Part shown: piece after piece, positions 1 through 64,000 of the stretch
How the letters are laid out: every line of letters starts with the position of its first letter
Numbering within the stretch: the first letter of the stretch is position 1
Assembly: GCF_003987395.1 (NCBI RefSeq)
Contig: NZ_PIPT01000009.1
Span: 1-64,000, forward strand
From: Pseudidiomarina aquimaris
GTDB taxonomy: Bacteria; Pseudomonadota; Gammaproteobacteria; Enterobacterales; Alteromonadaceae
Length of the DNA: 64,000 nucleotides
Direction of reading: 5' to 3'
Made by a program: the position numbers and the translations under genes
Notes under the pieces: generated by a model
What the model was told of the DNA's origin: nothing
Seen by the model: the letters and a program-made list of their open reading frames with translations, nothing else
Database searches by the model: none

Positions 1-42
1 ATCTTTTGCCAAATCTAGTCCGATTCTGGTTACAATACTCAC
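1..42 (-). CDS. IS110-family transposase, N-terminal fragment (cut by window edge)
   Basis: Reading the minus strand from a GTG at 42 gives 14 codons, VSIVTRIGLDLAKD, before the window ends. The 'IGLDLAK' string is the usual start of IS110-family DEDD transposases, in which the Asp is the first catalytic acid. A good ribosome binding site (GGAGG, 55-51) lies 8 nt upstream of the GTG. Only the N-terminus is visible, so whether the gene is intact and which subgroup it belongs to (IS110 or IS1111) cannot be decided. The element appears to lie just outside the IS3-family element. Confidence 0.6.
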   Translation of the reverse strand, partial: MSIVTRIGLDLAKD

Positions 43-46
43 CTGT

Positions 47-115
47 GTCTCCTCCAGCATGTAAATGATCACGTATCATTTTGGCACATTGCGATGCCGT
101 ATTGTTGGAGGAGAC
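47..115. repeat. 13-bp inverted repeat upstream of the IS110-type transposase
   Basis: GTCTCCTCCAGCA (47-59) and TGTTGGAGGAGAC (103-115) are inverted copies with a single G/T difference, separated by 43 bp. The inner copy contains the transposase ribosome binding site. It may be a terminal or subterminal repeat of an IS1111-type end, or two abutted element ends. The other end of the element is outside the window. Confidence 0.5.
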
Positions 116-201
116 CATTACATCGGGTGACGTCTCCCCCAAGAATAGAACCATGACATCGATGAGATTTCCATTAAAATGGGTCAAGTGGAGATCTCAA
201 C

Positions 202-465
202 ATGAAAAAACGTTACAGCGAAGAACAAATTATCAAGGCCATCAAAGAGCATGAGGCCGGAGCCAAGGTTGAAGATATTTGCCGTCGCCTGGGGATATCA
301 AACGGGACTTTCTATAACTGGCGCAGTAAATACGCGGGTATGGAAGTCAACGAAGCGAAGCGGTTGCGCGAGCTGGAAGCTGAGAACACCAAGCTGAAGA
401 AGCTCCTCGCGGAAAAAATGCTTGAGACGGAAGCCTTGAAGGACGTCGTCTCAAAAAAGTGGTAA
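202..465 (+). CDS. IS3-family transposase OrfA
   Basis: This 87-aa protein provides the DNA-binding part of the IS3-family transposase. It has an N-terminal helix-turn-helix ('CRRLGISNGTFYNWRSKY', about residues 28-45) followed by a leucine-zipper-like helix rich in Leu, Lys and Glu (about 55-83). The sequence type matches OrfA of the IS407 group. The stop codon overlaps the start of orfB, and the OrfAB fusion is expected from a -1 frameshift on A AAA AAG at 453-459. OrfA alone usually acts as a regulator of transposition. Confidence 0.93.
   Translation: MKKRYSEEQIIKAIKEHEAGAKVEDICRRLGISNGTFYNWRSKYAGMEVNEAKRLRELEAENTKLKKLLAEKMLETEALKDVVSKKW
453..459 (+). other. Programmed -1 ribosomal frameshift heptamer A_AAA_AAG
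   Basis: The heptamer AAAAAAG is in the orfA frame as A-AAA-AAG, six bases before the orfA stop codon. After slipping back one base, translation continues in the orfB frame (GTG GTA AAG). This is the usual way IS3 elements make the OrfAB transposase. No downstream stimulatory hairpin was verified. Confidence 0.8.
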
Positions 466-1277
466 AGCCCGCCAGCAAAAAGCGTGTGGTTACGCACTTA
501 GTAACCACCTTTAGGCTTAGTGAGCGCCTTGCGTGCAAGTTGGTCGGGCTGAGTCGAACCGCTTATCGATATCAGCCTAAAAAGCGCCAAGATGAGCCTG
601 TTACGGCTCGTTTAAAGGAGCTAGCAGTCGAGTATCCGCGTTACGGATATTTGATGCTACACGGTCTTCTGAAGCGCGAAGGTTTAGTTAAAAATAAGAA
701 GCGGACGTACCGTTTATACACGGAGCAAGGGCTTCAGGTTCGCACTAAAAAGCGTAAAAAACTAACGCGACCACGCGTTGTGATGGACGCCCCAACCGCT
801 GTGAATCAGCGTTGGTCGATGGACTTTGTCTCCGACCAGTTAGCCAGCGGGCGTCGTTTTCGGGTCTTAAATATTGTTGATGACTTTAGTCGAGAAGTCG
901 TTGGCCAGCTGGTTTCAGTGTCGATATCAGGTCAGCAAGTCGCGCGATTTTTGTCACAAATAATTGAAATTCGCGCCCGGCCAGATTCGATTGTTTGCGA
1001 CAACGGTACCGAATTTACCAGTAAGGCGATGTTCTTCTGGAGCAAAACCACAGGTGTTCGTCTGAGCTTCATTCAGCCAGGCAAACCAACACAAAATGCG
1101 TTTGTGGAGAGCCTGAACGGTAAGTTTAGAAACGAATGTCTGAATCAGCACTGGTTCAGAACACTGGATGAAGCAAGGTACGATATTGAGCAGTGGCAGC
1201 GTCATTACAACGAAGAGCGACCGCACAGTTCACTGAATTATTTACCGCCAGCTGAGTACGCAAAACAGGTGGCATAA
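459..1277 (+). CDS. IS3-family transposase OrfB (DDE integrase domain)
   Basis: This 272-aa protein is the catalytic half of the transposase and has an rve-type RNase H fold. An HTH_21-like segment (about residues 45-85) is followed by the DDE core: Asp in 'RWSMDFVSD', Asp in 'IVCDNGTEF' and Glu in 'FVESLNGKFRNECL'. The C-terminal 'HYNEERPHSSL' motif is typical. The reading frame is intact, so the element could be active. It is probably made mainly as the OrfAB frameshift product. Confidence 0.95.
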   Translation: MVKPASKKRVVTHLVTTFRLSERLACKLVGLSRTAYRYQPKKRQDEPVTARLKELAVEYPRYGYLMLHGLLKREGLVKNKKRTYRLYTEQGLQVRTKKRKKLTRPRVVMDAPTAVNQRWSMDFVSDQLASGRRFRVLNIVDDFSREVVGQLVSVSISGQQVARFLSQIIEIRARPDSIVCDNGTEFTSKAMFFWSKTTGVRLSFIQPGKPTQNAFVESLNGKFRNECLNQHWFRTLDEARYDIEQWQRHYNEERPHSSLNYLPPAEYAKQVA

Positions 1278-1331
1278 AAACTGAAATCTCATTGAAAATA
1301 TGGTGTTACTTCAGGGGAAAGGTCAGTGTCT

Positions 1332-1350
1332 ATTCGATGTTTTGGATCTG
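1332..1350 (+). repeat. Left island att-like direct repeat
   Basis: attcgatgttttggatctg differs by one base (T/C at the eleventh position) from 11258-11276, where the same bases encode the last residues of yicC. Duplication of a gene's 3' end around about 10 kb of AT-rich foreign genes is what tyrosine-recombinase integration leaves. The IS3 element ends only 6 bp to its left. Confidence 0.75.
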
Positions 1351-1467
1351 AATGGATGATGTTGATATTGTTTTGTTTAAAAACAAATGGTTGCACAATT
1401 CAAGAGTGGCGATTTTTGCATTTAGGATCCATTTTTGGATCCAGTTGGTCTGTCGTTTAGGTCACTT

Positions 1468-3534
1468 TTATGGGGCTTTAGTTTCGGTATATATATTTTT
1501 TTCTTCTTCCAAGCCAAATACTTCTAGAAACTTCTGTTTAGCGTTTTCTAAATATTTACCCTGCTTCTCGCCATAATCGCCGCTATACCTGCCTGACTTG
1601 GGAATTAACTTCCAGCCCTTTTCAGTTTTTGAGATCTCCCCCGAAATTCTTGCTGATTTGAATGCCGCGATCGTCGGATGTCCTTTACCGTCAATTTCCT
1701 TACCAAGATGCAAAGCACCATCTAAGCCGATAACCCATATGTATGGATCATCAAGTTGTGCTTCGGGCAATTTGTCAGAAATACTAGCGCTGATTCGGCC
1801 ATAAAAGGTTTGTGGCGTCTGATTATTTAAATCACCATCCGATAATTCATGTTGTTTGACTAGGTTTGGAGCTCGTAACTCACCAAACTGTTCGTCCAGA
1901 TAACTCCAAAGATCGTCTCGAGAGTCGGTAAGGTGCTTGATAACCGAATGATAAAAATGCTCAGAAGTATCCGATACCGGCTCCGAATATTCATTAAGGT
2001 CTTTCATGGAATCTTTGAGAAGGTATTCCCACTTTTCACTCCGAAAGACGACGTGTTTCACGGCGTCACCTTGAGGAATATCAGTTGCATCAAAGGCAAT
2101 TTCGAATGCTGTCGCTTCTTTTTCAACATAGAATGACGCTAACCATACATATTTGGGCGTATTCGTTGTTAGAATTTTATAACGATGTAACACGTCTGTC
2201 GCTTGGGCAACGCGAGAGCGAAAATCAGTTAAGCCCACTAACTCGATATCATAATTAACTTGTGTTAATTCTAATTCTTTGGAGTTTACCGCCAGCTCTT
2301 TGAAGTATCTCGCCAACTGTTCGACAACTAGCTCACATGTATTGGAAATATAAAGGCTTTGAATCCGAACTTTAGGATGAGTTACCAGCATCAGGTTATC
2401 AGGTACGATAAACTGTCTTGGTTTTTCATCCCAATCATTCTTTGAATCTTCTGTATCACGTTTTTCTTGAAAAAAAATTGCCCAATCAACGCCCTGCCTG
2501 CCAGAAGCATCAGTAACTTTAAGTTCTGTTAAATAACTAGAAATGTTACGGATCAAAGTTCGTGCGTAAGGGCCAAATCTATCATCGTGAACATAAAGAG
2601 CTTTGTTATCGGGGTGCTCCTTGTATCCTAAGACAGTGACAGCATGATTTCCCTCGTAAATTGCTTCACCGTCTTCAATCTTGTAGACGGCTCCGCCGAG
2701 GATTAACGGGATTTTACTCTTGATATGATACCGGACCGTATCAAAGAACGCTGACTCGGAAGAGTCTTTCTTTAAATCAACTTGGTGAGTTCTAAAACCG
2801 TATACATCGAACGCTCGCATTATCTGCTTTATATTTAATCCTCCATTGGGGAAGCTGTTCGACGAGTTTTCAATGTGGTTAATAGCGGCCAATGTTATAC
2901 GACTGGCTGATGGCGTTTCTGGTAGTCGATAAGATTGCTTCTGAGCATGCATCAGAGACCATATCGCAGTAGTTGCGCACGCTGATACAACTTTATCCTG
3001 CTCTTGAAATGCTACCGAGTTGACAGTCAACTTCATGCCAAATAAATTCACAGTATATTCATTGGCAATAACTTTTTTGGTTTTATTGGTTGCAAGCCAA
3101 GGATAAAGTTTAAGGCAAGATTTCCCGATGAAAGTTCTTGGAATCGGCTTAATAACAATAAATCCAAGATATCTCTTTTGAAGCTCCGCTTCTAACTGTA
3201 AAGGGCCCGCAGTCAAACCTTCGCGAATTTGCTCATGACTTATCTGAAATGTGTCGTCACCACCGTCATCAAAAAAGTGAAGGCGGGCGCATCGCTCACC
3301 ATAACGACTGAAACAGCGCACATAATACTGAGAATAATCTTCAAGGTAGTCGCGATCAACGTAATCAGTCTCGAGCAAAATAGTTCTAGCCTTAAGCTCG
3401 TTTAAATAGCTATACGCAAAATTTATTTGGGGTTTCTGAAAAATATCAGGAAATCCAGTCCCAAATCGCTCACGAATAATATTGCTCAGAGTTGGCTTGT
3501 CGAATTTGCAGATTAAGAATGACGCATGAACCAT
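1468..3534 (-). CDS. Papain-like (C39-like) cysteine peptidase-domain protein, 688 aa
   Basis: I do not recognise a named family. The middle of the protein looks like a papain-fold/C39-like peptidase: Gln179 and Cys186 in 'QEQDKVVSACATTA' (oxyanion Gln plus nucleophile), His297 in 'GNHAVTVLGY' and Asp317/Asp318 in 'YVHDDRFGPYA'. Residues 1-170 are of unknown fold. The C-terminal part (about 590-670) holds 'HPTIAAFKSARISGEI' and 'KSGRYSGDYG', resembling a small domain with an AGE..SGxY pattern seen in some effector-type proteins. No signal peptide or membrane segment is seen, so it is probably cytoplasmic. It lies downstream of a 55-aa gene with a strong promoter and next to a type III R-M system. 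The role is unknown; a defence or toxin function is inferred from context only. Confidence 0.8.
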   Translation of the reverse strand: MVHASFLICKFDKPTLSNIIRERFGTGFPDIFQKPQINFAYSYLNELKARTILLETDYVDRDYLEDYSQYYVRCFSRYGERCARLHFFDDGGDDTFQISHEQIREGLTAGPLQLEAELQKRYLGFIVIKPIPRTFIGKSCLKLYPWLATNKTKKVIANEYTVNLFGMKLTVNSVAFQEQDKVVSACATTAIWSLMHAQKQSYRLPETPSASRITLAAINHIENSSNSFPNGGLNIKQIMRAFDVYGFRTHQVDLKKDSSESAFFDTVRYHIKSKIPLILGGAVYKIEDGEAIYEGNHAVTVLGYKEHPDNKALYVHDDRFGPYARTLIRNISSYLTELKVTDASGRQGVDWAIFFQEKRDTEDSKNDWDEKPRQFIVPDNLMLVTHPKVRIQSLYISNTCELVVEQLARYFKELAVNSKELELTQVNYDIELVGLTDFRSRVAQATDVLHRYKILTTNTPKYVWLASFYVEKEATAFEIAFDATDIPQGDAVKHVVFRSEKWEYLLKDSMKDLNEYSEPVSDTSEHFYHSVIKHLTDSRDDLWSYLDEQFGELRAPNLVKQHELSDGDLNNQTPQTFYGRISASISDKLPEAQLDDPYIWVIGLDGALHLGKEIDGKGHPTIAAFKSARISGEISKTEKGWKLIPKSGRYSGDYGEKQGKYLENAKQKFLEVFGLEEEKNIYTETKAP

Positions 3535-3547
3535 TTTTATTAGTCCC

Positions 3548-3576
3548 TTAAAAGAAAAGGCAGCTATAAGCTGCCT
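3548..3576 (-). terminator. Hairpin plus T-tract between the 55-aa gene and the peptidase gene
   Basis: On the minus strand AGGCAGC-TTATA-GCTGCCT (3576-3558) is followed by TTTTCTTTTA. This is a typical rho-independent terminator shape, just after the 55-aa gene and about 14 bp before the peptidase ATG. It would make peptidase expression partial, or it may be an attenuator. The peptidase ribosome binding site (AAGGGA) lies just after the T-tract. Confidence 0.65.
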
Positions 3577-3598
3577 CTCCTAATATACTTTTTCTCAG

Positions 3599-3766
3599 CT
3601 ACAGATTATAGCTTCTCGCATAAAAACCTTCAGAAGGAGCTAGCTTGCGAGATTCTTCAGCAAACGCTTTCTCACGCTCTTTCAGACGCTCTTTGAACCC
3701 TTCGGCTGCTCTCTTTGAAGCGTTTGTATCACGCTTTGATAGCTCGAACAGTTTATCGATGTCCAT
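3599..3766 (-). CDS. 55-aa charged protein upstream of the peptidase
   Basis: The ATG at 3766 opens 55 codons ending in TAG, giving a protein that starts MDIDKLFELSKRD and ends GFYARSYNL. It is highly charged (many Lys, Arg and Glu) and probably helical between residues 5 and 42. A well-formed sigma70 promoter lies 32 bp upstream, an AAGGA-like site precedes the ATG, and a terminator hairpin follows, so it looks like a genuine gene. It is co-oriented with the cysteine peptidase and could be its inhibitor, substrate or partner. That is inference, and no family was recognised. Confidence 0.6.
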   Translation of the reverse strand: MDIDKLFELSKRDTNASKRAAEGFKERLKEREKAFAEESRKLAPSEGFYARSYNL

Positions 3767-3797
3767 GATTTAGTCCTTGAGTAAATTCAGCGCGCGC

Positions 3798-3825
3798 ATT
3801 ATACGCACTTTAAAGGGGATTTCAA
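3798..3825 (-). promoter_or_regulatory. Sigma70 promoter of the 55-aa gene/peptidase unit
   Basis: On the minus strand TTGAAA (3825-3820) and TATAAT (3803-3798) are separated by 16 bp. The -10 is a perfect consensus match. The expected start site is about 25 bp before the ATG at 3766. Confidence 0.7.
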
Positions 3826-3957
3826 GCAAATGAGCCGAATCCCTTGGTTCTTGACAATACATTAATTGTCTAGTACGCGCTCAACTTAGCACTCAGATCT
3901 CTCGAAAACAACAAAAATCAACTCTTTCGACCATAAAATACTCACTGGTCCGACGAC

Positions 3958-4143
3958 TCAAGGAGTAAAGCTATCATAACGCCGCGATAGCCCCTGCAAA
4001 AGTTTAAGCCATTTCTGAAGTGTGGAGGCACGTCGCGTTGCTGTATCCTCGCTTAAGCCACGCGCACATTGGTTTATAAAGTCAGCTGCTGATGCGCCAT
4101 CAAGTTCGCTGATAGACTCGACTCCAGCCCACTGTGTAATCCC
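3958..4143 (-). pseudogene. Orphan C-terminal protein fragment (no start codon)
   Basis: The minus strand has an open stretch from 4143 to a TGA at 3958-3960 that reads like real protein (GITQWAGVESISELDG and onward to LSRRYDSFTP). It contains a helical 'ADFINQCARGLSEDTATRRA' segment that looks like the C-terminal DNA-binding-like tail of a larger protein. It has no credible start codon and is out of frame with res, which ends just upstream. It is best read as the remnant of a deleted gene, plausibly from the same defence cluster. No family name is claimed. Confidence 0.5.
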
Positions 4144-4183
4144 CTTTTTCCTGCCATAAAAAAGCCTTATGGTTACAATTTCC

Positions 4184-7096
4184 CTAACTCACTGCTTGCT
4201 TCCTAATGAGTTCTACAATTTGATCATCAGCAAACTGAGTCTTGAACTCGACTTTTACATCTTTGCTGATCTGATTGAACAGCTCCTGAGCATGCCTGAT
4301 TTTACGCTTTTCTTCATCTCGCAAGCTGTCGTTACTATCCACATTCTTGGTTTCGATAATAAAATTAAGATAATCGCCTTCCGTCGTTTTCACAACATAC
4401 GCGAAATCAGGCGAATATGTATAGCCACCAGCCACTGGTATCTTGATTGAATTTTTGGGTATTTTTGTGAACACCACCACAGAAGTGATTTCACCTTCTG
4501 TTATATTTAGTCGTTCTAGCTCGGAATCATAAAAGACCTCTTCAAATAAATACGAATCTAAAGGTGGCCGCGTTTCGTCACAATGCATGCCTAAGTCGCT
4601 AGACAAAACATCCTCCAGCGGCTTACTCTCCTCGTCGGTAAACTTTGTCGGATGAACTTTGTTGGAAATAAGGTTGTAACCCAACTCAAACTTATTAAAC
4701 GAATTGTGTAGCAGATATTTACTGAAGCCGGACTTGATCTTGCGAATAGTCTGGATATTCATGTACTCAGTGATATCGATGGTAGACTTGACACCACAAA
4801 AGGCTCTATGAAGGGTCGACCGTTTTATAAAAACTTCCTGAGTTAGCTTATTCAAAAATTCAAGATACGTCATTGTGCTAAATTTAGTAAAGTCCTCATC
4901 GTCCCCAAAGCTTGTTTTATACATCGCTGTATCGTCATGAATGTAAAACTTTTCAATCCGAGTCAGGACTCCAGTTTTCTTAAATTTTTCAGACTCCGTT
5001 AACAAGAAGTTTTTAAACAATGTTAAAAGTTCACTTTCGTCCTCTATCTTGTATTCAAGCACTGCTTTTTGATTAATAATTTCCCATAGCTGGCTCAACT
5101 CCCTAAATTTACCTACTCTCATTTTGGTGCGCTTTTTCCGATCGTCTGCTCTTTTTATCTTGTTAGGTTTAACGCCTACTGGGAATGCCTGCGGAAACCT
5201 TTCTTTAAGACATCGGTACGCATCTGAATCCACGAAATTCTCGTTCTTATCAATAATCCCCTTACTTAGTAACTCCATAAGTAGATCTATTGCAGATAGG
5301 TCAGGATACTTGCCAAGTATTTTATCCTTTAATTCTTGAGTCAACTTACTCGGGATGGTCTCCTGAAACGAACTTTCATTTACCTCTTTAACTAGTGAAT
5401 CAACAAAATCTTTCTCTGTGAAGTCGACATAGTAATTCAGCGTGAATGTGTGGTCTTTGACTCGGCACATATACTCATTGACTGGCAACCGAAGTCCTCG
5501 TCCGACTTCTTGAAGTTTAGATGTGGTGCTTCCGCTAGACCGCAACTTACATATCTGAAACACGTTCGGATTATCCCAGCCTTCACGCAGAGTCCACTTT
5601 GAGAAAATAAACCTTCTTGGATTATTTAACGACAACAACGATTCCTTGTCGTGTAATATCTCATTGATTTCTTTCTCGATCTTCTCATCTTTATCGCTAT
5701 TATCCTTTGAAAAGTAACCGCCGTGAACGCAGGAAACATCGGCAATAGTTTGCTCGAGATAAGCTTTATAGAAAGTATCTGTCTCTGTCTTCAACAATTG
5801 TTTAGCTTCGAATACCACCCACTCTTCAAACTTCTGCTTAAGACTTCCTGAGATCTCTTTACCATCACGATAGCCCTCGATATCGTCAATAAAAAATAAA
5901 GTAAGGGGCTTTATGCGCGGCTTCTGCGTCAGAAAATCCCGCTCTAGTTTAAAATGCTCCTTGATTGCTCTACGCATCATATTGTCTTGCAGCGTTTCGG
6001 CATAGGAATAAGGATTAATTGAGCTGCCAACCTTAAGCTCGATTCCGTTACTTAAAACAACTGTAGTTTTATTTAACGCATCAATCGAAAGATCTTGAAT
6101 TGCGCTATGAGTCTTAGATAGTGACTCACCTTTTAGAAGTCTAAATCGACTTTTAGAGTCGTTTTCATTTAGCTCAAATGTTGCCTCTGACCCGTCTACT
6201 CTTATTAACTTTAAGCTCGAATCATCATCCCCGATAACATCTTCAATATATGCATCAATTCCCTTAACGAGATCATTATTAAATGCATCAACGGCTGTAA
6301 GTCGATAGACTAAGTTTTTATAATCGTTATTAAAAGTTGCACCGTAGCGAATGATATACTGAGCGCTAAATCGCTCAATATTTTTCCAAGTTTCTTTCCC
6401 AGAGGGGAACTTATGCGGTTCATCAATAATTATAAACGGCTTAATAGCACTTATTGCCTTGAACGGGTTATCAAATTGATTATTGAAAATTCCAACATCA
6501 TACGTTTCGTTGAGCGATGGCGAATTTATCATGCCTGAATTAATTACAAGAACATGAATATACTTTTTATTAAAGTTGCTAACTTCCACAAAGTCATGAA
6601 TCGCTTGTGGCATGAAAGTCTTCGTATTTTTTTTAGACTTCTTCTGACTCTCTACAACATAAACTTTAATCTCACGTTCTTCGCTGCGAAAATGCTCTTT
6701 CAGTGCATCACTTTTGAGAAAGTTAACAGTGCCTGCTTTAATAGACAACGTTGGAACCACAACAATGAATTTGCTTAAACCAAAAATTTTGTTCAACTCA
6801 AACATTGTTTTGGTATAGGTATAAGTTTTGCCTGTGCCAGTCTCCATAGAGACATCAATAATGTTGCTTTCCGCATCATAGTGCTGCTGGCTATGTTCTA
6901 TTTTATTATGCTCTTGTACAATCTTAATATTTGAATAGTATTGGGCATCTGTTATTGCAATCTCTGGGTTTGCAAGTAACCGCTTTGCTGCATCTGAATT
7001 TAGATGAGCCTCAGCTCCTGATAATACACTTAGAACCGCACTCACTCCGGCCTGCTGGTGCGGTAGGTTTCTTTCGAAAGTAAATCCATGTGACAT
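4184..7096 (-). CDS. res: Type III restriction endonuclease, Res subunit
   Basis: This 970-aa protein is the restriction and translocation subunit of a type III R-M system. It has superfamily 2 helicase motifs: Walker A 'METGTGKT' (84-91), motif II 'IIDEPHKF' (DEPH, 225-228) and motif VI 'QEVGRGLRLP'. The C-terminal nuclease has the PD-(D/E)XK pattern, with Asp897 in 'YSPDF' and Glu915-Lys917 in 'IIETK'. The reading frame is intact and of normal family length. It starts one base after the mod stop codon, so the two are co-transcribed. With Mod it should cut unmodified DNA bearing two inversely oriented recognition sites. Confidence 0.95.
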   Translation of the reverse strand: MSHGFTFERNLPHQQAGVSAVLSVLSGAEAHLNSDAAKRLLANPEIAITDAQYYSNIKIVQEHNKIEHSQQHYDAESNIIDVSMETGTGKTYTYTKTMFELNKIFGLSKFIVVVPTLSIKAGTVNFLKSDALKEHFRSEEREIKVYVVESQKKSKKNTKTFMPQAIHDFVEVSNFNKKYIHVLVINSGMINSPSLNETYDVGIFNNQFDNPFKAISAIKPFIIIDEPHKFPSGKETWKNIERFSAQYIIRYGATFNNDYKNLVYRLTAVDAFNNDLVKGIDAYIEDVIGDDDSSLKLIRVDGSEATFELNENDSKSRFRLLKGESLSKTHSAIQDLSIDALNKTTVVLSNGIELKVGSSINPYSYAETLQDNMMRRAIKEHFKLERDFLTQKPRIKPLTLFFIDDIEGYRDGKEISGSLKQKFEEWVVFEAKQLLKTETDTFYKAYLEQTIADVSCVHGGYFSKDNSDKDEKIEKEINEILHDKESLLSLNNPRRFIFSKWTLREGWDNPNVFQICKLRSSGSTTSKLQEVGRGLRLPVNEYMCRVKDHTFTLNYYVDFTEKDFVDSLVKEVNESSFQETIPSKLTQELKDKILGKYPDLSAIDLLMELLSKGIIDKNENFVDSDAYRCLKERFPQAFPVGVKPNKIKRADDRKKRTKMRVGKFRELSQLWEIINQKAVLEYKIEDESELLTLFKNFLLTESEKFKKTGVLTRIEKFYIHDDTAMYKTSFGDDEDFTKFSTMTYLEFLNKLTQEVFIKRSTLHRAFCGVKSTIDITEYMNIQTIRKIKSGFSKYLLHNSFNKFELGYNLISNKVHPTKFTDEESKPLEDVLSSDLGMHCDETRPPLDSYLFEEVFYDSELERLNITEGEITSVVVFTKIPKNSIKIPVAGGYTYSPDFAYVVKTTEGDYLNFIIETKNVDSNDSLRDEEKRKIRHAQELFNQISKDVKVEFKTQFADDQIVELIRKQAVS

Positions 7097-7097
7097 A

Positions 7098-9131
7098 TTA
7101 GTTTCTCACCACCAACTCTAACTCAAGAGACTTTTTATTGGCATAACTCTTCAACGCCTCATTAACCTCCATTAGTCTTGCGCTTTCAAAATTGTTGCCG
7201 AAGACAACAATTTTTGTTGGAGCGAAACTCTTATCAAAGTCTAGCTTTTGTAGTAATTCCTTTAGTGAGTTACGGGTGAAGCCAGGGGTTATAAGATACA
7301 AAATACCACCACACAAGTTCGCGATATAACCAGCTAAGTCGACATCACTTACGCGCTCGTTTAAAAAGTTTCCATCATACAAACACCAAGTAGTAAGCAG
7401 AGTTTTGAATTCATCGTCACTCAGCACTACATCGTCAAAAAAACTCAAATTTGAAAGGTTTGGTGTAACATCATCTTTGATGCGGAAGTCGTTGGTTGTC
7501 TCAAAGATCTTGAAGCCAAGGTCTCCAGCATAAGCTGGATATTGCACCTTTAATTGCTCAGAAGATCTGATAATTCGAGCTTTAGTAATCTCAAATATTG
7601 TCTTATATCCATCTTTATATGCTTGCTTTTTTTTGTCCGTTTTTTCTGGTAGCTGGATACAAACATATTTTCTCTCTACACCGTCCTCAGCATTTAGCAG
7701 AAGCACTGCGTGAGCCGTCGTACCTGAACCAGCGAAAAAGTCCAAGAAAATATCGCCATCCTTAGCTTCTATAGACCCGAGCAATGTTCTTATTAAACTA
7801 GTTGGCTTTGGATAGGAAAAATAACCCTTTGCTCCAAAGATTTTCTCGACTTCTACGCCACCATCACTTTTCGTAGAAATAATTGAGCGTAGTAGAAATT
7901 CTTCCACCTCATCCAGAAACTTAATTGAACTTGGTTGCGTTCTTTCATTTTGCGCGAACCAAATACTGCCGCAAATAACACTACCATCATGTAATTCTTG
8001 TATATCAGTATAGTCTCCATCAACGATCATGGCCGCTTCTTCGAACGTTGAACGCTTCCAACGCCAACCGCGGTCAGGAATTTTCACTGGTTGATTGGTG
8101 ATTGGGTGTAAAACTTCATATTTCGGCCCAAATGTTTCAGCATTTGGCCAGCTCATATTAATTTTTCCCCAAGGGCGATAATCTCGGCTTAATCCGTTAT
8201 AAAGCGTAATACCACGATCATACCCATTCATTTTATAGAATTTTTTTAAGCTCTTTTCTGCCTTATCGATAGGTGTCTTAGATTTTTTTAACTTCTCCAC
8301 GAATTCAAATACATCATCAATTCCCTCTTTACGCATTAAGAACTCTTTACTAACCTCATGGCTTTTCGCGTAAACAAGAATGTACTCATGAATATTCCCG
8401 ATACCCTTATCATTTTTTGGAATACGTTTGTTCCAAACAATATTCTCAACGAAATTGGCCTCTCCAAAAATCTCATCACATATAACTTTCAATTGATTTA
8501 ATTCATTTTCGTCAATCGATATAAAAATTACACCATCATGCCTGAGTAACTCTCGAGCAATGTAGAGCCGCGGGTACATGAAAGTTAGCCAAGCGCTGTG
8601 GCTATTAGAGCCTTTACTGGTGAACTCAACGATCCGCTTAGCTTCTTCAGTGTCTATGCCTGCCAATTCGCTTAACTGGTCTGATGTGAATTTTTTTTCA
8701 TCTGTATACGTGAAACCATCTTTACCGGTGTTATATGGCGGATCGATATAAATCATTTTCACTTTCTCTGCATATGCGTTCACCATATGCTTTAGGACTT
8801 CGAGGTTATCACCTTTGATCAGAAGGTTTTGGCTAAACTTATTTTGCGGTTGTTCATTATGAGCTGTATCTCCTCGTAACATTGTTTGAGGAGGTAGATT
8901 GGTCAATAATCGTGCGTAAGATTTTCCTAACCAGTTAAGTGAATATGTCTCTTTTGTTACTTCTACTCCTTCAGCCCCTAACATTTCTGACAGACGTTCT
9001 TGTATAAATTTTCCATCGCGATCAAAACACTGAGGAAAGTGTCTTTTTAGAGTCGATAATTGCTTACTATTTGCAGTTTCTTGATTAGTAAAAAGGGTTT
9101 CTTCTTCCATTCTCATAAGCTCACTGTTCAA
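7098..9131 (-). CDS. mod: Type III DNA methyltransferase, Mod subunit
   Basis: This 677-aa adenine-N6 DNA methyltransferase of the beta class supplies sequence specificity for the R-M system. The catalytic 'DPPYNTG' (motif IV, 130-136) precedes the SAM-binding 'FFAGSGTTAH' (motif I, 465-474), as expected for this class. The segment between about residues 230 and 410 is the likely target recognition domain. Length and intactness suggest an active enzyme. Res follows with a single intervening base. No homopolymer or short tandem repeat typical of phase-variable mod genes was seen. Confidence 0.95.
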   Translation of the reverse strand: MNSELMRMEEETLFTNQETANSKQLSTLKRHFPQCFDRDGKFIQERLSEMLGAEGVEVTKETYSLNWLGKSYARLLTNLPPQTMLRGDTAHNEQPQNKFSQNLLIKGDNLEVLKHMVNAYAEKVKMIYIDPPYNTGKDGFTYTDEKKFTSDQLSELAGIDTEEAKRIVEFTSKGSNSHSAWLTFMYPRLYIARELLRHDGVIFISIDENELNQLKVICDEIFGEANFVENIVWNKRIPKNDKGIGNIHEYILVYAKSHEVSKEFLMRKEGIDDVFEFVEKLKKSKTPIDKAEKSLKKFYKMNGYDRGITLYNGLSRDYRPWGKINMSWPNAETFGPKYEVLHPITNQPVKIPDRGWRWKRSTFEEAAMIVDGDYTDIQELHDGSVICGSIWFAQNERTQPSSIKFLDEVEEFLLRSIISTKSDGGVEVEKIFGAKGYFSYPKPTSLIRTLLGSIEAKDGDIFLDFFAGSGTTAHAVLLLNAEDGVERKYVCIQLPEKTDKKKQAYKDGYKTIFEITKARIIRSSEQLKVQYPAYAGDLGFKIFETTNDFRIKDDVTPNLSNLSFFDDVVLSDDEFKTLLTTWCLYDGNFLNERVSDVDLAGYIANLCGGILYLITPGFTRNSLKELLQKLDFDKSFAPTKIVVFGNNFESARLMEVNEALKSYANKKSLELELVVRN

Positions 9132-9162
9132 AGTTTTTTGTTCTAATTATTGTATGATCAAT

Positions 9163-9438
9163 TTAGTCAATTAATTCTATTGAAACCGATTTGATACCAA
9201 TCCGTTTCAATTCAGCGATTGCGCCATCGGAACTTTTAAAGACTCTAGCCTCGTATGGCTGTCTGGAACTGCTCAGTACCAAAGGTTTGTCATTCCATTC
9301 CGTTTCATCAACGTCGAAAGCGACGATGTAATTACCTTTGGTGCCTATCAGCTGCGCAGATTTGATTTGTCCGCTCTCTACTCGTACCTTAGCCATTGAG
9401 CTAAGTATGCAGTTTCCACCATTGATACCCGAAATCAT
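9163..9438 (-). CDS. Small unknown protein upstream of mod (91 aa)
   Basis: The preferred start is the ATG at 9438, which has a GAGAG site 5-10 bases upstream; a GTG at 9450 or an ATG at 9396 are alternatives. The sequence (MAKVRVESGQIKSAQLIG in its middle and KRIGIKSVSIELID at the end) looks like a small beta-rich protein. It has the same strand and close spacing (31 bp) as mod, so it probably leads the mod-res operon. It faintly resembles small partition-associated or ParC-like plasmid proteins, which I would not rely on. A palindrome lies just upstream and could be an operator. Confidence 0.6.
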   Translation of the reverse strand: MISGINGGNCILSSMAKVRVESGQIKSAQLIGTKGNYIVAFDVDETEWNDKPLVLSSSRQPYEARVFKSSDGAIAELKRIGIKSVSIELID

Positions 9439-9471
9439 ACTGTCTCTCACGATATTTAATAATGTTACGAT

Positions 9472-9486
9472 ATCACATCTTGTGAT
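9472..9486. promoter_or_regulatory. Palindromic operator candidate upstream of the mod-res operon
   Basis: ATCACATCTTGTGAT has perfect 6-bp arms (ATCACA/TGTGAT) around a 3-bp centre, and the symmetry extends imperfectly outward. It sits 34 bp upstream of the small gene that precedes mod. The arm order is the reverse of a CRP site, so CRP is not proposed. A controller-type repressor is possible. Confidence 0.4.
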
Positions 9487-9536
9487 AATCAGATAACCTC
9501 AAATTCAGTAAGCAATTAGTTAGATATCTACCTATC

Positions 9537-9595
9537 CTACCCCTCCCACGCTCATGGAGTCAGCATCTCTATTGCCGTCCAGTTGGGAGGGGTAG
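9537..9595. repeat. Perfect 12-bp inverted repeat with 35-bp spacer
   Basis: CTACCCCTCCCA (9537-9548) and TGGGAGGGGTAG (9584-9595) are perfect inverted copies in the non-coding stretch between the R-M genes and the 69-aa gene. Such a structure could be a replication or recombination site or a folded RNA. Nothing in the sequence decides between these. Confidence 0.55.
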
Positions 9596-9605
9596 TTCCT
9601 AACGC

Positions 9606-9637
9606 AAAAAGCACCCTCCCCATCGGAAGAGTGCTTT
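9606..9637 (-). terminator. Terminator-like hairpin downstream of the 69-aa gene
   Basis: On the minus strand AAAGCAC (9637-9631) pairs with GTGCTTT (9614-9608) and runs directly into TTTTT. The loop is 16 nt, longer than usual. It lies 39 bp past the stop of the 69-aa gene. Confidence 0.5.
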
Positions 9638-9675
9638 GTTAGTGGCCTTGGGTAAGGTGGGAAAGGTGGGTAAGG

Positions 9676-9885
9676 TTATTCAACAACCTCAAATGCGATT
9701 GGCATGGTGAATTTCTCCCGCTGGCTTGGGTCACAGCCTTGCACCCAGTCCGATTCATCAAAGTCGTCTCGCATATCGCGTTCACGATCGGCTGCAAACC
9801 TTGCCTCGACCTCTTCACGGGTTTGGCCCGTCAGTCTTAAGTATTTTTCGATGTACTCTTCTGACATTTGTAAAACGTGCCACAT
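9676..9885 (-). CDS. Hypothetical acidic protein, 69 aa
   Basis: This 69-aa acidic protein starts MWHVLQMSEEYIEKYL and has a charged middle (EEVEARFAADRERDMRDD). A GGAGAA-type ribosome binding site precedes the ATG, and a terminator-like hairpin follows. It has no known motif. Its position between the R-M operon and the primase remnant suggests it is an accessory gene of the island's replication or control region. Confidence 0.5.
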   Translation of the reverse strand: MWHVLQMSEEYIEKYLRLTGQTREEVEARFAADRERDMRDDFDESDWVQGCDPSQREKFTMPIAFEVVE

Positions 9886-10043
9886 GTTCGTTCTCCTTCT
9901 TTGCGTATACGTTCACGAGCACCAACGCTTAGGAGTATTGTTATCGTTTGGAGGACTCAGAAAAAACGCGTTACCTCTAGCGATGTAGCGTTGGGGATAT
10001 TGGTGTTCCAGCTACATCATTATCAATAACGCGCACTAGTCAA

Positions 10044-10886
10044 CTAGTCGAAGAGGTCAGGGGGTTCAGCACCGATAAGTCCAGCGAATCGCTCGCGCAT
10101 ACCATCAACGCTACCAAATTCAAAATACCGGCCACCTCGATCTGACCGGCCATGAACTTGTTCTGCGATCTCTTTGAAAAGTTTGCCCACGGAGCTGCTG
10201 GCGCTTCCATAACTCACTTCATGATTATGGCTCTCACACCAGTGCAAAAAGTTGTTGATGGCATCGGTCGACAAGATTCGTGCTCTACCTGCAAAAGGCG
10301 CCTCGCTGCTTAGGTTCTGATACGCATACTGGTATATCAATGGCATGGCTTGCAGCTTTTGCTCCATCAGTGCCGATGTGGTCGGTGCTTTGTATGGGTT
10401 GAACTCGCTAATATCGAGCTTTAACAAGTAATCCATCAGAAACGACGTTCCGCCATTTTCTAACCACTGGTGTAGCTTACTGAAATAGCGCTGGTCTTGA
10501 GCGTATTCAGCCGATGGCTCAAGTACCAAGTAACGCCGTTCTTTTAGGCCAGCTTTCAGTACAAAGTCGCGGTTACTGGCAAATATCAGCCGCGCATAGT
10601 TGGGTATCGCTATCGGTTCGAGTCCTTTGCGTTCCAATTGCACAATTGGTTCGCTGATGAGCGCCTTGAGTTTGTCGGCCACTTGGCTCGCTGAGAGATC
10701 CACTTCATCAGCAAATATCAGCAGCTTATTGGCGATGACGCTGTTGAACTGTCCGGTAATGTGATGATGCCCGTTTATATGGGCTCCCTGAGCGCCTACC
10801 ATCGCCAGCAAAGGCTTCACCATGATTTGACAGGTGCACGATGTTTTGAAACTAAACGTTAAAAGGTGGACTGGTATCGAACTCAT
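10044..10886 (-). CDS. 5'-truncated phage/plasmid-type primase-helicase (DUF5906/D5-like C-terminal part)
   Basis: Residues from about 22 onward match the C-terminal half of primase/helicases of satellites and plasmids: 'HINGHHHITGQFNSVIANKLLIFADEVDLS' covers the Walker B region (split here: LLIFADEVD), followed by 'ARLIFASNRDFV' and the 'ERRYLVLEPS' sensor region. The Walker A segment and the primase domain that should precede it are missing. The first 20 residues are unrelated, and no other frame restores them. It is therefore a truncated remnant and should not be an active helicase. It points to a phage-satellite or integrative-element origin for the island. Confidence 0.6.
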   Translation of the reverse strand: MSSIPVHLLTFSFKTSCTCQIMVKPLLAMVGAQGAHINGHHHITGQFNSVIANKLLIFADEVDLSASQVADKLKALISEPIVQLERKGLEPIAIPNYARLIFASNRDFVLKAGLKERRYLVLEPSAEYAQDQRYFSKLHQWLENGGTSFLMDYLLKLDISEFNPYKAPTTSALMEQKLQAMPLIYQYAYQNLSSEAPFAGRARILSTDAINNFLHWCESHNHEVSYGSASSSVGKLFKEIAEQVHGRSDRGGRYFEFGSVDGMRERFAGLIGAEPPDLFD

Positions 10887-10963
10887 TTCTCGTCATATAA
10901 CGAACTAACTGAACTTTTCTTTCATCGCCTGACTCATATAAGTAGCAATATAAGGAGACTGAT

Positions 10964-11164
10964 ATGGCTAGACGGAAGAAACCCAAACTAGGTAGGGCAG
11001 CGCGGAAGAAGTCTAAAAGAGCGGCGCGCAAAGGTATAATGCCGAGCTTACTTTCTAGGAAAAAAAGACCAAAAAAGGAAAAGCCTCTGAATCGAGGAGC
11101 TTGTGGCTTTATCGAAGGATGTAGGGTTCCTCAGTCAAACATTCGGTGGGCTACCACTAAATAA
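10964..11164 (+). CDS. Small Lys/Arg-rich protein, 66 aa
   Basis: The protein starts MARRKKPKLGRAARKKSK and is extremely basic in its first 45 residues, with two Cys in a 'GACGFIEGCR' segment near the end. A strong AAGGAG site lies 8 bases before the ATG. It is the gene nearest the right island boundary and the only plus-strand gene of the island. A nucleic-acid-binding role is a guess from charge alone. Confidence 0.4.
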   Translation: MARRKKPKLGRAARKKSKRAARKGIMPSLLSRKKRPKKEKPLNRGACGFIEGCRVPQSNIRWATTK

Positions 11165-11194
11165 CTTCTTAATCTGCGGGGCTTGTGAGTTCGA

Positions 11195-11213
11195 CCCGCA
11201 CTAGAAGTGCGGG
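11195..11213. other. GC-rich hairpin at the island's right end
   Basis: CCCGCAC-TAGAA-GTGCGGG is a perfect 7-bp stem with a 5-nt loop between the 66-aa gene and the yicC stop codon. It has no T-tract on either strand, so termination would be weak. It may be an attP-arm or integrase-related structure. Confidence 0.4.
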
Positions 11214-11255
11214 CTACCTGCGGACCGGTTTAAAGGTTTGTGTCGACGTAGCACA

Positions 11256-12119
11256 TCATTCGATGTTCTGGATCTGCTCGCGCATCTGCTCAATTAGAAC
11301 CTTCAACTCCACCGCGGCGTTAGTAATGTCCGTGTTGATGGACTTCGAACCAAGGGTGTTCGCTTCGCGGTTGAATTCTTGCATCATGAAGTCGAGGCGA
11401 CGGCCGCAGGCTCCGCCTTTGCGCAGGATCTTGCGGGTTTCGACGACATGGGTGTCGAGGCGGTCGAGTTCTTCGGCGACGTCGGTTTTTTGCGCCAGCA
11501 TGACCATTTCAGCTTCAAGGCGTTGCGGGTCGAGCTCGACTTTGGCGTCTTCGAGGCGGGTGCGTAGGCGCTCACGTTGCCATTCGAGTACTTCTGGCAT
11601 GCGCTTGCGTACGACCGATACTTGTTCGGATACGCCTTCCAAACGTTCTTCAATCAAGCGCTCAAGGGCCTTCCCTTCACTCTGACGGTTGCCGATAAAC
11701 TCGGTTACCGCAGCATCAAAGGCGGCAACCACGTCGTTTTGCATGGCATCCATATCCGTTTCGTCTTGCGCCACCACGCCCGGCCAGCGCAGCACATCAA
11801 TTGGGTTCAACTGCGCAGAAGCGCTCTGGTTAGCAATCCAATTCGCACTTGAGATCACGCTTTTCGCCAACTCTTCGTTCAACTGTAAGGCACCTTCGGC
11901 TTGCTCGTTGAAGCTCACACGCAGATTGGACTCGACTTTGCCGCGCTGCAGTTGCTTGCGTAATTTTTCGCGCAGCATGTTCTCCATGCCACGGAACTGT
12001 TCGGGCATACGGAAAAACGTTTCCAAAAAGCGTTGGTTTACCGAACGGAGTTCCCACGTCACGGTGCCCCAATCGGCTTTGTGTTCGTGGCGGGCGTAGC
12101 CGGTCATACTTTGAATCAT
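11256..12119 (-). CDS. yicC: YicC/YloC family endoribonuclease
   Basis: This 287-aa protein begins with the family hallmark MIQSMTGYAR and ends in the conserved 'DITNAAVELKVLIEQMREQIQNIE'. YicC-family proteins are oligomeric endoribonucleases implicated in sRNA and mRNA turnover. Length and ends are normal, so island insertion at its 3' end restored the reading frame: the att repeat supplies the last codons and the stop codon. It is divergent from rph, as in E. coli, but here a toxin-antitoxin pair lies between them. Confidence 0.95.
   Translation of the reverse strand: MIQSMTGYARHEHKADWGTVTWELRSVNQRFLETFFRMPEQFRGMENMLREKLRKQLQRGKVESNLRVSFNEQAEGALQLNEELAKSVISSANWIANQSASAQLNPIDVLRWPGVVAQDETDMDAMQNDVVAAFDAAVTEFIGNRQSEGKALERLIEERLEGVSEQVSVVRKRMPEVLEWQRERLRTRLEDAKVELDPQRLEAEMVMLAQKTDVAEELDRLDTHVVETRKILRKGGACGRRLDFMMQEFNREANTLGSKSINTDITNAAVELKVLIEQMREQIQNIE
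11258..11276 (+). repeat. Right island att-like repeat inside the yicC 3' end
   Basis: attcgatgttctggatctg encodes, on the minus strand, the final QIQNIE residues of YicC and is matched 18/19 by 1332-1350. It marks the core-side edge of the island. Confidence 0.75.
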
Positions 12120-12289
12120 AACGGTGCTCTCTTAACTTGAATTGGCGCTAGTTTAGCATTGTTTCGCGCAAGGCAAAATTCTGCCCTCAAAAACATGCGC
12201 TTAAATCCCACCAATCTTTGAGCTCGCGCATATCCAGTTAGCATGGTCTAATAAATCAACAAAAGCATTTATCATCAGGTGATATTCAC

Positions 12290-12640
12290 ATGGATGTGGA
12301 TTATACTATTGAAGCGCTGCTGGATTTAGATGGGGCAGTGATTTACCAAGAGCTTGGCTACTGGATTGTTATCGAGGCACGAACAGTTAAACCGAGTATT
12401 CGCGTTCCTCATGGCATCAAATATTCACTTACGCTCCACGACAAGTCAGGAACAAGAATCCTTGGCATGGATAACGCCCATCCGATTAAAAAAGCAACTG
12501 CGTATGGGAAAGCTCCTAAAAATAGTGACCACATTCATACAATTAATGGAAGCATCATCCCTTATGAATTTATCAATGCTGCAAAGTTACTCGAAGACTT
12601 CTTCGATTTGGCTGATGCGTTTATGAACGAGGTACATTAA
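12290..12640 (+). CDS. tumE: TumE-type toxin (DUF6516 family)
   Basis: This 116-aa protein has the DUF6516/TumE-like layout: an N-terminal 'LLDLDGAVIYQELGYWIVIEAR' region (DUF6516 start), a 'GIKYSLTLHDKSGTRILGMDNAH' middle segment and a helical C-terminus. TumE-family proteins are toxins of type II toxin-antitoxin modules. Its stop codon is immediately followed by the ATG of a winged-helix protein of the TumA type, with no spacing, which supports a toxin-antitoxin pair. The molecular target of the toxin is not evident from the sequence. It sits between yicC and rph, normally a short intergenic gap, so it was probably acquired. Confidence 0.75.
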   Translation: MDVDYTIEALLDLDGAVIYQELGYWIVIEARTVKPSIRVPHGIKYSLTLHDKSGTRILGMDNAHPIKKATAYGKAPKNSDHIHTINGSIIPYEFINAAKLLEDFFDLADAFMNEVH

Positions 12641-12988
12641 ATGTCCGTCATGCATATAGGTGTAAAACCACAGGCTGAAATTCGCGCTAGACTCATTGCG
12701 ATCGCCAAGGGTGAAGTAAAACCCGAGAATAACGAGCCACGAGTTTGGTTTCCCTCGATTCGCTCTCTCGCAGAAATCTTGTCGGACCAAAATCGTGATC
12801 TGCTAAAAATGATCGCGGAGAACCAGCCCCAGTCATTAAAGGAGCTGGCTGCGCTATCGGGTCGAGCACCAAGCAACCTTTCACGCTCGCTAAAAACCAT
12901 GTCGCATTATGGTTTGGTGAAAATGGAAAAGCATGAAAAGTCTGTACGACCAATTGCGCTCGCGACAGAATTTCACATTCACATCTGA
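12641..12988 (+). CDS. tumA: TumA-type antitoxin, winged-helix DNA-binding protein
   Basis: This 115-aa protein has a C-terminal winged helix-turn-helix ('SLKELAALSGRAPSNLSRSL' followed by 'LKTMSHYGLVKMEK'). It is of the MarR/HVO_A0114-like type that accompanies TumE toxins. It starts directly after the toxin stop codon, so translation is coupled. The toxin-first order is usual for this family. The antitoxin probably represses the pair from the region upstream of 12290. Confidence 0.75.
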   Translation: MSVMHIGVKPQAEIRARLIAIAKGEVKPENNEPRVWFPSIRSLAEILSDQNRDLLKMIAENQPQSLKELAALSGRAPSNLSRSLKTMSHYGLVKMEKHEKSVRPIALATEFHIHI

Positions 12989-12994
12989 TATAAT
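12989..12994 (+). promoter_or_regulatory. Candidate -10 box of rph-pyrE
   Basis: A perfect TATAAT begins at the stop of the tumA gene, 66 bp before the rph ATG. No good -35 is visible at 16-18 bp, so the assignment is tentative. It implies that rph-pyrE keeps its own promoter despite the inserted toxin-antitoxin genes. Confidence 0.4.
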
Positions 12995-13054
12995 CGCCGC
13001 CACGATTTTTCCGCAGCAACATGCTTGCGTTAACCAGTATTTAAGGAGCCAGCC

Positions 13055-13768
13055 ATGCGTCCAAGTGGCCGTACTGCCCAACAGATTCGTCCGGTGACCA
13101 TCACCCGGAATTACACCCGCCACGCCGAAGGCTCAGTTTTGATCGAGTTCGGTGACACCAAAGTGCTGTGTACCGCCAGTGTCGATCGCAACGTACCGCG
13201 CTTCTTGAAAGGCAAAGGCCAAGGCTGGGTGACGGCGGAGTACGGCATGTTGCCACGCTCAACGCACAGCCGCATGGATCGTGAAGCGGCACGAGGTAAG
13301 CAAGGTGGCCGCACGGTTGAAATCCAACGTTTGATTGGTCGCTCATTGCGTGCTTGTGTTGACCTTGCAGCGCTTGGCGAGAACACCATCACTATTGATT
13401 GTGACGTGCTGCAAGCTGATGGCGGTACGCGCACAGCTTCAATCACTGGCGCTTGTGTGGCACTCGTCGACGCGCTGAATTGGATGCGCAAGCAGGGGTT
13501 GGTCAAAACGAATCCACTGAAAGGCTTGGTCGCTGCGATTTCAGTGGGCATTTACGATGGTCATGCGGTGGCTGACCTCGATTACCCAGAAGACTCGAAA
13601 GCCGAGACCGACATGAACGTGGTCATGACCGAAGCTGGCAAGCTCATTGAGGTGCAAGGCACCGCCGAGGGCGAACCATTCTCGTTTGAAGAAATGAACG
13701 AGATGCTCGGCCTTGCGCGTCACGCCATCCGCGAGCTGATGGACTTGCAGAAGCAAGCATTGGCGTAA
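13055..13768 (+). CDS. rph: Ribonuclease PH
   Basis: This 237-aa phosphorolytic 3'-5' exoribonuclease trims tRNA 3' ends. It begins with the family's '[14 protein letters not shown]' and contains '[14 protein letters not shown]', the phosphate-binding region, and the conserved '[18 protein letters not shown]' active-site stretch. Length matches E. coli RNase PH. AAGGAG precedes the ATG. It is followed by pyrE 49 bp downstream, as in enterobacteria, where rph translation influences pyrE expression. Confidence 0.97.
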
Positions 13769-13783
13769 CATTATTGTTTTTCA

Positions 13784-13811
13784 AACATCGAACAGCAAAC
13801 AGCGAGCAACG
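13784..13811 (+). repeat. Heptad repeat array (4 x 7 bp) before pyrE
   Basis: Tandem heptamers aacatcg, aacagca, aacagcg and agcaacg occupy the leader just before the pyrE ribosome binding region. Similar arrays occur before glnA and between the SDR and yihY genes. Confidence 0.6.
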
Positions 13812-13817
13812 GGTTTC

Positions 13818-14462
13818 ATGAAACAGTATCAAAAAGACTTTATTAGCTTCGCCATTGATCGTGGCGTGCTGAAATTCGGCGAATTCACCTTAAAATCGGG
13901 CCGCACCAGCCCTTACTTTTTCAATGCCGGCTTGTTTAATCACGGCGCTGACTTGGCCAAGCTAGGTCGTTTTTATGCGGCGGCGTTGCAAGACAGTGCG
14001 GCCGATTACGATGTGCTGTTTGGCCCCGCCTACAAAGGTATTCCGATTGCGACCGCAGCCGCCATTGCGCTGTACGATACCTACCAAAAAGATGTGCCGT
14101 ATTGCTTCAACCGCAAAGAGAAAAAGGACCATGGTGAGGGTGGAAATCTAGTCGGTTCGCCGTTGCAAGGTAAAGTCATGTTGGTCGATGACGTGATCAC
14201 CGCGGGTACCGCGATTCGTGAATCGATGGAGATTGTGCAAGCGAACAATGCCGAGTTGGCAGGCGTGCTGATTGCCCTCGACCGCCAAGAAAAAGGCAAA
14301 GGCGAGCTCAGTGCGATTCAAGAAGTTGAGAAGGACTTCGGCACTAAAGTGGTGAGCATCGTCAAACTCAATGATGTTATTGAGTACTTAAAAGATAGCC
14401 CCGAGTTGGCTCAGCATCTCGAGGCTGTCAAAGCTTATCGTGCACAATACGGCGTGGCCTAA
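13818..14462 (+). CDS. pyrE: Orotate phosphoribosyltransferase
   Basis: This 214-aa enzyme converts orotate plus PRPP to OMP in de novo pyrimidine synthesis. It shows the flexible catalytic loop 'KDHGEGG' (103-109) and the PRPP-binding '[13 protein letters not shown]' (120-132). Size and ends match the E. coli protein. It is the second gene of the rph-pyrE operon. A heptad-repeat array forms its immediate leader, which is unusual and may influence expression. Confidence 0.97.
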
Positions 14463-14470
14463 ACCACGCC
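14451..14470. terminator. Hairpin between convergent pyrE and the S51-family gene
   Basis: GGCGTGG-CCTAAA-CCACGCC is a perfect 7-bp GC-rich stem spanning the pyrE stop codon, between convergent genes. No T-tract follows, so it is a candidate bidirectional terminator of modest strength. Confidence 0.45.
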
Positions 14471-14477
14471 CTCACGT

Positions 14478-16160
14478 TTAGAAGCTTTCAGAAGGCGCGT
14501 ATTGCATGCCGATGCGCGCATTTTGCACCTGACACTCGGCACCCGCTGTTTGGGTTTTGGTGTCCTCACCGCCCATCAAGGTCATGGTGAATTGCTCCCA
14601 CTTCACCTCAACCACCTCACGCTCGCGACATAACAGTCGCAATGAATCATACAAGCCGCGATTGGCGATAAAGTTCGTCGTCGGCTCGACTTGCACCACT
14701 TGGGCGTCTTCCGCAAAGGTGACAACGTTCACATCATTACCAGTGAAGGTACCACTTGAGCCCGCCATCAGATAATGGAAGGTCGCCGCAACCGCACGCT
14801 CGTTTTGCTGTGCGCCAGCGGCGAAAAACACCCCACGCTCACCGGCCACTTTGAAGTCACCGCTTCGTAGACTAACCAAAAGCGCAGTTTCAGCATCGAT
14901 ACCGACAGCTAAAAGCACCCGATTGGTAGCTGCGACACGCAATAAGCGACCATGGTTACCTTCCTCGCCCATGCGCGTATCGAGGGTACCCCAGCGGAAT
15001 AGACCGGCGCCACCAATCGGGTGATAGGCGACACTATTTTCATTCAAGTTGCGTGGGCAGGTATCGTCTTTGTGACAACCTAAACCAGGCAAGCGTGTAG
15101 CGAATACACCTTCTTTAAGTGCTTCACGACTACTACCGCCCGCGATCATCGCTTGGCTGGTCATCACATTGGCAGAACGTCCTGCAGCGGCCACCACTAA
15201 CTTCTCTTCAGCAACCCGCTCCGCGATGCCAACCGCCAGCGCATTGGGCTCGTTGAGTTCGGTCACTAATAACGGGCGCAATAAGTCTGGATTACCATCG
15301 GCAAAAAACAGCACGTCGGCATTGCGGATTTGGGTAAGTGCGTCACCAGCTTCGCAGAACGCCAGTTGACGAGCATGTAACTCGGCATGCACAACATCAC
15401 GGCGAAATGCGCTCATTTCGCTTGCTCGGTAGTCATTCAAGGCTTCACAAGCATTCGCTTCACGCGCCGCTTTAACGGCCGCATCAATCGGCAGCCACGA
15501 GGCATCAGCACCAGCGCCGGCGAAGGCTTGCAGGTAGTAATTGACCAAATCCAAGCTATCCCGCTGGGCGGCGGTTACCACCAACACATGCGGCGTTTCT
15601 TCACCGCTTACTTGCTGGGCCTGCGACAAAATTTGTCGCATGTAGTCGATATTCACCTGACTCTTGGTCGCGGACAGATTCACACCGAACGCAGCATCGC
15701 GCGGAACTGGCATTTCCAGATGGTCGATAATAAGGTTCCAGTCTCGCTCAGATAACTGCTGATACAAGTATTGTGTTGCGCGACGGGTAAACTCTTCGGT
15801 AAAGCTGCGCTCAGAAATCACGTCTTGCTTCACGCGGTCACGAAGCAATTCGATGGCCTCTTTCAGATCGTCACGCGTGTCACGACGCAACGGCGACCAG
15901 TTTTTATCATCGAGCAAAGCTTCAACGTAAGGCCCGCTTAAATTCACATAGCGGTCATAGCGCATGGCGTCGCGATCAATCCAGTCGGTATCGGCGCAAC
16001 GCTGCCAGGCCATGCTCGAACACACTTCCAGCGCGTCACCAAGTAACACCAACGGATAGAACTCCTGCTTCTTTTCAGCTTGCGCATGGCTTGCTGGTAC
16101 CAGTGCGAACACGCTCAGCAGTGCTAAGCTGCAGGTGATTAGGGTTTTGCGCATGTACAT
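14478..16160 (-). CDS. Secreted cyanophycinase-like peptidase (S51 family)
   Basis: This 560-aa protein has a clear signal peptide (MRKTLITCSLALLSVFALVP..SHA, cleavage near residue 26). The second half matches cyanophycinase-like S51 serine peptidases: 'ADVLFFADGNPDLL' (281-294), a nucleophile-elbow-like 'AAAGRSANVM' with Ser329, 'HGR' (403-405) and 'GIDAETALLV' (420-429). The first 150 residues are an extra Cys-containing region. Family members hydrolyse isoaspartyl-type bonds such as those in cyanophycin or beta-Asp peptides. The substrate here is unknown. It is divergent from a solute-binding-like gene. Confidence 0.75.
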   Translation of the reverse strand: MYMRKTLITCSLALLSVFALVPASHAQAEKKQEFYPLVLLGDALEVCSSMAWQRCADTDWIDRDAMRYDRYVNLSGPYVEALLDDKNWSPLRRDTRDDLKEAIELLRDRVKQDVISERSFTEEFTRRATQYLYQQLSERDWNLIIDHLEMPVPRDAAFGVNLSATKSQVNIDYMRQILSQAQQVSGEETPHVLVVTAAQRDSLDLVNYYLQAFAGAGADASWLPIDAAVKAAREANACEALNDYRASEMSAFRRDVVHAELHARQLAFCEAGDALTQIRNADVLFFADGNPDLLRPLLVTELNEPNALAVGIAERVAEEKLVVAAAGRSANVMTSQAMIAGGSSREALKEGVFATRLPGLGCHKDDTCPRNLNENSVAYHPIGGAGLFRWGTLDTRMGEEGNHGRLLRVAATNRVLLAVGIDAETALLVSLRSGDFKVAGERGVFFAAGAQQNERAVAATFHYLMAGSSGTFTGNDVNVVTFAEDAQVVQVEPTTNFIANRGLYDSLRLLCREREVVEVKWEQFTMTLMGGEDTKTQTAGAECQVQNARIGMQYAPSESF

Positions 16161-16304
16161 ACTCCTCGTTGACGTGCGTACTTTTTATACGTTACGGCTC
16201 TCGCTTATGACGCACAGTGTAACACCTTTTTTTGCCTACCCGAGGTGCTATACTGCAAGCCTAACTTGGCATTATTTATTTCGACCTTGGTTGGGGCGCA
16301 GAAG

Positions 16305-17768
16305 TTGCATACGATTTTCAATTCAAAACTCCTCAGTAAGCTTATCGTTGGGATCTGTTTCGTGCTTGCACCAGCCACGTTCTCACCTATTGCCGATGCT
16401 ACTGAACAGCCGCAAGAGCTGGTATTTCGTATGCCCGATCCGTCACCGATCACTGAATATGCAGTGACTGTGATCACCGAGGTCTACAAAGAACTCGGCA
16501 TCGAAATAAGCTTCGTCGAAATGCCGCGCGACCGCAGTCTTACGGAGGCCAACAAAGGCCATATCTCCGGTGAGTTGGGCCGCTTGCCTAACATTGGTGA
16601 CGAATTTACCAATCTCGTCCGTGTCGACTTTCCGCTATTTGACTCGCGCGTGCTATTGGTCGCTGATCGTCGCGATTGTGGTCTGTGTAATTTCGAGGCC
16701 ATTGAGAGCTATGCCTATATCGGCGGAACACACTCCGTCGAGAATGTTATTGCGCAGCAGACGGTCGAAAAGCCAAGTATTAAAGTGGTCAACTTTGAAC
16801 AGCTACAAATGTTGTATGAAAATGACCGCGTACAGGCAGTTATTGTTAATGATTTCGAGGCCCAGCAACTGCGCTCGATTAGTAGTCCCTACACCATTAC
16901 GGTGCCCTATACTCGCAATACCGGCTATCACTTCTTGTACAAGGACTATGCCTATTTAGTTCCGCAAGTTGAAGCTATCTTGGCCCGCATGGCGGCCAAC
17001 GACCGTTTGCGCGAGATCGCCCGTGCGACCGGTGCTGAAATGCTCGCTGCGCCGATGGTTAGTAACACCTCCGAATTCGGCGCAATCAGCATCACTGCGG
17101 GTCTACGGGAAAATTATATTGAGATTGATGGCAGTGGTTACTATTGGGAGCTTATGCGTCGCGTTTTCACCCCAGCCAGTAGCCAAGTGGGGCTGTTTGC
17201 TAACGGCCCTACGCGCGCTTACCTTGGCTACGTTGACGAACGTTTCGATATTTTCGTTGGCGACTACACCGTGGCCACTCAAGACCATTCAATCAGTTCA
17301 CGAAATCATATCGATTTTGACGAAGGGCTATTTTTGTTTGCGCGTGATGAAGAGACCCTAACCCAGCTCCAAGCGGGCGAGCACCCACGGCCGATCTGTC
17401 ACATTCGTAGCTTCTCGTATAGTTATCTATTCCCCGAATCGACCACGTTTTATGCCGCTGATGACCAGCTCGACTGCTTTGCCATGCTTGATATGGGCCG
17501 TGTTGCAGGCGTAATTGACTATGGTAATCAGGCGCCTGAGTGGGGCGAGTACCCCTACAAGGTTGCGCAACTGCGTGACCCTTTGCCACTGCATGTGAAA
17601 TTTCGCAATGATGCGCGCGGGCATGGGTTACGGGACTGGTTTGATAGTGAACTTCGACGCTTGGTCGAAAGTGGCGAAATCGCTGAGATTTACACCGAAG
17701 AAATGCTGCAACGCAGCAAATTTTATTTGAATATGCCCAAGGTAAATTCGCCGCAAGGAACGCCGTAA
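16305..17768 (+). CDS. Periplasmic protein with two solute-binding-protein-like (SBP_bac_3) modules
   Basis: The preferred start is the TTG at 16305, giving a compact signal peptide (LLSKLIVGICFVLAPATF); a GTG at 16245 would add 20 residues but puts a TATACT -10-like box inside the gene. After the signal peptide, two tandem modules resemble extracellular solute-binding family 3 domains. The first, about 235 residues, begins with 'LVFRMPDPSPITEY'; the second, about 200 residues, contains 'GSGYYWELMRRVF' and 'IEIDG'. Each has a 'DF/DY' lobe switch and ends in a C-terminal helix. No ABC permease genes adjoin it, so a role in sensing or binding is as likely as transport. It is 0 bp upstream of trmL. 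Confidence 0.7.
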   Translation: MHTIFNSKLLSKLIVGICFVLAPATFSPIADATEQPQELVFRMPDPSPITEYAVTVITEVYKELGIEISFVEMPRDRSLTEANKGHISGELGRLPNIGDEFTNLVRVDFPLFDSRVLLVADRRDCGLCNFEAIESYAYIGGTHSVENVIAQQTVEKPSIKVVNFEQLQMLYENDRVQAVIVNDFEAQQLRSISSPYTITVPYTRNTGYHFLYKDYAYLVPQVEAILARMAANDRLREIARATGAEMLAAPMVSNTSEFGAISITAGLRENYIEIDGSGYYWELMRRVFTPASSQVGLFANGPTRAYLGYVDERFDIFVGDYTVATQDHSISSRNHIDFDEGLFLFARDEETLTQLQAGEHPRPICHIRSFSYSYLFPESTTFYAADDQLDCFAMLDMGRVAGVIDYGNQAPEWGEYPYKVAQLRDPLPLHVKFRNDARGHGLRDWFDSELRRLVESGEIAEIYTEEMLQRSKFYLNMPKVNSPQGTP

Positions 17769-18233
17769 ATGTTTCATATTGCTCTACACAATCCTGTAAT
17801 GCCGGCCAATACTGGCAATATTATTCGCCTTAGCGCCAACAATGGTTGTCAATTACATTTGATTGAACCCTTGGGCTTTGACTTTGAAGAAAAAAAACTA
17901 CGCCGTGCTGGCTTGGATTACCACGATTTAAGCAATGTGGCGCGCTACCCTGACTTCGCAACTTTTGCGCAAGCGATGGGCGAGCGACCGATGTTCGCTT
18001 GCACCACAAAAGGTAGCAGCAACTATACTGCGGTCGATTATCCTAGCGAGTGCGTGTTACTGTTCGGCTCTGAAACCAGTGGCTTACCTGACAATGTGCT
18101 CAGCCAATTTAGCCCCGAACAACGCATTCGCATTCCGATGATGCCGAACAATCGCTCGCTCAATCTTTCCAATGCGGTCGCGATCATCAGTTATGAAGCT
18201 TGGCGGCAACACAGCTTTGCTGGGGGCGCATAA
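17769..18233 (+). CDS. trmL: tRNA (cytidine(34)-2'-O)-methyltransferase TrmL
   Basis: This 154-aa SPOUT-class methyltransferase 2'-O-methylates the wobble base of tRNA-Leu isoacceptors. It has '[20 protein letters not shown]' near the start, '[11 protein letters not shown]' in the middle and '[18 protein letters not shown]' near the end, which form the SAM-binding knot. Length is standard. The ATG follows the previous stop codon directly, and its own stop overlaps the fieF start (TAATG), so the three genes are probably one transcript. Confidence 0.96.
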
Positions 18234-19186
18234 TGGCCAAACAACGTGATTATGGCTTTTGGGTCAAGGTTGCTACGCGGGCCTCAGTAAGCGTCGCCTT
18301 TACCCTGATTGTCGTAAAGCTATGGGCTTGGATCGCAACGGATGCGTCGAGTATGTTGGCATCGGCAACAGACTCTATGCTCGACGGACTTGCGTCTTTG
18401 TTTACCTTCTTTTCAGTCCGTTATGCGCTGCAGCCAGCCGATCGTGAACACCGCTTCGGTCACGGCAAAGCAGAGTCACTAGCGGCGTTGGTGCAGTCGG
18501 CGTTAATCACTGGTTCTGCCATGTTATTACTGGTCCACAGTGCACAACAACTCTGGCAAGGAAGTGTGGTGCAGCAAGCTGACATTGGCGTCTATGTGTC
18601 GCTGCTGGCCATTGCCCTTACATTCGGCTTAGTTATCCTGCAACGTGCGGCTATTCGTAACACTGACTCGAAAGCCATCGCCGCCGACCACCTGCATTTT
18701 CAATCAGACTTGTTGCTCAATAGCGCGGTGATTGCGGCCCTACTGTTGAGCGCTTATGGGTGGTATTGGGCGGATAGCGTATTCGCAATCTTGATCGCGA
18801 TTTATCTAGCTTATGGCGCGATTCGTATTGGCTGGGAGGCTTTTCAGGGCCTCATGGACCGCGAATTACCTGACGAAGACAAAGCACAAATAGTTGCGGT
18901 GCTAAGCGCCACCAAAGGCATTCATGGCTGGCACGACTTGCGCACCCGCGCGTCAGGCCCTACCCGCTTTATTCAGTGTCATGTAGAACTGAAAGATGAG
19001 CTGTCTCTGAAGCAAGCTCATGATATTGCGGACGGCGCAGAACAGCGCTTACGTGAGTTATTCCCGGATACTGATGTGATTATTCACATGGATCCGCTTT
19101 CAGCTACCCCAGAATCTACCGGCTTTCCTGAAACCACGCCAACGTCTGCTGCAGCGTTGGCTGACGATACGCATCCGCCTCGATAA
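18233..19186 (+). CDS. fieF: Cation-efflux pump FieF (CDF family)
   Basis: This 317-aa inner-membrane cation diffusion facilitator exchanges Zn2+ or Fe2+ for H+. The start chosen is the ATG at 18233, overlapping the trmL stop; an upstream ATG at 18200 lies inside trmL. The metal-site residues are in place: Asp47/Asp51 in 'SATDSMLD' and the His and Asp in 'ADHLHFQSD'. Six membrane helices precede a cytoplasmic C-terminal domain ending in 'DVIIHMDP'. The last 71 bp overlap the 3' end of the convergent hydrolase gene. Confidence 0.94.
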   Translation: MAKQRDYGFWVKVATRASVSVAFTLIVVKLWAWIATDASSMLASATDSMLDGLASLFTFFSVRYALQPADREHRFGHGKAESLAALVQSALITGSAMLLLVHSAQQLWQGSVVQQADIGVYVSLLAIALTFGLVILQRAAIRNTDSKAIAADHLHFQSDLLLNSAVIAALLLSAYGWYWADSVFAILIAIYLAYGAIRIGWEAFQGLMDRELPDEDKAQIVAVLSATKGIHGWHDLRTRASGPTRFIQCHVELKDELSLKQAHDIADGAEQRLRELFPDTDVIIHMDPLSATPESTGFPETTPTSAAALADDTHPPR

Positions 19187-20147
19187 AAAGCTCATGTCGG
19201 GCACCCGGAATGATCTCTAAGCGACTTTTCGGGTGCGACAACGCACAGACAAATTCAGCTTGTCCGCGCGGGTCGACGACGGAATCGCTGCCGGCTTGTA
19301 GTACCAACACTGGAATGTGGATATCGGCAGCTTCAGCAATCGCCCGGCGACTTGCTGACAAAGCTTGCGAAACCCAACGAAAGCTTGGTCCGCCTAGTTT
19401 GACCTCAGGATGCTGTTGATATAACTGGCGGAATGTTTGATAGCGCGCCAGACTCTGACTCAGTTCATTTTGCGCAAATGGCACTTCAACATACTCTCCA
19501 GTACCAATAATAAACCACGGTCGTTTGGGCATAAGTAAGTTGTTCAATGCCGCGCCCGCATGCGCAAAACTGGCCGCTAACCAATGCGGTATCTTGCCAG
19601 TCTGGATGCCAAACATGGGAGAACATAGCACCGCATTTTTGACCTTGTGCGGGTAACGCGCCAAGTAGAGTGCAGCAATCGCACCGCCCATCGAGTGCGC
19701 CACTAATTGCAGCGGTAACGCTTGGCCATAATGCTCCTTTACGGCGGCTTCGGTGGCGCGGGTAAAAGCGGCAAAATCATCGACAAAATCATCAAAACGG
19801 TCGACATGACCATTGTGTTCATGGGCTCCGAGTCGGTCAGAATAGCCTTGCCCACGGTGATCTACAATTGCCGTGGCGTAGCCTAACTGCGCCAACTCCC
19901 ACACCAATTCTGGATATTTGATGGCGCCTTCAATGCGCCCGGGGCTGAGCAACACAACAGCTTTAGCATTTTTCGGAAATATGTGGAAATAACGCAAGGT
20001 GACATGATGGGGACGTTCCATGTCATGCATCTGCACATGCTGACGCCAAAACGGCATGATCGTGTCATTGAAAAACGCCTGCCACGCGGACTTGTTGTCG
20101 TCGCTCGGCTTTTCACCGAGCGCTGTTACTAGGTCGATTTCGGACAC
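19116..20147 (-). CDS. Alpha/beta hydrolase, lysophospholipase (PldB/Hydrolase_4) type
   Basis: This 343-aa serine hydrolase has 'ATAIVDHRGQGYSDR', the nucleophile elbow 'LVAHSMGGAIA' (GxSxG), an acid in 'VLQAGSDSVVDP' and His in 'IPGARHELFIE', giving a complete triad. It is similar in size to E. coli PldB (lysophospholipase L2), so a membrane-lipid turnover role is inferred. It follows the CpxA-like kinase gene with no gap and is probably cotranscribed with the two-component system. Its 3' end overlaps fieF. Confidence 0.85.
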   Translation of the reverse strand: MSEIDLVTALGEKPSDDNKSAWQAFFNDTIMPFWRQHVQMHDMERPHHVTLRYFHIFPKNAKAVVLLSPGRIEGAIKYPELVWELAQLGYATAIVDHRGQGYSDRLGAHEHNGHVDRFDDFVDDFAAFTRATEAAVKEHYGQALPLQLVAHSMGGAIAALYLARYPHKVKNAVLCSPMFGIQTGKIPHWLAASFAHAGAALNNLLMPKRPWFIIGTGEYVEVPFAQNELSQSLARYQTFRQLYQQHPEVKLGGPSFRWVSQALSASRRAIAEAADIHIPVLVLQAGSDSVVDPRGQAEFVCALSHPKSRLEIIPGARHELFIEADAYRQPTLQQTLAWFQESR

Positions 20148-21494
20148 TTACGTGCTCCTTTGTAAAATCACCGCTACTTCTAAACCACCTTCGGGATGAT
20201 TACGTGCATCAATATGGCCGCCGAGCACGGCTGCGGCACGCAGACTAAGTGCCATTCCCAATCCAACGCCAGCTTTATGATTGCGCGATGGATCAGCACG
20301 GTAAAAAGGCGTAAAGAGCTGCGCCAGTTGGTCTTCGGGGACGCCTTGGCCATGGTCGCGTACCAAAATAGTGTAACTTTCTGGCGTCGCCTGGCAACTT
20401 ATTTCGATTGCTTCGTCAGTGTATTGCAGCGCATTCCGAATCAAGTTTTCGAGTATCAAGCGCAGTAATTCAGGGTCACTGTCAATGACCGGCCAGTCGT
20501 CACTCTCATGTACCTGCAATCGTTGACCGTGTTGCGCATCCACATAGCCCAAGTCTTTCACAAGCTGCGACACTAGCTGTCGCACATCTACCGGTTCCGC
20601 TTGCAACTTTACTAAGCCATTTTCTAAGCGTGAAAGCGACAGAATGCGTTCGATAATCGTGCTGAGGCGTTCGAGGTCACGGCCCAATTGACCTAAATGT
20701 TGTTCGCGATCGATACTGTCGTCGTCATCTTGACTCAGCATGAGCGCAACCTGCATACGCGCTAATGGCGAACGTAGCTCGTGAGAAACATCCGAGAGTA
20801 AGCGCCGCTGCGCATCACGCGATACCGCAAGATCATATGCGGTGGTCGATAGCGCACGCGCCAACTCACCGAGCTCATCATTGCGTTTAGGCAAGCGTTT
20901 CAGCTCTGGCTTTTCACTGCCTTTAGCAATTTCGCGGGTGGCATGGGTTAGCCGCCGTAACGGCATCACCAACCAGGCACCAAGCAAGATCGCAATCGCT
21001 AAACTACCGATTAAAAGAGCCAGTGTCTGCACCCGCTGTGTTTGCTGCTCCGAAACCACTTGTTGCTCGCGCTCATCGGCAGTGATGGGTCGGGTGACTA
21101 ACAAGCTATAACCATCAAGCTTGAAGGGACCAATGAGCATGCGATTGCCAATCGGCAGTTGCTGCGGCTCTTCGGCTTCAAGTTGCGACAATAACAGACG
21201 TCGGTGTGAGGCGCTTAAGCTGCGATCAAGCTGCAAACGCTCTTGTCCACTTGGGGCTAAGCTCGCTGCTACGCGATAATCACCGGCCAACAAGCGCCCG
21301 GGAGTCAGTGACCGAAAGGTATTTACATCAGAAAGCAGCGGCGCCAGCGAGGACTGCACCGCTTCGGGTACGGGGCTTGGCGCTATCGGCTTACTAAACC
21401 ATAAGGCTAGCAAGTAACCACTGCTCGCCACTGCGAACAACAGCACCCAAAACAGGAACAGCAGTCGCAGCGAAAGCGAGTGATACCAACGCAT
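20148..21494 (-). CDS. CpxA-like sensor histidine kinase
   Basis: This 448-aa inner-membrane kinase has an N-terminal helix (about 8-30), a periplasmic loop of about 125 residues, a second helix ('LIGSLAIAILLGAWLVM'), HAMP, HisKA with the phospho-accepting His in 'LLSDVSHELRSPLARMQ', and HATPase with 'ILENLIRNALQYT' and 'DHGQGVP'. The layout and the 'RLPKRNDELGEL' HAMP exit resemble CpxA. It lies 9 bp downstream of its response regulator. It is probably an envelope-stress sensor, with a lysophospholipase gene as the next member of the operon. Confidence 0.88.
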   Translation of the reverse strand: MRWYHSLSLRLLFLFWVLLFAVASSGYLLALWFSKPIAPSPVPEAVQSSLAPLLSDVNTFRSLTPGRLLAGDYRVAASLAPSGQERLQLDRSLSASHRRLLLSQLEAEEPQQLPIGNRMLIGPFKLDGYSLLVTRPITADEREQQVVSEQQTQRVQTLALLIGSLAIAILLGAWLVMPLRRLTHATREIAKGSEKPELKRLPKRNDELGELARALSTTAYDLAVSRDAQRRLLSDVSHELRSPLARMQVALMLSQDDDDSIDREQHLGQLGRDLERLSTIIERILSLSRLENGLVKLQAEPVDVRQLVSQLVKDLGYVDAQHGQRLQVHESDDWPVIDSDPELLRLILENLIRNALQYTDEAIEISCQATPESYTILVRDHGQGVPEDQLAQLFTPFYRADPSRNHKAGVGLGMALSLRAAAVLGGHIDARNHPEGGLEVAVILQRST

Positions 21495-21503
21495 CAGGAG
21501 GCC

Positions 21504-22181
21504 TTACGCGAATTGGATGATACGGTAACCGCGACCACGCACGGTCTGGATGCGTTCGGGATCCGTCGGCAGCTTTTTGCGGATATTACTAATATGCACA
21601 TCAAGACTACGGTCGAAAGGTGCCAGCGAACGGCCAAGAGCGGCCACAGACAGTGCATCTTTGCTCACCACTTCGCCATGAGCGCGAACGAGGGTACGCA
21701 GAATATCGAATTCGGTGGGGGTCAGGTCGAGTTGCGTTTCATCACAAATCGCCGCGTTTTGCGCGGGATCGATCGTGAACCCTGCATACTCACTTTTCTC
21801 TGGACGCACGCTGGTATGCGGCGTGCGACGCAACAGTGCTTTCACCCGCGCCACCAATTCTTTCGGATAAAATGGCTTCGGTAGATAATCGTCAGCACCT
21901 AATTCGAGACCCGCCACGCGGTCGTCGTCATCACCACGGGCAGTCAACATCAGCACTGGCGTATTGCGTGCTTGTTGACGCAGCCGTTGCAGTAATTGAA
22001 AGCCATCGATACCTGGCAACATAACGTCGAGCAGGATCAGATCGAACGACCCGCTTAATGCGCGTTCCAAACCGGTCTCGCCGTCAGCGGCGAGGGTCAG
22101 CTGAAAGCCTTCCTTGGTGAGAATTTGCTCTAGCATACTGCTTAGTTCAGCATCGTCATCAACAAGTAATAGTTTGCTCAT
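21504..22181 (-). CDS. CpxR-like OmpR-family response regulator
   Basis: This 225-aa regulator has a receiver domain with an acidic pocket (DDD 8-10), phospho-acceptor Asp52 in 'LILLDVMLPG', Thr in 'LMLTARGDDDD' and Lys in 'YLPKPFYPKEL'. The receiver is followed by a winged-helix DNA-binding domain ('LTPTEFDILRTLVRAHG' and 'VRGRGYRI'). The receiver is very close in pattern to CpxR. It is the first gene of the regulator-kinase-hydrolase operon, and an inverted repeat lies in its promoter region, suggesting autoregulation. Confidence 0.9.
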   Translation of the reverse strand: MSKLLLVDDDAELSSMLEQILTKEGFQLTLAADGETGLERALSGSFDLILLDVMLPGIDGFQLLQRLRQQARNTPVLMLTARGDDDDRVAGLELGADDYLPKPFYPKELVARVKALLRRTPHTSVRPEKSEYAGFTIDPAQNAAICDETQLDLTPTEFDILRTLVRAHGEVVSKDALSVAALGRSLAPFDRSLDVHISNIRKKLPTDPERIQTVRGRGYRIIQFA

Positions 22182-22208
22182 AAGTTACCCTGTGTTGTTA
22201 TTGTAGCT

Positions 22209-22234
22209 CTTTACAGACTAAGCATTATGTAAAG
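22209..22234. promoter_or_regulatory. Inverted repeat in the CpxR-like gene promoter region
   Basis: CTTTACA-N12-TGTAAAG is a perfect 7-bp inverted repeat 28 bp upstream of the regulator ATG. Both arms contain the GTAAA half-site known for CpxR, but inverted rather than as the usual direct GTAAA-N5-GTAAA pair. Confidence 0.4.
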
Positions 22235-22241
22235 ACACCTC

Positions 22242-22260
22242 TAAATAGATAGTCTATTTA
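22242..22260. other. Perfect 8-bp AT-rich palindrome at the ntrC 3' end
   Basis: TAAATAGA-TAG-TCTATTTA spans the ntrC stop codon and the start of the regulator promoter region. It is too AT-rich for a strong terminator, so it may be part of the regulator's operator. Confidence 0.35.
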
Positions 22261-23676
22261 CGCATCTTTTACGAACTCTTTGAGCTTGCGCGCGAGCGTA
22301 TTTCGCCCCCAACCGAGTTTCTCGGCTGCGCGTTGCTTATGTCCGTTGGTACTTGCCAGTGCGGCATCTACAGCAATACGCTCTATCGTGCTAATCAGCT
22401 CACTTAAAATTTCGCTTTCGTTGCTCGCTAAACGCTGTTCGATCTCGCGTTGCAACGCGACTTGCCAGTTCTCGTTATGCGGCGAATTCAATGCCTCCGC
22501 TGTGCCTGTTTGTTCAAGGTCTTGGGGCAGGTCGGCAACGTCAACGCGACGTCCTGGCGCCATCACGGTTAGCCAACGACAGGTATTTTCGAGCTGTCGC
22601 ACGTTGCCAGGCCATGGCGCTGCCTCGAGTTTGGCGAGGGCAGCAGGGGTGAGTTGCTTGGGTTCGGCATTCAGCTCGGTGGCCGCCTTGGCCAGAAAGT
22701 GCTGTGCCAACTGCGGTATGTCACTACGACGCTCGGCGAGCGTAGGAATTTGCAAGCGAATGACATTCAGGCGATGGAACAGATCTTCGCGGAACTCTTT
22801 CTCTTGCACGCGCTGTTCGACCTGCTGATGGGTGGCGGCGATGATACGCACATTAACCTGCACCGGCTCATAGCTGCCGACGGGGTAAAACTGGCCTTCG
22901 GCGAGCACCCTTAATAACCGCGTTTGCACCGCCAACGGCATGTCCCCGATCTCATCCAAAAACAAGGTACCGCCGTCAGCTTGCTCAAACCGTCCACGGC
23001 GACGTTGCGTGGCGCCAGTAAAGGCGCCCTTTTCATGGCCAAATAGCTCTGACTCGATCAAGTCAGCCGGAATCGCCGCCATATTTAACGCAATAAATGG
23101 TTTGTTGCTGCGGGGGCTGTGCTGATGGAGGGCGCGTGCAACGAGTTCTTTACCGGTACCTGAAGCGCCGGTGATCAGCACCGTAGCACTTGAATGCGAG
23201 AGCCGACCGATGGCACGAAACACATCTTGCATGGCTGGAGCGGCACCTATCATCCCCGAGACTTCGCCGGCGCCCTCAAGCTTGTTGCTCTCAGCTTGTT
23301 CGAGTTGCAACGCGCGGCTAATGGTGTGCACCACTTCGTCCATGTCGAAGGGCTTCGCCAAATACTCAAAGGCCCCGCCTTGAAAGGCACTGACCGCAGA
23401 ATCGAGATCCGAGTGAGCGGTCATGACGATCACGCGCAGTTGGGGATAATGGCTTTGCATGTAATCGAGCACTTGCAACCCGTCGTCGCCCGGCATGCGA
23501 ATATCGGTCAGTAGCACCAACGGCTGTTGTTGCTCTAACGCTTGATAAAGACTCGCGGCGTCGGCAAAGCTGCGACTCTGAATGTTGGCACGCTGCAAGG
23601 CACGCTCGAGCACCCAGCGAATCGAACTGTCGTCATCTAAAAGCCAAACAGGTTGTTCACTTTGTGCGCTCGCCAT
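22258..23676 (-). CDS. ntrC: Nitrogen regulation response regulator NtrC (sigma54 activator)
   Basis: This 472-aa activator of sigma54 promoters has a receiver with Asp58 ('LLTDIRMPGDDG'), an AAA+ domain with Walker A 'GASGTGKELVAR', the sigma54-contacting 'GAFTGA' loop and a 'GGTLFLDEIGDM' Walker B, and a C-terminal Fis-type helix-turn-helix ('HKQRAAEKLGWGRNTLARKL'). Size equals that of E. coli NtrC. It follows ntrB with a 3-bp gap. NtrC-type sites upstream of glnA in this window are its likely targets. Confidence 0.96.
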   Translation of the reverse strand: MASAQSEQPVWLLDDDSSIRWVLERALQRANIQSRSFADAASLYQALEQQQPLVLLTDIRMPGDDGLQVLDYMQSHYPQLRVIVMTAHSDLDSAVSAFQGGAFEYLAKPFDMDEVVHTISRALQLEQAESNKLEGAGEVSGMIGAAPAMQDVFRAIGRLSHSSATVLITGASGTGKELVARALHQHSPRSNKPFIALNMAAIPADLIESELFGHEKGAFTGATQRRRGRFEQADGGTLFLDEIGDMPLAVQTRLLRVLAEGQFYPVGSYEPVQVNVRIIAATHQQVEQRVQEKEFREDLFHRLNVIRLQIPTLAERRSDIPQLAQHFLAKAATELNAEPKQLTPAALAKLEAAPWPGNVRQLENTCRWLTVMAPGRRVDVADLPQDLEQTGTAEALNSPHNENWQVALQREIEQRLASNESEILSELISTIERIAVDAALASTNGHKQRAAEKLGWGRNTLARKLKEFVKDA

Positions 23677-23679
23677 GCC

Positions 23680-24753
23680 TTACTCCTGTACTTGTGTTTG
23701 GCGTGTCTCGATATAGGGCAGATACAGCAAAAAGCGGGTATCGCCCGGCTCCGACAACAATTCAACTTTGCCCGCATGTTGATGCACGGCATTTTGGGTA
23801 ATGGCCAGTCCGAGGCCAGTGCCCCCTGCACGTCCGCTTACCATCGGGTAGAACAGCGTTTCTTTGAGTTGTTCTGGCACTCCAGGGCCATTGTCTTGGA
23901 TCTCAATGACCGCGCATTGGCGGTAACGTTGGCCGTACAATGTTTGCTGATGCAGCACCCGTGTACGCAAGAAGATCTTGCCCTTATTGGAACCTTGTTG
24001 CAGTGCCTCGCAAGCGTTCATGACCACGTTCAATATCGCCTGTTCAATGGCGTCTGCTGCCATTGTTAACTCGGGCAGGCTCGGGTCGTAATCACGAATA
24101 AACTCGATGTTCGCTGCGGCGCTCAACTTGGCGACCGCAATCACGCGCTCAATAACTTCATGGACATTGGTCGTCTCGCGCTGCGGTAACTCGTGTGAGC
24201 CCAACATACGGTCCACGAGGTTCCGTAGGCGGTCCGCCTGACTGATGATGAGGTCGGTATACTCATGTAACTCTTGATCTTTGAGCTCACTCGCAAGGAG
24301 CTGTGCAGCGCCGCGTAAACCACCTAATGGGTTTTTAATTTCGTGCGCCAAGCCGCGCACAATACTGTGTGCTGCTTGCAATTGTTGCTGCTGCGAATTC
24401 TCTTGGTTAATGCGCCGAATTTGATCGACTTGGCGCAACTCTAGCAGCACCTGGAATTCTCCGTTGTGGCTTTGCAACGGCTGCGCGATAAACTCGATGG
24501 TAATGCGTTGGCCATCGTGAAAGATCCAAGTGACATCGCTATCCGAGACGCTTTGTTGATCACGTAGGGCATGGCGCAGCACTTCGGGCTCAAGCGAGCT
24601 AAAACTAAATAAGCTGAAGAGAGGCGTGTTCAGTAGGCGTTTGCGACTGCCGTCTAATAAAGTTTCAGCGGCGGTGTTCATATAGCGAATGTGCAACTGG
24701 GCATCGAGTTGCACAATGGCGGTGAGCAACTGATCAAAATCTGGTTGCACCAT
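23680..24753 (-). CDS. ntrB: Nitrogen regulation sensor kinase NtrB
   Basis: The preferred start is the ATG at 24753 (MVQPDFDQLLTAIVQLD), which matches NtrB N-termini; a GTG at 24786 would add 11 residues overlapping the previous gene. The roughly 357-aa soluble protein has a PAS domain (about 10-110), the H-box 'GLAHEIKNPLGGLRGAAQLL' with its phospho-accepting His, and HATPase motifs 'NVVMNACEAL', 'DNGPGVP' and 'GRAGGTGLGL'. NtrB phosphorylates or dephosphorylates NtrC in response to PII. The order glnA, DUF4124 gene, ntrB, ntrC is all on the minus strand. Confidence 0.95.
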   Translation of the reverse strand: MVQPDFDQLLTAIVQLDAQLHIRYMNTAAETLLDGSRKRLLNTPLFSLFSFSSLEPEVLRHALRDQQSVSDSDVTWIFHDGQRITIEFIAQPLQSHNGEFQVLLELRQVDQIRRINQENSQQQQLQAAHSIVRGLAHEIKNPLGGLRGAAQLLASELKDQELHEYTDLIISQADRLRNLVDRMLGSHELPQRETTNVHEVIERVIAVAKLSAAANIEFIRDYDPSLPELTMAADAIEQAILNVVMNACEALQQGSNKGKIFLRTRVLHQQTLYGQRYRQCAVIEIQDNGPGVPEQLKETLFYPMVSGRAGGTGLGLAITQNAVHQHAGKVELLSEPGDTRFLLYLPYIETRQTQVQE

Positions 24754-24763
24754 TTTGGTGCAA

Positions 24764-25366
24764 TCAGTTCTGGCCACTCGCGCCACCTATGTTCACGCCG
24801 TTTGAATTCAGTGCTGGGTTATAAATCGAAGCCTGATGGATAAAAATGACGGTGGTGTCGGAAACCGCAAGCTCGCTGCCGCTTTCATCAAATAATCTGA
24901 CCCGCAAACGATGTTCGCCACGGTTCAGTTCGCGCAGGGTGACACCCGCAGCAGGGCCTTGATAGGCCAACTGATTGTCGACCCACAGCTCGTAACTCAA
25001 GCGCCCTTCAACATTGCGTGTGCGTGCCGCCCAAGCCACATCGACGATACCTTCATTGCTACGAATCGTTGCTTCATGAGCCGGACTGGTGATCTCGATA
25101 CTCGCTTGAACACTGCCATCTTCACTCGCCTGGTCAGCGCTCTCACCAGTGTCTTCACTGCTTGTCGCAGCACGTTTGACCGGCGCAAACTCGCTTACCA
25201 CGGACTCGACTTGAACTTCTTCGGAGCCAGCTTCTTTTTTATCGGTGTACACCACAGTGCCGTCTTCCAGCACCTTTTTGTAAACCTGAGCCTGGCTGGC
25301 GGGCGCACAAAAAAGGCTCACCATGACTCCAAGTAGCAGCGCTGCTGTTAACGATGTACGGGTCAT
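24764..25366 (-). CDS. DUF4124-domain periplasmic protein
   Basis: This 200-aa protein has a signal peptide (LTAALLLGVMVSLFCAPASQA) followed directly by a DUF4124 domain ('VYKKVLEDGTVVYTDKKEA'). Residues about 85-175 look like an Ig-like beta-sandwich ('RLSYELWVDNQLAYQG', 'GEHRLRVRLFDESG'). The function of DUF4124 proteins is not established; several are envelope-associated. It lies between glnA and ntrB, a frequent position for such genes in gammaproteobacteria, and its stop codon lies just before the preferred ntrB ATG. Confidence 0.85.
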   Translation of the reverse strand: MTRTSLTAALLLGVMVSLFCAPASQAQVYKKVLEDGTVVYTDKKEAGSEEVQVESVVSEFAPVKRAATSSEDTGESADQASEDGSVQASIEITSPAHEATIRSNEGIVDVAWAARTRNVEGRLSYELWVDNQLAYQGPAAGVTLRELNRGEHRLRVRLFDESGSELAVSDTTVIFIHQASIYNPALNSNGVNIGGASGQN

Positions 25367-25406
25367 AATGAGCCTCCTGTCGTGCTTTAGTTTTTATGAC
25401 TAAGCA

Positions 25407-26819
25407 TTAGACCGAATAATAAAGATCAAATTCAATCGGATGCGTGGTCATCTTCAAAGTCATCACTTCTTTCTGTTTCAGCGCAATGTACGCGTCGATC
25501 ATATCGTCGGTCATTACGTCACCTTGCTTCAAGAAGTCGCGATCTTTATCGAGTGCTTCCAACGCCATTTCCAGCGAGTGACACACGGTTGGGATCTCTT
25601 TAGCTTCTTCCGCCGGCAAGTCATACAAGTCTTTGTCCATAGCGTCGCCAGGATGGATCTTGTTTTTGATACCGTCGAGGCCTGCCATCAACAAGGCAGT
25701 GAAACACAGGTACGGGTTCGCTGCTGGGTCAGGGAAACGTACTTCGATGCGACGTGCTTTCGCGCTTGCCACAAGCGGGATACGAATCGACGCTGAACGG
25801 TTACGGGCTGAGTAAGCTAACATGACCGGTGCTTCGAATCCTGGAACCAAACGCTTGTACGAGTTAGTTGCTGGGTTGGCGAATGCGTTGATGGCGCGTG
25901 CGTGCTTGATGATACCGCCGATATAGTAAAGTGCTGTTTCGCTCAAACCACCGTATTGGTCACCGGCAAACAAGTTTTTGCCGTCTTTCGCTAGTGACAT
26001 GTGCACGTGCATACCTGAACCGTTATCGCCAACGATTGGCTTCGGCATAAAGGTTGCCGTCATGCCATAAGAATGAGCTACGTTGTGCACGACATACTTG
26101 TAAACCTGAATTTCGTCGGCTTTCTTGGTCAACGTATTGAAGCGAGTGGCCACTTCGTTTTGGCCAGCAGTCGCCACCTCGTGGTGGTGTGCTTCAACCA
26201 CGAGGCCCATGTCTTCCATCACTTCACACATGGTGCTACGGATATCGTGCGCAGAGTCGACCGGTGGCACTGGGAAATAACCGCCTTTCACGCCTGGACG
26301 GTGTGCTAAGTTACCGTCGGCATATTCTTTACCTGAGTTCCACTTCGCTTCTTCAGCTTCGATTTTGTAGAACGAGCCGCTCATATCGGTGTGGAAACGC
26401 ACGTCGTTGAATAAGAAGAACTCTGGCTCTGGGCCGAACAATGCGGTGTCAGCAATACCCGCGCTTTGCAAGAAAGCTTCGGCGCGACGCGCAATTGAGC
26501 GTGGATCACGGTCGTAACCTTGCATGGTGTCTGGCTCAAGGATGTCACAAACCACGTTCATGGTTTGCACATTTGAGAATGGGTCCAAGACGATAGAAGA
26601 ACAGTCAGGCATAAGAACCATGTCTGATTCGTTGATACCTTTCCAGCCGCTGATTGACGAGCCGTCAAACATTTTGCCTTCTTCAAAGAAGTCTTCGTTG
26701 ATCTGCGACACCGGGATGGTGACGTGTTGCTCTTTACCTTTGGTATCGGTAAAGCGCAAATCGACGAATTTTACTTCGTTTTCTTCAATAAATTGCATTA
26801 CGTCTTGTGGTGTCGACAT
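25407..26819 (-). CDS. glnA: Glutamine synthetase type I
   Basis: This 470-aa enzyme makes glutamine from glutamate, ammonia and ATP as a dodecamer. It contains '[17 protein letters not shown]', 'GPEPEFFLF', '[15 protein letters not shown]', '[10 protein letters not shown]' and 'NRSASIRIP', all typical of GSI-beta. The adenylylation Tyr lies in '[10 protein letters not shown]', so post-translational control by GlnE is expected. A sigma54 promoter and two NtrC-type sites lie upstream. The first 80 bp of the leader contain two heptad-repeat arrays. Confidence 0.98.
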
Positions 26820-26828
26820 GGTTTGCTC

Positions 26829-26898
26829 CGTTGTTCGATGTTCGATGTTCGTTTAAACAAAAACGAAGAGCGTTGTTTGCTATTCGCTGTTTGTTCTT
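26829..26898 (-). repeat. Two heptad repeat arrays in the glnA leader
   Basis: On the minus strand, aacatcg-aacatcg-aacaacg ends 10 bp before the glnA ATG (26849-26829). A second, more degenerate 4 x 7 array lies at 26898-26871. Unit and orientation relative to the gene match the array before pyrE. Confidence 0.55.
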
Positions 26899-26911
26899 CG
26901 TTGAAAGCAAT

Positions 26912-26927
26912 TGCAAGCTGTGTGCCA
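26912..26927 (-). promoter_or_regulatory. Sigma54 promoter of glnA
   Basis: On the minus strand TGGCAC (26927-26922), a 5-bp spacer and TTGCA (26916-26912) match the -24/-12 consensus TGGCAC-N5-TTGCW exactly. It faces glnA, with a start site expected near 26901. Confidence 0.85.
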
Positions 26928-27031
26928 ACTTTTGACAAAGTAATTAAATTCAATACCTTACAAAAACACATAACACATAAATCTGATTTTGCTGGCTTGC
27001 TGCGGCTGCTTTGGTGCTTTTGTGCCGAATT

Positions 27032-27073
27032 TTGCACCATTATAGTGCATATCTTCGCACCATGATAGTGCAA
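27032..27073 (-). promoter_or_regulatory. Two NtrC-type enhancer sites upstream of glnA
   Basis: TTGCACCATTATAGTGCAT (27032-27050) and TCGCACCATGATAGTGCAA (27055-27073) are dyads of the TGCACC-N5-GTGCA type, centred 23 bp apart and about 120-140 bp upstream of the -12 element. This is the arrangement expected for cooperative binding of phosphorylated NtrC. Confidence 0.8.
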
Positions 27074-27079
27074 CCGTAA

Positions 27080-27112
27080 CTTATCCAGAGAGGGCTGCCC
27101 TCTGTGGATAAG
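27080..27112. repeat. Inverted repeat with DnaA-box arms
   Basis: Two 16-bp arms (CTTATCCAGAGAGGGC and its inverted partner, one mismatch) meet around a single base. The minus-strand arm contains TTATCCACA, a perfect DnaA box (27111-27103); the plus-strand arm has TTATCCAGA, one base off. It lies between the glnA enhancer and the end of the RND gene. It could also act as a weak terminator. Confidence 0.5.
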
Positions 27113-27153
27113 TCGGCGACTTAGCACAGAGGGCGAACGGTGGAATGCGGGGT

Positions 27154-30100
27154 CTAGCTGCGGCGTTTCAGCAATGACGCATACAGCAGCGGAATTACGA
27201 TTAAAGTTAGGATGGTCGATACCGCAATACCGAAGATAAGGCTGACCGCGAGGCCGTTGAATATCGGATCGTCCAAGATGAAGAACGCGCCCATCATTGC
27301 CGCGATTGCGGTCAGCACAATTGGCTGAGTACGCACGGCGGCAGCTTTGATAACGGCATCGTTCAACGGCGTTCCCGCGGCCACGGCTTCACGGACGAAA
27401 TCGACCAGAAGAATCGAGTTGCGCACGATGATACCCGCCAAGGCGATCATGCCAATCATTGAGGTGGCGGTGAACTGCGCACCCAGCAACGCATGGCCAG
27501 GCATGATACCGATCAACGTCAGCGGAATCGGTGCCATGATCACCAGCGGCGTACCGTAACTACCAAAATGACCAACTACCAATAGATAAATCAGCAGCAA
27601 TCCCACCGCATAAGCCAAGCCCATATCACGGAAGGTCTCGTAGGTAATTTGCCACTCGCCGTCCCATTTCACCGCAGCCTGATCCCACTCGGTTGGTTGA
27701 GTGATGTAGCTTTGCGGCAAGTCAATATCTGCAGCGGCATCGAATAGACCATAGAGCGGTGAATCAAGCTCGCCGGCCATGTCTGCGGTCACATACACCA
27801 CCGGACGCAAATCCTTATGGTAACGCGGCTGCTGCAATGGCACGGTGACCCGCTCGATGAACGCACTTAGCGGCACCGCTTGCCCTTGCTGATTGGTCAC
27901 GGTCAAGCTTTCAAGTTGTGCTAACTGGCCCTGCCACTCCGCTGGTAAAAACAGCTGCACCGGAATCGGCTGTAACTCATTCACGCTCGCCAAATAGGTC
28001 ACCGGCATACCGCTCAATGCGGTTTGCAAAACTTGCACAGCTTGCGCCGGACTCACGCCCAACTGCGTGGCGCGCGCATTGTTGATCTGCCAAATTTCTT
28101 CGACGCCATCAGCAACCAAGGTACTGTCGCTATCGACCACGCCCTCAGTTTGCTGCAACTGCGCCAGCACCTGTTGTGCCGCCGCTTGACGCTCTTGCGC
28201 TGAGGGCCCGTAGACTTCAGCTACAATCGGTGCCAACACCGGCGGTCCTGGTGGTACTTCGACCACTTTCAAACGACCACCTGCTGCTTCGGCAATAGGC
28301 GTTAACAACGGCCGCATCGCTAGGGCGATTTCATGACTCGCACGATCACGCTCCCCTTTGTCGGCCAAGGTGACTTGAATATCGCCATGGTATGGGGCAC
28401 TGCGCAAATAGTATTGTCGCACCAAGCCGTTGAAACCAATTGGCGATGCTGTGCCAGCGTAGATTTGCGTGGCAGTAACTTCTGGCACTTCGTCCAGTTT
28501 TTCCGCAAGCGCCACAAGGACTTTGTTGGTTTGCTCGAGACTGGTGTTTTCAGGCATATCCAGCACCAACTTGATTTCGCTCTTGTCATCAAACGGCAGC
28601 ATCTTCATCACCACCGCTTGCACTACCGCAAGACCGAGCATGGCGACAATCAAAACGATCAAGCCGAAGCCCATGAAATAACGTTTCTTGCGACTCTCAA
28701 GTAAGGGCCGCATGACGCGCTCGAATAAGCGCTGCAGACGGCCATCTTTTTGCTCGCCGCCCTCGTCGTAGTGACCTGAATCTTTCAGCAAGTGCCGCGC
28801 CAGCCATGGTGTTACCGTCAAGGCAATGATCAACGACAACAGCATACCCATCGAGGCATTGATCGGGATCGGGCTCATGTAAGGCCCCATCAGTCCACTG
28901 ACGAACGCCATCGGCAACAGTGCGGCGATCACGGTAAAGGTGGCCAAAATGGTCGGCCCACCGACTTCATCCACAGCCGGCGGAATCGCTTCTTTCAGCG
29001 ACTTGCCCATACCTAAATGGCGGTGAATGTTTTCTACCACGACTATGGCGTCATCGACCAAAATACCAATCGAGAAGATCAGTGCGAACAACGACACACG
29101 GTTGAGGGTAAAGCCCCAGGCCCACGAAGCAAACAAGGTGGTCGCGAGGGTCAGCACCACGGCGCTACCAACCACCACAGCTTCGCGTTTGCCAAGCGTG
29201 AACAAGACCAGCGCCACCACCGAAATGGTCGCAAAAATGAGTTTCTGAATGAGTTTTGAAGCTTTAGCGTCGGCGGTTTGCCCGTAGTTGCGAGTCACTT
29301 CGACGTCTAAGGCCGGTGGCAACCACTGTGCCTCGAGGGTCGCTAACCGCTCAAGTACGCGGGCGGCAACATCCACCGCATTTTCGCCAGCTTTCTTGGT
29401 AACCGTCATGGTTACTGCCGGCGCAACGCTACCATTCTTTTCGCGTGACCAGACGTAGCGCGATGCCTTGTTTGCGCCGGAGCTAATGGTCGCTACCTGC
29501 TCCAAACGCACGGGACGGCCATTGACGACCGCAACCACGAGCTCACGCAACTGCTGCTCGCTGTCGATAAAGCCACCCGCCTGAATCGCTAGCTGTTGGC
29601 CTTGTTGCAAACGGTAACCGGCTTGCGCACTGGCATTTTGACTCTGTAGCGCTTGTGCGACACGGTTAAAATCGAGGCCAACCTGCTCTAATGCGGTGCT
29701 ATCCAAGGTCACGCCGATTTGTTCGGGCTCAGCGCCAATCACTTCGACATCACGTACACCCGCGACGTTTTGCAACGGCGCGCGCAAGGTATCTGCGACT
29801 GCCTTTAAATCCAACTCGGTCGAGGTCAGGGTTAAGCCTAAAATCGGCACATCATCGATACCACGCGCTTTGACCAGCGGTTGGCTGGTCTGCGGGTGTT
29901 GTTGCTGCCACGAAGCAAGGGTATCAAATAACTCTACTAACGCCTTGTCGCGCGGCACGCCGACTTCGAACTGAACGGTAATCAGTGCTTGCCCGGGCTG
30001 CGACACCGAATAAATGTGCTCAATACCCTGCATGCGGGCAAAATGCTGCTCCAGTGGCGTCGCCAGTTGTTGCTCTACTTGCTCGGCGCGCGCGCCAGGA

Positions 30101-30273
30101 AACGCCACCATAACATCCGCCATGGTCACATCGATTTGTGGCTCTTCTTCGCGCGGCGTGATCATCGCCGCCATAAGGCCCAGCATTAAACCGAACAGGG
30201 CAAGCAACGGCGTTATTTGCGAACGCTCGCCCCACGCTGCTAAACGCCCTGCAATCCCCATCTTATTCGCCAT
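27154..30273 (-). CDS. RND efflux transporter permease
   Basis: This inner-membrane proton-driven pump subunit is about 1039 aa from the preferred ATG at 30273; an upstream start at 30294 lies further inside the adaptor gene. It has twelve membrane helices in the usual 1+5+1+5 layout with two large periplasmic loops. The proton-relay acids lie in 'GILVDDAIVVVENIHRH'. 'AFPGARAEQVEQQLATPLE' and the 'GIIVRNSILLVDFV' C-terminal helix are family features. It overlaps the end of its adaptor gene by 11 bp. No outer-membrane factor gene adjoins, so TolC is probably shared. The substrate is unknown. Confidence 0.92.
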   Translation of the reverse strand: MANKMGIAGRLAAWGERSQITPLLALFGLMLGLMAAMITPREEEPQIDVTMADVMVAFPGARAEQVEQQLATPLEQHFARMQGIEHIYSVSQPGQALITVQFEVGVPRDKALVELFDTLASWQQQHPQTSQPLVKARGIDDVPILGLTLTSTELDLKAVADTLRAPLQNVAGVRDVEVIGAEPEQIGVTLDSTALEQVGLDFNRVAQALQSQNASAQAGYRLQQGQQLAIQAGGFIDSEQQLRELVVAVVNGRPVRLEQVATISSGANKASRYVWSREKNGSVAPAVTMTVTKKAGENAVDVAARVLERLATLEAQWLPPALDVEVTRNYGQTADAKASKLIQKLIFATISVVALVLFTLGKREAVVVGSAVVLTLATTLFASWAWGFTLNRVSLFALIFSIGILVDDAIVVVENIHRHLGMGKSLKEAIPPAVDEVGGPTILATFTVIAALLPMAFVSGLMGPYMSPIPINASMGMLLSLIIALTVTPWLARHLLKDSGHYDEGGEQKDGRLQRLFERVMRPLLESRKKRYFMGFGLIVLIVAMLGLAVVQAVVMKMLPFDDKSEIKLVLDMPENTSLEQTNKVLVALAEKLDEVPEVTATQIYAGTASPIGFNGLVRQYYLRSAPYHGDIQVTLADKGERDRASHEIALAMRPLLTPIAEAAGGRLKVVEVPPGPPVLAPIVAEVYGPSAQERQAAAQQVLAQLQQTEGVVDSDSTLVADGVEEIWQINNARATQLGVSPAQAVQVLQTALSGMPVTYLASVNELQPIPVQLFLPAEWQGQLAQLESLTVTNQQGQAVPLSAFIERVTVPLQQPRYHKDLRPVVYVTADMAGELDSPLYGLFDAAADIDLPQSYITQPTEWDQAAVKWDGEWQITYETFRDMGLAYAVGLLLIYLLVVGHFGSYGTPLVIMAPIPLTLIGIMPGHALLGAQFTATSMIGMIALAGIIVRNSILLVDFVREAVAAGTPLNDAVIKAAAVRTQPIVLTAIAAMMGAFFILDDPIFNGLAVSLIFGIAVSTILTLIVIPLLYASLLKRRS

Positions 30274-31231
30274 AGCTGACCACCTCGCCAGCATCTAAGC
30301 CGCTAACAACTTCAACGTTGTCGCCATAACGGCCACCTAAGCGGATTGCGCGCCAGCTCTGATCCGCCAGTTTGACTAAGGTTAATTCACCTTGGCGGTA
30401 GACTGCGGCTGCAGGAATCACGACACCGTCGTGTTCACCCACTTTTACGCTAACGGTTTGCCATTGCCCCGGTAAGAAGCCGGTATCGGCCGGAAGGTTC
30501 AAACGCAGACGCTGGGTGCCCGTTTGCTGGTCGGCGGTTGGGAAAATTAAAAATTTGCTTGGCTCAATACCTGCGACTCGCGCCCATGCAAAACGCTGAG
30601 CTGCGGCTGCATAGCGCGCTGGCAGGTCGACATGAATACGTAATTCGGCGGGTTCAAAACCGCTCATCAAAGGTGTGCCTGGCTGCACTAGCTCGCCGGG
30701 TTCAACCAAGCGTGCGCTTACCACACCGCCGTAAGGCGCTTTTACTTCGGTGTACGACAACTGTTCTTGGGCTCGCGCCACTGCAGCTTTGGCAGAGCGC
30801 TGCTGTGCTTTGGCACTATCTAAGTTCGCTTGCACTCTATCTTGCTCGGCGACAGGCACGAGTTTTTGCTCAACCAAACGAATCACGCGATCATACTCTT
30901 GTTGCGCAGCGGTTAAATTCGCTTCGGCGGCCGCTAGCTGCGACTCCGATTGGGTCAAGGCTTGATATTGATCGACCGAGGTAATGGTTACGATAGTCGC
31001 ACCGGCTGGGACTTTGTCACCAACCTCGACCAGCACGCGCTCCACGCGCCCTGACACTTGTGCCGACACGGTAGCTGCGTTAGTTGCCTCCACGATACCT
31101 TGGAGCTGGACTAAGTCAGCCAAGCTTTTCTGTTCAGCTGCTATGGTGGCTGCACTGCTCGTAAAGGGTAGAAGGTACAAGCCACCCACGGCCAGAGCTA
31201 GCACGCCGATCACGCCTTGTCGTAATGTCAT
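30263..31231 (-). CDS. RND efflux periplasmic adaptor (membrane fusion protein)
   Basis: This 322-aa adaptor has an N-terminal hydrophobic anchor (about 5-25), a lipoyl-like half 'VSAQVSGRVERVLVEVGDKV', a long alpha-hairpin (about 75-150, 'ESQLAAAEANLTAAQQEYD'), the second lipoyl half 'YTEVKAPYGGVVSARLVEPG' and a beta-barrel region. It is the first gene of the adaptor-permease operon. The upstream region carries a 9-bp inverted repeat and is shared with the divergent GGDEF-EAL gene. Confidence 0.92.
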   Translation of the reverse strand: MTLRQGVIGVLALAVGGLYLLPFTSSAATIAAEQKSLADLVQLQGIVEATNAATVSAQVSGRVERVLVEVGDKVPAGATIVTITSVDQYQALTQSESQLAAAEANLTAAQQEYDRVIRLVEQKLVPVAEQDRVQANLDSAKAQQRSAKAAVARAQEQLSYTEVKAPYGGVVSARLVEPGELVQPGTPLMSGFEPAELRIHVDLPARYAAAAQRFAWARVAGIEPSKFLIFPTADQQTGTQRLRLNLPADTGFLPGQWQTVSVKVGEHDGVVIPAAAVYRQGELTLVKLADQSWRAIRLGGRYGDNVEVVSGLDAGEVVSYGE

Positions 31232-31284
31232 TATTCGTTCCTCAAAATAGTGAGCATAGCTAATAGTTTAGATTGCGCTTATTT

Positions 31285-31309
31285 TAGACTTTTCTAAATT
31301 AAAAGTCTA
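31285..31309. promoter_or_regulatory. Inverted repeat upstream of the RND operon
   Basis: TAGACTTTT-N7-AAAAGTCTA has perfect 9-bp arms, 54 bp upstream of the adaptor ATG. It is probably an operator for the pump operon. No regulator gene is adjacent. Confidence 0.45.
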
Positions 31310-31383
31310 GGCTGGTACAACCTCCAAAAAAATTAGCAAAACCTATCCACACCAATGCAAAAACTAGGTATGCTGGCCTAAAA

Positions 31384-31405
31384 TCTACTAATAATCATTC
31401 TTATT
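31384..31405 (+). promoter_or_regulatory. Fur-box-like sequence before the GGDEF-EAL gene
   Basis: AATAATCATTCTTATT (31390-31405) follows the NAT(A/T)AT hexamer pattern, and the 19-mer at 31384-31402 matches 13 of 19 bases of the Fur consensus. It is 54 bp upstream of the ATG at 31459. Confidence 0.45.
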
Positions 31406-31458
31406 GCACCCATACAAAGTCATGCAAGTTTGATTCATAGCCAAAGAAGAATGATGCT

Positions 31459-34155
31459 ATGTTCTATCGAGTAAGCTCCAGCGCTGCGCGAAAGTTTGTC
31501 GTCTCCGTTGCCACCTTATTTGTGGTCACTGGAGTCGTAGGCGCAATTGAGCTTGCTCTCTACCAAAATGAACTGCTTATGGCAGTCGTCCCTCAGTCGC
31601 TTGTTTACTCAGCTTTGATTGTTGGCATTGGTCTTTATGGCTTGTTGTATCGTTCTAAATGGTGCTGTTGGCTTTCGGGGCTCAGCTTGCTAGCGGTACT
31701 TGGCACGGTAGCCTGGTTGATTGAGTTTGAGGGCAACGTGCGCTTAATCGCACTCCCGCTGTCCTATGTCGCGGTACTGCTGTGCGGTACAGCCCTATTA
31801 TTTTTCGTCAAACCCGACAGTAAGCTGGGGCGTGCCGTCTGGCGCTTTTGTATTGCCTGCTCAAGCCTCATTTTCTTCTTTATTCAAGCCTCCGTTTGGG
31901 GCCTCTTCAGCGACAATGCCTTAGCTATCAACCAAGCCAACTTTATTGCCCTGAGTTTAATTTCCGTGCTGGTCAGTCTCGGGGCGATAGCATTAGGCGT
32001 GCTTATGCACACCTACAATGACAACTATCGGCCGGCCTTGCGTTCGCAAGTTATCATCATTGTGATGACTATCATCGGTGTGAGTATTTGGTACACACTG
32101 AACTTGAATGAACTGCGCAGCCAAAGTGAAAAAGCCGAAACTAAAATCGACCTCATCGCCCAGATGATCGACGCCACCTTAGAAACGCAAAGCAATATCG
32201 CCAAGCAGATGCAACAGCGTTTTACCACCGCACAAGACGAAGCGACGTTGGCACGCTTGATTGAGCTCGACACCACGAACTTCGAGGCAAATAACCCAAT
32301 TGTCCGGGGTTTTATTCTGTATGACGGACAGCAAAACGTACTCTTGAGTAACGGCTATGCGACTGAATTTCTCGCTGCAGACATGCTCAAATCGGACCGC
32401 TTTTCGGATTGGCTTGCCGCGGCCGAACAGGATATTCGTTTAGTCATTCATGGCGCATCGTTGGCCACTGCAGATCCCATTTTTATTATTTCGACGCCGT
32501 TTAACACACCCAGTGGTGAACCCCGTCAGTTACTGACCCTACTTGATGTAAATAAAGTCATTGCGACCCAGTATTTGAGCTATTTCGATAGCATGGAAAC
32601 TTACTTGGAATTTAGTCCGCAATTGCTAATTTCGATGCAAGGTTCAGCGTCCGGTACGCTATCGCTTGCAGAGCTGATGCGGCAGGCACCTCACTTCATT
32701 ACGAGTTCAGCAGCGATTGCTGGATCGGCCGAGATGAATTTTCATAGCGTATTGCGGGACTATTCAGAGATCCAAAACAGTGCGCAATTAGACCAACTGT
32801 TGCTGTGGTTAACTTTTGCTTTTGTATTTATCTACATTTTGGCTGAAGACAACTCACAGCGCGCCGCAAAACGTCAGCATGAGCTCGCTTACCTAGCAAA
32901 ACACGATGATATTACTGGCTTTTTGCGACGCGACGCCTTCAATACAATTCTCGCCGAGCGCGATCGCATCGCGCTGCGCAAACTGCGCAGCATGCTCTTT
33001 ATTAACTTGGACGGTTTTAAGCCCATAAACGATAGCATCGGCCATACCTTGGGCGACAAAGTACTTTATGAAACGGCGCGGCGGATTGAGCGCTGTGCAC
33101 CTGCCAACTCGGTTCTTGCGCGTTTTAGCGGTGACGAATTCTTGGTTTATTTTGAGCCTAACCAAGAAAATAGTGCAAACGAATGTGCTGACTGTATTTT
33201 GCAAGCCGTTCGCAAACCCTATGAAATCGATGGTATCGATATTCATCTTTCCGCGAGTATCGGCAACGCCAACAACGAAGAACTGCCAATTGAAGCGTTG
33301 CAGTTAATTCAGCATGCCGAAATTGCTATGAGCCAAGCCAAACGAATTGGTGGTAATCTTACGCAACACTTCATGCAAGCTATGGCACGTGACTACCAGC
33401 AACAGGTCCGACTGCGTAACGCCTTGCAGATTGCTCTCGATAGGAAAGACTTTGAAGTCTACTATCAACCCATTTTCAATACGGCCAATCACACCATTAC
33501 CGGTGTGGAAAGTCTGGTGCGTTGGAATTTGGATGGTGAATTTGTTTCACCTGGGGAATTCATCAAGATTGCCGAAAACACCGGACAAATCATCCCACTT
33601 GGCGAACAAGTTTTAGATATGGTCTTGGCGGATATTCGACGTTATCCGCAATTGCAAAATATCAAAGTTACGGTCAACGTATCTGCGCAACAATTGCAGC
33701 GTTACAACTTCCCTAAATTCCTCGCGGAACGTCTCGCTTTTCATCAGGTTGCGGCGCGCAACCTTACTTTAGAACTGACCGAGGGTGTGTTTGCTGGTGA
33801 AACCATGTCGACCATCGCAGCCTTGCAGCAATTACGCGACATGGGGTGTCATGTCGCCATTGATGACTTTGGCACCGGCTTTTCGAGTCTTTCCTATCTC
33901 AACCGCTTACCGGCCGATATCATCAAGATCGATCGTGTTTTCACGCATGGCATCGCTGACGATCCAGAGCTGTTCGCCGTGGTGCAGAAGATAATCGAAC
34001 TCTGTCTTCACTTGCAAAAACGTGTCATCGTCGAAGGTATCGAGGACGAGGTACAACTCAATATCTTCACCCAACTTGGGGTTGAACGCGTACAAGGCTT
34101 TTTCTTCGCACATCCCATGCCAATCGAACAGTTGCTCAAGCGGTTGGTAAAATAA
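31459..34155 (+). CDS. Membrane GGDEF-EAL c-di-GMP signalling protein
   Basis: This 898-aa protein has about seven N-terminal membrane helices (10-210), an extracytoplasmic-looking segment (about 225-445), a further helix ('LLLWLTFAFVFIYIL') and then a GGDEF domain followed by an EAL domain. The GGDEF signature reads 'RFSGDEF' (near residue 557), with Ser for the first Gly. The EAL signature reads 'GVESLVRW' (near 683), with Ser for Ala but the metal-binding Glu kept. 'IDDFGTGFSSL' and 'IVEGIEDEVQL' are intact, so phosphodiesterase activity is likely while cyclase activity is uncertain. A Fur-box-like site lies upstream. Confidence 0.9.
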   Translation: MFYRVSSSAARKFVVSVATLFVVTGVVGAIELALYQNELLMAVVPQSLVYSALIVGIGLYGLLYRSKWCCWLSGLSLLAVLGTVAWLIEFEGNVRLIALPLSYVAVLLCGTALLFFVKPDSKLGRAVWRFCIACSSLIFFFIQASVWGLFSDNALAINQANFIALSLISVLVSLGAIALGVLMHTYNDNYRPALRSQVIIIVMTIIGVSIWYTLNLNELRSQSEKAETKIDLIAQMIDATLETQSNIAKQMQQRFTTAQDEATLARLIELDTTNFEANNPIVRGFILYDGQQNVLLSNGYATEFLAADMLKSDRFSDWLAAAEQDIRLVIHGASLATADPIFIISTPFNTPSGEPRQLLTLLDVNKVIATQYLSYFDSMETYLEFSPQLLISMQGSASGTLSLAELMRQAPHFITSSAAIAGSAEMNFHSVLRDYSEIQNSAQLDQLLLWLTFAFVFIYILAEDNSQRAAKRQHELAYLAKHDDITGFLRRDAFNTILAERDRIALRKLRSMLFINLDGFKPINDSIGHTLGDKVLYETARRIERCAPANSVLARFSGDEFLVYFEPNQENSANECADCILQAVRKPYEIDGIDIHLSASIGNANNEELPIEALQLIQHAEIAMSQAKRIGGNLTQHFMQAMARDYQQQVRLRNALQIALDRKDFEVYYQPIFNTANHTITGVESLVRWNLDGEFVSPGEFIKIAENTGQIIPLGEQVLDMVLADIRRYPQLQNIKVTVNVSAQQLQRYNFPKFLAERLAFHQVAARNLTLELTEGVFAGETMSTIAALQQLRDMGCHVAIDDFGTGFSSLSYLNRLPADIIKIDRVFTHGIADDPELFAVVQKIIELCLHLQKRVIVEGIEDEVQLNIFTQLGVERVQGFFFAHPMPIEQLLKRLVK

Positions 34156-34179
34156 CTGGCGTCTGCTAGGGTGACTGCG

Positions 34180-34185
34180 TATAAT
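34180..34185 (+). promoter_or_regulatory. -10 box of typA
   Basis: TATAAT lies 88 bp upstream of the preferred typA ATG in 'GCGTATAATACGCC'. The -35 region (TGGCGT) is poor. The 5' leader would be about 80 nt. Confidence 0.45.
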
Positions 34186-34272
34186 ACGCCGCTATTTTAA
34201 CCAATGGCGGGAAACCGTCCGCGGCGATCACTTCTCAAAAAGTTTCATCTCGCGTTTTTACAGGCTTTATTA

Positions 34273-36111
34273 ATGACTATTCAAGCAACCGAACTTTCCA
34301 AATTACGCAATATTGCCATTATTGCGCACGTTGACCATGGCAAAACGACCCTTGTCGACAAGCTGTTACAGCAGTCTGGCACGCTCGAAAGCCGTGGTGG
34401 CGCAGAAGAGCGTATTATGGATAGCAACGATCTTGAAAAAGAGCGTGGCATTACCATTTTGGCTAAAAATACCGCGGTTAACTACAAAGACTACCGTATC
34501 AACATCTTGGATACCCCAGGACACGCCGATTTCGGTGGTGAGGTTGAGCGTGTATTGTCGATGGCCGACTCAGTTTTGTTGGTCGTAGACGCAGTTGACG
34601 GCCCGATGCCGCAAACGCGCTTCGTTACCCAAAAAGCTTTTAATCACGGCCTTAAGCCGATTGTCGTGGTAAACAAAATTGACCGCCCAGGCGCCCGTCC
34701 TGATTGGGTCGTGGACCAAGTTTTTGATTTGTTCGATAACCTTGGCGCAACCGACGAGCAGCTGGACTTCCCGATTGTTTACGCTTCAGCTTTGAACGGT
34801 TTTGCGACTCTTGACCCTGATGCGCCGAGCGAAGACATGACGCCATTGTTCGACACCATCCTTGAGCGTGTTTCTGCGCCTGACGCCGACCGCGATGGTC
34901 CTCTGCAAATGCAGGTCTCGCAACTCGACTACTCAAGCTACTTGGGTATTATCGGTATCGGTCGTATCAAACGCGGTACCTTGAAGCTGAACCAGCAGGT
35001 TTCAATTATTGGTGCGGATGGCTCGCAACGAAACGGCAAAGTTGGCCAAATCTTTGGCTACCTTGGTCTTGAGCGTATCGAAACCGACCAAGCCAGCGCC
35101 GGAGACATCGTTGCCTTCACTGGCCTAGGTGAATTGAAAATTTCTGACACCATCTGTGCTGCCGGTCACGTTGAGGCGTTGCCAGCACTGAGCGTTGACG
35201 AACCTACGGTAACCATGACCTTCCAGGTCAACACCTCACCGTTTGCCGGTAAAGAAGGTAAGTTCGTAACCTCGCGTCAGATCCTTGAGCGTTTACAACA
35301 AGAGCTTAAGCACAACGTTGCGTTGCGCGTTGAAGAAACCGACAACCCTGACCGCTTCCGCGTGTCGGGTCGCGGTGAATTGCACTTGGGCGTATTGATC
35401 GAGAACATGCGTCGCGAAGGCTTTGAACTTGCCGTATCACGCCCTGAAGTTATTATCCGCGAAGTTGACGGCGTGAAGGAAGAACCGTTTGAAAACTTGA
35501 CGGTAGACATCGAAGAACAGCACCAAGGTGCGGTCATGGAAAAGCTCGGCTTACGTAAAGCCGAGATGACCAACATGACCCCAGATGGCAAAGGCCGTGT
35601 GCGTGTTGACTTCATGGTGCCAAGCCGTGGTTTGATTGGTTTCCAAACCGAGTTTATGACGCTGACTTCAGGTTCTGGCTTAATGTACAAAACCTTTGAC
35701 CATTACGGCCCACACAAAGGCGGTAAAATCGGCCAGCGTATGAACGGTGTATTGATTTCAAATGCGACCGGTAAAGCGTTAACCTACGCGCTATTCAACC
35801 TGCAAGAGCGTGGTAAGTTGATGGCTTCACACGGTGATGAAGTATACGAAGGCCAGATTATTGGTGTGCACAACCGTGGCAACGACCTAACTGTTAACTG
35901 TTTGAAAGGTAAGCAGCTGACCAACGTACGTGCCTCAGGTACCGATGATGCGTTGACCCTGTCACCGCCGATCCGCTTGACACTTGAGCAAGCGCTTGAG
36001 TTTATCGATGACGACGAGCTCGTGGAAATCACGCCGAAGTCGATCCGTATTCGTAAGCGTTTGCTTACTGAGACTGAACGTAAGCGCGCGAGTCGTAGTA
36101 AAGACGGTTAA
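34273..36111 (+). CDS. typA: Ribosome-associated GTPase TypA/BipA
   Basis: This 612-aa translational GTPase assists 50S assembly and stress or cold growth. The start chosen is the ATG at 34273 ([20 protein letters not shown]), as in homologues; an upstream in-frame ATG at 34204 lies close to the -10 box and is unlikely. G-motifs are '[10 protein letters not shown]', '[14 protein letters not shown]' and '[12 protein letters not shown]'. EF-G-like domains III and V and the C-terminal TypA domain follow. A perfect terminator lies after the stop codon. Confidence 0.97.
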
Positions 36112-36118
36112 GTATTGC

Positions 36119-37672
36119 TTAACTCGCAGAAGTATCAGAGGCCGCGACCACACAGTCGCGGCCTTTTTGTTTGGCTTGATATAGCAATTTATCAGCGGCA
36201 TCTAGCGCCTTATCGAGGCTATGCTCTGGGTCCCAAGCAATCACACCTGCGCTAAGCGAAACGCTAAATTGCTCATCACCACTGGTGAATTGCTTAGACT
36301 TAAATGCGCTTGAGAGTTGCTCGAGCTTAGCCGCCGCATCGGCCGCAGAGCTGCCATCAAGAATCAAGGTAAATTCCTCACCGCCGGTGCGTGCGCAAAT
36401 ATCGGTATCACGGAATTGACGCCGTACTTCATCCGCCAAAGCAACCAAGACTTCGTCGCCCATGGCATGGCCATAACGGTCGTTCACCTGCTTAAAGTGA
36501 TCGAGATCCAGCATGACCACGGCCAATGCTTGACCATGACGTTTAGCTTGCGCCTGTAATTTTTCTGCTTGGGTAAACAATGCACGACGATTCAGCAGTC
36601 CGGTAAGGCTGTCAGTTGTCGCGAGCTTTTGCAGGGCTTTGTTCTTCTCGCGCAACTGCTCAGTGCGCTCCTTCACCTCTTGCTCGAGGCGCAGGTTGAG
36701 ATCAGCAAAGGGCCGTGCGATGCGTCCCGCACTTATCCAGCCGACTAAGGCAAAAGTGAGTGCGACAGCAAGGCCAATCCAGGCCGCTTGCCAGCGTAAC
36801 TCGGAGACCGGCTGCAACGCGAGTTCAATAGGTTGACGGACAATGATCTGCCATTCCGGTCCGCGATAATCGGAGCTACTTTTTATTTTCGCGTAGCCAA
36901 CTAGGTATTGATTACCATCAATCCACTGTTGTACGTCCCAACCGCGTGCGGTGACCTGCGGATTAAGTTGTGTTGCTAACGGCTGCTCTTGCAGATTGTC
37001 GGGCCCCAGCAAGATCTGGTTTTCAGAGCTAACGAGCAATATGTCGGTCCCCGGTAGTGACTGCAAACTCGCCATTGCCTGCCGCTCCACCTGTTCCGCC
37101 CATTGCCAGTTTAAGTGACTGCCCAAAACACCCCATATTTGACCGTCGGCGGTCTGCAAAGGAACTGATACATCAACGAAGCGTAAGGGTTCATTGCCCT
37201 CTGGATTGAGAATTTTTTCTAATAGCAACGCACCATGTACATCGCCGATGTAGTACGGCTGCTGTAACGCTTGCTCGAACCAAGGCCGCCTACTTACATC
37301 TGCACCTTCCAAAACGTCTTTTGCACTTACTATCACACGCCCATTGGTGTCCGTTACCCCGATCCATGCATAGGCGTCATAACTTTCGAACACGGCCTCT
37401 ACTAAGCGTGACAGCTGCTCTTGTTGTTGTTCAGTTTGTGGACGCGACATCAGCCTTGACGCAGTTTGCATGTCACGCAGTCGTTCAATCATGCCGCGTT
37501 CAAGTTGATAACTCACTTGTTGCGCGACGTTGGCTAAACTCAAACCCACTTGTTGCTGAATCTGTCGGGTGGCCGCCTGCGTTACGATAGCGGTGATAAT
37601 AATCGAAAGGAGCAGGCCGAAGCCTGCATAAATCACGAACCAACGAATTTTAAGGTTCACTGGCACTAGCAT
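36119..37672 (-). CDS. Cache-sensor diguanylate cyclase
   Basis: This 517-aa protein has an N-terminal helix (about 8-30), a dCache-like periplasmic domain ('AYAWIGVTDTNGRVIVSAKD', 'DVSRRPWFEQALQQPYYIGD'), a second helix near 290-315, a short coiled coil and a C-terminal GGDEF domain. The 'TGGEEF' active site (near 428) and 'DLDHFKQVNDRYGH' are intact, so it should make c-di-GMP in response to a small periplasmic ligand. The inhibitory RxxD site is not obvious. Its last codons contain the typA terminator on the other strand. Confidence 0.93.
   Translation of the reverse strand: MLVPVNLKIRWFVIYAGFGLLLSIIITAIVTQAATRQIQQQVGLSLANVAQQVSYQLERGMIERLRDMQTASRLMSRPQTEQQQEQLSRLVEAVFESYDAYAWIGVTDTNGRVIVSAKDVLEGADVSRRPWFEQALQQPYYIGDVHGALLLEKILNPEGNEPLRFVDVSVPLQTADGQIWGVLGSHLNWQWAEQVERQAMASLQSLPGTDILLVSSENQILLGPDNLQEQPLATQLNPQVTARGWDVQQWIDGNQYLVGYAKIKSSSDYRGPEWQIIVRQPIELALQPVSELRWQAAWIGLAVALTFALVGWISAGRIARPFADLNLRLEQEVKERTEQLREKNKALQKLATTDSLTGLLNRRALFTQAEKLQAQAKRHGQALAVVMLDLDHFKQVNDRYGHAMGDEVLVALADEVRRQFRDTDICARTGGEEFTLILDGSSAADAAAKLEQLSSAFKSKQFTSGDEQFSVSLSAGVIAWDPEHSLDKALDAADKLLYQAKQKGRDCVVAASDTSAS
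36140..36168 (+). terminator. Rho-independent terminator of typA
   Basis: GGCCGCGAC-CACACA-GTCGCGGCC is a perfect 9-bp stem followed by TTTTT, 28 bp past the typA stop codon. It lies inside the 3' coding end of the convergent diguanylate cyclase gene. Confidence 0.9.
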
Positions 37673-37675
37673 GAA

Positions 37676-38332
37676 TTACACCATGTCGGGGTGAGGCAGT
37701 ACGTAGTAAAAGATAGAGAAAAAGTGCAGCACACTGCCGGCTAGAACAAACATATGCCAAATGGCGTGATGAAATCTTAACGATTTCCAGACGTAGAAAA
37801 TGACGCCCAAGCTGTAAGCCAATCCTCCGGCTAATAGCAGCAATAGTCCACCACTGTCGACAAATGTCAGCATTGGCTTTATCGCAATCACAGCCATCCA
37901 ACCCAAGCCCAAGTAGAGTGTTAGCGAGAGCCACTTCTTGCGGTCTTCGATGGCCAGCTCAAGTATCACGCCGATAATCGCAATACTCCAAACGATGCCT
38001 AACAGCGCCCAGCCCCAAGGGCCACGCAGGTTCACCAAGGCGAATGGCGTATACGTACCGGCAATAAGTAAATAAATGGCCGCATGGTCCATTTGCTGGA
38101 AGAAGTTTTTCACCCGTGGCCACGGAAATGCGTGATAAAACGTTGAAGCCAAATACAATATGATCAGGCTGGCACCATAGATGCTCGCGCTGACCACATG
38201 CCAAACATCACCGTAGGCCACCGCCCATACCAACATCACCACGAGACCCACGATACTGGCGATCGCGCCAATACCATGTGTTACTGCGTGTGCGACTTCT
38301 TCAGCGATGCTGTAAGCCTTCGGTTTACTCAC
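37676..38332 (-). CDS. Hemolysin III / TrhA family membrane protein
   Basis: This 218-aa protein of the PAQR-like hemolysin III family has seven membrane helices. Conserved polar residues are visible in 'HAVTHGIGAI', 'ASTFYHAFP', 'QMDHAAIYLLIAGTYTPF' and 'HAIWHMFVLAGSVLHFFS'. The three His and Asp groups form the putative metal site. E. coli TrhA (YqfA) affects membrane energetics and fatty-acid balance; the hemolysin name is historical. It lies 3 bp upstream of the diguanylate cyclase gene on the same strand. Confidence 0.93.
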   Translation of the reverse strand: MSKPKAYSIAEEVAHAVTHGIGAIASIVGLVVMLVWAVAYGDVWHVVSASIYGASLIILYLASTFYHAFPWPRVKNFFQQMDHAAIYLLIAGTYTPFALVNLRGPWGWALLGIVWSIAIIGVILELAIEDRKKWLSLTLYLGLGWMAVIAIKPMLTFVDSGGLLLLLAGGLAYSLGVIFYVWKSLRFHHAIWHMFVLAGSVLHFFSIFYYVLPHPDMV

Positions 38333-38360
38333 TTCACTCTACTCCGACTCTCTTATTCGT

Positions 38361-38657
38361 TTATCGATGCGTTTCTTCAGGATCTTCACGGCCCGGTTTG
38401 TGGTAATCACGACTGATTTGTTCAAGCTTGCGCATGAACATATCAAAGTCGCGTTCGCTGCTGTAGTCAAAATGGTACTTATTATGGAACTCCAGACGCA
38501 TTTGCACATTGTGCCCCTCTAAGAACACAGTGTAACCGTCGTGGTCAGTGTAGGCCGTTATCCCCTCAAGGGTATGCTTGCCTTGTTCCGCTTTACCATG
38601 CTCATGGATTTTCTCATAAGCATCGAGCACTAATCTTTGATCAACTTCGTTTTTCAT
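38361..38657 (-). CDS. DUF3081-like small protein
   Basis: This 98-aa protein (MKNEVDQRLVLDAYEKIHEHG, then 'DHDGYTVFL' and 'EFHNKYHFDYSSERD') resembles the DUF3081 family found in Alteromonadales and Vibrio. The function is unknown. It lies 28 bp upstream of the hemolysin III gene on the same strand, so the two may be cotranscribed. It is divergent from the TetR regulator. Confidence 0.7.
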   Translation of the reverse strand: MKNEVDQRLVLDAYEKIHEHGKAEQGKHTLEGITAYTDHDGYTVFLEGHNVQMRLEFHNKYHFDYSSERDFDMFMRKLEQISRDYHKPGREDPEETHR

Positions 38658-38725
38658 GTTTGCGCTCCTTTTTTGTCAGTATATCTACAAAGTGCGGTCA
38701 TTTCCTGTCAATTACAACCTGACTT

Positions 38726-38749
38726 TACATACATACATGAATGTTTGAT
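38726..38749. promoter_or_regulatory. AcrR-type operator
   Basis: The 24-bp dyad with arms TACATACATA and AATGTTTGAT around CATG matches about 18 of 24 positions of the E. coli AcrR operator in the acrAB promoter. It lies 47 bp before the TetR GTG start, just upstream of a TATAAT (38760-38765), in the divergent region with the DUF3081 gene. Confidence 0.6.
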
Positions 38750-38795
38750 TAATATCCTGTATAATCTTTGGCAGTTGTCTAACTTGAGGTGAAAT

Positions 38796-39407
38796 GTGGT
38801 TCGACGTACCAAAGCAGATGCCCTTACAACCAAAAATGAGTTGCTTGACGCAGCTGAACGTTTGTTCAGTGAGCGCGGGGTATCCAACACATCGATGATG
38901 CAAGTTGCAGAGGCTGCGGGCGTTACTCGCGGTGCCATCTATCATCATTTCGAAAACAAGCTCGATCTTATCTACGCTCTTATGGAGCGAGTTAGTTTAC
39001 CGGTCGACGAAATGCGTGATGAGTTGCGTGCCCAATTACCCGACGAACCGTTGCGTCAACTGCGCGAGCGCTCTTTACATGTTGTGCATCAAGTTCAACA
39101 CGACCCGCACATGCAAGCGCTGGTAAATATTCTTTGCCATAAATGCGAGTACGTTGAAGACACGCTGCCGATTCACCTGCGTCACTTAAGCGGTCGTAAT
39201 GAGTGTATTGAAGAGTTCGTCAAACTAGTTGAACTAGCGCAGCAACAAGGCAGTGTCCGAGCTGAGGTAGAACCTAGAACCTTTGTTATCGGTTTGTTTG
39301 CCCTGGTTGACGGCTTATTCTACAACTGGCTTCTCGATACCGATTACTTCGACCTAGGCCGCGCCGCAGAACGCACCATTGATACCTACCTAGCCGGTAT
39401 TCAATAG
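38796..39407 (+). CDS. AcrR/TtgR-like TetR family repressor
   Basis: This 203-aa regulator starts at a GTG preceded by a GAGG site; an ATG two bases upstream is out of frame. The N-terminal helix-turn-helix ('VSNTSMMQVAEAAGVTRGAIYHHFENKLDL') is of the AcrR type. The C-terminal domain ('RNECIEEFVKLVELAQQQG', 'DGLFYNWLLDTDYFDL') matches AcrR/TtgR ligand domains. An AcrR-like operator lies in its own promoter, implying autorepression. No acrAB-like pump adjoins; the RND pump in the window is 8 kb away and lacks this operator. Confidence 0.9.
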   Translation: MVRRTKADALTTKNELLDAAERLFSERGVSNTSMMQVAEAAGVTRGAIYHHFENKLDLIYALMERVSLPVDEMRDELRAQLPDEPLRQLRERSLHVVHQVQHDPHMQALVNILCHKCEYVEDTLPIHLRHLSGRNECIEEFVKLVELAQQQGSVRAEVEPRTFVIGLFALVDGLFYNWLLDTDYFDLGRAAERTIDTYLAGIQ

Positions 39408-39426
39408 CAGGGCATTTAGCCCTGCT
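39406..39426. terminator. Hairpin between the TetR and MgtC-family genes
   Basis: AGCAGGGC-ATTTA-GCCCTGCT has a perfect 8-bp stem exactly between convergent genes, overlapping the TetR stop codon. It has no long T-tract, so it is a probable weak bidirectional terminator. Confidence 0.55.
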
Positions 39427-39913
39427 TGTCGCGGCGGAAGCTGGTTTTCCAGCCCTTGTATTTTTTATGCACGCCTCGGGTCAGTGACTGAAAGTAGTCT
39501 TCCATTAAATCGACGCCGAATAACACGCCGACGACCACGACCGATAACTTAATCGAGGTTTCTAGGTGGCCGAGGCCGATCGCTACGCCGATCGAAGCCA
39601 ATGCCCAAATAGTCGCGGCCGAGGTAACGCCAACAACGACTCCATCGCGCGCCAGCATAACCCCTGCACCTAAAAAGCCGATGCCAGTAATCACCTGACC
39701 GATAATCCGCGAAGGGTCAGTTGCTTCGGTCATCACCGAAGCTGCACCTACAATAAACAGGTAGGTACCAAGGGTGATAAGGGATGAGGTTCGAATCCCC
39801 ACCGGCTTGCCGCGCATCTGCCGTTCAAAGCCCACCAAAGTGCCGCACAGCAGCGCGGTGCCAATGGCTGGCCACGTGAAGGGCTCGATTACAAGCAGTT
39901 GCTGCCAGTCCAC
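39416..39913 (-). CDS. MgtC/SapB family membrane protein
   Basis: This 165-aa protein has four to five membrane helices and the family pattern 'GTLVGFERQMRGKPVGIRT', 'TGIGFLGAGVML' and 'GVTSAATIWALASIGVAIG'. Short MgtC-type proteins lack the long C-terminal domain of Salmonella MgtC. The physiological role of such short forms is not settled. It is the last gene of a three-gene unit with the FMN reductase and the DUF2959 lipoprotein. Confidence 0.9.
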   Translation of the reverse strand: MDWQQLLVIEPFTWPAIGTALLCGTLVGFERQMRGKPVGIRTSSLITLGTYLFIVGAASVMTEATDPSRIIGQVITGIGFLGAGVMLARDGVVVGVTSAATIWALASIGVAIGLGHLETSIKLSVVVVGVLFGVDLMEDYFQSLTRGVHKKYKGWKTSFRRDKQG

Positions 39914-39919
39914 GGTTGT

Positions 39920-40432
39920 TTAATCTCCTTGCTTCAGGAAGTTGCCAAGGAACTTCGCGTCGAGCTCAGCAATTTTCTCTGCATCGGTCTTGGCAATACT
40001 TGCCACTGCAGGCGCAACCCATGCTCCGAGGTTTGCTAGCACGCCACGTAGGTCGGTCATCGCACGCACGGCACCAAATTGGCCGGGCGAAGCACCAGCT
40101 AGCAAGACTGTTTTGCCCATCCAAGGATTGGTGTCGAGACGTGAACTCCAGTCAATCGCATTTTTCAGTAACGGTGGAATCGACGCATTGTACTCCGGCG
40201 TCACCACCACGATTTTACTCGCTTCTGAGATAGCAGTTGCTAACTTCTGAATATTACTCGGTACGCCGTTTTTTTCTTCATAGTCACCTTGATAGAGCGG
40301 AGCATCAAGTTCAGCAGGCGGGTAGACGTAGCATTGCTCGCCGTTTAACTCAGCCACCTCAGCTAAACGCTCTTGTAAGCGACGATTAATTGAAGCTTGG
40401 CGGCTGCTTCCTGCGATGATTAATAGACTCAT
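39920..40432 (-). CDS. NADPH-dependent FMN reductase-family flavoprotein
   Basis: This 170-aa flavodoxin-like protein begins 'LLIIAGSSRQASINRRLQ' (phosphate-binding loop for FMN) and contains 'VVVTPEYNASIPPLLKNAIDW' and 'VLLAGASPGQFGA', the signature of NAD(P)H:FMN/quinone reductases (ChrR/AzoR-like). It overlaps the upstream lipoprotein gene by 4 bp (ATGA). The substrate could be FMN, quinones, chromate or azo compounds and cannot be told from the sequence. Confidence 0.9.
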   Translation of the reverse strand: MSLLIIAGSSRQASINRRLQERLAEVAELNGEQCYVYPPAELDAPLYQGDYEEKNGVPSNIQKLATAISEASKIVVVTPEYNASIPPLLKNAIDWSSRLDTNPWMGKTVLLAGASPGQFGAVRAMTDLRGVLANLGAWVAPAVASIAKTDAEKIAELDAKFLGNFLKQGD

Positions 40433-41073
40433 GACTGTCCCTCTTGCATAGCTTGAATAAAGGCGTCGGACTCGGCAATGGCCGCTTCCATCTCTTTGAT
40501 TAACTCGGCAACGTCAGCTTGTAAACTACGATACTCACCACGAATGGCGTCGACCGCTGCAGCGTTGAGATTATGCTTTAAGTACAACACATTATCTTGC
40601 AGCTTTTCCAGAACTGGATCCATGGTTGCGGCCGCGCGCTCCATACTTTGCAACAGCGCACTGTAGCGTCGCTCAGTGTCACGTAGTGAGCGTTCACTTT
40701 GGCGCTGCAAATTGTCATTACTGTATTCTTCTAATTCATCGCGCCACTCATCGAATAAGTCTTGGGCGACGTCATCAATCGCTTCAATGCGGTCATAAAC
40801 ACGCTCCGCCGCCGCGACACTCGCTTCGTAATCTGAATTCAATGCTTTGTATTGGGCTTCGAGTTCGCCGCCATCAATTTGCAGCATTTCATCGAGGCGT
40901 TCGAGTGCTGATTTAAATTCTTCTTGGGCATCCGCTTGCGCATCGCGCGCGTCATCAACGCGATCAACCAGAATGTCGCGTTTATGAATACCGACCTTTT
41001 CCATGGCACCGTAGTAGGCGCTTTGACAACCTGCTAAAAAAACCACGGCTGTCGCGATTGTTAACCAACGCAT
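40429..41073 (-). CDS. DUF2959-family lipoprotein
   Basis: This 214-aa protein has a lipoprotein signal ending in 'FLAGC' (lipidated Cys near residue 16) followed by 'QSAYYGAMEKVGIHKRDILVDRV', the hallmark of DUF2959. The rest is predicted long helical coiled coil (about 35-205), rich in Glu, Ala and Arg. The function is unknown; it is probably anchored in the outer or inner membrane facing the periplasm. It is the first gene of the unit with the FMN reductase and MgtC genes. Confidence 0.88.
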   Translation of the reverse strand: MRWLTIATAVVFLAGCQSAYYGAMEKVGIHKRDILVDRVDDARDAQADAQEEFKSALERLDEMLQIDGGELEAQYKALNSDYEASVAAAERVYDRIEAIDDVAQDLFDEWRDELEEYSNDNLQRQSERSLRDTERRYSALLQSMERAAATMDPVLEKLQDNVLYLKHNLNAAAVDAIRGEYRSLQADVAELIKEMEAAIAESDAFIQAMQEGQS

Positions 41074-41103
41074 CGCGCTTCTCCTTTTAGATAGGGAAAC
41101 AGA

Positions 41104-41805
41104 TTAATAAGGCAACTCAGTTCCATCCCAGTGTAGCAGCTTACCGCTTTGCTCCGTAGTCAAATTTTCAATCACTTGCGCAATGCGCTGCGCTGACTGC
41201 TCCGGCGTGTAAAGTTTATCCGCGGGCAAGCGCTCTTGGAACGGCGCCGATAGCTCGGTATCGGTGGTTCCCGGGTGGACCGCGGCAATCACCAGTTGCT
41301 TATGGCTGCGACCGAGCTCAATCGAAGCCGTTTTTAACAACATATTCAAAGCCGCTTTACTCGCGCGGTAGCTATACCAACCACCTAAGTAATTGTCGGT
41401 AATGCTTCCGACCTTGGCACTTAACTGCACCCAGAACGCCGGCTGCTTACGCGGTAATTTCGACACCAGCTGTTGCAGCAGCAGAATTGGGAGAATCGTA
41501 TTTACTTCGAACGAATGCCGTAGCTGAGCCGCATTGACCGCTCCCAAATGCTTCTCCGGCATAAAATCGTCGTTATGCAGCATACCTAAGGTACTTATCA
41601 CACCATCGAGATCATTGAGATGCATGAGCTCGGGCTCAATTTGGTCTTGCCGATAATCCGCAAGCTGTCGCCAATTGAGATTGTCATGCATAAACGACGC
41701 CTCTCGCCGACTCCACGCCGTCACCAGCACCCCTTCATTCAAGTAATGTTTGACCAAGGCTTGCCCAAGCCCCCCGCCAGCACCAACCACCAAAATATGC
41801 CTCAT
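41104..41805 (-). CDS. Short-chain dehydrogenase/reductase
   Basis: The ATG at 41805 (MRHILVVGAGGGLGQALV) is preferred, as it puts the NAD(P)-binding 'GAGGGLG' at the N-terminus; an upstream ATG at 41829 adds 8 residues. The 233-aa protein has the 'YSYRASKAALN' catalytic Tyr-Lys and 'AAVHPGTTDTELSAPF', as in the CsgA/YciK-like branch of SDRs. The substrate is unknown. It is divergent from yihY, with a heptad-repeat array in the shared region. Confidence 0.9.
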   Translation of the reverse strand: MRHILVVGAGGGLGQALVKHYLNEGVLVTAWSRREASFMHDNLNWRQLADYRQDQIEPELMHLNDLDGVISTLGMLHNDDFMPEKHLGAVNAAQLRHSFEVNTILPILLLQQLVSKLPRKQPAFWVQLSAKVGSITDNYLGGWYSYRASKAALNMLLKTASIELGRSHKQLVIAAVHPGTTDTELSAPFQERLPADKLYTPEQSAQRIAQVIENLTTEQSGKLLHWDGTELPY

Positions 41806-41824
41806 ATGCTTCACTACCCTCCCA

Positions 41825-41859
41825 AACATCGAACATCAAACAGCGAACAGCAAACAACG
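41825..41859 (+). repeat. Heptad repeat array (5 x 7 bp) between the SDR gene and yihY
   Basis: The units are aacatcg, aacatca, aacagcg, aacagca and aacaacg, tandem and in the plus orientation. They have the same unit family as the arrays before pyrE and glnA. Confidence 0.65.
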
Positions 41860-41936
41860 CTTTTCCTATTAAACTTTACGCAAACGCCGCGGTTTGGGAT
41901 TATAGTGACTCCTTAACAGTCAACATAAGGAATAGC

Positions 41937-42830
41937 ATGAGCGACGAAACCAGCTCTACAACGTCACCTTGGCGCGCCAAATTGGCATGCGCCATCAGCT
42001 TTCTGAAGTATTTCGGCAGACGTTGTATGGACGACAAGATCACCATTATTTCCGGGCACCTGACTTTCGTCAGCATGCTCGCGCTGGTGCCGTTGCTGGT
42101 GGTTATTTTCTCGATTTTTTCTGCGTTTCCGATGTTCGAAGCCCTGCGAGCCGAAATCGAAGCCTTTTTATTCGCTAACCTATTGCCCACCTCAGGCGAA
42201 GAAATTTCACGCTATCTGAATGAATTTGTAGGCAACGTTTCACAGATGACCGCCATCGGTGTTGTCTTTGTGATTGTCGTGGCAGTCAACCTGATTTCGA
42301 CCATCGATGCCACCATGAATCGCATTTGGCGTAACACTAAGCGCCGCCGTCTTGCCGTAGCGCTCGCCGTTTATTGGATGATATTAACCTTGGGTCCGTT
42401 GTTGATGGGCTCTGGCATGGCTGTAAGCTCTTATCTGATTTCCTTGGCCTCGTTTGCCGAAGATTATGTTTCAGGCGTCCGCACAACCTTATTGAGTGTT
42501 GTGCCCATTGTGACGTCGGTGATTGCCTTTTTACTGATGTATGTGATGCTTCCTAACCGCGTGGTGAAGGTTCGCCACGCCTTTTGGGGCGCTTTGCTTG
42601 CCGCTGTCCTCTTTGAAATAAGCAAGACTGCTTTCGCTTCCTATGTGACGGCTTTTCCGTCCTATCAGGCCATTTATGGTGCTTTGGCCGCGATTCCAAT
42701 TCTGTTACTGTGGATCTTCTTGTCTTGGACCATCGTCTTGATTGGGGCGGAATTGACCGCCAGTATCGAGGAGTTTTTTGAGGAAAGCGATGAAAGCACT
42801 ACTGCAGAGAGTAACGCAGGCGAAAGTTGA
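41937..42830 (+). CDS. yihY: YihY/BrkB-family inner-membrane protein
   Basis: This 297-aa protein has five to six membrane helices and the family landmarks 'LTFVSMLALVPLLVVIFSIFS', 'TIDATMNRIWRNTKRR' and 'IYGALAAIPILLLWIFLSW'. YihY was once called RNase BN in error; its real function is unknown. The order yihY-dtd-yiiD is as in E. coli. dtd starts 41 bp before its stop codon. Confidence 0.93.
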   Translation: MSDETSSTTSPWRAKLACAISFLKYFGRRCMDDKITIISGHLTFVSMLALVPLLVVIFSIFSAFPMFEALRAEIEAFLFANLLPTSGEEISRYLNEFVGNVSQMTAIGVVFVIVVAVNLISTIDATMNRIWRNTKRRRLAVALAVYWMILTLGPLLMGSGMAVSSYLISLASFAEDYVSGVRTTLLSVVPIVTSVIAFLLMYVMLPNRVVKVRHAFWGALLAAVLFEISKTAFASYVTAFPSYQAIYGALAAIPILLLWIFLSWTIVLIGAELTASIEEFFEESDESTTAESNAGES

Positions 42831-43236
42831 GGTTGGCGGTGAAACCGTAGGCGCAATTGACGGTGGGCTGCTGATATTTTTGGGAATCACCCCAAGCGAC
42901 AACGAGGCCACCGCCAGCAAGCTTGCTCAACGCGTCGCTGGCTATCGGCTATTCAGCGATGCTGACGATAAAATGAATCTCAGCCTCAGTGATATCCAGG
43001 GCGGTGCACTGGTCGTATCACAATTCACCTTGGCGGCCGACACCAACAGTGGCCGCCGGCCAAGCTTTTCAACCGCGGCACCACCACAACAAGCAGAACC
43101 GCTTTACCAAGCTTTTGTCAAAGCTTTGCAGCGTCTGGATATTGAGGTCGCTACGGGCGAGTTTGGTGCTGACATGCAAGTGTCGCTGACCAACGATGGA
43201 CCGGTCACCTTTTTGCTCGACACGGAGAAAAATTAA
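42790..43236 (+). CDS. dtd: D-aminoacyl-tRNA deacylase
   Basis: This 148-aa enzyme removes D-amino acids and mischarged Gly from tRNAs. The start is the ATG at 42790 (MKALLQRVTQAKVEV), with GAGGA 5 bases upstream; the longer in-frame start at 42778 is less likely. The catalytic 'LVVSQFTLAADT' (SQxT) and 'NDGPVTFLLDT' (NxGPxT) motifs are both present. The start lies inside yihY, so translation is coupled. Confidence 0.96.
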   Translation: MKALLQRVTQAKVEVGGETVGAIDGGLLIFLGITPSDNEATASKLAQRVAGYRLFSDADDKMNLSLSDIQGGALVVSQFTLAADTNSGRRPSFSTAAPPQQAEPLYQAFVKALQRLDIEVATGEFGADMQVSLTNDGPVTFLLDTEKN

Positions 43237-43238
43237 CT

Positions 43239-44138
43239 ATGTATCAAGTCATAAGTCCCGCGAACGAGCAACAATGGCAAACCTATTATGACCTGCGCTA
43301 TCGGGTGCTAAGGGAGCCCTTTCAGCGGCCCCGCGGCTCGGAAAAAGACGAGTATGATCAGGTGGGTTTGCACCGCATGGTGGTGAACGACGCCGGGCAG
43401 GCCGTCGCTGTAGGTCGACTCCATTTCAACAGTCCTGATGAGGGGCAAATCCGCTTCATGGCGTCAGCGCCAGAACATCGGGGCGAAGGCCATGGCGTAG
43501 CAATTGTTTACGCTTTAGAGCAACTCGCACGCCACGAAGGCGCGAAGCATATCGTTATTAACTCACGTGACAACACCCTCGGCTTCTATCAGAAATGCGG
43601 TTACGAACTCGTCGAAGAAGCGGACACTGTTAGCAACCCAGGCGCCGAGCATCAACTGCGTAAAACCTTAACCGAATACAACCGCATTATTTATCGGCCG
43701 GATTGGTGCCAGGAACTGCAAGCTACGTGGCACGAAGAGATCCCCATCTCGGAAACCATGGGCATCCGCATTAGCCAGTACACCGGACGTGAATTTGAAA
43801 CCCATGCCCAGCTGTCACGCAATATTAATGTGCATGGCACTATGTTCGCTGGCAGTATTTATTCACTCGCAACCTTGACGTGCTGGGGGCTGCTGCATTT
43901 ACAATTGCGCGAGCGACAACTGCCGGGGGCGGTGGTGTTAGCCGATGGCAACATTCACTACCACAAGCCGATCACCCGTGAACCGCGAGCTGTAGCGCGC
44001 TTGCTAGACATGAACGGCGATCTTTCCAGTTTAAAAAGTGGACAAAACGCACGGGTGAATCTTAAATCACAAGTATTCGATGGCGATAAACCGGTGGCCG
44101 AGTTTACCGGGCAGTTTGTTGTGCTGGCTAAAAAATAA
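43239..44138 (+). CDS. yiiD: Bifunctional GNAT acetyltransferase/thioesterase YiiD
   Basis: This 299-aa fusion has a GNAT domain (1-150, 'FMASAPEHRGEGHGVAIV' as the acetyl-CoA loop) joined to a hotdog thioesterase-like domain (160-299, 'NVHGTMFAGSIYSLATLTCW', 'VVLADGNIHYHKPITREP'). The same fusion follows dtd in E. coli; related FabY-type proteins act in fatty-acid initiation. It starts 2 bp after the dtd stop codon. Confidence 0.9.
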   Translation: MYQVISPANEQQWQTYYDLRYRVLREPFQRPRGSEKDEYDQVGLHRMVVNDAGQAVAVGRLHFNSPDEGQIRFMASAPEHRGEGHGVAIVYALEQLARHEGAKHIVINSRDNTLGFYQKCGYELVEEADTVSNPGAEHQLRKTLTEYNRIIYRPDWCQELQATWHEEIPISETMGIRISQYTGREFETHAQLSRNINVHGTMFAGSIYSLATLTCWGLLHLQLRERQLPGAVVLADGNIHYHKPITREPRAVARLLDMNGDLSSLKSGQNARVNLKSQVFDGDKPVAEFTGQFVVLAKK

Positions 44139-44157
44139 TTTCAAAAAGGACGTAAGC

Positions 44158-44406
44158 ATGAGTGAATCTTTATCCGCCCAGCAGTTGTTACGCATCCGCA
44201 GTAAATTAGAAACTGTCGTCGCCGAACAGCCCGACAGTCGCGCTGCCACGTCGGCGAATGCCGCACTGCAACGTATGCGTAGCGGTGAGTATGGCTATTG
44301 TATTGAGTGTGGTGACGAAATATCCGCCGCACGATTAGCGGCCAAACCTGACGTTGCGCTCTGCGTCGACTGCCAAGCGCTGAAAGATGAAGAAGAGGAC
44401 GCCTGA
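44158..44406 (+). CDS. DksA/TraR-type C4 zinc-finger protein
   Basis: This 82-aa protein starts at the ATG at 44158 (MSESLSAQQLLRIRSKLE), with an AAAAGGA site upstream; the longer frame from 44080 is only the tail of yiiD. Four Cys in 'YCIECGDEI' and 'LCVDCQALK' form the zinc finger, after a short N-terminal coiled coil. It is too short for the full DksA coiled coil, resembling TraR or YbiI-like proteins. It may bind the RNA polymerase secondary channel, by family inference. Confidence 0.88.
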   Translation: MSESLSAQQLLRIRSKLETVVAEQPDSRAATSANAALQRMRSGEYGYCIECGDEISAARLAAKPDVALCVDCQALKDEEEDA

Positions 44407-44416
44407 GCGTCCTCTT
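44393..44416. terminator. Hairpin between the zinc-finger gene and hutH
   Basis: AAGAGGACGC-CTGA-GCGTCCTCTT is a perfect 10-bp stem with a tetraloop at the end of the zinc-finger gene, between convergent genes. Only a short T-run follows; it could work in both directions. Confidence 0.65.
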
Positions 44417-44432
44417 TCAGTTGAAGTGAGCG

Positions 44433-45959
44433 TTAAAAGGTCGCTCCTTCGGTAACTAACATTCCCAATTTTCCGCTGTAAATCAACGCTGCTGCCGCTT
44501 CAATATCTGGCGCAAAATAGCGGTCCTGATCATAATAAGCGACCTTCTCGCGCACCAAACCATGCGCCTGCTCAATTGCCGCCGAGGCTTTCAGCGGGCG
44601 ACGGAAATCAATTCCTTGCGCAGCTTCTAAAAGTTCGATGGCAACGATATCGCGAATGTTCTGCGCGATGTCAGTCAGGCGTCGTGCCGCAAAGGTGGCC
44701 ATCGACACATGGTCTTCTTGGTTGGCCGAAGTCGGCAAGCTGTCCACCGAGGCTGGATGCGCTAAGGTTTTGTTCTCTGAAGCCAAGGCTGCCGCCGTAA
44801 CTTGTGCCAACATGAAACCTGAGTTCACCCCACCGTCATTGACCAGGAATGGCGGTAAGTTACTCAAATGATGGTCGATCAGCAACGCACTGCGACGCTC
44901 TGATAGCGCACCTATTTCGCTTGCTGCGATTGCCAACATATCGGCGGCCATGGCGACTGGCTCGGCATGGAAATTACCGCCAGAGATAATGTCGCCATTG
45001 TCATGGAACACCAATGGGTTATCGGTCACGCCATTCGCCTCACGAGTCAAAATCGTGCTGGCATGCTGCAATTGGTCATAAACAGCACCCATTACTTGCG
45101 GCTGACAACGCAACGAGTAAGGGTCTTGGACTTTTTCACAGTCTTCGTGGTCTGCAGCAATCTCTGAACTGTCGGTAAGCAACTGACGGAAACTCGCAGC
45201 TACGGCGATCTGACCCAACTGGCCACGCACTTCATGAATGCGCGGATCGAACGGTGCGCGCGAGCCCATTGCCGCTTCGACCGACATGGCGCCAGCGATC
45301 AAAGCACTGTGGAACACGCGCTCAATCTGGAATAACCCGTGCAGCGCTAACGCAGTGGAGGCTTGGGTACCGTTAAGTAATGCTAAACCTTCTTTCGGCG
45401 CTAAGGTCAGCGGTTGCATACCAATTTTTGCCAAACCTTCTTGGGCTGGGTAAATCTCGCCCTGATAACGCACATGTCCCTCGCCAATCAATGGCAAGAC
45501 TAGGTGTGCCAGCGGCGCTAAGTCACCTGAGGCACCTACTGAGCCTTTGCTCGGCACACAGGGGTACATCTGCTCATTCAATAGCGTTAGCAAGCCGTCG
45601 ATAACCTGCTGGCGAATGCCCGAAAAGCCGCGGCTGAGCGAATTCACCTTGAGTAATAGCATCAAGCGAACCACTGTATCGTCCATCAGCTCACCAGTAC
45701 CGGCGGCATGTGACAGTACGATGCGACGTTGTAAATCTTCTAACTTTTCTGGCGGAATGCGGGTATTGGCGAGCAAGCCAAAGCCGGTATTGATGCCATA
45801 CACCACTTTACCAGCGGCGAGAACCTCGCTAATGGTCGCTGAGGAGCGCTCGATGGCCGCCGCTGCGTCGGCGTGTAAGGCGACCTGTTGTGGTGCCTGC
45901 CACCATTGGCGCAAATGATCGAGGCTTAGTTTGCCCGGTTCCAGAGTGAATACTGCCAT
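44433..45959 (-). CDS. hutH: Histidine ammonia-lyase
   Basis: This 508-aa enzyme converts L-histidine to urocanate and ammonia. The Ala-Ser-Gly triad (143-145) in '[14 protein letters not shown]' forms the MIO cofactor. 'YGINTGFG' and '[13 protein letters not shown]' are intact. The length is typical. It overlaps the hutU stop codon by one base and is the last gene of hutC-hutU-hutH. Confidence 0.97.
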
Positions 45960-47635
45960 TACTTGTCCTCCACCATTGGTAAATCAAGACCTTGTTCTTT
46001 CGCGCAATCAATCGCAATGTCGTAACCGGCGTCGGCATGACGCATCACGCCAGTACCTGGGTCGTTCCACAGCACACGACCAATACGTGCTTCTGCGGCA
46101 TCAGTACCGTCGGCCACAATAACCACACCAGAGTGTTGCGAATACCCCATACCTACACCACCGCCATGATGCAGGCTGACCCAAGTGGCGCCACCGGCAG
46201 TATTCAAGAGTGCATTGAGTAACGGCCAGTCTGAAACTGCGTCAGAGCCGTCTTGCATGCTCTCGGTTTCACGATTCGGGCTTGCCACTGAGCCAGAATC
46301 CAAGTGATCACGACCAATTACGATCGGCGCTTTCAACTCGCCGTTCTTCACCATCTCGTTGAACGCTTTAGCAATGCGTGCACGATCTTTCAGGCCGATC
46401 CAACAAATACGTGCCGGCAAGCCTTGGAAGCTAATACGCTCACGGGCCATATCCAGCCAGTTGTGCAAGTGCGGATCGTCTGGAATCAACTCTTTTACTT
46501 TGGCATCGGTTTTGTAAATGTCTTCTGGGTCACCCGACAAGGCGACCCAACGGAAAGGCCCGATGCCTTGGCAGAACAATGGACGAATATAAGCCGGCAC
46601 AAAGCCCGGGAAATCAAATGCATGATCGACACCAACGTCTTTTGCCATTTGGCGGATGTTGTTGCCATAGTCGAGTGTCGCAGCGCCGCGCTGTTGCAAA
46701 GTCAGCATCGCCTGGACTTGCACAGCCATGGATTTTTTCGCTGCCAGAACCGTCGCTTCAGGTTCACTTTCTTGCTTGGCTTTGTAGTCGTCTAGGCTCC
46801 AACCCTGTGGCAAGTAGCCATGCAAAGGATCATGCGCCGAGGTTTGATCGGTCACCACGTCTGGCGTGATGTCGCGTTCCACGAGTTCGGCATAGACATC
46901 TGCGGCGTTACCTAATAAGCCCACCGAAATCGCACGGCCCTCAGCTTTAGCGTCATTGATTAACGCCAATGCTTCGTCAAGCGACGTGGCTTTATGGTCC
47001 AAATAACGGGTACGCAAACGGAAATCAATCCGTGACTCGTCGACTTCAACCGCCAGCATACAATAGCCAGCCATCGTCGCCGCCAGAGGTTGCGCGCCGC
47101 CCATGCCACCGAGACCACCGGTCAGTACCCAGCGACCTTTGGTTTCACCATTAAAGTGCTGCTTCGCAACTGCAACGAAGGTTTCATAGGTGCCTTGTAC
47201 AATGCCTTGCGAACCGATGTAGATCCATGAGCCGGCAGTCATCTGCCCGTACATCATCAGACCTTTTTTATCGAGTTCGTTAAAGTGCTCCCAAGTGGCC
47301 CATTCCGGCACCAAATTTGAGTTTGCAATCAGCACTCGCGGCGCGTCCTCATGGGTTGGAAACACACCGACGGGTTTGCCGGATTGGATGAGCAATGTTT
47401 CAGTTGGTTTGAGGCGCTCGAGCACCTCGACGATTTTATCGTAACTTTCCCAGCTGCGTGCCGCGCGACCAATGCCGCCATACACTACGAGTGCGTGGGG
47501 ATGTTCTGCAACTTCAGCATCCAAATTGTTCATTAACATGCGCTTGGCCGCTTCCACTTGCCAGTTGCAAGTGGTGAGTTCACTACCGCGTGGGGCACGA
47601 ATCGTACGGCTGGTATCGAGTCGAGTAAAGCTCAT
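45959..47635 (-). CDS. hutU: Urocanate hydratase
   Basis: This 558-aa NAD+-dependent enzyme converts urocanate to imidazolonepropionate. It has '[18 protein letters not shown]', '[17 protein letters not shown]' and the active-site Cys region '[15 protein letters not shown]'. The end '[22 protein letters not shown]' is highly conserved. It lies 16 bp after hutC and one base overlaps hutH, so the three form one transcript. Confidence 0.98.
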
Positions 47636-47651
47636 TGTCAGTTATCCTTTA

Positions 47652-48347
47652 TTAAAATTGCAGATGTCCGCCAAGACTGAAGCGCGAACCAGGATGCGTT
47701 AGTACCGCATAGGTCACGACGCCCTCAGCACTCCAAGTGCGACGGTTAATACGTAAGCAAGGCTCTGGCTTGGTTAACAGCAACCATTGGCAGAGCTGAT
47801 TTGAGGGTGTTACCGCTTCGATTTGATGGCTCGCCTCGGTCAGTGGCTGCGCCTGACAGAGGTATTCGTGCGGCGTCAAATCGTTGTAGTTTTGCTTTAA
47901 GTAATCAGGAGCGAGCGCTGGATTCACATAACGCTCTTCAACTTGCACGGGTAAGTCGTTTTCAAAATGGCTAATCACCGAGTGAAACACCATGTCACCT
48001 GGTTCAAGATTGAGCATCTCGGCCACTAAATCAGAAGCATGTTCACGCCGCAGCACATGAACTTGGGCATGATAGCGGTGTTGGCGCGCGCGAATTTCAT
48101 CGGCAATATTACGAATTGCCATGAACGAGGTCTGCGACTTGATCGGCGCGACAAAAGTACCAGAACCTTTGGTACGAATAACAATGCCTTCATTCGCAAG
48201 CTCTTGCAGAGCACGGCGCGCGGTCATGCGGCTTACTTTAAACTGCAGCGCCAAGGCGTTCTCAGAACTTACCGGATGGTTCTCGGGCCATTCGCCAGAG
48301 GCTATTTTGTTGTAGACATGCTGTTTGATTGCGGAGAATTTAGCCAT
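47652..48347 (-). CDS. hutC: Histidine utilization repressor HutC (GntR family)
   Basis: This 231-aa regulator has an N-terminal GntR winged helix ('SENALALQFKVSRMTARRAL', 'LANEGIVIRTKGSGTFV') and a UTRA ligand domain ('HRYHAQVHVLRREHASDLVA', 'CLRINRRTWSAEG'). HutC is normally induced by urocanate. It is the first gene of hutC-hutU-hutH. A perfect palindrome, TTGTATATACAA, lies in the divergent region with hutI. Confidence 0.95.
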   Translation of the reverse strand: MAKFSAIKQHVYNKIASGEWPENHPVSSENALALQFKVSRMTARRALQELANEGIVIRTKGSGTFVAPIKSQTSFMAIRNIADEIRARQHRYHAQVHVLRREHASDLVAEMLNLEPGDMVFHSVISHFENDLPVQVEERYVNPALAPDYLKQNYNDLTPHEYLCQAQPLTEASHQIEAVTPSNQLCQWLLLTKPEPCLRINRRTWSAEGVVTYAVLTHPGSRFSLGGHLQF

Positions 48348-48406
48348 GCGTCAGCTTACCCATAGGTGTCCTTGCTCAAGATGTGCTAGAGTGTAGGCAA
48401 CTCGAA

Positions 48407-48418
48407 TTGTATATACAA
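48407..48418. promoter_or_regulatory. HutC operator in the hutC-hutI divergent region
   Basis: TTGTATATACAA is a perfect 12-bp palindrome 23 bp before the hutI ATG and about 60 bp from the hutC ATG. It matches the TTGTAT/ATACAA type of site bound by HutC regulators, so it probably controls both directions. Confidence 0.8.
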
Positions 48419-48440
48419 GCATTACAAGGGAGAAAGTTGT

Positions 48441-49661
48441 ATGACTCAGCGCCAACAGCGTATTGAAAATGTAACAGTGGCAACCATGGATCAGGCTCAC
48501 TACGGCGATGGCTATGGCTTGCTGCCCAACGCCGTGGTGTGTATCGATGCTGGTACGATCAGTTACGTTGGCAGCGCCGCAGATGCCCCTGCGACACCTC
48601 CTGACGCAGAAATTATTGATGCCCAAGGTAAATTGCTGACGCCAGGTCTTATTGACTGTCATACCCACCTTGTCTGGGCTGGTTCGCGTGCTGATGAGTT
48701 CGCGCAACGCTTGCACGGAGTGAGCTATGCCGACATCGCCGCCCAAGGTGGTGGTATTGCGGCGACCGTGCGCGCCACGCGTGCGGCGAGTGAAGCTGAG
48801 TTAATCGAGGCTGCCACGCCGCGCCTTCAGGCATTAATCCGTGAGGGGGTCACGACCTTAGAAATCAAATCAGGTTACGGACTTTCGCTTGAGCATGAGG
48901 GCAAGCAATTGCGCGCGGCGAAGCAACTCGCCGCAGCCCACCCCGTAAGCGTGCAAACCACGTTACTCGCTGCACATGCACTGCCGCCTGAGTTCAAGGA
49001 CAACGCCGATGGCTACATCGATACGATTGTCGATTCGATTTTGCCAACTCTGGCAGACGAAGGCTTGGTCGATGCCGTCGACGCGTTCTGTGAAAAAGTA
49101 GGTTTTACGCCGGCACAAACTGAACGTGTCTTTAAGGCGGCGCAACAGCGCGGTTTGCCAGTGAAGCTGCATGCTGAGCAACTCAGCAACCAACACGGCA
49201 GCGCACTTGCTGCACGTTATCAGGCACTTTCGTGCGACCATTTGGAATACCTCGATGAAGAGGGCATCAAAGCCATGGCTGCCAGCGGCACCGTTGCCGT
49301 ACTACTGCCTGGGGCGTTTTATTTCTTACGTGAAACCAAGTTGCCGCCGCTCGACTTGCTGCGCCAGCATGGGGTGCCGATTGCCCTCGCGACCGATGCC
49401 AACCCTGGCACCTCACCCATATTGAGCTTGCAATTGATGCTCCAAATGGGCGCGACACTGTTTCGTATGACGCCTGAAGAGTGCTTGCAGGGCGTAACCG
49501 TGCATGCCGCGCAAGCACTGGGCTTGAGCGACCGTGGTCGTGTTGCCACCGGCTTACGGGCGGATTTATGTTTGTGGGATTGTACTGAAGCAGCCGAGCT
49601 TACCTATCAGTTTGGCACCGATCGCTTACTCGGCTGTTGGCATCAAGGGGTTCGCCGTTGA
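48441..49661 (+). CDS. hutI: Imidazolonepropionase
   Basis: This 406-aa metal-dependent amidohydrolase opens the imidazolone ring to N-formimino-glutamate. It has the metal-binding '[10 protein letters not shown]', '[13 protein letters not shown]', '[13 protein letters not shown]' and '[13 protein letters not shown]'. A GGGAG site precedes the ATG. It is divergent from hutC, and its end overlaps hutG by 19 bp on the other strand. Confidence 0.97.
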
Positions 49662-50689
49662 AAGCCATGCAAGTAAGCAAGCACTAACTCACTGAGCACT
49701 TGAGCACAGGCCATATCGCCGGCGTCACGGCCGGCAGGATGGAGGCTTGGTGCAGCTTCTGCCAAATGTAGATAACGCGTTTGCGGTAGCTTTGCCAACT
49801 CCGCAATTAGGGTATAGCCATGCTGAATACCCAAGCCGTTAAAATTGATCGCACTGGCCGGCACGCCTTGTAGCGAATCAACATCTATTTCGATACCCAG
49901 CGGACGTTGCCAGGCTTGCGCTTGCGCCTTAAATGCCGCCAATTGTTCCGTCCAGTTTGCCTGATAAAGTTCATGCACGCTGGTATAAGTGAAACCGGCG
50001 TCGGCTAATTGACGCAAACTCTCGGCGTTATTTTTGCCTTCATGCAGACCGACCACATGATAATTCGCCAAGAAACCGTCGGTATGGGCGTAACTAAAAC
50101 CGTTCCCGCTATGCCGCCCTTCACGCGCGCGAAAATCAGCATGGGGGTCCAAGTTCATCGCCGCTACTTGCTGCTCCGTGGCTTCGCTCAGACTACGCAA
50201 CAGCGAGTAGGCGTTGTTATGGCCACCGCCGATGAGAATAACTTCATAACCTTCACTGAATAACGGCAACAACGCTTGCATCACACGCTGATCAAGTTGT
50301 TCGCACAGATCGCGTAAACCTTGAACGTCACTCGCATCGGTGGTGCGCAGCGCGGCCGCTTGCTGTTGTAAATCCTCGCAATCAACATGCCCCACTAACA
50401 GCAACTCGTGACTCGCAATGAATGCATTCGCCTGTAGGTTGCATAAGCCTTGCAATGCCGCCGGCCATGCCGTTTCGGCGCCACCACGACCTAAGTTACC
50501 GCGTGGACCGATGCTCTCAGGCACGCCAATAAGTGCCACCTTTGCACCCTTTTCACGGGCCTTATGCAAGGCGCTACGGTAGTTAGCGGGAGTGTCGCAA
50601 TTGGGAAGGGCATGAAGGGTTTGTCCAAGACGGACTTCCCCTTGGCGTGGCTTACACCACGCCTCGGGATCACAAGGAATTAAATACAT
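49643..50689 (-). CDS. hutG: Formimidoylglutamase
   Basis: This 348-aa arginase-family enzyme yields glutamate and formamide from N-formimidoyl-glutamate. Manganese ligands are visible in '[14 protein letters not shown]', '[20 protein letters not shown]' and '[11 protein letters not shown]'. It completes the pathway with the other hut genes, but it lies on the opposite strand to hutI, 3 bp after rraA, so it is apparently transcribed with rraA rather than from the HutC-controlled promoters. Confidence 0.93.
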
Positions 50690-50692
50690 AAA

Positions 50693-51178
50693 TTATTCGA
50701 TATCAAGCGGCTCAGGCGAAAGAATGACACCGGTAGTGTCGGCGTAGAGGTGATCTTCTGGCAAGAAAGTAACACCGCCAAAATTTACCGCAACGTCAAC
50801 TTCACCGATGCCTTCTGCAGGCGCACCGACGGGAATGGATGCCAGTGCCATGATGCCAATATCGAGCTCATCCAGAGCGTCAACGTCGCGCACCGCGCCG
50901 AAGCAGACAATGCCTTCCCAATCGTTGTCGAGGGCGAGTTCGGCAACAGCGATATCAATCAGGGCGCGGCGGTTTGAGCCACCGCCGTCAATCAGCAGCA
51001 CCTTTCCGGTCCCCTGCTGCTGCACCACCTCTTCGATGACGCCTTTGTCTTCGAAGCATTTCACGGTGACCAACTGGCCACCGAACGATACACGTCCACC
51101 GTAGTGAACAAACATGGGCTCGACCACGTCGACCATGTCAGGGTAAAGATCGCAAAGCTCCGAAGTATTGTATTCCAT
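50693..51178 (-). CDS. rraA: Ribonuclease E activity regulator RraA
   Basis: This 161-aa trimeric protein inhibits RNase E. It carries '[15 protein letters not shown]', '[15 protein letters not shown]' and '[23 protein letters not shown]', typical of RraA. In E. coli it follows hslVU-menA; here it lies directly downstream of hslU without menA, and hutG follows after 3 bp. Confidence 0.96.
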
Positions 51179-51244
51179 TGCCGTTCCCCTGCCTGTTACA
51201 TCATTGATAGAAGGATAGTTTCAGGCACAGTATAGCCGATAACG

Positions 51245-52576
51245 TTACAAAATGAAGCGACTCAAGTCTTCATCTTGCGCTAACTTGCCTAAGTGCTCGT
51301 CAACGTATGCCGCATCGATGCTAATTTGCTGTCCTTGCAAATCGCTCGCGCCAAACGAAATGTCTTCCATCAGACGTTCCAATACCGTGTGTAAACGCCG
51401 CGCACCGATGTTCTCAGTGGTTTCGTTAACTTGGAATGCAGTCTCAGCAATACGCTGAATCCCATCTTCAGTAAAGGCCACATCGACACCTTCAGTCGCC
51501 ATCAAGGCTTTGTATTGCGTGGTCAAAGACGCATTTGGTTCGGTCAAGATACGCACAAAGTCATTGCTGGTCAGGGCATCCAGTTCGACCCGAATCGGCA
51601 AACGCCCTTGTAACTCCGGGATCAGGTCCGACGGCTTCGACATCTGGAATGCGCCCGAGGCAATAAACAAGATGTGATCGGTTTTCACCATGCCATGCTT
51701 GGTTGACACCGTTGTACCTTCTACCAATGGCAGCAAGTCACGTTGCACGCCTTCGCGCGAGACATCAGGACCACTGGTATCGCCGCGCTTACAGATTTTG
51801 TCCACCTCGTCCAAGAACACGATACCGTTTTGCTCCACCGAGTTCAGCGCTTGCTCTTTCACTTCTTCCGGATTGAGCATTTTCGCAGCTTCTTCTTCGA
51901 CCAACTGCTTGAACGCATCTTTGATCTTCAGTTTGCGCGGCTTGCTTTTGTCTTTGCCAAGGTTTTGGAACATGTTCTGCAGCTGCGAGGTCATTTCTTC
52001 CATGCCGGGAGGCGCCATGATTTCAACACCCATTTGCGGCATTGCAATATCAATCTCGATTTCTTTGTCGTCGAGCTGACCTTCGCGTAGCTTCTTGCGG
52101 AACACTTGGCGTGTATTACTTTGCTCACGCTCGGTTTTATCTTCGTCCGCCCAACCTTTTGCCGGCGGCAACAAGGCATCAAGAATCCGTTCTTCAGCGG
52201 CTTCCTCAGCACGGAAGCGCACTTTCTTCATCATCTGTTCACGCGTTTGCTTCACCGCAGTATCAGTAAGATCGCGGATGATCGATTCAATTTCCTTACC
52301 AACATAGCCAACTTCGGTAAATTTAGTCGCCTCAACTTTAATAAACGGCGCATTAGCAAGCTTCGCTAGACGACGCGCAATTTCGGTCTTACCGACACCG
52401 GTGGGGCCGATCATCAGAATGTTTTTTGGTGTGACTTCTTGGCGCAAGTCATCTTGTAGCTGCATCCGGCGCCAGCGATTACGCAAAGCGACCGCGACAG
52501 CTTTCTTCGCATTGTCTTGGCCAATAATATGACGGTTTAGCTCATCGACAATTTCACGTGGGGTCATATCAGACAT
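51245..52576 (-). CDS. hslU: ATP-dependent protease ATPase subunit HslU
   Basis: This 443-aa AAA+ unfoldase feeds proteins to HslV. Walker A 'GPTGVGKT' (57-64), Walker B '[11 protein letters not shown]' and the C-terminal 'DLSRFIL' that docks into HslV are all present. The I-domain spans about 110-240. It overlaps hslV by 8 bp and is translated with it. Confidence 0.97.
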
Positions 52577-53105
52577 CGGCCACAGACTCCTGTTCTTCGA
52601 TGGTTTGGTTGGTATTGGTGTAGATGCAAATCTCGCCGGCTATCGTCAGAGCTTTCTCGACAATGTCGCGGGCGCCAAGCTCAGTGTTTTCCAGCAACGC
52701 GCGCGCTGCAGCTTGGGCATACGGACCACCCGAACCAATGGCAATAAGATCGTTTTCAGGCTGAATCACGTCACCGTTACCTGAAATAATTAATGAGGTA
52801 TGTTTGTCGGCAACCGCAAGCAAAGCCTCAAGACGACGCAAAGCGCGATCCGTACGCCAATCTTTGGCGAGCTCAACGGCTGCTTTAGCAAGGTTGCCTT
52901 GGTGCTGTTCGAGCTTCGCTTCAAAGCGCTCAAACAAAGTGAATGCATCTGCGGTACCGCCGGCGAAGCCAGCGATGACTTGGTTGTTGTAGAGGCGGCG
53001 TACTTTGCGTACGTTGCCCTTCATGACAGTATTGCCAAGAGTTGCTTGGCCATCACCACCGATGACGACTTTGTCACCGCGGCGGACAGAAACTATTGTG
53101 GTCAC
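52569..53105 (-). CDS. hslV: ATP-dependent protease proteolytic subunit HslV
   Basis: This 178-aa threonine peptidase has the nucleophile Thr2 exposed after removal of Met1 ('[20 protein letters not shown]'). '[17 protein letters not shown]' is the conserved core. It forms a double hexamer capped by HslU. The upstream region has a heat-shock-type promoter and a leader hairpin, suggesting control by sigma32 and mRNA stability. Confidence 0.97.
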
Positions 53106-53119
53106 AATTACGTCCTCTT

Positions 53120-53137
53120 AAGTTGCTATGCCAACTT
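53120..53137 (-). other. Leader hairpin of hslVU mRNA
   Basis: AAGTTG-GCATAG-CAACTT forms a 6-bp stem with a 6-nt loop, 15 bp before the hslV GTG/ATG region. E. coli hslVU also has a 5' stem-loop affecting the transcript. Confidence 0.5.
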
Positions 53138-53138
53138 T

Positions 53139-53166
53139 AATGAGGGCGTAATTGCGAAATTCAATG
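53139..53166 (-). promoter_or_regulatory. Sigma32-like promoter of hslVU
   Basis: On the minus strand CATTGAA (53166-53160), a 13-bp spacer and CCCTCATT (53146-53139) resemble the heat-shock consensus CTTGAAA-N11-16-CCCCATNT. Confidence 0.55.
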
Positions 53167-53186
53167 GCTTTACGGAAATCTAATGC

Positions 53187-53738
53187 TTAGAGATTCCAGT
53201 TCCAGATCTGGCAGCCGTGGATACCGGCACGCTGCAGCGTATGACGGTCGGCTTCGGCCGCACGCTTGGTCTCGTAAGGACCCAATACGACGCGATACCA
53301 TGTGCCACCGTTGGAAGGATAAATTTCAGACTCGAGACCTTGCATAGCAATCGCTGCTTTCAAGCGCTCAGCGTCAGCGCGCTTGCGGAACGAACCACAT
53401 TGCATCAGCTTAGGCGGCCCCAGCTCACGCTCGGGGACATCGACTTCAACTTCGAGGTTCTCGAGTTCTTCAATGTACTGCCAACGCTCTTCAGGCTTTT
53501 CCGGAATGGGCTCCACTGTCGGCTGTGGCTGGCTCGGCGGTACTTCTTGCGTGACCGGTTCAGGTGCATTGGGGTTACCACCGGCGATGAAACGCAAACC
53601 AATAACCAACGCCAACACTAAGACAATAGCCAGCACCACAATACCCCATGGTACATTGCGCTCCGGTGCTTTTTTGCTGCCTTTCTTACCGCCGCCGGGT
53701 TTCCGTTGCGGCGGGCGTTTGCGGTTTGCGTAATCCAT
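53187..53738 (-). CDS. ftsN: SPOR-domain cell division protein FtsN
   Basis: This 183-aa protein has a short basic cytoplasmic tail, one membrane helix ('WGIVVLAIVLVLALVIGLRF', about 31-50), a Pro/Glu-rich linker, the 'RWQYIEELENLEVEV' helix typical of the essential FtsN region, and a C-terminal SPOR domain ('MQCGSFRKRADAERLKAAIA', 'YRVVLGPYETK') that binds denuded septal peptidoglycan. It is shorter than E. coli FtsN. The position argS-ftsN-hslV supports the call. Confidence 0.9.
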   Translation of the reverse strand: MDYANRKRPPQRKPGGGKKGSKKAPERNVPWGIVVLAIVLVLALVIGLRFIAGGNPNAPEPVTQEVPPSQPQPTVEPIPEKPEERWQYIEELENLEVEVDVPERELGPPKLMQCGSFRKRADAERLKAAIAMQGLESEIYPSNGGTWYRVVLGPYETKRAAEADRHTLQRAGIHGCQIWNWNL

Positions 53739-53740
53739 GC

Positions 53741-55483
53741 TTACATCTTATCCAATGTTTCAATACCAAGTAGCTCAAGGCCTTGGCGTAGAGTTTTCGC
53801 CGTTAATGCAGCAAGCTTTAAGCGACTTTGCTGCAGTGCTTCGTCTTCCGCCTGCAAAATTGGGCAGGCTTCGTAGAAGCTCGAAAAGGCACCCGCAAGT
53901 TCAAACAAGTAGCCACATAAGAAGTGCGGCATCGCTTTGTTCGCCACCGTGTGGACCACTTCGTTAAAACGTACTAATAAATTAGCCAGCGCTTGTTCCC
54001 GTTCGTCTTGCAAGACAAAGGTGCCAGAAATCGCATCAGGTTGCACGCCGGCTTTGTTAAATACGCTCATCACACGCGTGTAGGCATACAATAAGTAAGG
54101 TGCGGTATTACCTTCAAAACTGAGCATAGTGTCCCAGTCGAAGATGTAGTCACTGGTGCGGTTCTTGGATAAATCAGCGTACTTAACTGAGCTGATACCA
54201 ACGACTTTAGCGACTTGCGCCTGCTCTTCTGCGGATAAACCTGTGTTCTTCTCTTGCACCAGAGCTAACGCTCGCGCTTCAGCTTGGTCAAGCAAGTCCG
54301 CGAGCTTGGTTACCCCACCGTCGCGACTCTTGTATGGGCGCCCGTCTTTACCCATCACGGTTCCGAAACCGTAATGATCCATCTGTAAGTCTTCGCGGGC
54401 AAAACCAGCTTTTTTCGCTAAGGTGAAGATTTGCTGAAAGTGCAAACCTTGGCGTTGATCGACAAAGTACATCAAGTGATCGCCTTTCAGCTGGTTCTGG
54501 CGATAACGCACAGCCGCTAAATCTGTGGTTGCATAAAGGTAACCACCGCCGGACTTCTGCACGATCACCGGCAACGCTTCGCCTTCTTTATTTTTGAACT
54601 CATCGAGGAAGACGCACTGAGCGCCTTGGTCTTCAACCAGCAAACCTTGGCTGCGCAGATCCTCGACCACTTGTGGTAAGTCGTCATTGTAGGCGCTCTC
54701 AGCCATGACGTCGTCACGCGTGAGTTTTACCCCAAGGCGGTCGTACACCTCTTGGCAATGACTTAAAGAGACATCGATGAACTGCTGCCAAAGTTGCAAG
54801 CACTTAGCGTCGCCTGACTGTAACGCCACGACAAGTTCACGGGCGCGATTGGCAAACTCCGGACTTTCGTCGAAGCGTTTTTTCGCGGCTTTGTAAAAGG
54901 TTTCAAGGTTGCTGAGCTCCATTGCCAACTCGCTACCTTCGAGCTCTTCCATATGTGCCAGCAACATTCCAAACTGGGTGCCCCAGTCACCGACGTGGTT
55001 TTGGCGGATGACGGTATGGCCCAAAAATTCGCACACGCGCGCGACAGCATCGCCGATAATCGCAGAACGTAAATGGCCAACGTGCATTTCTTTGGCTAGG
55101 TTAGGCGACGAATAATCAATGACAATGCGCTGGCTTTGCTCTGCATTAGCGACACCCACATGAGCATCTTGGTAGGCGGCTTCGAGCTGCTGTAAGAGTT
55201 GATCTTGGCTAATCACAAAATTGATAAAGCCTGGGCCAGCGATGGTCGCCTCGGCTACCAAGCTGTTCTCTGGCAGCGCGGCAATCAGCGCTTCTGCCAA
55301 TGCGCGAGGGTTGGTCCCCGCAGGCTTTGCTAACATCAACGCAAGGTTAGTAGCAAAATCGCCGTGGCTCTTATCGCGTGGACGGTCGAGTTGGATACGC
55401 GGACTCAATTCGGCAGGTAATGTGCCTTGTGCTTGTAATTCGGCCACCGCGGCCGCCAATAATTGCTCCAACTGCTCTTTCAT
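53741..55483 (-). CDS. argS: Arginyl-tRNA synthetase
   Basis: This 580-aa class I synthetase has an N-terminal Add1 domain, the HIGH-type motif 'HVGHLRS' preceded by '[14 protein letters not shown]', a '[11 protein letters not shown]' region in place of KMSKS as is usual for ArgRS, and an alpha-helical anticodon-binding C-terminus ending '[12 protein letters not shown]'. It is 2 bp upstream of ftsN and presumably cotranscribed. Confidence 0.97.
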
Positions 55484-55525
55484 TTACGTCCAACCTTTTT
55501 CATTTACGGGAGTCGCCGCATTTTA

Positions 55526-57736
55526 CTAGCTAAAGTCTTGTGGGTCTACGTCCAAGGACCAGCGCACGCGACGCAATTCAGGTATTTGCTCCAGCTTGGC
55601 GAGAGTGTGCTGTAAAACTTGCTGACGTAAACCGCGTTGCTGGCTCTGTACCAACAACTGGAAACGGTAGCGACCGGCACGGCGCTCCATCACTGCGGGC
55701 ATCGGGCCCAAAACAATCACGTCAGGATGCTGCGGTAACTGTGCAGCAATGGCCTGCAGTGCCAGCTGCGCCTGCTCTGCATCGTTCGCTTCCGTGCGAA
55801 ACAGTGCCATCTGCGTGAACGGCGGGAGCTGAGTCAGCTGGCGTTCCCGCAACAACGAGCGCGCAAAGGCGGCATAGCCGTTATGGATAAGATCTTGCAA
55901 CAAATCATGTTCGGGATGGTGGGTTTGCAGCACCACCGTACCAGGTGCACTGGCACGCCCCGCGCGGCCGGCAACTTGCGTGATGAGCTGCCCCAAGCGC
56001 TCTGCCGCACGAAAATCCGAGCTGTACAGGGCGCCATCCACGTCCAGTAATGCAACCAAAGTAACGTGCGGAAAGTGGTGGCCTTTAGCGATCATTTGCG
56101 TGCCAACCAAAATGGGATATTTGTTTTCGGTAGCATCGGTCAATAGCTTCGCCAGACTGCCTTTGCGGCGGGTGCTGTCACGGTCGATTCGAAGCACTGG
56201 ATAGTCGGGAAACAGCTCGGCCAAACTTTGCTCGAGCTGCTCGGTGCCGGTCCCGCGGCCAACCAGTTGGGTCGAACCACAATCAAAACACTGCCGCGGG
56301 AGGCGTTGTTGATCGCCGCAGTGATGGCACTGCAACATTTGTTGGCGCTGATGCACCGTGTAATAAGCATCGCAACGCCGGCACTGGGCGAGCCAGCCAC
56401 ATTCGTGACAGAGTAGCGCAGGAGCGTAACCGCGCCGATTCAAGAACACCAACACCTGTTGTCCGCGGTCAAGCTCTTTACGCATCTGTTCGATGAGCGG
56501 CTGCGAGAGCCCAGCTTTGAGCGGCAATTGTTTGATGTCCACCACGGTCTGCCGAGCGAGCTTGGCGCCGCCGGCACGCTGGGTAAGTTGCAGATGGGCG
56601 TAGCGCTTTTGCGCAACGTTATTAATACTCTCCAGTGAGGGCGTCGCCGACCCCAAAATAACGTGCACCTGTTCTTTTTGCCCGCGCACCACGGCAAGGT
56701 CGCGCGCATGGTAGCGAAAACCCTCTTGTTGCTTCAGCGAGCCGTCGTGCTCTTCATCAACAATAATCATGCCCAAGCGCTTAAATGGCGTGAATATCGC
56801 CGAACGTGTACCGATAACGATGGCAGCACCGCCGTTTTTAGCGTCCAGCCAAGCATCCAGTCGCTCGCGATCGGTTAGCGCCGAATGCAACATGACAATC
56901 GGTACCGCAAAGCGCTTTTGGAAGCGACGTAGGGTTTGCGGCGTGAGGCCAATTTCAGGCACGAGCACTAACACTTGCTTGCCTTTGCGTAACACATCGG
57001 CCATCGCCTGCAAGTAGACTTCGGTCTTGCCGCTGCCCGTTACGCCTTCCAACAAATAGGTTTGCGGCTTGCTTGCCGCCCCAATCGCAGCCACTGCGAG
57101 TGCTTGTTCAGGATTGAGCTGCAACGGTTCGCTGCCAATAGCAAAAGACCAATCAGCATTGGTTTGCGGCGCATGCTGGAAGCCTTCAATCAGCCCCTTG
57201 TCTTGCAAAGCTTTAAGTGCGGAGGCGGAAAATTCTTGTGCGGTGATATCGCGACGCAGCAAGGGTCCATTACGCAAGGCCGCCAGTAAGCGCTGCTGTT
57301 GCGGTGCTTGGCGCAAACTGTTCAACTCTATCTCAGCACCTGCGGCGGTCACTCGAAAGCCTTCAGTGGTTTTATAGCTCGCGGCCTCACCTTGGCGCAA
57401 CAGTACCGGCAGCCCGTGATTTAAAACCTCGCCTAAAGGGTGGTGGTAATAGTCGGCCGCCCATTGCAAAAGCTCCCACACCGGTTGAGGTAGTAAGGGG
57501 GTTTCGTCCAACACCGCGGTAAGCGGCTTTAGCTGGTAATTACTCTTGCTTTCACTCGCCTCGCCCAAACTGAAGCCAACCAGCGACCGGTTGCCAAACG
57601 GCACCTTCACCCGAACTCCACACGCAGGCGCACTCTCACAGGCATAGTCAAAGCTGCGGGCAAGGGGCACCGGCACGGCCACTTTCACGACGGTGCTGGT
57701 ATTAGGAAAGAGTTCGGTTGCGGAAGACTTGCTCAT
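55526..57736 (-). CDS. priA: Primosomal replication restart helicase PriA
   Basis: This 736-aa 3'-5' helicase restarts stalled forks. The start chosen is the ATG at 57736 (MSKSSATELF); the longer TTG start at 57772 is unlikely. It has an N-terminal 3'-end-binding domain, Walker A 'GVTGSGKTEVY', 'IVDEEHDGSLKQQEG', and the zinc-binding Cys cluster ('CHECGWLAQCRRCD', 'CHHCGDQQ', 'CFDCGST'). 'TQVAGRAGR' is motif VI. It is divergent from rpmE. Confidence 0.96.
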   Translation of the reverse strand: MSKSSATELFPNTSTVVKVAVPVPLARSFDYACESAPACGVRVKVPFGNRSLVGFSLGEASESKSNYQLKPLTAVLDETPLLPQPVWELLQWAADYYHHPLGEVLNHGLPVLLRQGEAASYKTTEGFRVTAAGAEIELNSLRQAPQQQRLLAALRNGPLLRRDITAQEFSASALKALQDKGLIEGFQHAPQTNADWSFAIGSEPLQLNPEQALAVAAIGAASKPQTYLLEGVTGSGKTEVYLQAMADVLRKGKQVLVLVPEIGLTPQTLRRFQKRFAVPIVMLHSALTDRERLDAWLDAKNGGAAIVIGTRSAIFTPFKRLGMIIVDEEHDGSLKQQEGFRYHARDLAVVRGQKEQVHVILGSATPSLESINNVAQKRYAHLQLTQRAGGAKLARQTVVDIKQLPLKAGLSQPLIEQMRKELDRGQQVLVFLNRRGYAPALLCHECGWLAQCRRCDAYYTVHQRQQMLQCHHCGDQQRLPRQCFDCGSTQLVGRGTGTEQLEQSLAELFPDYPVLRIDRDSTRRKGSLAKLLTDATENKYPILVGTQMIAKGHHFPHVTLVALLDVDGALYSSDFRAAERLGQLITQVAGRAGRASAPGTVVLQTHHPEHDLLQDLIHNGYAAFARSLLRERQLTQLPPFTQMALFRTEANDAEQAQLALQAIAAQLPQHPDVIVLGPMPAVMERRAGRYRFQLLVQSQQRGLRQQVLQHTLAKLEQIPELRRVRWSLDVDPQDFS

Positions 57737-57786
57737 AGCCGCTATTGTGCGACCATGCGCAGCGCGGCGCAAGCGCGATCCTGTGC

Positions 57787-57815
57787 TTGATCATTGCACA
57801 GGGTTCAGGTAGAAT
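57787..57815 (+). promoter_or_regulatory. Sigma70 promoter of rpmE
   Basis: TTGATC (57787-57792), 17-bp spacer and TAGAAT (57810-57815). The leader to the rpmE ATG is about 80 nt, with a GAGG site near 57889. Confidence 0.65.
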
Positions 57816-57900
57816 CCGCGCCCTAATTATTCCATTATTAACCACGTATGGTGTGCGGAGAGAGTCCGTATAGCGATGCGGCCCAATTGAGGTAACCCTT

Positions 57901-58122
57901 ATGAAAGCAGGTATTCATCCTAAGTACGAAGAAATGAACGTAACTTGCTCGTGCGGCAACACGTTCACCACCCGTTCAACTAAAGGTGGCGAATTGCACC
58001 TTGACGTTTGTTCAGAGTGCCACCCGTTCTACACTGGTAAGCAGCGTATTATGGACACTGGCGGTCGTATCGACAAATTCAACAAGCGTTTCAGCGTGTT
58101 GGGTGGTAAGAAGTCATCGTAA
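57901..58122 (+). CDS. rpmE: 50S ribosomal protein L31 (zinc-binding type)
   Basis: This 73-aa ribosomal protein has the four zinc-ligand Cys residues: Cys16 and Cys18 ('CSC') and Cys37 and Cys40 ('CSEC'). These are typical of the zinc-containing paralogue. Zinc-starved cells usually replace it with a Cys-free YkgM copy, which is not in this window. It has its own promoter and a strong terminator. Confidence 0.97.
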
Positions 58123-58148
58123 AAACGATGCTTTAGCACCAGATTTAG

Positions 58149-58177
58149 AAAAAGGCGCCAAAAGGCGCCTTTTTTTA
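58149..58177 (+). terminator. Rho-independent terminator of rpmE
   Basis: GGCGCC-AAAA-GGCGCC with flanking A and T tracts (A before, T8 after) lies 27 bp past the rpmE stop codon. Confidence 0.93.
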
Positions 58178-58393
58178 TACTTGATCGTTCCTCAGCCTGC
58201 TCTAGTCCTCTGTTTTACGGCGGTTCGTTTTTGTACAACCTTAAAGTTTACTGAACTCTGTCGGCTCTCCATGGGCGGCCAGACCATCAGGTAAGATTTG
58301 TTATTCGTGCTCAACCCTCTACAATGGCAATTATTCACTTAATGAATGTTGACTATAACAATCGCACAACGATGCAAGAGGGTACTTACGTCC

Positions 58394-59638
58394 ATGTCTG
58401 ACTTTCGCAAGCAAGCGCTCGATTATCATGCCTATCCTACGCCCGGAAAAATCAGTATTGAGCTGACGAAATCAGCAGAAACCAGCAAAGACTTAGCGCT
58501 CGCCTACAGCCCAGGCGTTGCCGAACCGGTGCGCGCTATTGCTGAAAACCCTGATGACGTGTATCGCTATACCGCCAAAGGCAATATGGTGGCGGTTATC
58601 TCGAACGGTACGGCGATCCTAGGTCTCGGTAACCTCGGCCCCATGGCAGCTAAGCCAGTGATGGAAGGTAAAGCACTACTATTCAAACGTTTTGCCGGAC
58701 TTGACTCGATCGACATTGAAGTTACCCATCGCACCACGCAAGACTTCATCAACACCGTTGCCAATATCGCCGACAGCTTCGGTGGCGTGAACTTAGAAGA
58801 CATCAAAGCACCGGAGTGCTTTGAAATTGAAGAAGCTTTGGTAGAACGTTGCGACGTGCCGATCTTCCATGATGACCAACACGGCACCGCGATTGTCACT
58901 GCGGCGGGATTACTTAATGCGCTCGAAATTCAGGGCAAAGAGCTGCGTAAAGCACAAATCGTTTGCTTGGGTGCGGGTGCGGCCGCTATTGCCTGTATGG
59001 AATTGCTCATTAAATGCGGCGCGCAACGTGAACACATCTATATGCTCGACTCGAAAGGCGTCATTCACACCCGTCGCGAAGACTTGAACCCCTACAAATC
59101 GTTGTTTGCCAACAACACCGACAAACGCACTTTAGAAGACGTTATCACTGAAGCCGATGTCTTTGTGGGTGTTTCGGGTCCTGATTTGTTGTCGCCTGAC
59201 GCGTTAAAGCTGATGGCTGACAAGCCGATTATCTTCGCCTGTTCAAACCCTGATCCAGAAATTAAACCCGAACTTGCCCATGAAGTTCGTGACGATTTAA
59301 TTATGGCCACGGGTCGCTCAGATTTTCCGAACCAAGTGAATAACGTACTTTGCTTCCCGTTCATTTTCCGTGGTGCGCTTGATGTTCGCGCCCGTGCTAT
59401 TAACGACGAAATGAAAATTGCCGCGGTAGAAGCGATTCGTCAGCTGGCGAAGGAGCCGGTACCAGAGTCGGTCTTGAAAGCCGCAGGCGTCGACAAGCTC
59501 GAGTTCGGTGTTGATTACATTATTCCGAAGCCACTCGACCCGCGCCTAAAAACCCGTGTTTCCAAAGCCGTAGCTGAAGCAGCGGTGGCGTCGGGCGCTT
59601 CGCGTATCGACCTGCCTAAGAACTATATGGCGGAGTAA
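58394..59638 (+). CDS. NAD(P)-dependent malic enzyme (short form)
   Basis: This 414-aa enzyme decarboxylates malate to pyruvate. The start chosen is the ATG at 58394 (MSDFRKQALDYHAYPTPGKI), matching MaeB N-termini; an in-frame start at 58346 is less likely. It has the 'ALAYSPGVAEP' malic signature, 'HDDQHGTAI' and the Rossmann 'VCLGAGAAAIACMELL'. It lacks the C-terminal phosphotransacetylase-like domain of long MaeB, so acetyl-CoA control is probably absent. Confidence 0.93.
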   Translation: MSDFRKQALDYHAYPTPGKISIELTKSAETSKDLALAYSPGVAEPVRAIAENPDDVYRYTAKGNMVAVISNGTAILGLGNLGPMAAKPVMEGKALLFKRFAGLDSIDIEVTHRTTQDFINTVANIADSFGGVNLEDIKAPECFEIEEALVERCDVPIFHDDQHGTAIVTAAGLLNALEIQGKELRKAQIVCLGAGAAAIACMELLIKCGAQREHIYMLDSKGVIHTRREDLNPYKSLFANNTDKRTLEDVITEADVFVGVSGPDLLSPDALKLMADKPIIFACSNPDPEIKPELAHEVRDDLIMATGRSDFPNQVNNVLCFPFIFRGALDVRARAINDEMKIAAVEAIRQLAKEPVPESVLKAAGVDKLEFGVDYIIPKPLDPRLKTRVSKAVAEAAVASGASRIDLPKNYMAE

Positions 59639-59677
59639 TCACTCCGCTTTCACCTTTCTTTTACATCACTTTCTTCT

Positions 59678-59706
59678 AAAACATGACCTAGAACAGGTCA
59701 TGTTTT
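59678..59706 (+). terminator. Rho-independent terminator after the malic enzyme gene
   Basis: AAAACATGACCT-AGAAC-AGGTCATGTTTT is a perfect 12-bp stem with a 5-nt loop, 40 bp past the malic enzyme stop codon. The T-run is part of the stem. Confidence 0.8.
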
Positions 59707-59809
59707 GCGTTCTTCGTCTCATTCCTAGTTATTCATGAATATTCATGTTTTTATGCTTGTAGGAATAGCTAAGAATCAGCGTTGATTTCAATCAACAAGG
59801 ACAAGAACA

Positions 59810-60532
59810 ATGACATTAGGTGATTACTTAAAACAACAACGGACCGAACAAGAATTAAGCCAGGCAGAACTCGCTGAGAAGATGGGGGTAGAGCAATCGT
59901 ATCTATCAAAATTAGAAAGCGAACGGTCCTTACCCTCCACGGAAATTCTGGCGGCGTGGCTCGAAGCACTAGCACTTGAACTCGACACCGTCTTGGCTGA
60001 GCTCGATCGTGCCTACATTCACGCTAAATTAAGCCGCATTCCAAGTGTTGATGCTTGGCTACGCCAGCAAAAAGTGCAAAGTCTGGTGCGTGAGCGCATA
60101 CGCATGTACGCAGCGGTGCTCTGTATCGCTCTCGCCGTACCCATGTTTTACCTAGGCTACACCAAGTTAGTATTCGACGAAGCTATTTACGAATACGAAT
60201 CGCCGGGCGTGGTTTTGCCTGGCGAACCGCAAGATATCTACTTTTTAACTCCGCAGCTTCAAAGTGGAGGCTTAGCAGAACGGCAAGAGCAACACCTCGA
60301 AATGCTCAAACGGCGTAATCCTAAGATTCTTTTGCTTAGCGACTATCGTGGTGAACAGTTTAATCGCCCGATTCCGGACGCCGTAAATGATTCTTTTACC
60401 CGCACTTACTACCTTGAAGAAACGCACCAGCAACCGCGTTGGCAAAACACACTCCTGCAAGCGCTGGGACTATTTTTGGGTACCTTCGGCCTAGTACTTC
60501 TGATTATTTTGCTGAGATCGCAAAAAAGATAA
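59810..60532 (+). CDS. Membrane-anchored XRE/HTH_3 regulator-like protein
   Basis: This 240-aa protein begins with a classical helix-turn-helix ('LSQAELAEKMGVEQSYLSKLESER', split by two helices, about 17-40). This is followed by a short linker, a membrane helix ('MYAAVLCIALAVPMFYLGYT', about 100-119), a periplasmic segment (about 120-205) and a second helix ('ALGLFLGTFGLVLLIILL'). A DNA-binding domain tied to the membrane suggests a one-component envelope or signal sensor. No family name was recognised. It lies upstream of the arg operon, which has its own promoter. Confidence 0.8.
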   Translation: MTLGDYLKQQRTEQELSQAELAEKMGVEQSYLSKLESERSLPSTEILAAWLEALALELDTVLAELDRAYIHAKLSRIPSVDAWLRQQKVQSLVRERIRMYAAVLCIALAVPMFYLGYTKLVFDEAIYEYESPGVVLPGEPQDIYFLTPQLQSGGLAERQEQHLEMLKRRNPKILLLSDYRGEQFNRPIPDAVNDSFTRTYYLEETHQQPRWQNTLLQALGLFLGTFGLVLLIILLRSQKR

Positions 60533-60570
60533 TACTTATTCTTGTTTTGTGCATTTTTATTCACTATAAT
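60529..60570 (+). promoter_or_regulatory. argC promoter with tandem ARG boxes
   Basis: TTGTTT (60542-60547), a 17-bp spacer and TATAAT (60565-60570) form a sigma70 promoter. Two ARG-box-like dyads overlap it: TGCATTTTTATTCA (60550-60563) and a weaker one at 60529-60542. Their centres are 21 bp apart, the standard spacing for an ArgR hexamer. Confidence 0.8.
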
Positions 60571-60602
60571 CTGATCATCTTTTGGTCATTAGTTAGTTGT
60601 GG

Positions 60603-61628
60603 ATGTCGAAGCAAGAAACCATACAATGCGCTGTTTTTGGTGCGAGCGGCTATAGTGGCGTTGAGCTTGCGTGGTTGTTGCATAACCATCCAGTTTTTTC
60701 GTTGACCTATGCCTTTTCTTCAAGCGCACGTGAAAAAGCAGAACCGATTTCCGTGTTGTACCCGCAACTTGCGGGCCGGTGCGAACAACTTCTGCAACCT
60801 TGGCACTCGGATCTGTTGCCGCAATTGGCGCAGCAGGTTCGAGTGGTTTTTTTAGCGCTCCCCCATGAAGCCAGTGCTGAACTGGCACCTCAATTGATTG
60901 CTGCTGGGTTGGTGGTTTTCGATCTTTCGGGTGCCTTTCGGCTTGGCGATCCTAAAACACACCTAAGCGCATACGGTTTCCAACAGCCTAAACTCGCTAA
61001 AAAAGTTCCTTATGGTTTAGCTGAATTTACGCAGTTTTCCGGGGACGAACCTTTGATTGCGGTACCGGGCTGTTACCCGACGGCTGCGGGTCTTGCACTA
61101 CGCCCGCTTATGCCATTACTTGCCCCGCACAGCACGCCGATCGTGAATGCGGTGAGCGGCGTCTCGGGTGCTGGCCGCAAAGCCGCGTTAAATACCAGCT
61201 TCTGCGAAGTGAGCCTGCAAGCCTATGGCGTTGCAACGCATCGTCACCAGCCAGAAATGGCGCAATCAATAGGTCGTGATGTCGTGTTCGTTCCGCATTT
61301 AGGTAACTTTAAGCGCGGTATCTTAGCAACAATTTACGCCGAGCTTGCCGAGGGCGTGAACGAGCACACAATTGCTGATGCCCTCGAGGCAACTTACGCT
61401 AATCATCCTTTGGTGCGGCTGGTTGCAACGCCACCCAAGCTACAGCAAGTGGTAGGTACGCCGTACTGTGACATCTATTTTAAAGTCCATGGCTCCCAGC
61501 TGATTCTGTCCGTAGCCATCGATAACTTACTCAAAGGCGCAGCAGCTCAAGCGTTGCAACTTGCCAATCAGTATTATGGACTCACCTCAGCGACCGGCTT
61601 GCAGCCAAGCCCAGGAGCGGTGGTATGA
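60603..61628 (+). CDS. argC: N-acetyl-gamma-glutamyl-phosphate reductase
   Basis: This 341-aa NADPH enzyme carries out the third step of arginine synthesis. The start chosen is the ATG at 60603 (MSKQETIQCAVFGASGYSG); a TTG six bases upstream is unlikely. The Rossmann 'VFGASGYSGVEL' and the catalytic-Cys 'VPGCYPTAAGL' are present. It overlaps argB by 4 bp (ATGA). Confidence 0.97.
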   Translation: MSKQETIQCAVFGASGYSGVELAWLLHNHPVFSLTYAFSSSAREKAEPISVLYPQLAGRCEQLLQPWHSDLLPQLAQQVRVVFLALPHEASAELAPQLIAAGLVVFDLSGAFRLGDPKTHLSAYGFQQPKLAKKVPYGLAEFTQFSGDEPLIAVPGCYPTAAGLALRPLMPLLAPHSTPIVNAVSGVSGAGRKAALNTSFCEVSLQAYGVATHRHQPEMAQSIGRDVVFVPHLGNFKRGILATIYAELAEGVNEHTIADALEATYANHPLVRLVATPPKLQQVVGTPYCDIYFKVHGSQLILSVAIDNLLKGAAAQALQLANQYYGLTSATGLQPSPGAVV

Positions 61629-62407
61629 GTACCCCCTTAGTTATCAAACTCGGTGGTCGGGTACTGACCGACGTCGCCGCCTTGCAGCAGTTGCTTACAA
61701 CCGTCAAACGGCTAGCAGAGCTACGCCCACTGGTGTTGGTACATGGTGGTGGTGATCAAGTGCAGGCGATGCTACAGCAGCTTGGCCAAGAAAGTGTCAA
61801 AGTCGAAGGCCAGCGGGTCACGCCCGCCGCGCATATCCCAATTGTTGCAGGAGTGCTGGCCGGCGACGTGAATAGCCAGCTCTGCGCCCTCGCTCAACAA
61901 CATGGTTTACAACCTGTTGGGCTAACGCTGCAAGCTGGAAACACGGTCATCTGCGAGGTCGACAGCAGCCGCGGCGCGGTGGGTATTCCGCATGCAGGGT
62001 CAGGCCAGCTGCTGCAGTTGCTGATTGAACAAAACTACTTACCTATTTTAAGTTCGCTCGGGGTGAGTGCCCAAGGCGAGCGCCTCAACGTTAATGCAGA
62101 TCTCGCTGCGGCAGTGGTCGCGCAGGTGTTGCATGGCGATTTGATTTTACTTACCGATGTGGTCGGCATTCTCGACCACGACGGCCAACTCATTGACACC
62201 ATTACTGCAGCCCAAGCCCCTGAGCTGATTGCCAACGGCACTGTCCGCGACGGCATGATAGTGAAGCTCAACGCGGCTTTACAGGCCGCGCAGGTGGTCC
62301 TCAACAAAACCTCGCGACGAACCATCGCGGTGGCCGGCTGGCATGACGCCAATGCGCTAACACGATTAGCGCGCGGTGAGCCAGCTGGAACCCGCGTTCG
62401 CCTTTAA
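61625..62407 (+). CDS. argB: Acetylglutamate kinase
   Basis: This 260-aa amino-acid kinase phosphorylates N-acetylglutamate. It has 'VIKLGGRVLTD' (Lys and Gly-rich phosphate loop), 'LVLVHGGGDQV', 'LNVNADLAAAVVA' and 'LLTDVVGILD', all standard. The short N-terminus, without the sensing helix, predicts an arginine-insensitive enzyme like that of E. coli, consistent with control by ArgR. Confidence 0.97.
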   Translation: MSTPLVIKLGGRVLTDVAALQQLLTTVKRLAELRPLVLVHGGGDQVQAMLQQLGQESVKVEGQRVTPAAHIPIVAGVLAGDVNSQLCALAQQHGLQPVGLTLQAGNTVICEVDSSRGAVGIPHAGSGQLLQLLIEQNYLPILSSLGVSAQGERLNVNADLAAAVVAQVLHGDLILLTDVVGILDHDGQLIDTITAAQAPELIANGTVRDGMIVKLNAALQAAQVVLNKTSRRTIAVAGWHDANALTRLARGEPAGTRVRL

Positions 62408-62450
62408 CGCATATACGTCGTCGATTACGCAATTTTAGTTAGGAATTCAC

Positions 62451-63365
62451 ATGCAAGATTTATTAGCAATGCGCGATTTGAGCAGCGCACAATTGAGCCA
62501 TATTTTAGATTTGGCACAAACCATTAAGCAGCGTCCTAGTGCTTGGCAGAATCATCTGCAAGGCAAAAGTATCGCGCTGGTATTTGAGAAGCCATCACTG
62601 CGTACCCGCGCTAGTTTTGCTGCCGGCATTAACCGTTTGGGTGGGCACAGCATTTACTTAGATGCAGAAAACCTTATGGGCAAGCGTGAACCGGCCAGTG
62701 ATGTCGGCGCCAATTTAGCTCTTTGGCACGATGCGATTGTGGCGCGGGTCTATTCGCAAGCAACGTTGCACGAGCTTGCAGCTGCTTCCGACAAGCCGGT
62801 GATCAATGCACTCAGTGACGAATGTCATCCATGCCAAGCGCTAGCAGACTTACTGACCCTTACCGAGCAACTTGGCGATTTGACGAAAGTCACGCTGACC
62901 TATGTCGGTGACGGCTGCAACGTATGCCATGCCTTGATGGCCGGCGCCGCTTTAGCGGGCATGAATTTGCAGATTGTCACCCCTGTAGGTTACGAGCCGA
63001 ATGCGGAGTTGCTCGCCGACGCACAAAAAGTAGGGGCAACGAGCGGTGCGGAAATCACCCTTCATCACGACTTTAATCAGCTGCAACAAAGCGATGCTAT
63101 TTATACCGACACTTGGTTCTCTATGGGGCAAGAGCGCGATAGCAATCAAGTCATGCATGACTTTGCGCCTTATCAAGTGAACCAAGACTTAATGAAGCAA
63201 CTCGGTGCTAAGTATTTTATGCACTGTTTGCCTGCGTACCGTGGCCGCGAAGTCACCGCAGAAGTTATCGACGGGCCGCAATCCCTTATTTTGCATCAAG
63301 CCGAAAACCGGTTACACGCACAAAATGCTGTTTTAGTTGAATTATTTGCAGGAGCCCAAGCATGA
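62451..63365 (+). CDS. argF: Ornithine carbamoyltransferase
   Basis: This 304-aa enzyme forms citrulline from ornithine and carbamoyl phosphate. The carbamoyl-phosphate loop reads 'FEKPSLRTR', which is common in anabolic OTCases, and '[11 protein letters not shown]', 'DTWFSMGQE' and 'MHCLPAYRG' are intact. It is 43 bp after argB and overlaps argG by 4 bp. Confidence 0.96.
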
Positions 63366-64000
63366 GCACGTCCGTCAACAAAGTTGTTTTAGCCTATTCT
63401 GGTGGCCTCGATACCTCGGCGATCGTGCCTTGGTTGAAAGAAAATTATGACTGCGAAGTGGTCGCTTTTGTCGCTGATGTTGGCCAGGGTGCTGATGAGC
63501 TTGAAGGTGTGGAAGCGAAAGCTATCGCCTCTGGCGCCAGCAGCTGCTACGTGGTCGACTTAAAAGATAAGTTCGTCAATGACGTTATTTATCCGACTTT
63601 AAAGACCGGTGCTATCTACGAAGGCCAGTACTTATTAGGTACAGCCCTCGCGCGGCCGATCATTGCGCAAGCGCAGGTTGAAGTCGCTCGCAAAGTGGGC
63701 GCCGATGCTCTGGCGCACGGTTGTACCGGTAAAGGGAACGACCAAGTACGCTTTGAGTCTTGCTTTGCCGCATTAGCGCCTGACCTGCAAGTCATTGCTC
63801 CTTGGCGCGAGTGGACCATGCGTAGCCGTCCTGATCTGTTGGCCTACTTGGCTGAACGCAATATACCGTGCGCCGCCTCAGCGACTAAGATCTATAGCCG
63901 CGATGCTAACCTATGGCACATCTCAACCGAAGGCGGCGAGCTCGAAGACCCGTGGAATGCACCATCGGAGCAAGTATGGACGTGGACCGCGGAACCTGAG
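63362..64000 (+). CDS. argG: Argininosuccinate synthase, N-terminal part (cut by window edge)
   Basis: The ATG at 63362 overlaps the argF stop codon (ATGA), and 213 codons are open to the window end. '[19 protein letters not shown]' is the ATP-pyrophosphatase loop, and '[15 protein letters not shown]' and '[14 protein letters not shown]' follow. About half of a normal protein of roughly 400 aa is visible. It is the fourth gene of argCBFG; argH is expected next. Confidence 0.96.

What the first reader, a model, noticed from the sequence alone, without database searches (positions are those of the whole stretch)
1332..11276. Island inserted in the yicC 3' end, bounded by 19-bp repeats
The last codons of yicC (11258-11276) are repeated 18/19 at 1332-1350, enclosing AT-rich defence and satellite-type genes. 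yicC is a known attachment site for SXT-mobilised and related islands in Vibrio and Shewanella. This gives exact boundaries to the accessory region.
Basis: partly seen in the sequence, partly recalled or inferred. Interest (0 to 1): 0.7.

Follow-up and report, generated by a model that had tools for sequence, protein, structure and literature searches.

The report
Stranded defence island at yicC end
A ten-kilobase block of probable anti-phage genes sits at the end of the bacterial gene yicC, a landing site already known for mobile islands; it appears to have lost the enzyme that moved it, and it carries a widespread two-gene protease module that we could not match to any described system.

Summary
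The 19-bp repeats are real (18/19) and are the only two places in the 2.8-Mb assembly at up to 3 mismatches. They lie at a genuine integration hotspot: 7 of 20 congener stretches read downstream of yicC hold a second copy of the site, and one (G003) is an island fitting exactly between two copies when set against empty-site relatives. Nine distal ends compared carry a 12-bp-period direct repeat 61-75 bp before the core (8 of 9 at >=7/8; 3.3% of random segments), which I read as integrase arm sites. The window's island holds an intact type III R-M system, a peptidase pair and a primase fragment; no integrase homologue or excisionase was found. Best reading: an integrase-less (CIME-like) relative of known yicC islands, its far flank buried under IS3 and IS110 copies. 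SXT mobilisation is not supported. The unexpected part is cargo at 1468-3766: a papain-fold peptidase without a Pfam, NCBIfam, PADLOC or PHROG family, with a small partner whose C-terminal tail is often conserved, in many phyla and in a minority of loci beside multi-ubiquitin/E1 operons. The island is a new member of a known kind; the pair may be a new defence module.

The parts
1..127 (.). End of an IS110-family insertion sequence (contig edge); same 127 bp at the starts of C21 and C12 and the end of C5, and inside C1
   Evidence: transposase of the complete copy in L096 has IS110 Pfam domains
128..1325 (+). IS3-family insertion sequence (orfA 202-465, orfB 459-1277)
1332..1350 (.). Distal attachment core (18/19 copy of the yicC 3' end)
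1332..1448 (-). Conserved distal end block shared with G024, G011 and G012 (79-82% identity)
1425..1443 (-). Direct repeat TGGATCC-N5-TGGATCC (12-bp period), putative integrase arm sites
1468..3534 (-). 688-aa papain-fold (C39-like) cysteine peptidase, no family model
3599..3766 (-). 55-aa partner protein ending in ...ARSYNL, 64 nt upstream of the peptidase gene
4184..7096 (-). Type III restriction endonuclease Res (970 aa)
7098..9131 (-). Type III methyltransferase Mod (677 aa, EcoP15I C-terminal domain)
9163..9450 (-). 95-aa ORF, unknown (only a sub-threshold ParC match)
9676..9885 (-). 69-aa ORF, unknown
10044..10886 (-). Primase (DUF5906) C-terminal fragment; homology to G024 begins at 10823, after the Walker A motif that G024 keeps
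10964..11164 (+). 66-aa basic ORF, unknown
11195..11217 (-). REP-like palindrome, one of 21 places in the genome at up to 3 mismatches
11258..11276 (.). Proximal attachment core within the yicC 3' end
11256..12119 (-). yicC (endoribonuclease YicC/YloC family), intact

Best explanation
An island entered the 3' end of yicC by tyrosine-integrase recombination at a 19-bp core that re-creates the last codons of yicC, leaving a core copy at each end and arm-type binding sites about 70 bp inside the distal end. It delivered defence cargo: a type III R-M system and a peptidase/small-protein pair. The recombination and replication part has since been lost (no integrase homologue or excisionase found; primase cut off before its Walker A). 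It is now an integrase-less, attachment-flanked (CIME-like) island that would move only if a yicC-specific integrase of matching arm specificity acted in trans, or by homologous recombination between island ends. Shown: the repeats, their uniqueness, hotspot behaviour in congeners, the absence of integrase homologues, the conserved end block. Inferred: past integrase action in this genome, arm-site function, trans-mobility, anti-phage function.
For: Unique 18/19 repeat. Second core copy, same orientation, in 7 of 20 congener stretches. G003: DNA after its distal core matches DNA right after yicC in G019 (96.5% over 171 bp) and G025 (93.3% over 328 bp), occupied against empty. Integrase with Phage_integrase and arm-binding domains beside yicC in G013, G016, G023, in two pieces in G008. 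12-bp-period octamer repeat 61-75 bp before the core at nine distal ends (8 of 9 at >=7/8, G003 6/8; 3.3% of 2700 random 90-bp segments reach 7/8). The window's end block recurs once per genome in 4 of 26 genomes (G000, G024, G011, G012), in the congeners downstream of yicC with different cargo. No integrase homologue in six frames of the window nor in the fetched stretches of G024, G011, G001, G003, G004; one 24%-identity hit in the own genome. Low GC. Contig C17 supports rlmA...IS110-IS3-core-island-yicC.
Against: No empty/occupied strain pair for this very island; its distal flank is IS3 and IS110, and the C17-C22 join runs through a multi-copy IS. About 100 bp beside yicC (spacer plus REP) resemble the yicC-downstream DNA of G002, and around the REP of G007 and G021, where no second core was found, so the proximal junction may have been rewritten or native DNA may persist there. 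The four TGGATCC-type ends share ancestry, so nine ends are not nine independent events; G012's core is degenerate. No integrase linked to the TGGATCC repeat was found, so the cognate enzyme is hypothetical. The integrase screen used a profile of three integrases and could miss an unrelated recombinase.
Confidence: 0.82

Rival explanations
1. The island is a decayed phage satellite (P4/PICI type) whose integrase and replication genes were deleted, rather than a member of the R-M-bearing yicC island group.
For: Primase fragment matching PHROG DNA primase families; shared with G024, where it also lies next to yicC and is likewise short (386 aa).
Against: No other satellite gene recognised; the distal end block is shared with islands of G011 and G012 in which I saw no primase.
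Confidence: 0.25
2. A composite locus: an older insertion at yicC plus later insertions and deletions, so that the two cores do not bound a single element.
For: REP and spacer beside yicC resemble relatives without a second core; IS copies at the distal end; a second integrase fragment behind the distal core of G013 suggests stacking at this site; primase truncated at 10823.
Against: Core pair unique; the distal end block and repeat are in the standard position.
Confidence: 0.3
3. An element mobilised by SXT/R391 or IncC elements (MGI or SGI1-like).
For: Same target gene as MGIVflInd1 and SGI1-like elements (PMC8409611, passages).
Against: No integrase, excisionase or tra gene recognised in the island. 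oriT not tested.
Confidence: 0.05
4. Chance repeat beside a contig edge; no site-specific insertion.
For: Distal flank not visible in this contig.
Against: 0.02 expected in the window, unique in the genome, hotspot in congeners.
Confidence: 0.02

Closest known systems
yicC-specific islands of Shewanella and Pseudoalteromonas (GI21, GISpuPO1, GISspANA3, GIPspSM9913; PMC8978831, passages seen)
   Same: yicC target (GI21 itself sits elsewhere but is homologous), 21-bp attachment sites in GISpuPO1 and GISspANA3, R-M cargo in GI21
   Different: GI21 encodes an integrase and an AlpA-type excisionase and was shown to excise; here neither was found
MGIVflInd1-type and SGI1-like yicC elements (PMC8409611, passages seen)
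   Same: 3' end of yicC as target
   Different: No integrase, RdfM-like protein or tra gene recognised here; oriT not tested
Defence systems carried in yicC islands of Shewanella, Alteromonas and others (PMC12016545, passages seen)
   Same: Defence cargo at yicC
   Different: Different defence genes; integrase status there not checked by me
CIMEs, cis-mobilisable elements (concept recalled, not read here)
   Same: Flanked by attachment sites, no own integrase, cargo only
   Different: Accretion with, or mobilisation by, an integrase-bearing partner not shown
Type III restriction-modification (EcoP15I type)
   Same: Full-length Mod and Res
   Different: None detected; specificity unknown
Papain-fold cysteine peptidases (staphopain, PCAT1/ComA C39 domain, ZUFSP deubiquitinase, TDE0362)
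   Same: Part of the model matches this fold and a Gln-Cys-His-Asp set is conserved
   Different: 688 aa with further domains (TM-score to the whole model only 0.14-0.19 for these hits); small upstream partner; no family model
Bub (bacterial ubiquitination-like) operons (PMC13373217, passages seen)
   Same: A minority of peptidase relatives sit beside Multi_ubiq-ThiF-DUF6527 genes
   Different: The window has none of these genes; that those operons are Bub operons is my inference

Membership tests
yicC-specific integrative island | Direct repeat of the yicC 3' end at both ends | tested here: met
   18/19, unique in genome
yicC-specific integrative island | yicC reading frame preserved | tested here: met
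   287 aa, TIGR00255 1-291 of 291
yicC-specific integrative island | Tyrosine integrase next to yicC | tested here: not met
   six-frame search with a three-integrase profile, none in the window; one 24%-identity hit elsewhere in the genome
yicC-specific integrative island | Excisionase (AlpA or RdfM type) | tested here: not met
   no Pfam, NCBIfam or PHROG match above threshold in the small ORFs scanned; a diverged RdfM could be missed
SXT/R391-mobilised MGI | oriT mimic | not tested
   no reference oriT sequence was fetched
yicC-specific integrative island | Excision giving attP and empty attB | not testable with these tools
   needs reads or PCR
CIME-like element | att-flanked, no own integrase | tested here: met
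CIME-like element | Mobilisation by a partner element | not testable with these tools
   experiment needed
Phage satellite (P4/PICI-like) | Integrase, intact primase and regulators | tested here: not met
   primase fragment without Walker A, no integrase
Type III R-M | Full-length Mod and Res | tested here: met
Papain-like (C39-like) cysteine peptidase | Papain-like fold | tested here: met
   model pLDDT 89.1; 8 Foldseek matches at E<=0.001, all to papain-fold enzymes by my reading of their names
Papain-like (C39-like) cysteine peptidase | Gln-Cys-His-Asp set conserved | tested here: met
   Q179 56/56, C186 55/56, H297 55/56, D317 56/56, D318 56/56; geometry in the model not measured
Papain-like (C39-like) cysteine peptidase | Pfam Peptidase_C39_2 gathering score | tested here: not met
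   18.7 bits against 24
Papain-like (C39-like) cysteine peptidase | Proteolytic activity | not testable with these tools
   assay needed
Multi-ubiquitin conjugation operon | Ubl, E1/ThiF and DUF6527 genes present | tested here: not met
   no such domain among the island proteins scanned; no Multi_ubiq in the own genome

The most novel reading that the evidence does not exclude
The pair at 1468-3766 is an undescribed, mobile anti-phage (or stress-killing) module found across many phyla: a papain-fold peptidase held in check, or primed, by the C-terminal tail ([Y/F/C]-[S/T/N/G]-[L/I/V]-COOH in about half of distinct members) of a small co-encoded protein lying in or near its active-site cleft, and in some hosts recruited beside multi-ubiquitin/E1 conjugation operons.
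Probability: 0.35. Interest if true: 0.75.

Novelty: new member of a known kind. Interest (0 to 1): 0.45.

Why it matters
It shows yicC working as a port for defence cargo in one genus: islands with comparable ends but interchangeable contents (type III R-M plus peptidase here; a DUF499/DUF1156 system, type I R-M, Drt2-type reverse transcriptases or an OLD-TOPRIM/UvrD pair in relatives), and 6 of the 8 with both cores without an integrase homologue. That makes it testable whether integrase-less islands ride on integrases of incoming islands, and what sets arm-site specificity. If the peptidase pair proves to be a defence module, it would add a protease/small-tail-protein system with a possible tie to bacterial ubiquitin-like conjugation.

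Tried and rejected
Chance repeat: rejected. Scattered repeat: rejected. Active satellite: rejected (primase fragment, no integrase). An integrase linked to the TGGATCC repeat: the pattern at <=1 mismatch in 394 genomes of the order gave 5 genomes; besides G000 and G011, three hits (G205, G276, G370) lie inside one ordinary coding gene and are unrelated; that sample did not include G012 or G024. A viral-contig pattern scan found nothing. Using the REP beside yicC to fix the proximal boundary: undecided, REP is dispersed (21 places). Peptidase in phage records: no match. A single-sequence scan of genome contigs found no relative; the alignment scan found 177, of which the best 80 were kept. Peptidase by sequence in the PDB: nothing credible. 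Multi-ubiquitin linkage as the defining context: rejected, a minority only. Clustering of neighbour proteins gave no dominant partner (largest clusters in 7 of 80 loci). The defence tally of neighbours covered 89 of the 143 nearest neighbours listed (loci L122-L173; L140, L146, L150 and L158 left out as near-duplicates), with no matched control, so it is only suggestive. The tail motif was defined after seeing the sequences, so one search is descriptive. Paper searches listed no description of the pair; they cover only the open-licence library.
Full report
WHAT IS THERE. With one degenerate base and up to three mismatches the 19-mer has two places in the window (0.02 expected) and the same two in the whole 22-contig assembly. 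yicC is complete. The enclosed DNA is AT-rich: GC 0.385-0.48 by segment against 0.52. The window begins at a contig end: bases 1-127 are one end of an IS110-family element and 128-1325 an IS3 copy, so the chromosome left of 1332 is not visible in this contig. The conserved neighbour rlmA lies 3.2 kb from the end of contig C17; C17 ends in the other end of the same IS110 element, and parts of its last 3.3 kb match the yicC-rlmA interval of G007 and G021 (about 1.5 kb at 73-76%). C17-IS110-IS3-core-island-yicC is thus the likely order, but the IS is multi-copy, so this is inference.

HOTSPOT. yicC was found in 25 of 26 genomes of the genus, own included. I fetched downstream DNA (up to 20 kb; 2.6 kb for G008 and 4.8 kb for G005 at contig ends) for 20 of the 24 congeners with yicC. 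Seven of the 20 (G013, G016, G024, G011, G001, G003, G004) have a second core copy in the same orientation, 4.7 to 18.1 kb away, at up to 1 substitution from a degenerate core pattern searched at up to 2; the only other hit was a 2-substitution one on the opposite strand in G012. Stretches of G015 and G020 fetched later showed no same-orientation second core at up to 3 substitutions (one opposite-strand hit in G015). For G003 the DNA after the distal core matches the DNA right after yicC in G019 (96.5% over 171 bp) and G025 (93.3% over 328 bp): an occupied/empty pair with a precise junction. In G006 a REP variant lies between yicC and a gene found beyond the islands of G016 and G024.

INTEGRASE AND ARM SITES. 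A tyrosine integrase (Phage_integrase plus Arm-DNA-bind_3) is the first gene after yicC in G013, G016 and G023, and is present in two pieces in G008; a six-frame profile search of the 20 stretches and the window found no other except a fragment behind the distal core of G013. So 6 of the 8 islands with both cores (window, G024, G011, G001, G003, G004) show no integrase of this kind. The Pfam tally over 46 proteins of the five congener islands did not list Phage_integrase among its first 25 of 68 families; families matching one protein were mostly not shown. The own genome has one distant hit to the G013 integrase at 24% identity. Nine distal ends (the eight islands plus G012, whose core is degenerate) carry an octamer repeated with a 12-bp period, ending 61-75 bp before the core: eight at >=7/8, G003 at 6/8; 3.3% of 2700 random 90-bp island segments reach 7/8. 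G024, G001, G012 and G004 also reach 7/8 at one other period. The letters fall into dialects: GTGGTGAC in G013 and G016, TGGTGAG in G001 and (imperfectly) G003, GTGGTGG in G004, TGGATCC in the window, G024, G011 and (one copy altered) G012. I read these as arm-type integrase sites; this is inference. The TGGATCC block (about 116 bp) occurs once each in 4 of 26 genomes; a fifth genome, G016, gave a 27-bp hit at its core. No integrase linked to this dialect was found.

CONTENT. Minus-strand cargo from the yicC side: a primase C-terminal fragment whose homology to G024 (89% over 1135 bp) starts at 10823, after the Walker A motif present in G024; two small unknown ORFs; complete Mod and Res of a type III R-M system; then the small-protein/peptidase pair. 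Islands of relatives hold type I R-M, Drt2-type reverse transcriptase, DUF499/DUF3780/DUF1156/helicase and OLD-TOPRIM/UvrD genes; G012 holds a C5-cytosine methylase and a GmrSD-type gene.

THE PEPTIDASE PAIR. The 688-aa protein reaches no curated cut-off in Pfam (best C39_2, 18.7 against 24 bits) or NCBIfam and has no PADLOC or PHROG match at E<=0.01. A scan of named genomes with an 8-member alignment gave 177 relatives, best 80 kept, from Proteobacteria to Bacteroidota, Cyanobacteria and Planctomycetota; seven viral contigs matched, no phage record, four plasmids, and 5 of 369 sampled genomes of the class, own included. In a 56-member alignment Q179 is 56/56, C186 55/56, H297 55/56, D317 and D318 56/56. 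The AlphaFold model (pLDDT 89.1, pTM 0.87) matches papain-fold enzymes over part of its length: TDE0362, staphopain, phytochelatin synthase, ZUFSP, PCAT1 (E 8e-6 to 3e-3; TM-score to target up to 0.59, to the whole query below 0.2). Of 93 peptidase loci, 90 gave an upstream small ORF by a fixed rule (83 distinct, median 66 aa with first-start ORFs, so true starts may be shorter); 46 of 83 end in [YFC][STNG][LIV] against 1 of 214 distinct small ORFs picked by the same rule upstream of other genes in the same loci; 68 of 83 end in L, I or V against 32 of 214. The motif was chosen after viewing. Seventeen of the 46 are CSL endings from Pseudomonas and Stutzerimonas loci; without them it is 29 of 66. 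The window's partner (ending YNL) fits and is not in that count. Multi_ubiq, ThiF and DUF6527 together lie in the flanks (up to 6 kb a side) of 6 of 80 named loci, and at least one of the three in 9 of 80 (two of these ThiF alone); in 4 of 8 further loci (P. aeruginosa plasmid, Mesorhizobium plasmid, G775, G750); in 0 of 20 control stretches (the Mesorhizobium Multi_ubiq was seen by Pfam, not by my profile). Four of the six are Pseudomonas. Multi_ubiq occurs in 13 of 369 class genomes, and 2 of the 4 other genomes with the peptidase have both side by side. The window's genome has no Multi_ubiq. The staphopain-staphostatin pair (title) is an analogy for a peptidase with a small inhibitor, not a homology claim.

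MECHANISM. Most likely: integrase-mediated entry at the yicC core; delivery of defence cargo; loss of the integrase end; locking-in by insertion sequences. Present function (inferred): restriction by the type III system; a peptidase kept inactive by its small partner until infection or stress.

KNOWN KINDS. In Shewanella, yicC islands with integrase, AlpA-type excisionase, R-M cargo and 21-bp sites were shown to excise (PMC8978831, passages). Defence systems in yicC islands are reported (PMC12016545, passages). SGI1-like yicC elements carry integrase and an RdfM-like protein (PMC8409611, passages). The window island shares target and cargo type but fails the integrase and excisionase tests, so I file it as an integrase-less relative, not as an MGI. 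The CIME concept is recalled. PMC9035990 (passages) mentions Idiomarina islands in another integrase cluster; the host genus of this window was not identified here. Bub operons: passages of PMC13373217 only.

WEAK POINTS. No empty site for this exact island. The proximal ~100 bp (spacer and REP) resemble G002 and, around the REP, G007 and G021, where no second core was found. Ends are not independent samples. Defence function of the pair is guilt by association: the neighbour tally showed type I REase, RmrA, GajB and DRT-helicase models (2 members each) and PbeA (3) among 89 neighbours, 25 of 235 families displayed, without control.

Noticed in passing
window 12290-12988 (+): A TumE-type toxin gene followed by an HTH (HVO_A0114-like) gene, a probable toxin-antitoxin pair, sits between yicC and rph.
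   Followed up: partly
window 11195-11217 and 20 further places in the own genome: REP-like palindrome dispersed in the genome; a copy follows yicC in the window, G007, G021 and G002, and a variant in G006.
   Followed up: partly
L050 2677-12792 (G024): DUF499 ATPase, DUF3780, DUF1156 and PLD/SNF2 helicase genes in the sister island that shares the primase fragment and the distal end block.
   Followed up: partly
L061 2185-9088 (G004) and L060 (G003): Integrase-less yicC islands with a reverse transcriptase (Drt2 models); G004 also has an OLD-TOPRIM ATPase plus UvrD helicase pair, Gabija-like by my reading.
   Followed up: partly
L109, L117, L118, L119, L141, L142, L149, L153, L154, L171: Peptidase pair near Multi_ubiq-ThiF-DUF6527 genes; in some an HTH gene lies between or beside the two blocks.
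   Followed up: partly
L113 and L114 (G775, G750): These peptidases carry long ETE/EAE repeats between the catalytic part and the C-terminal part.
   Followed up: no
L095 346-1662 (own contig C17) and L050 17002-18378 (G024): HipA-type genes lie just beyond the yicC island site on the far side.
   Followed up: no
L047 after 16175 (G013): A second, truncated integrase piece follows the distal core, which suggests stacked islands at this site.
   Followed up: no
L097, L099, L100 (own contigs C5, C21, C12): The IS110-family end breaks several contigs of the assembly.
   Followed up: partly
A2 alignment columns of C186 and H297: One of 56 aligned peptidases has Tyr in place of the catalytic Cys, and one of 56 has Tyr in place of His.
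   Followed up: no
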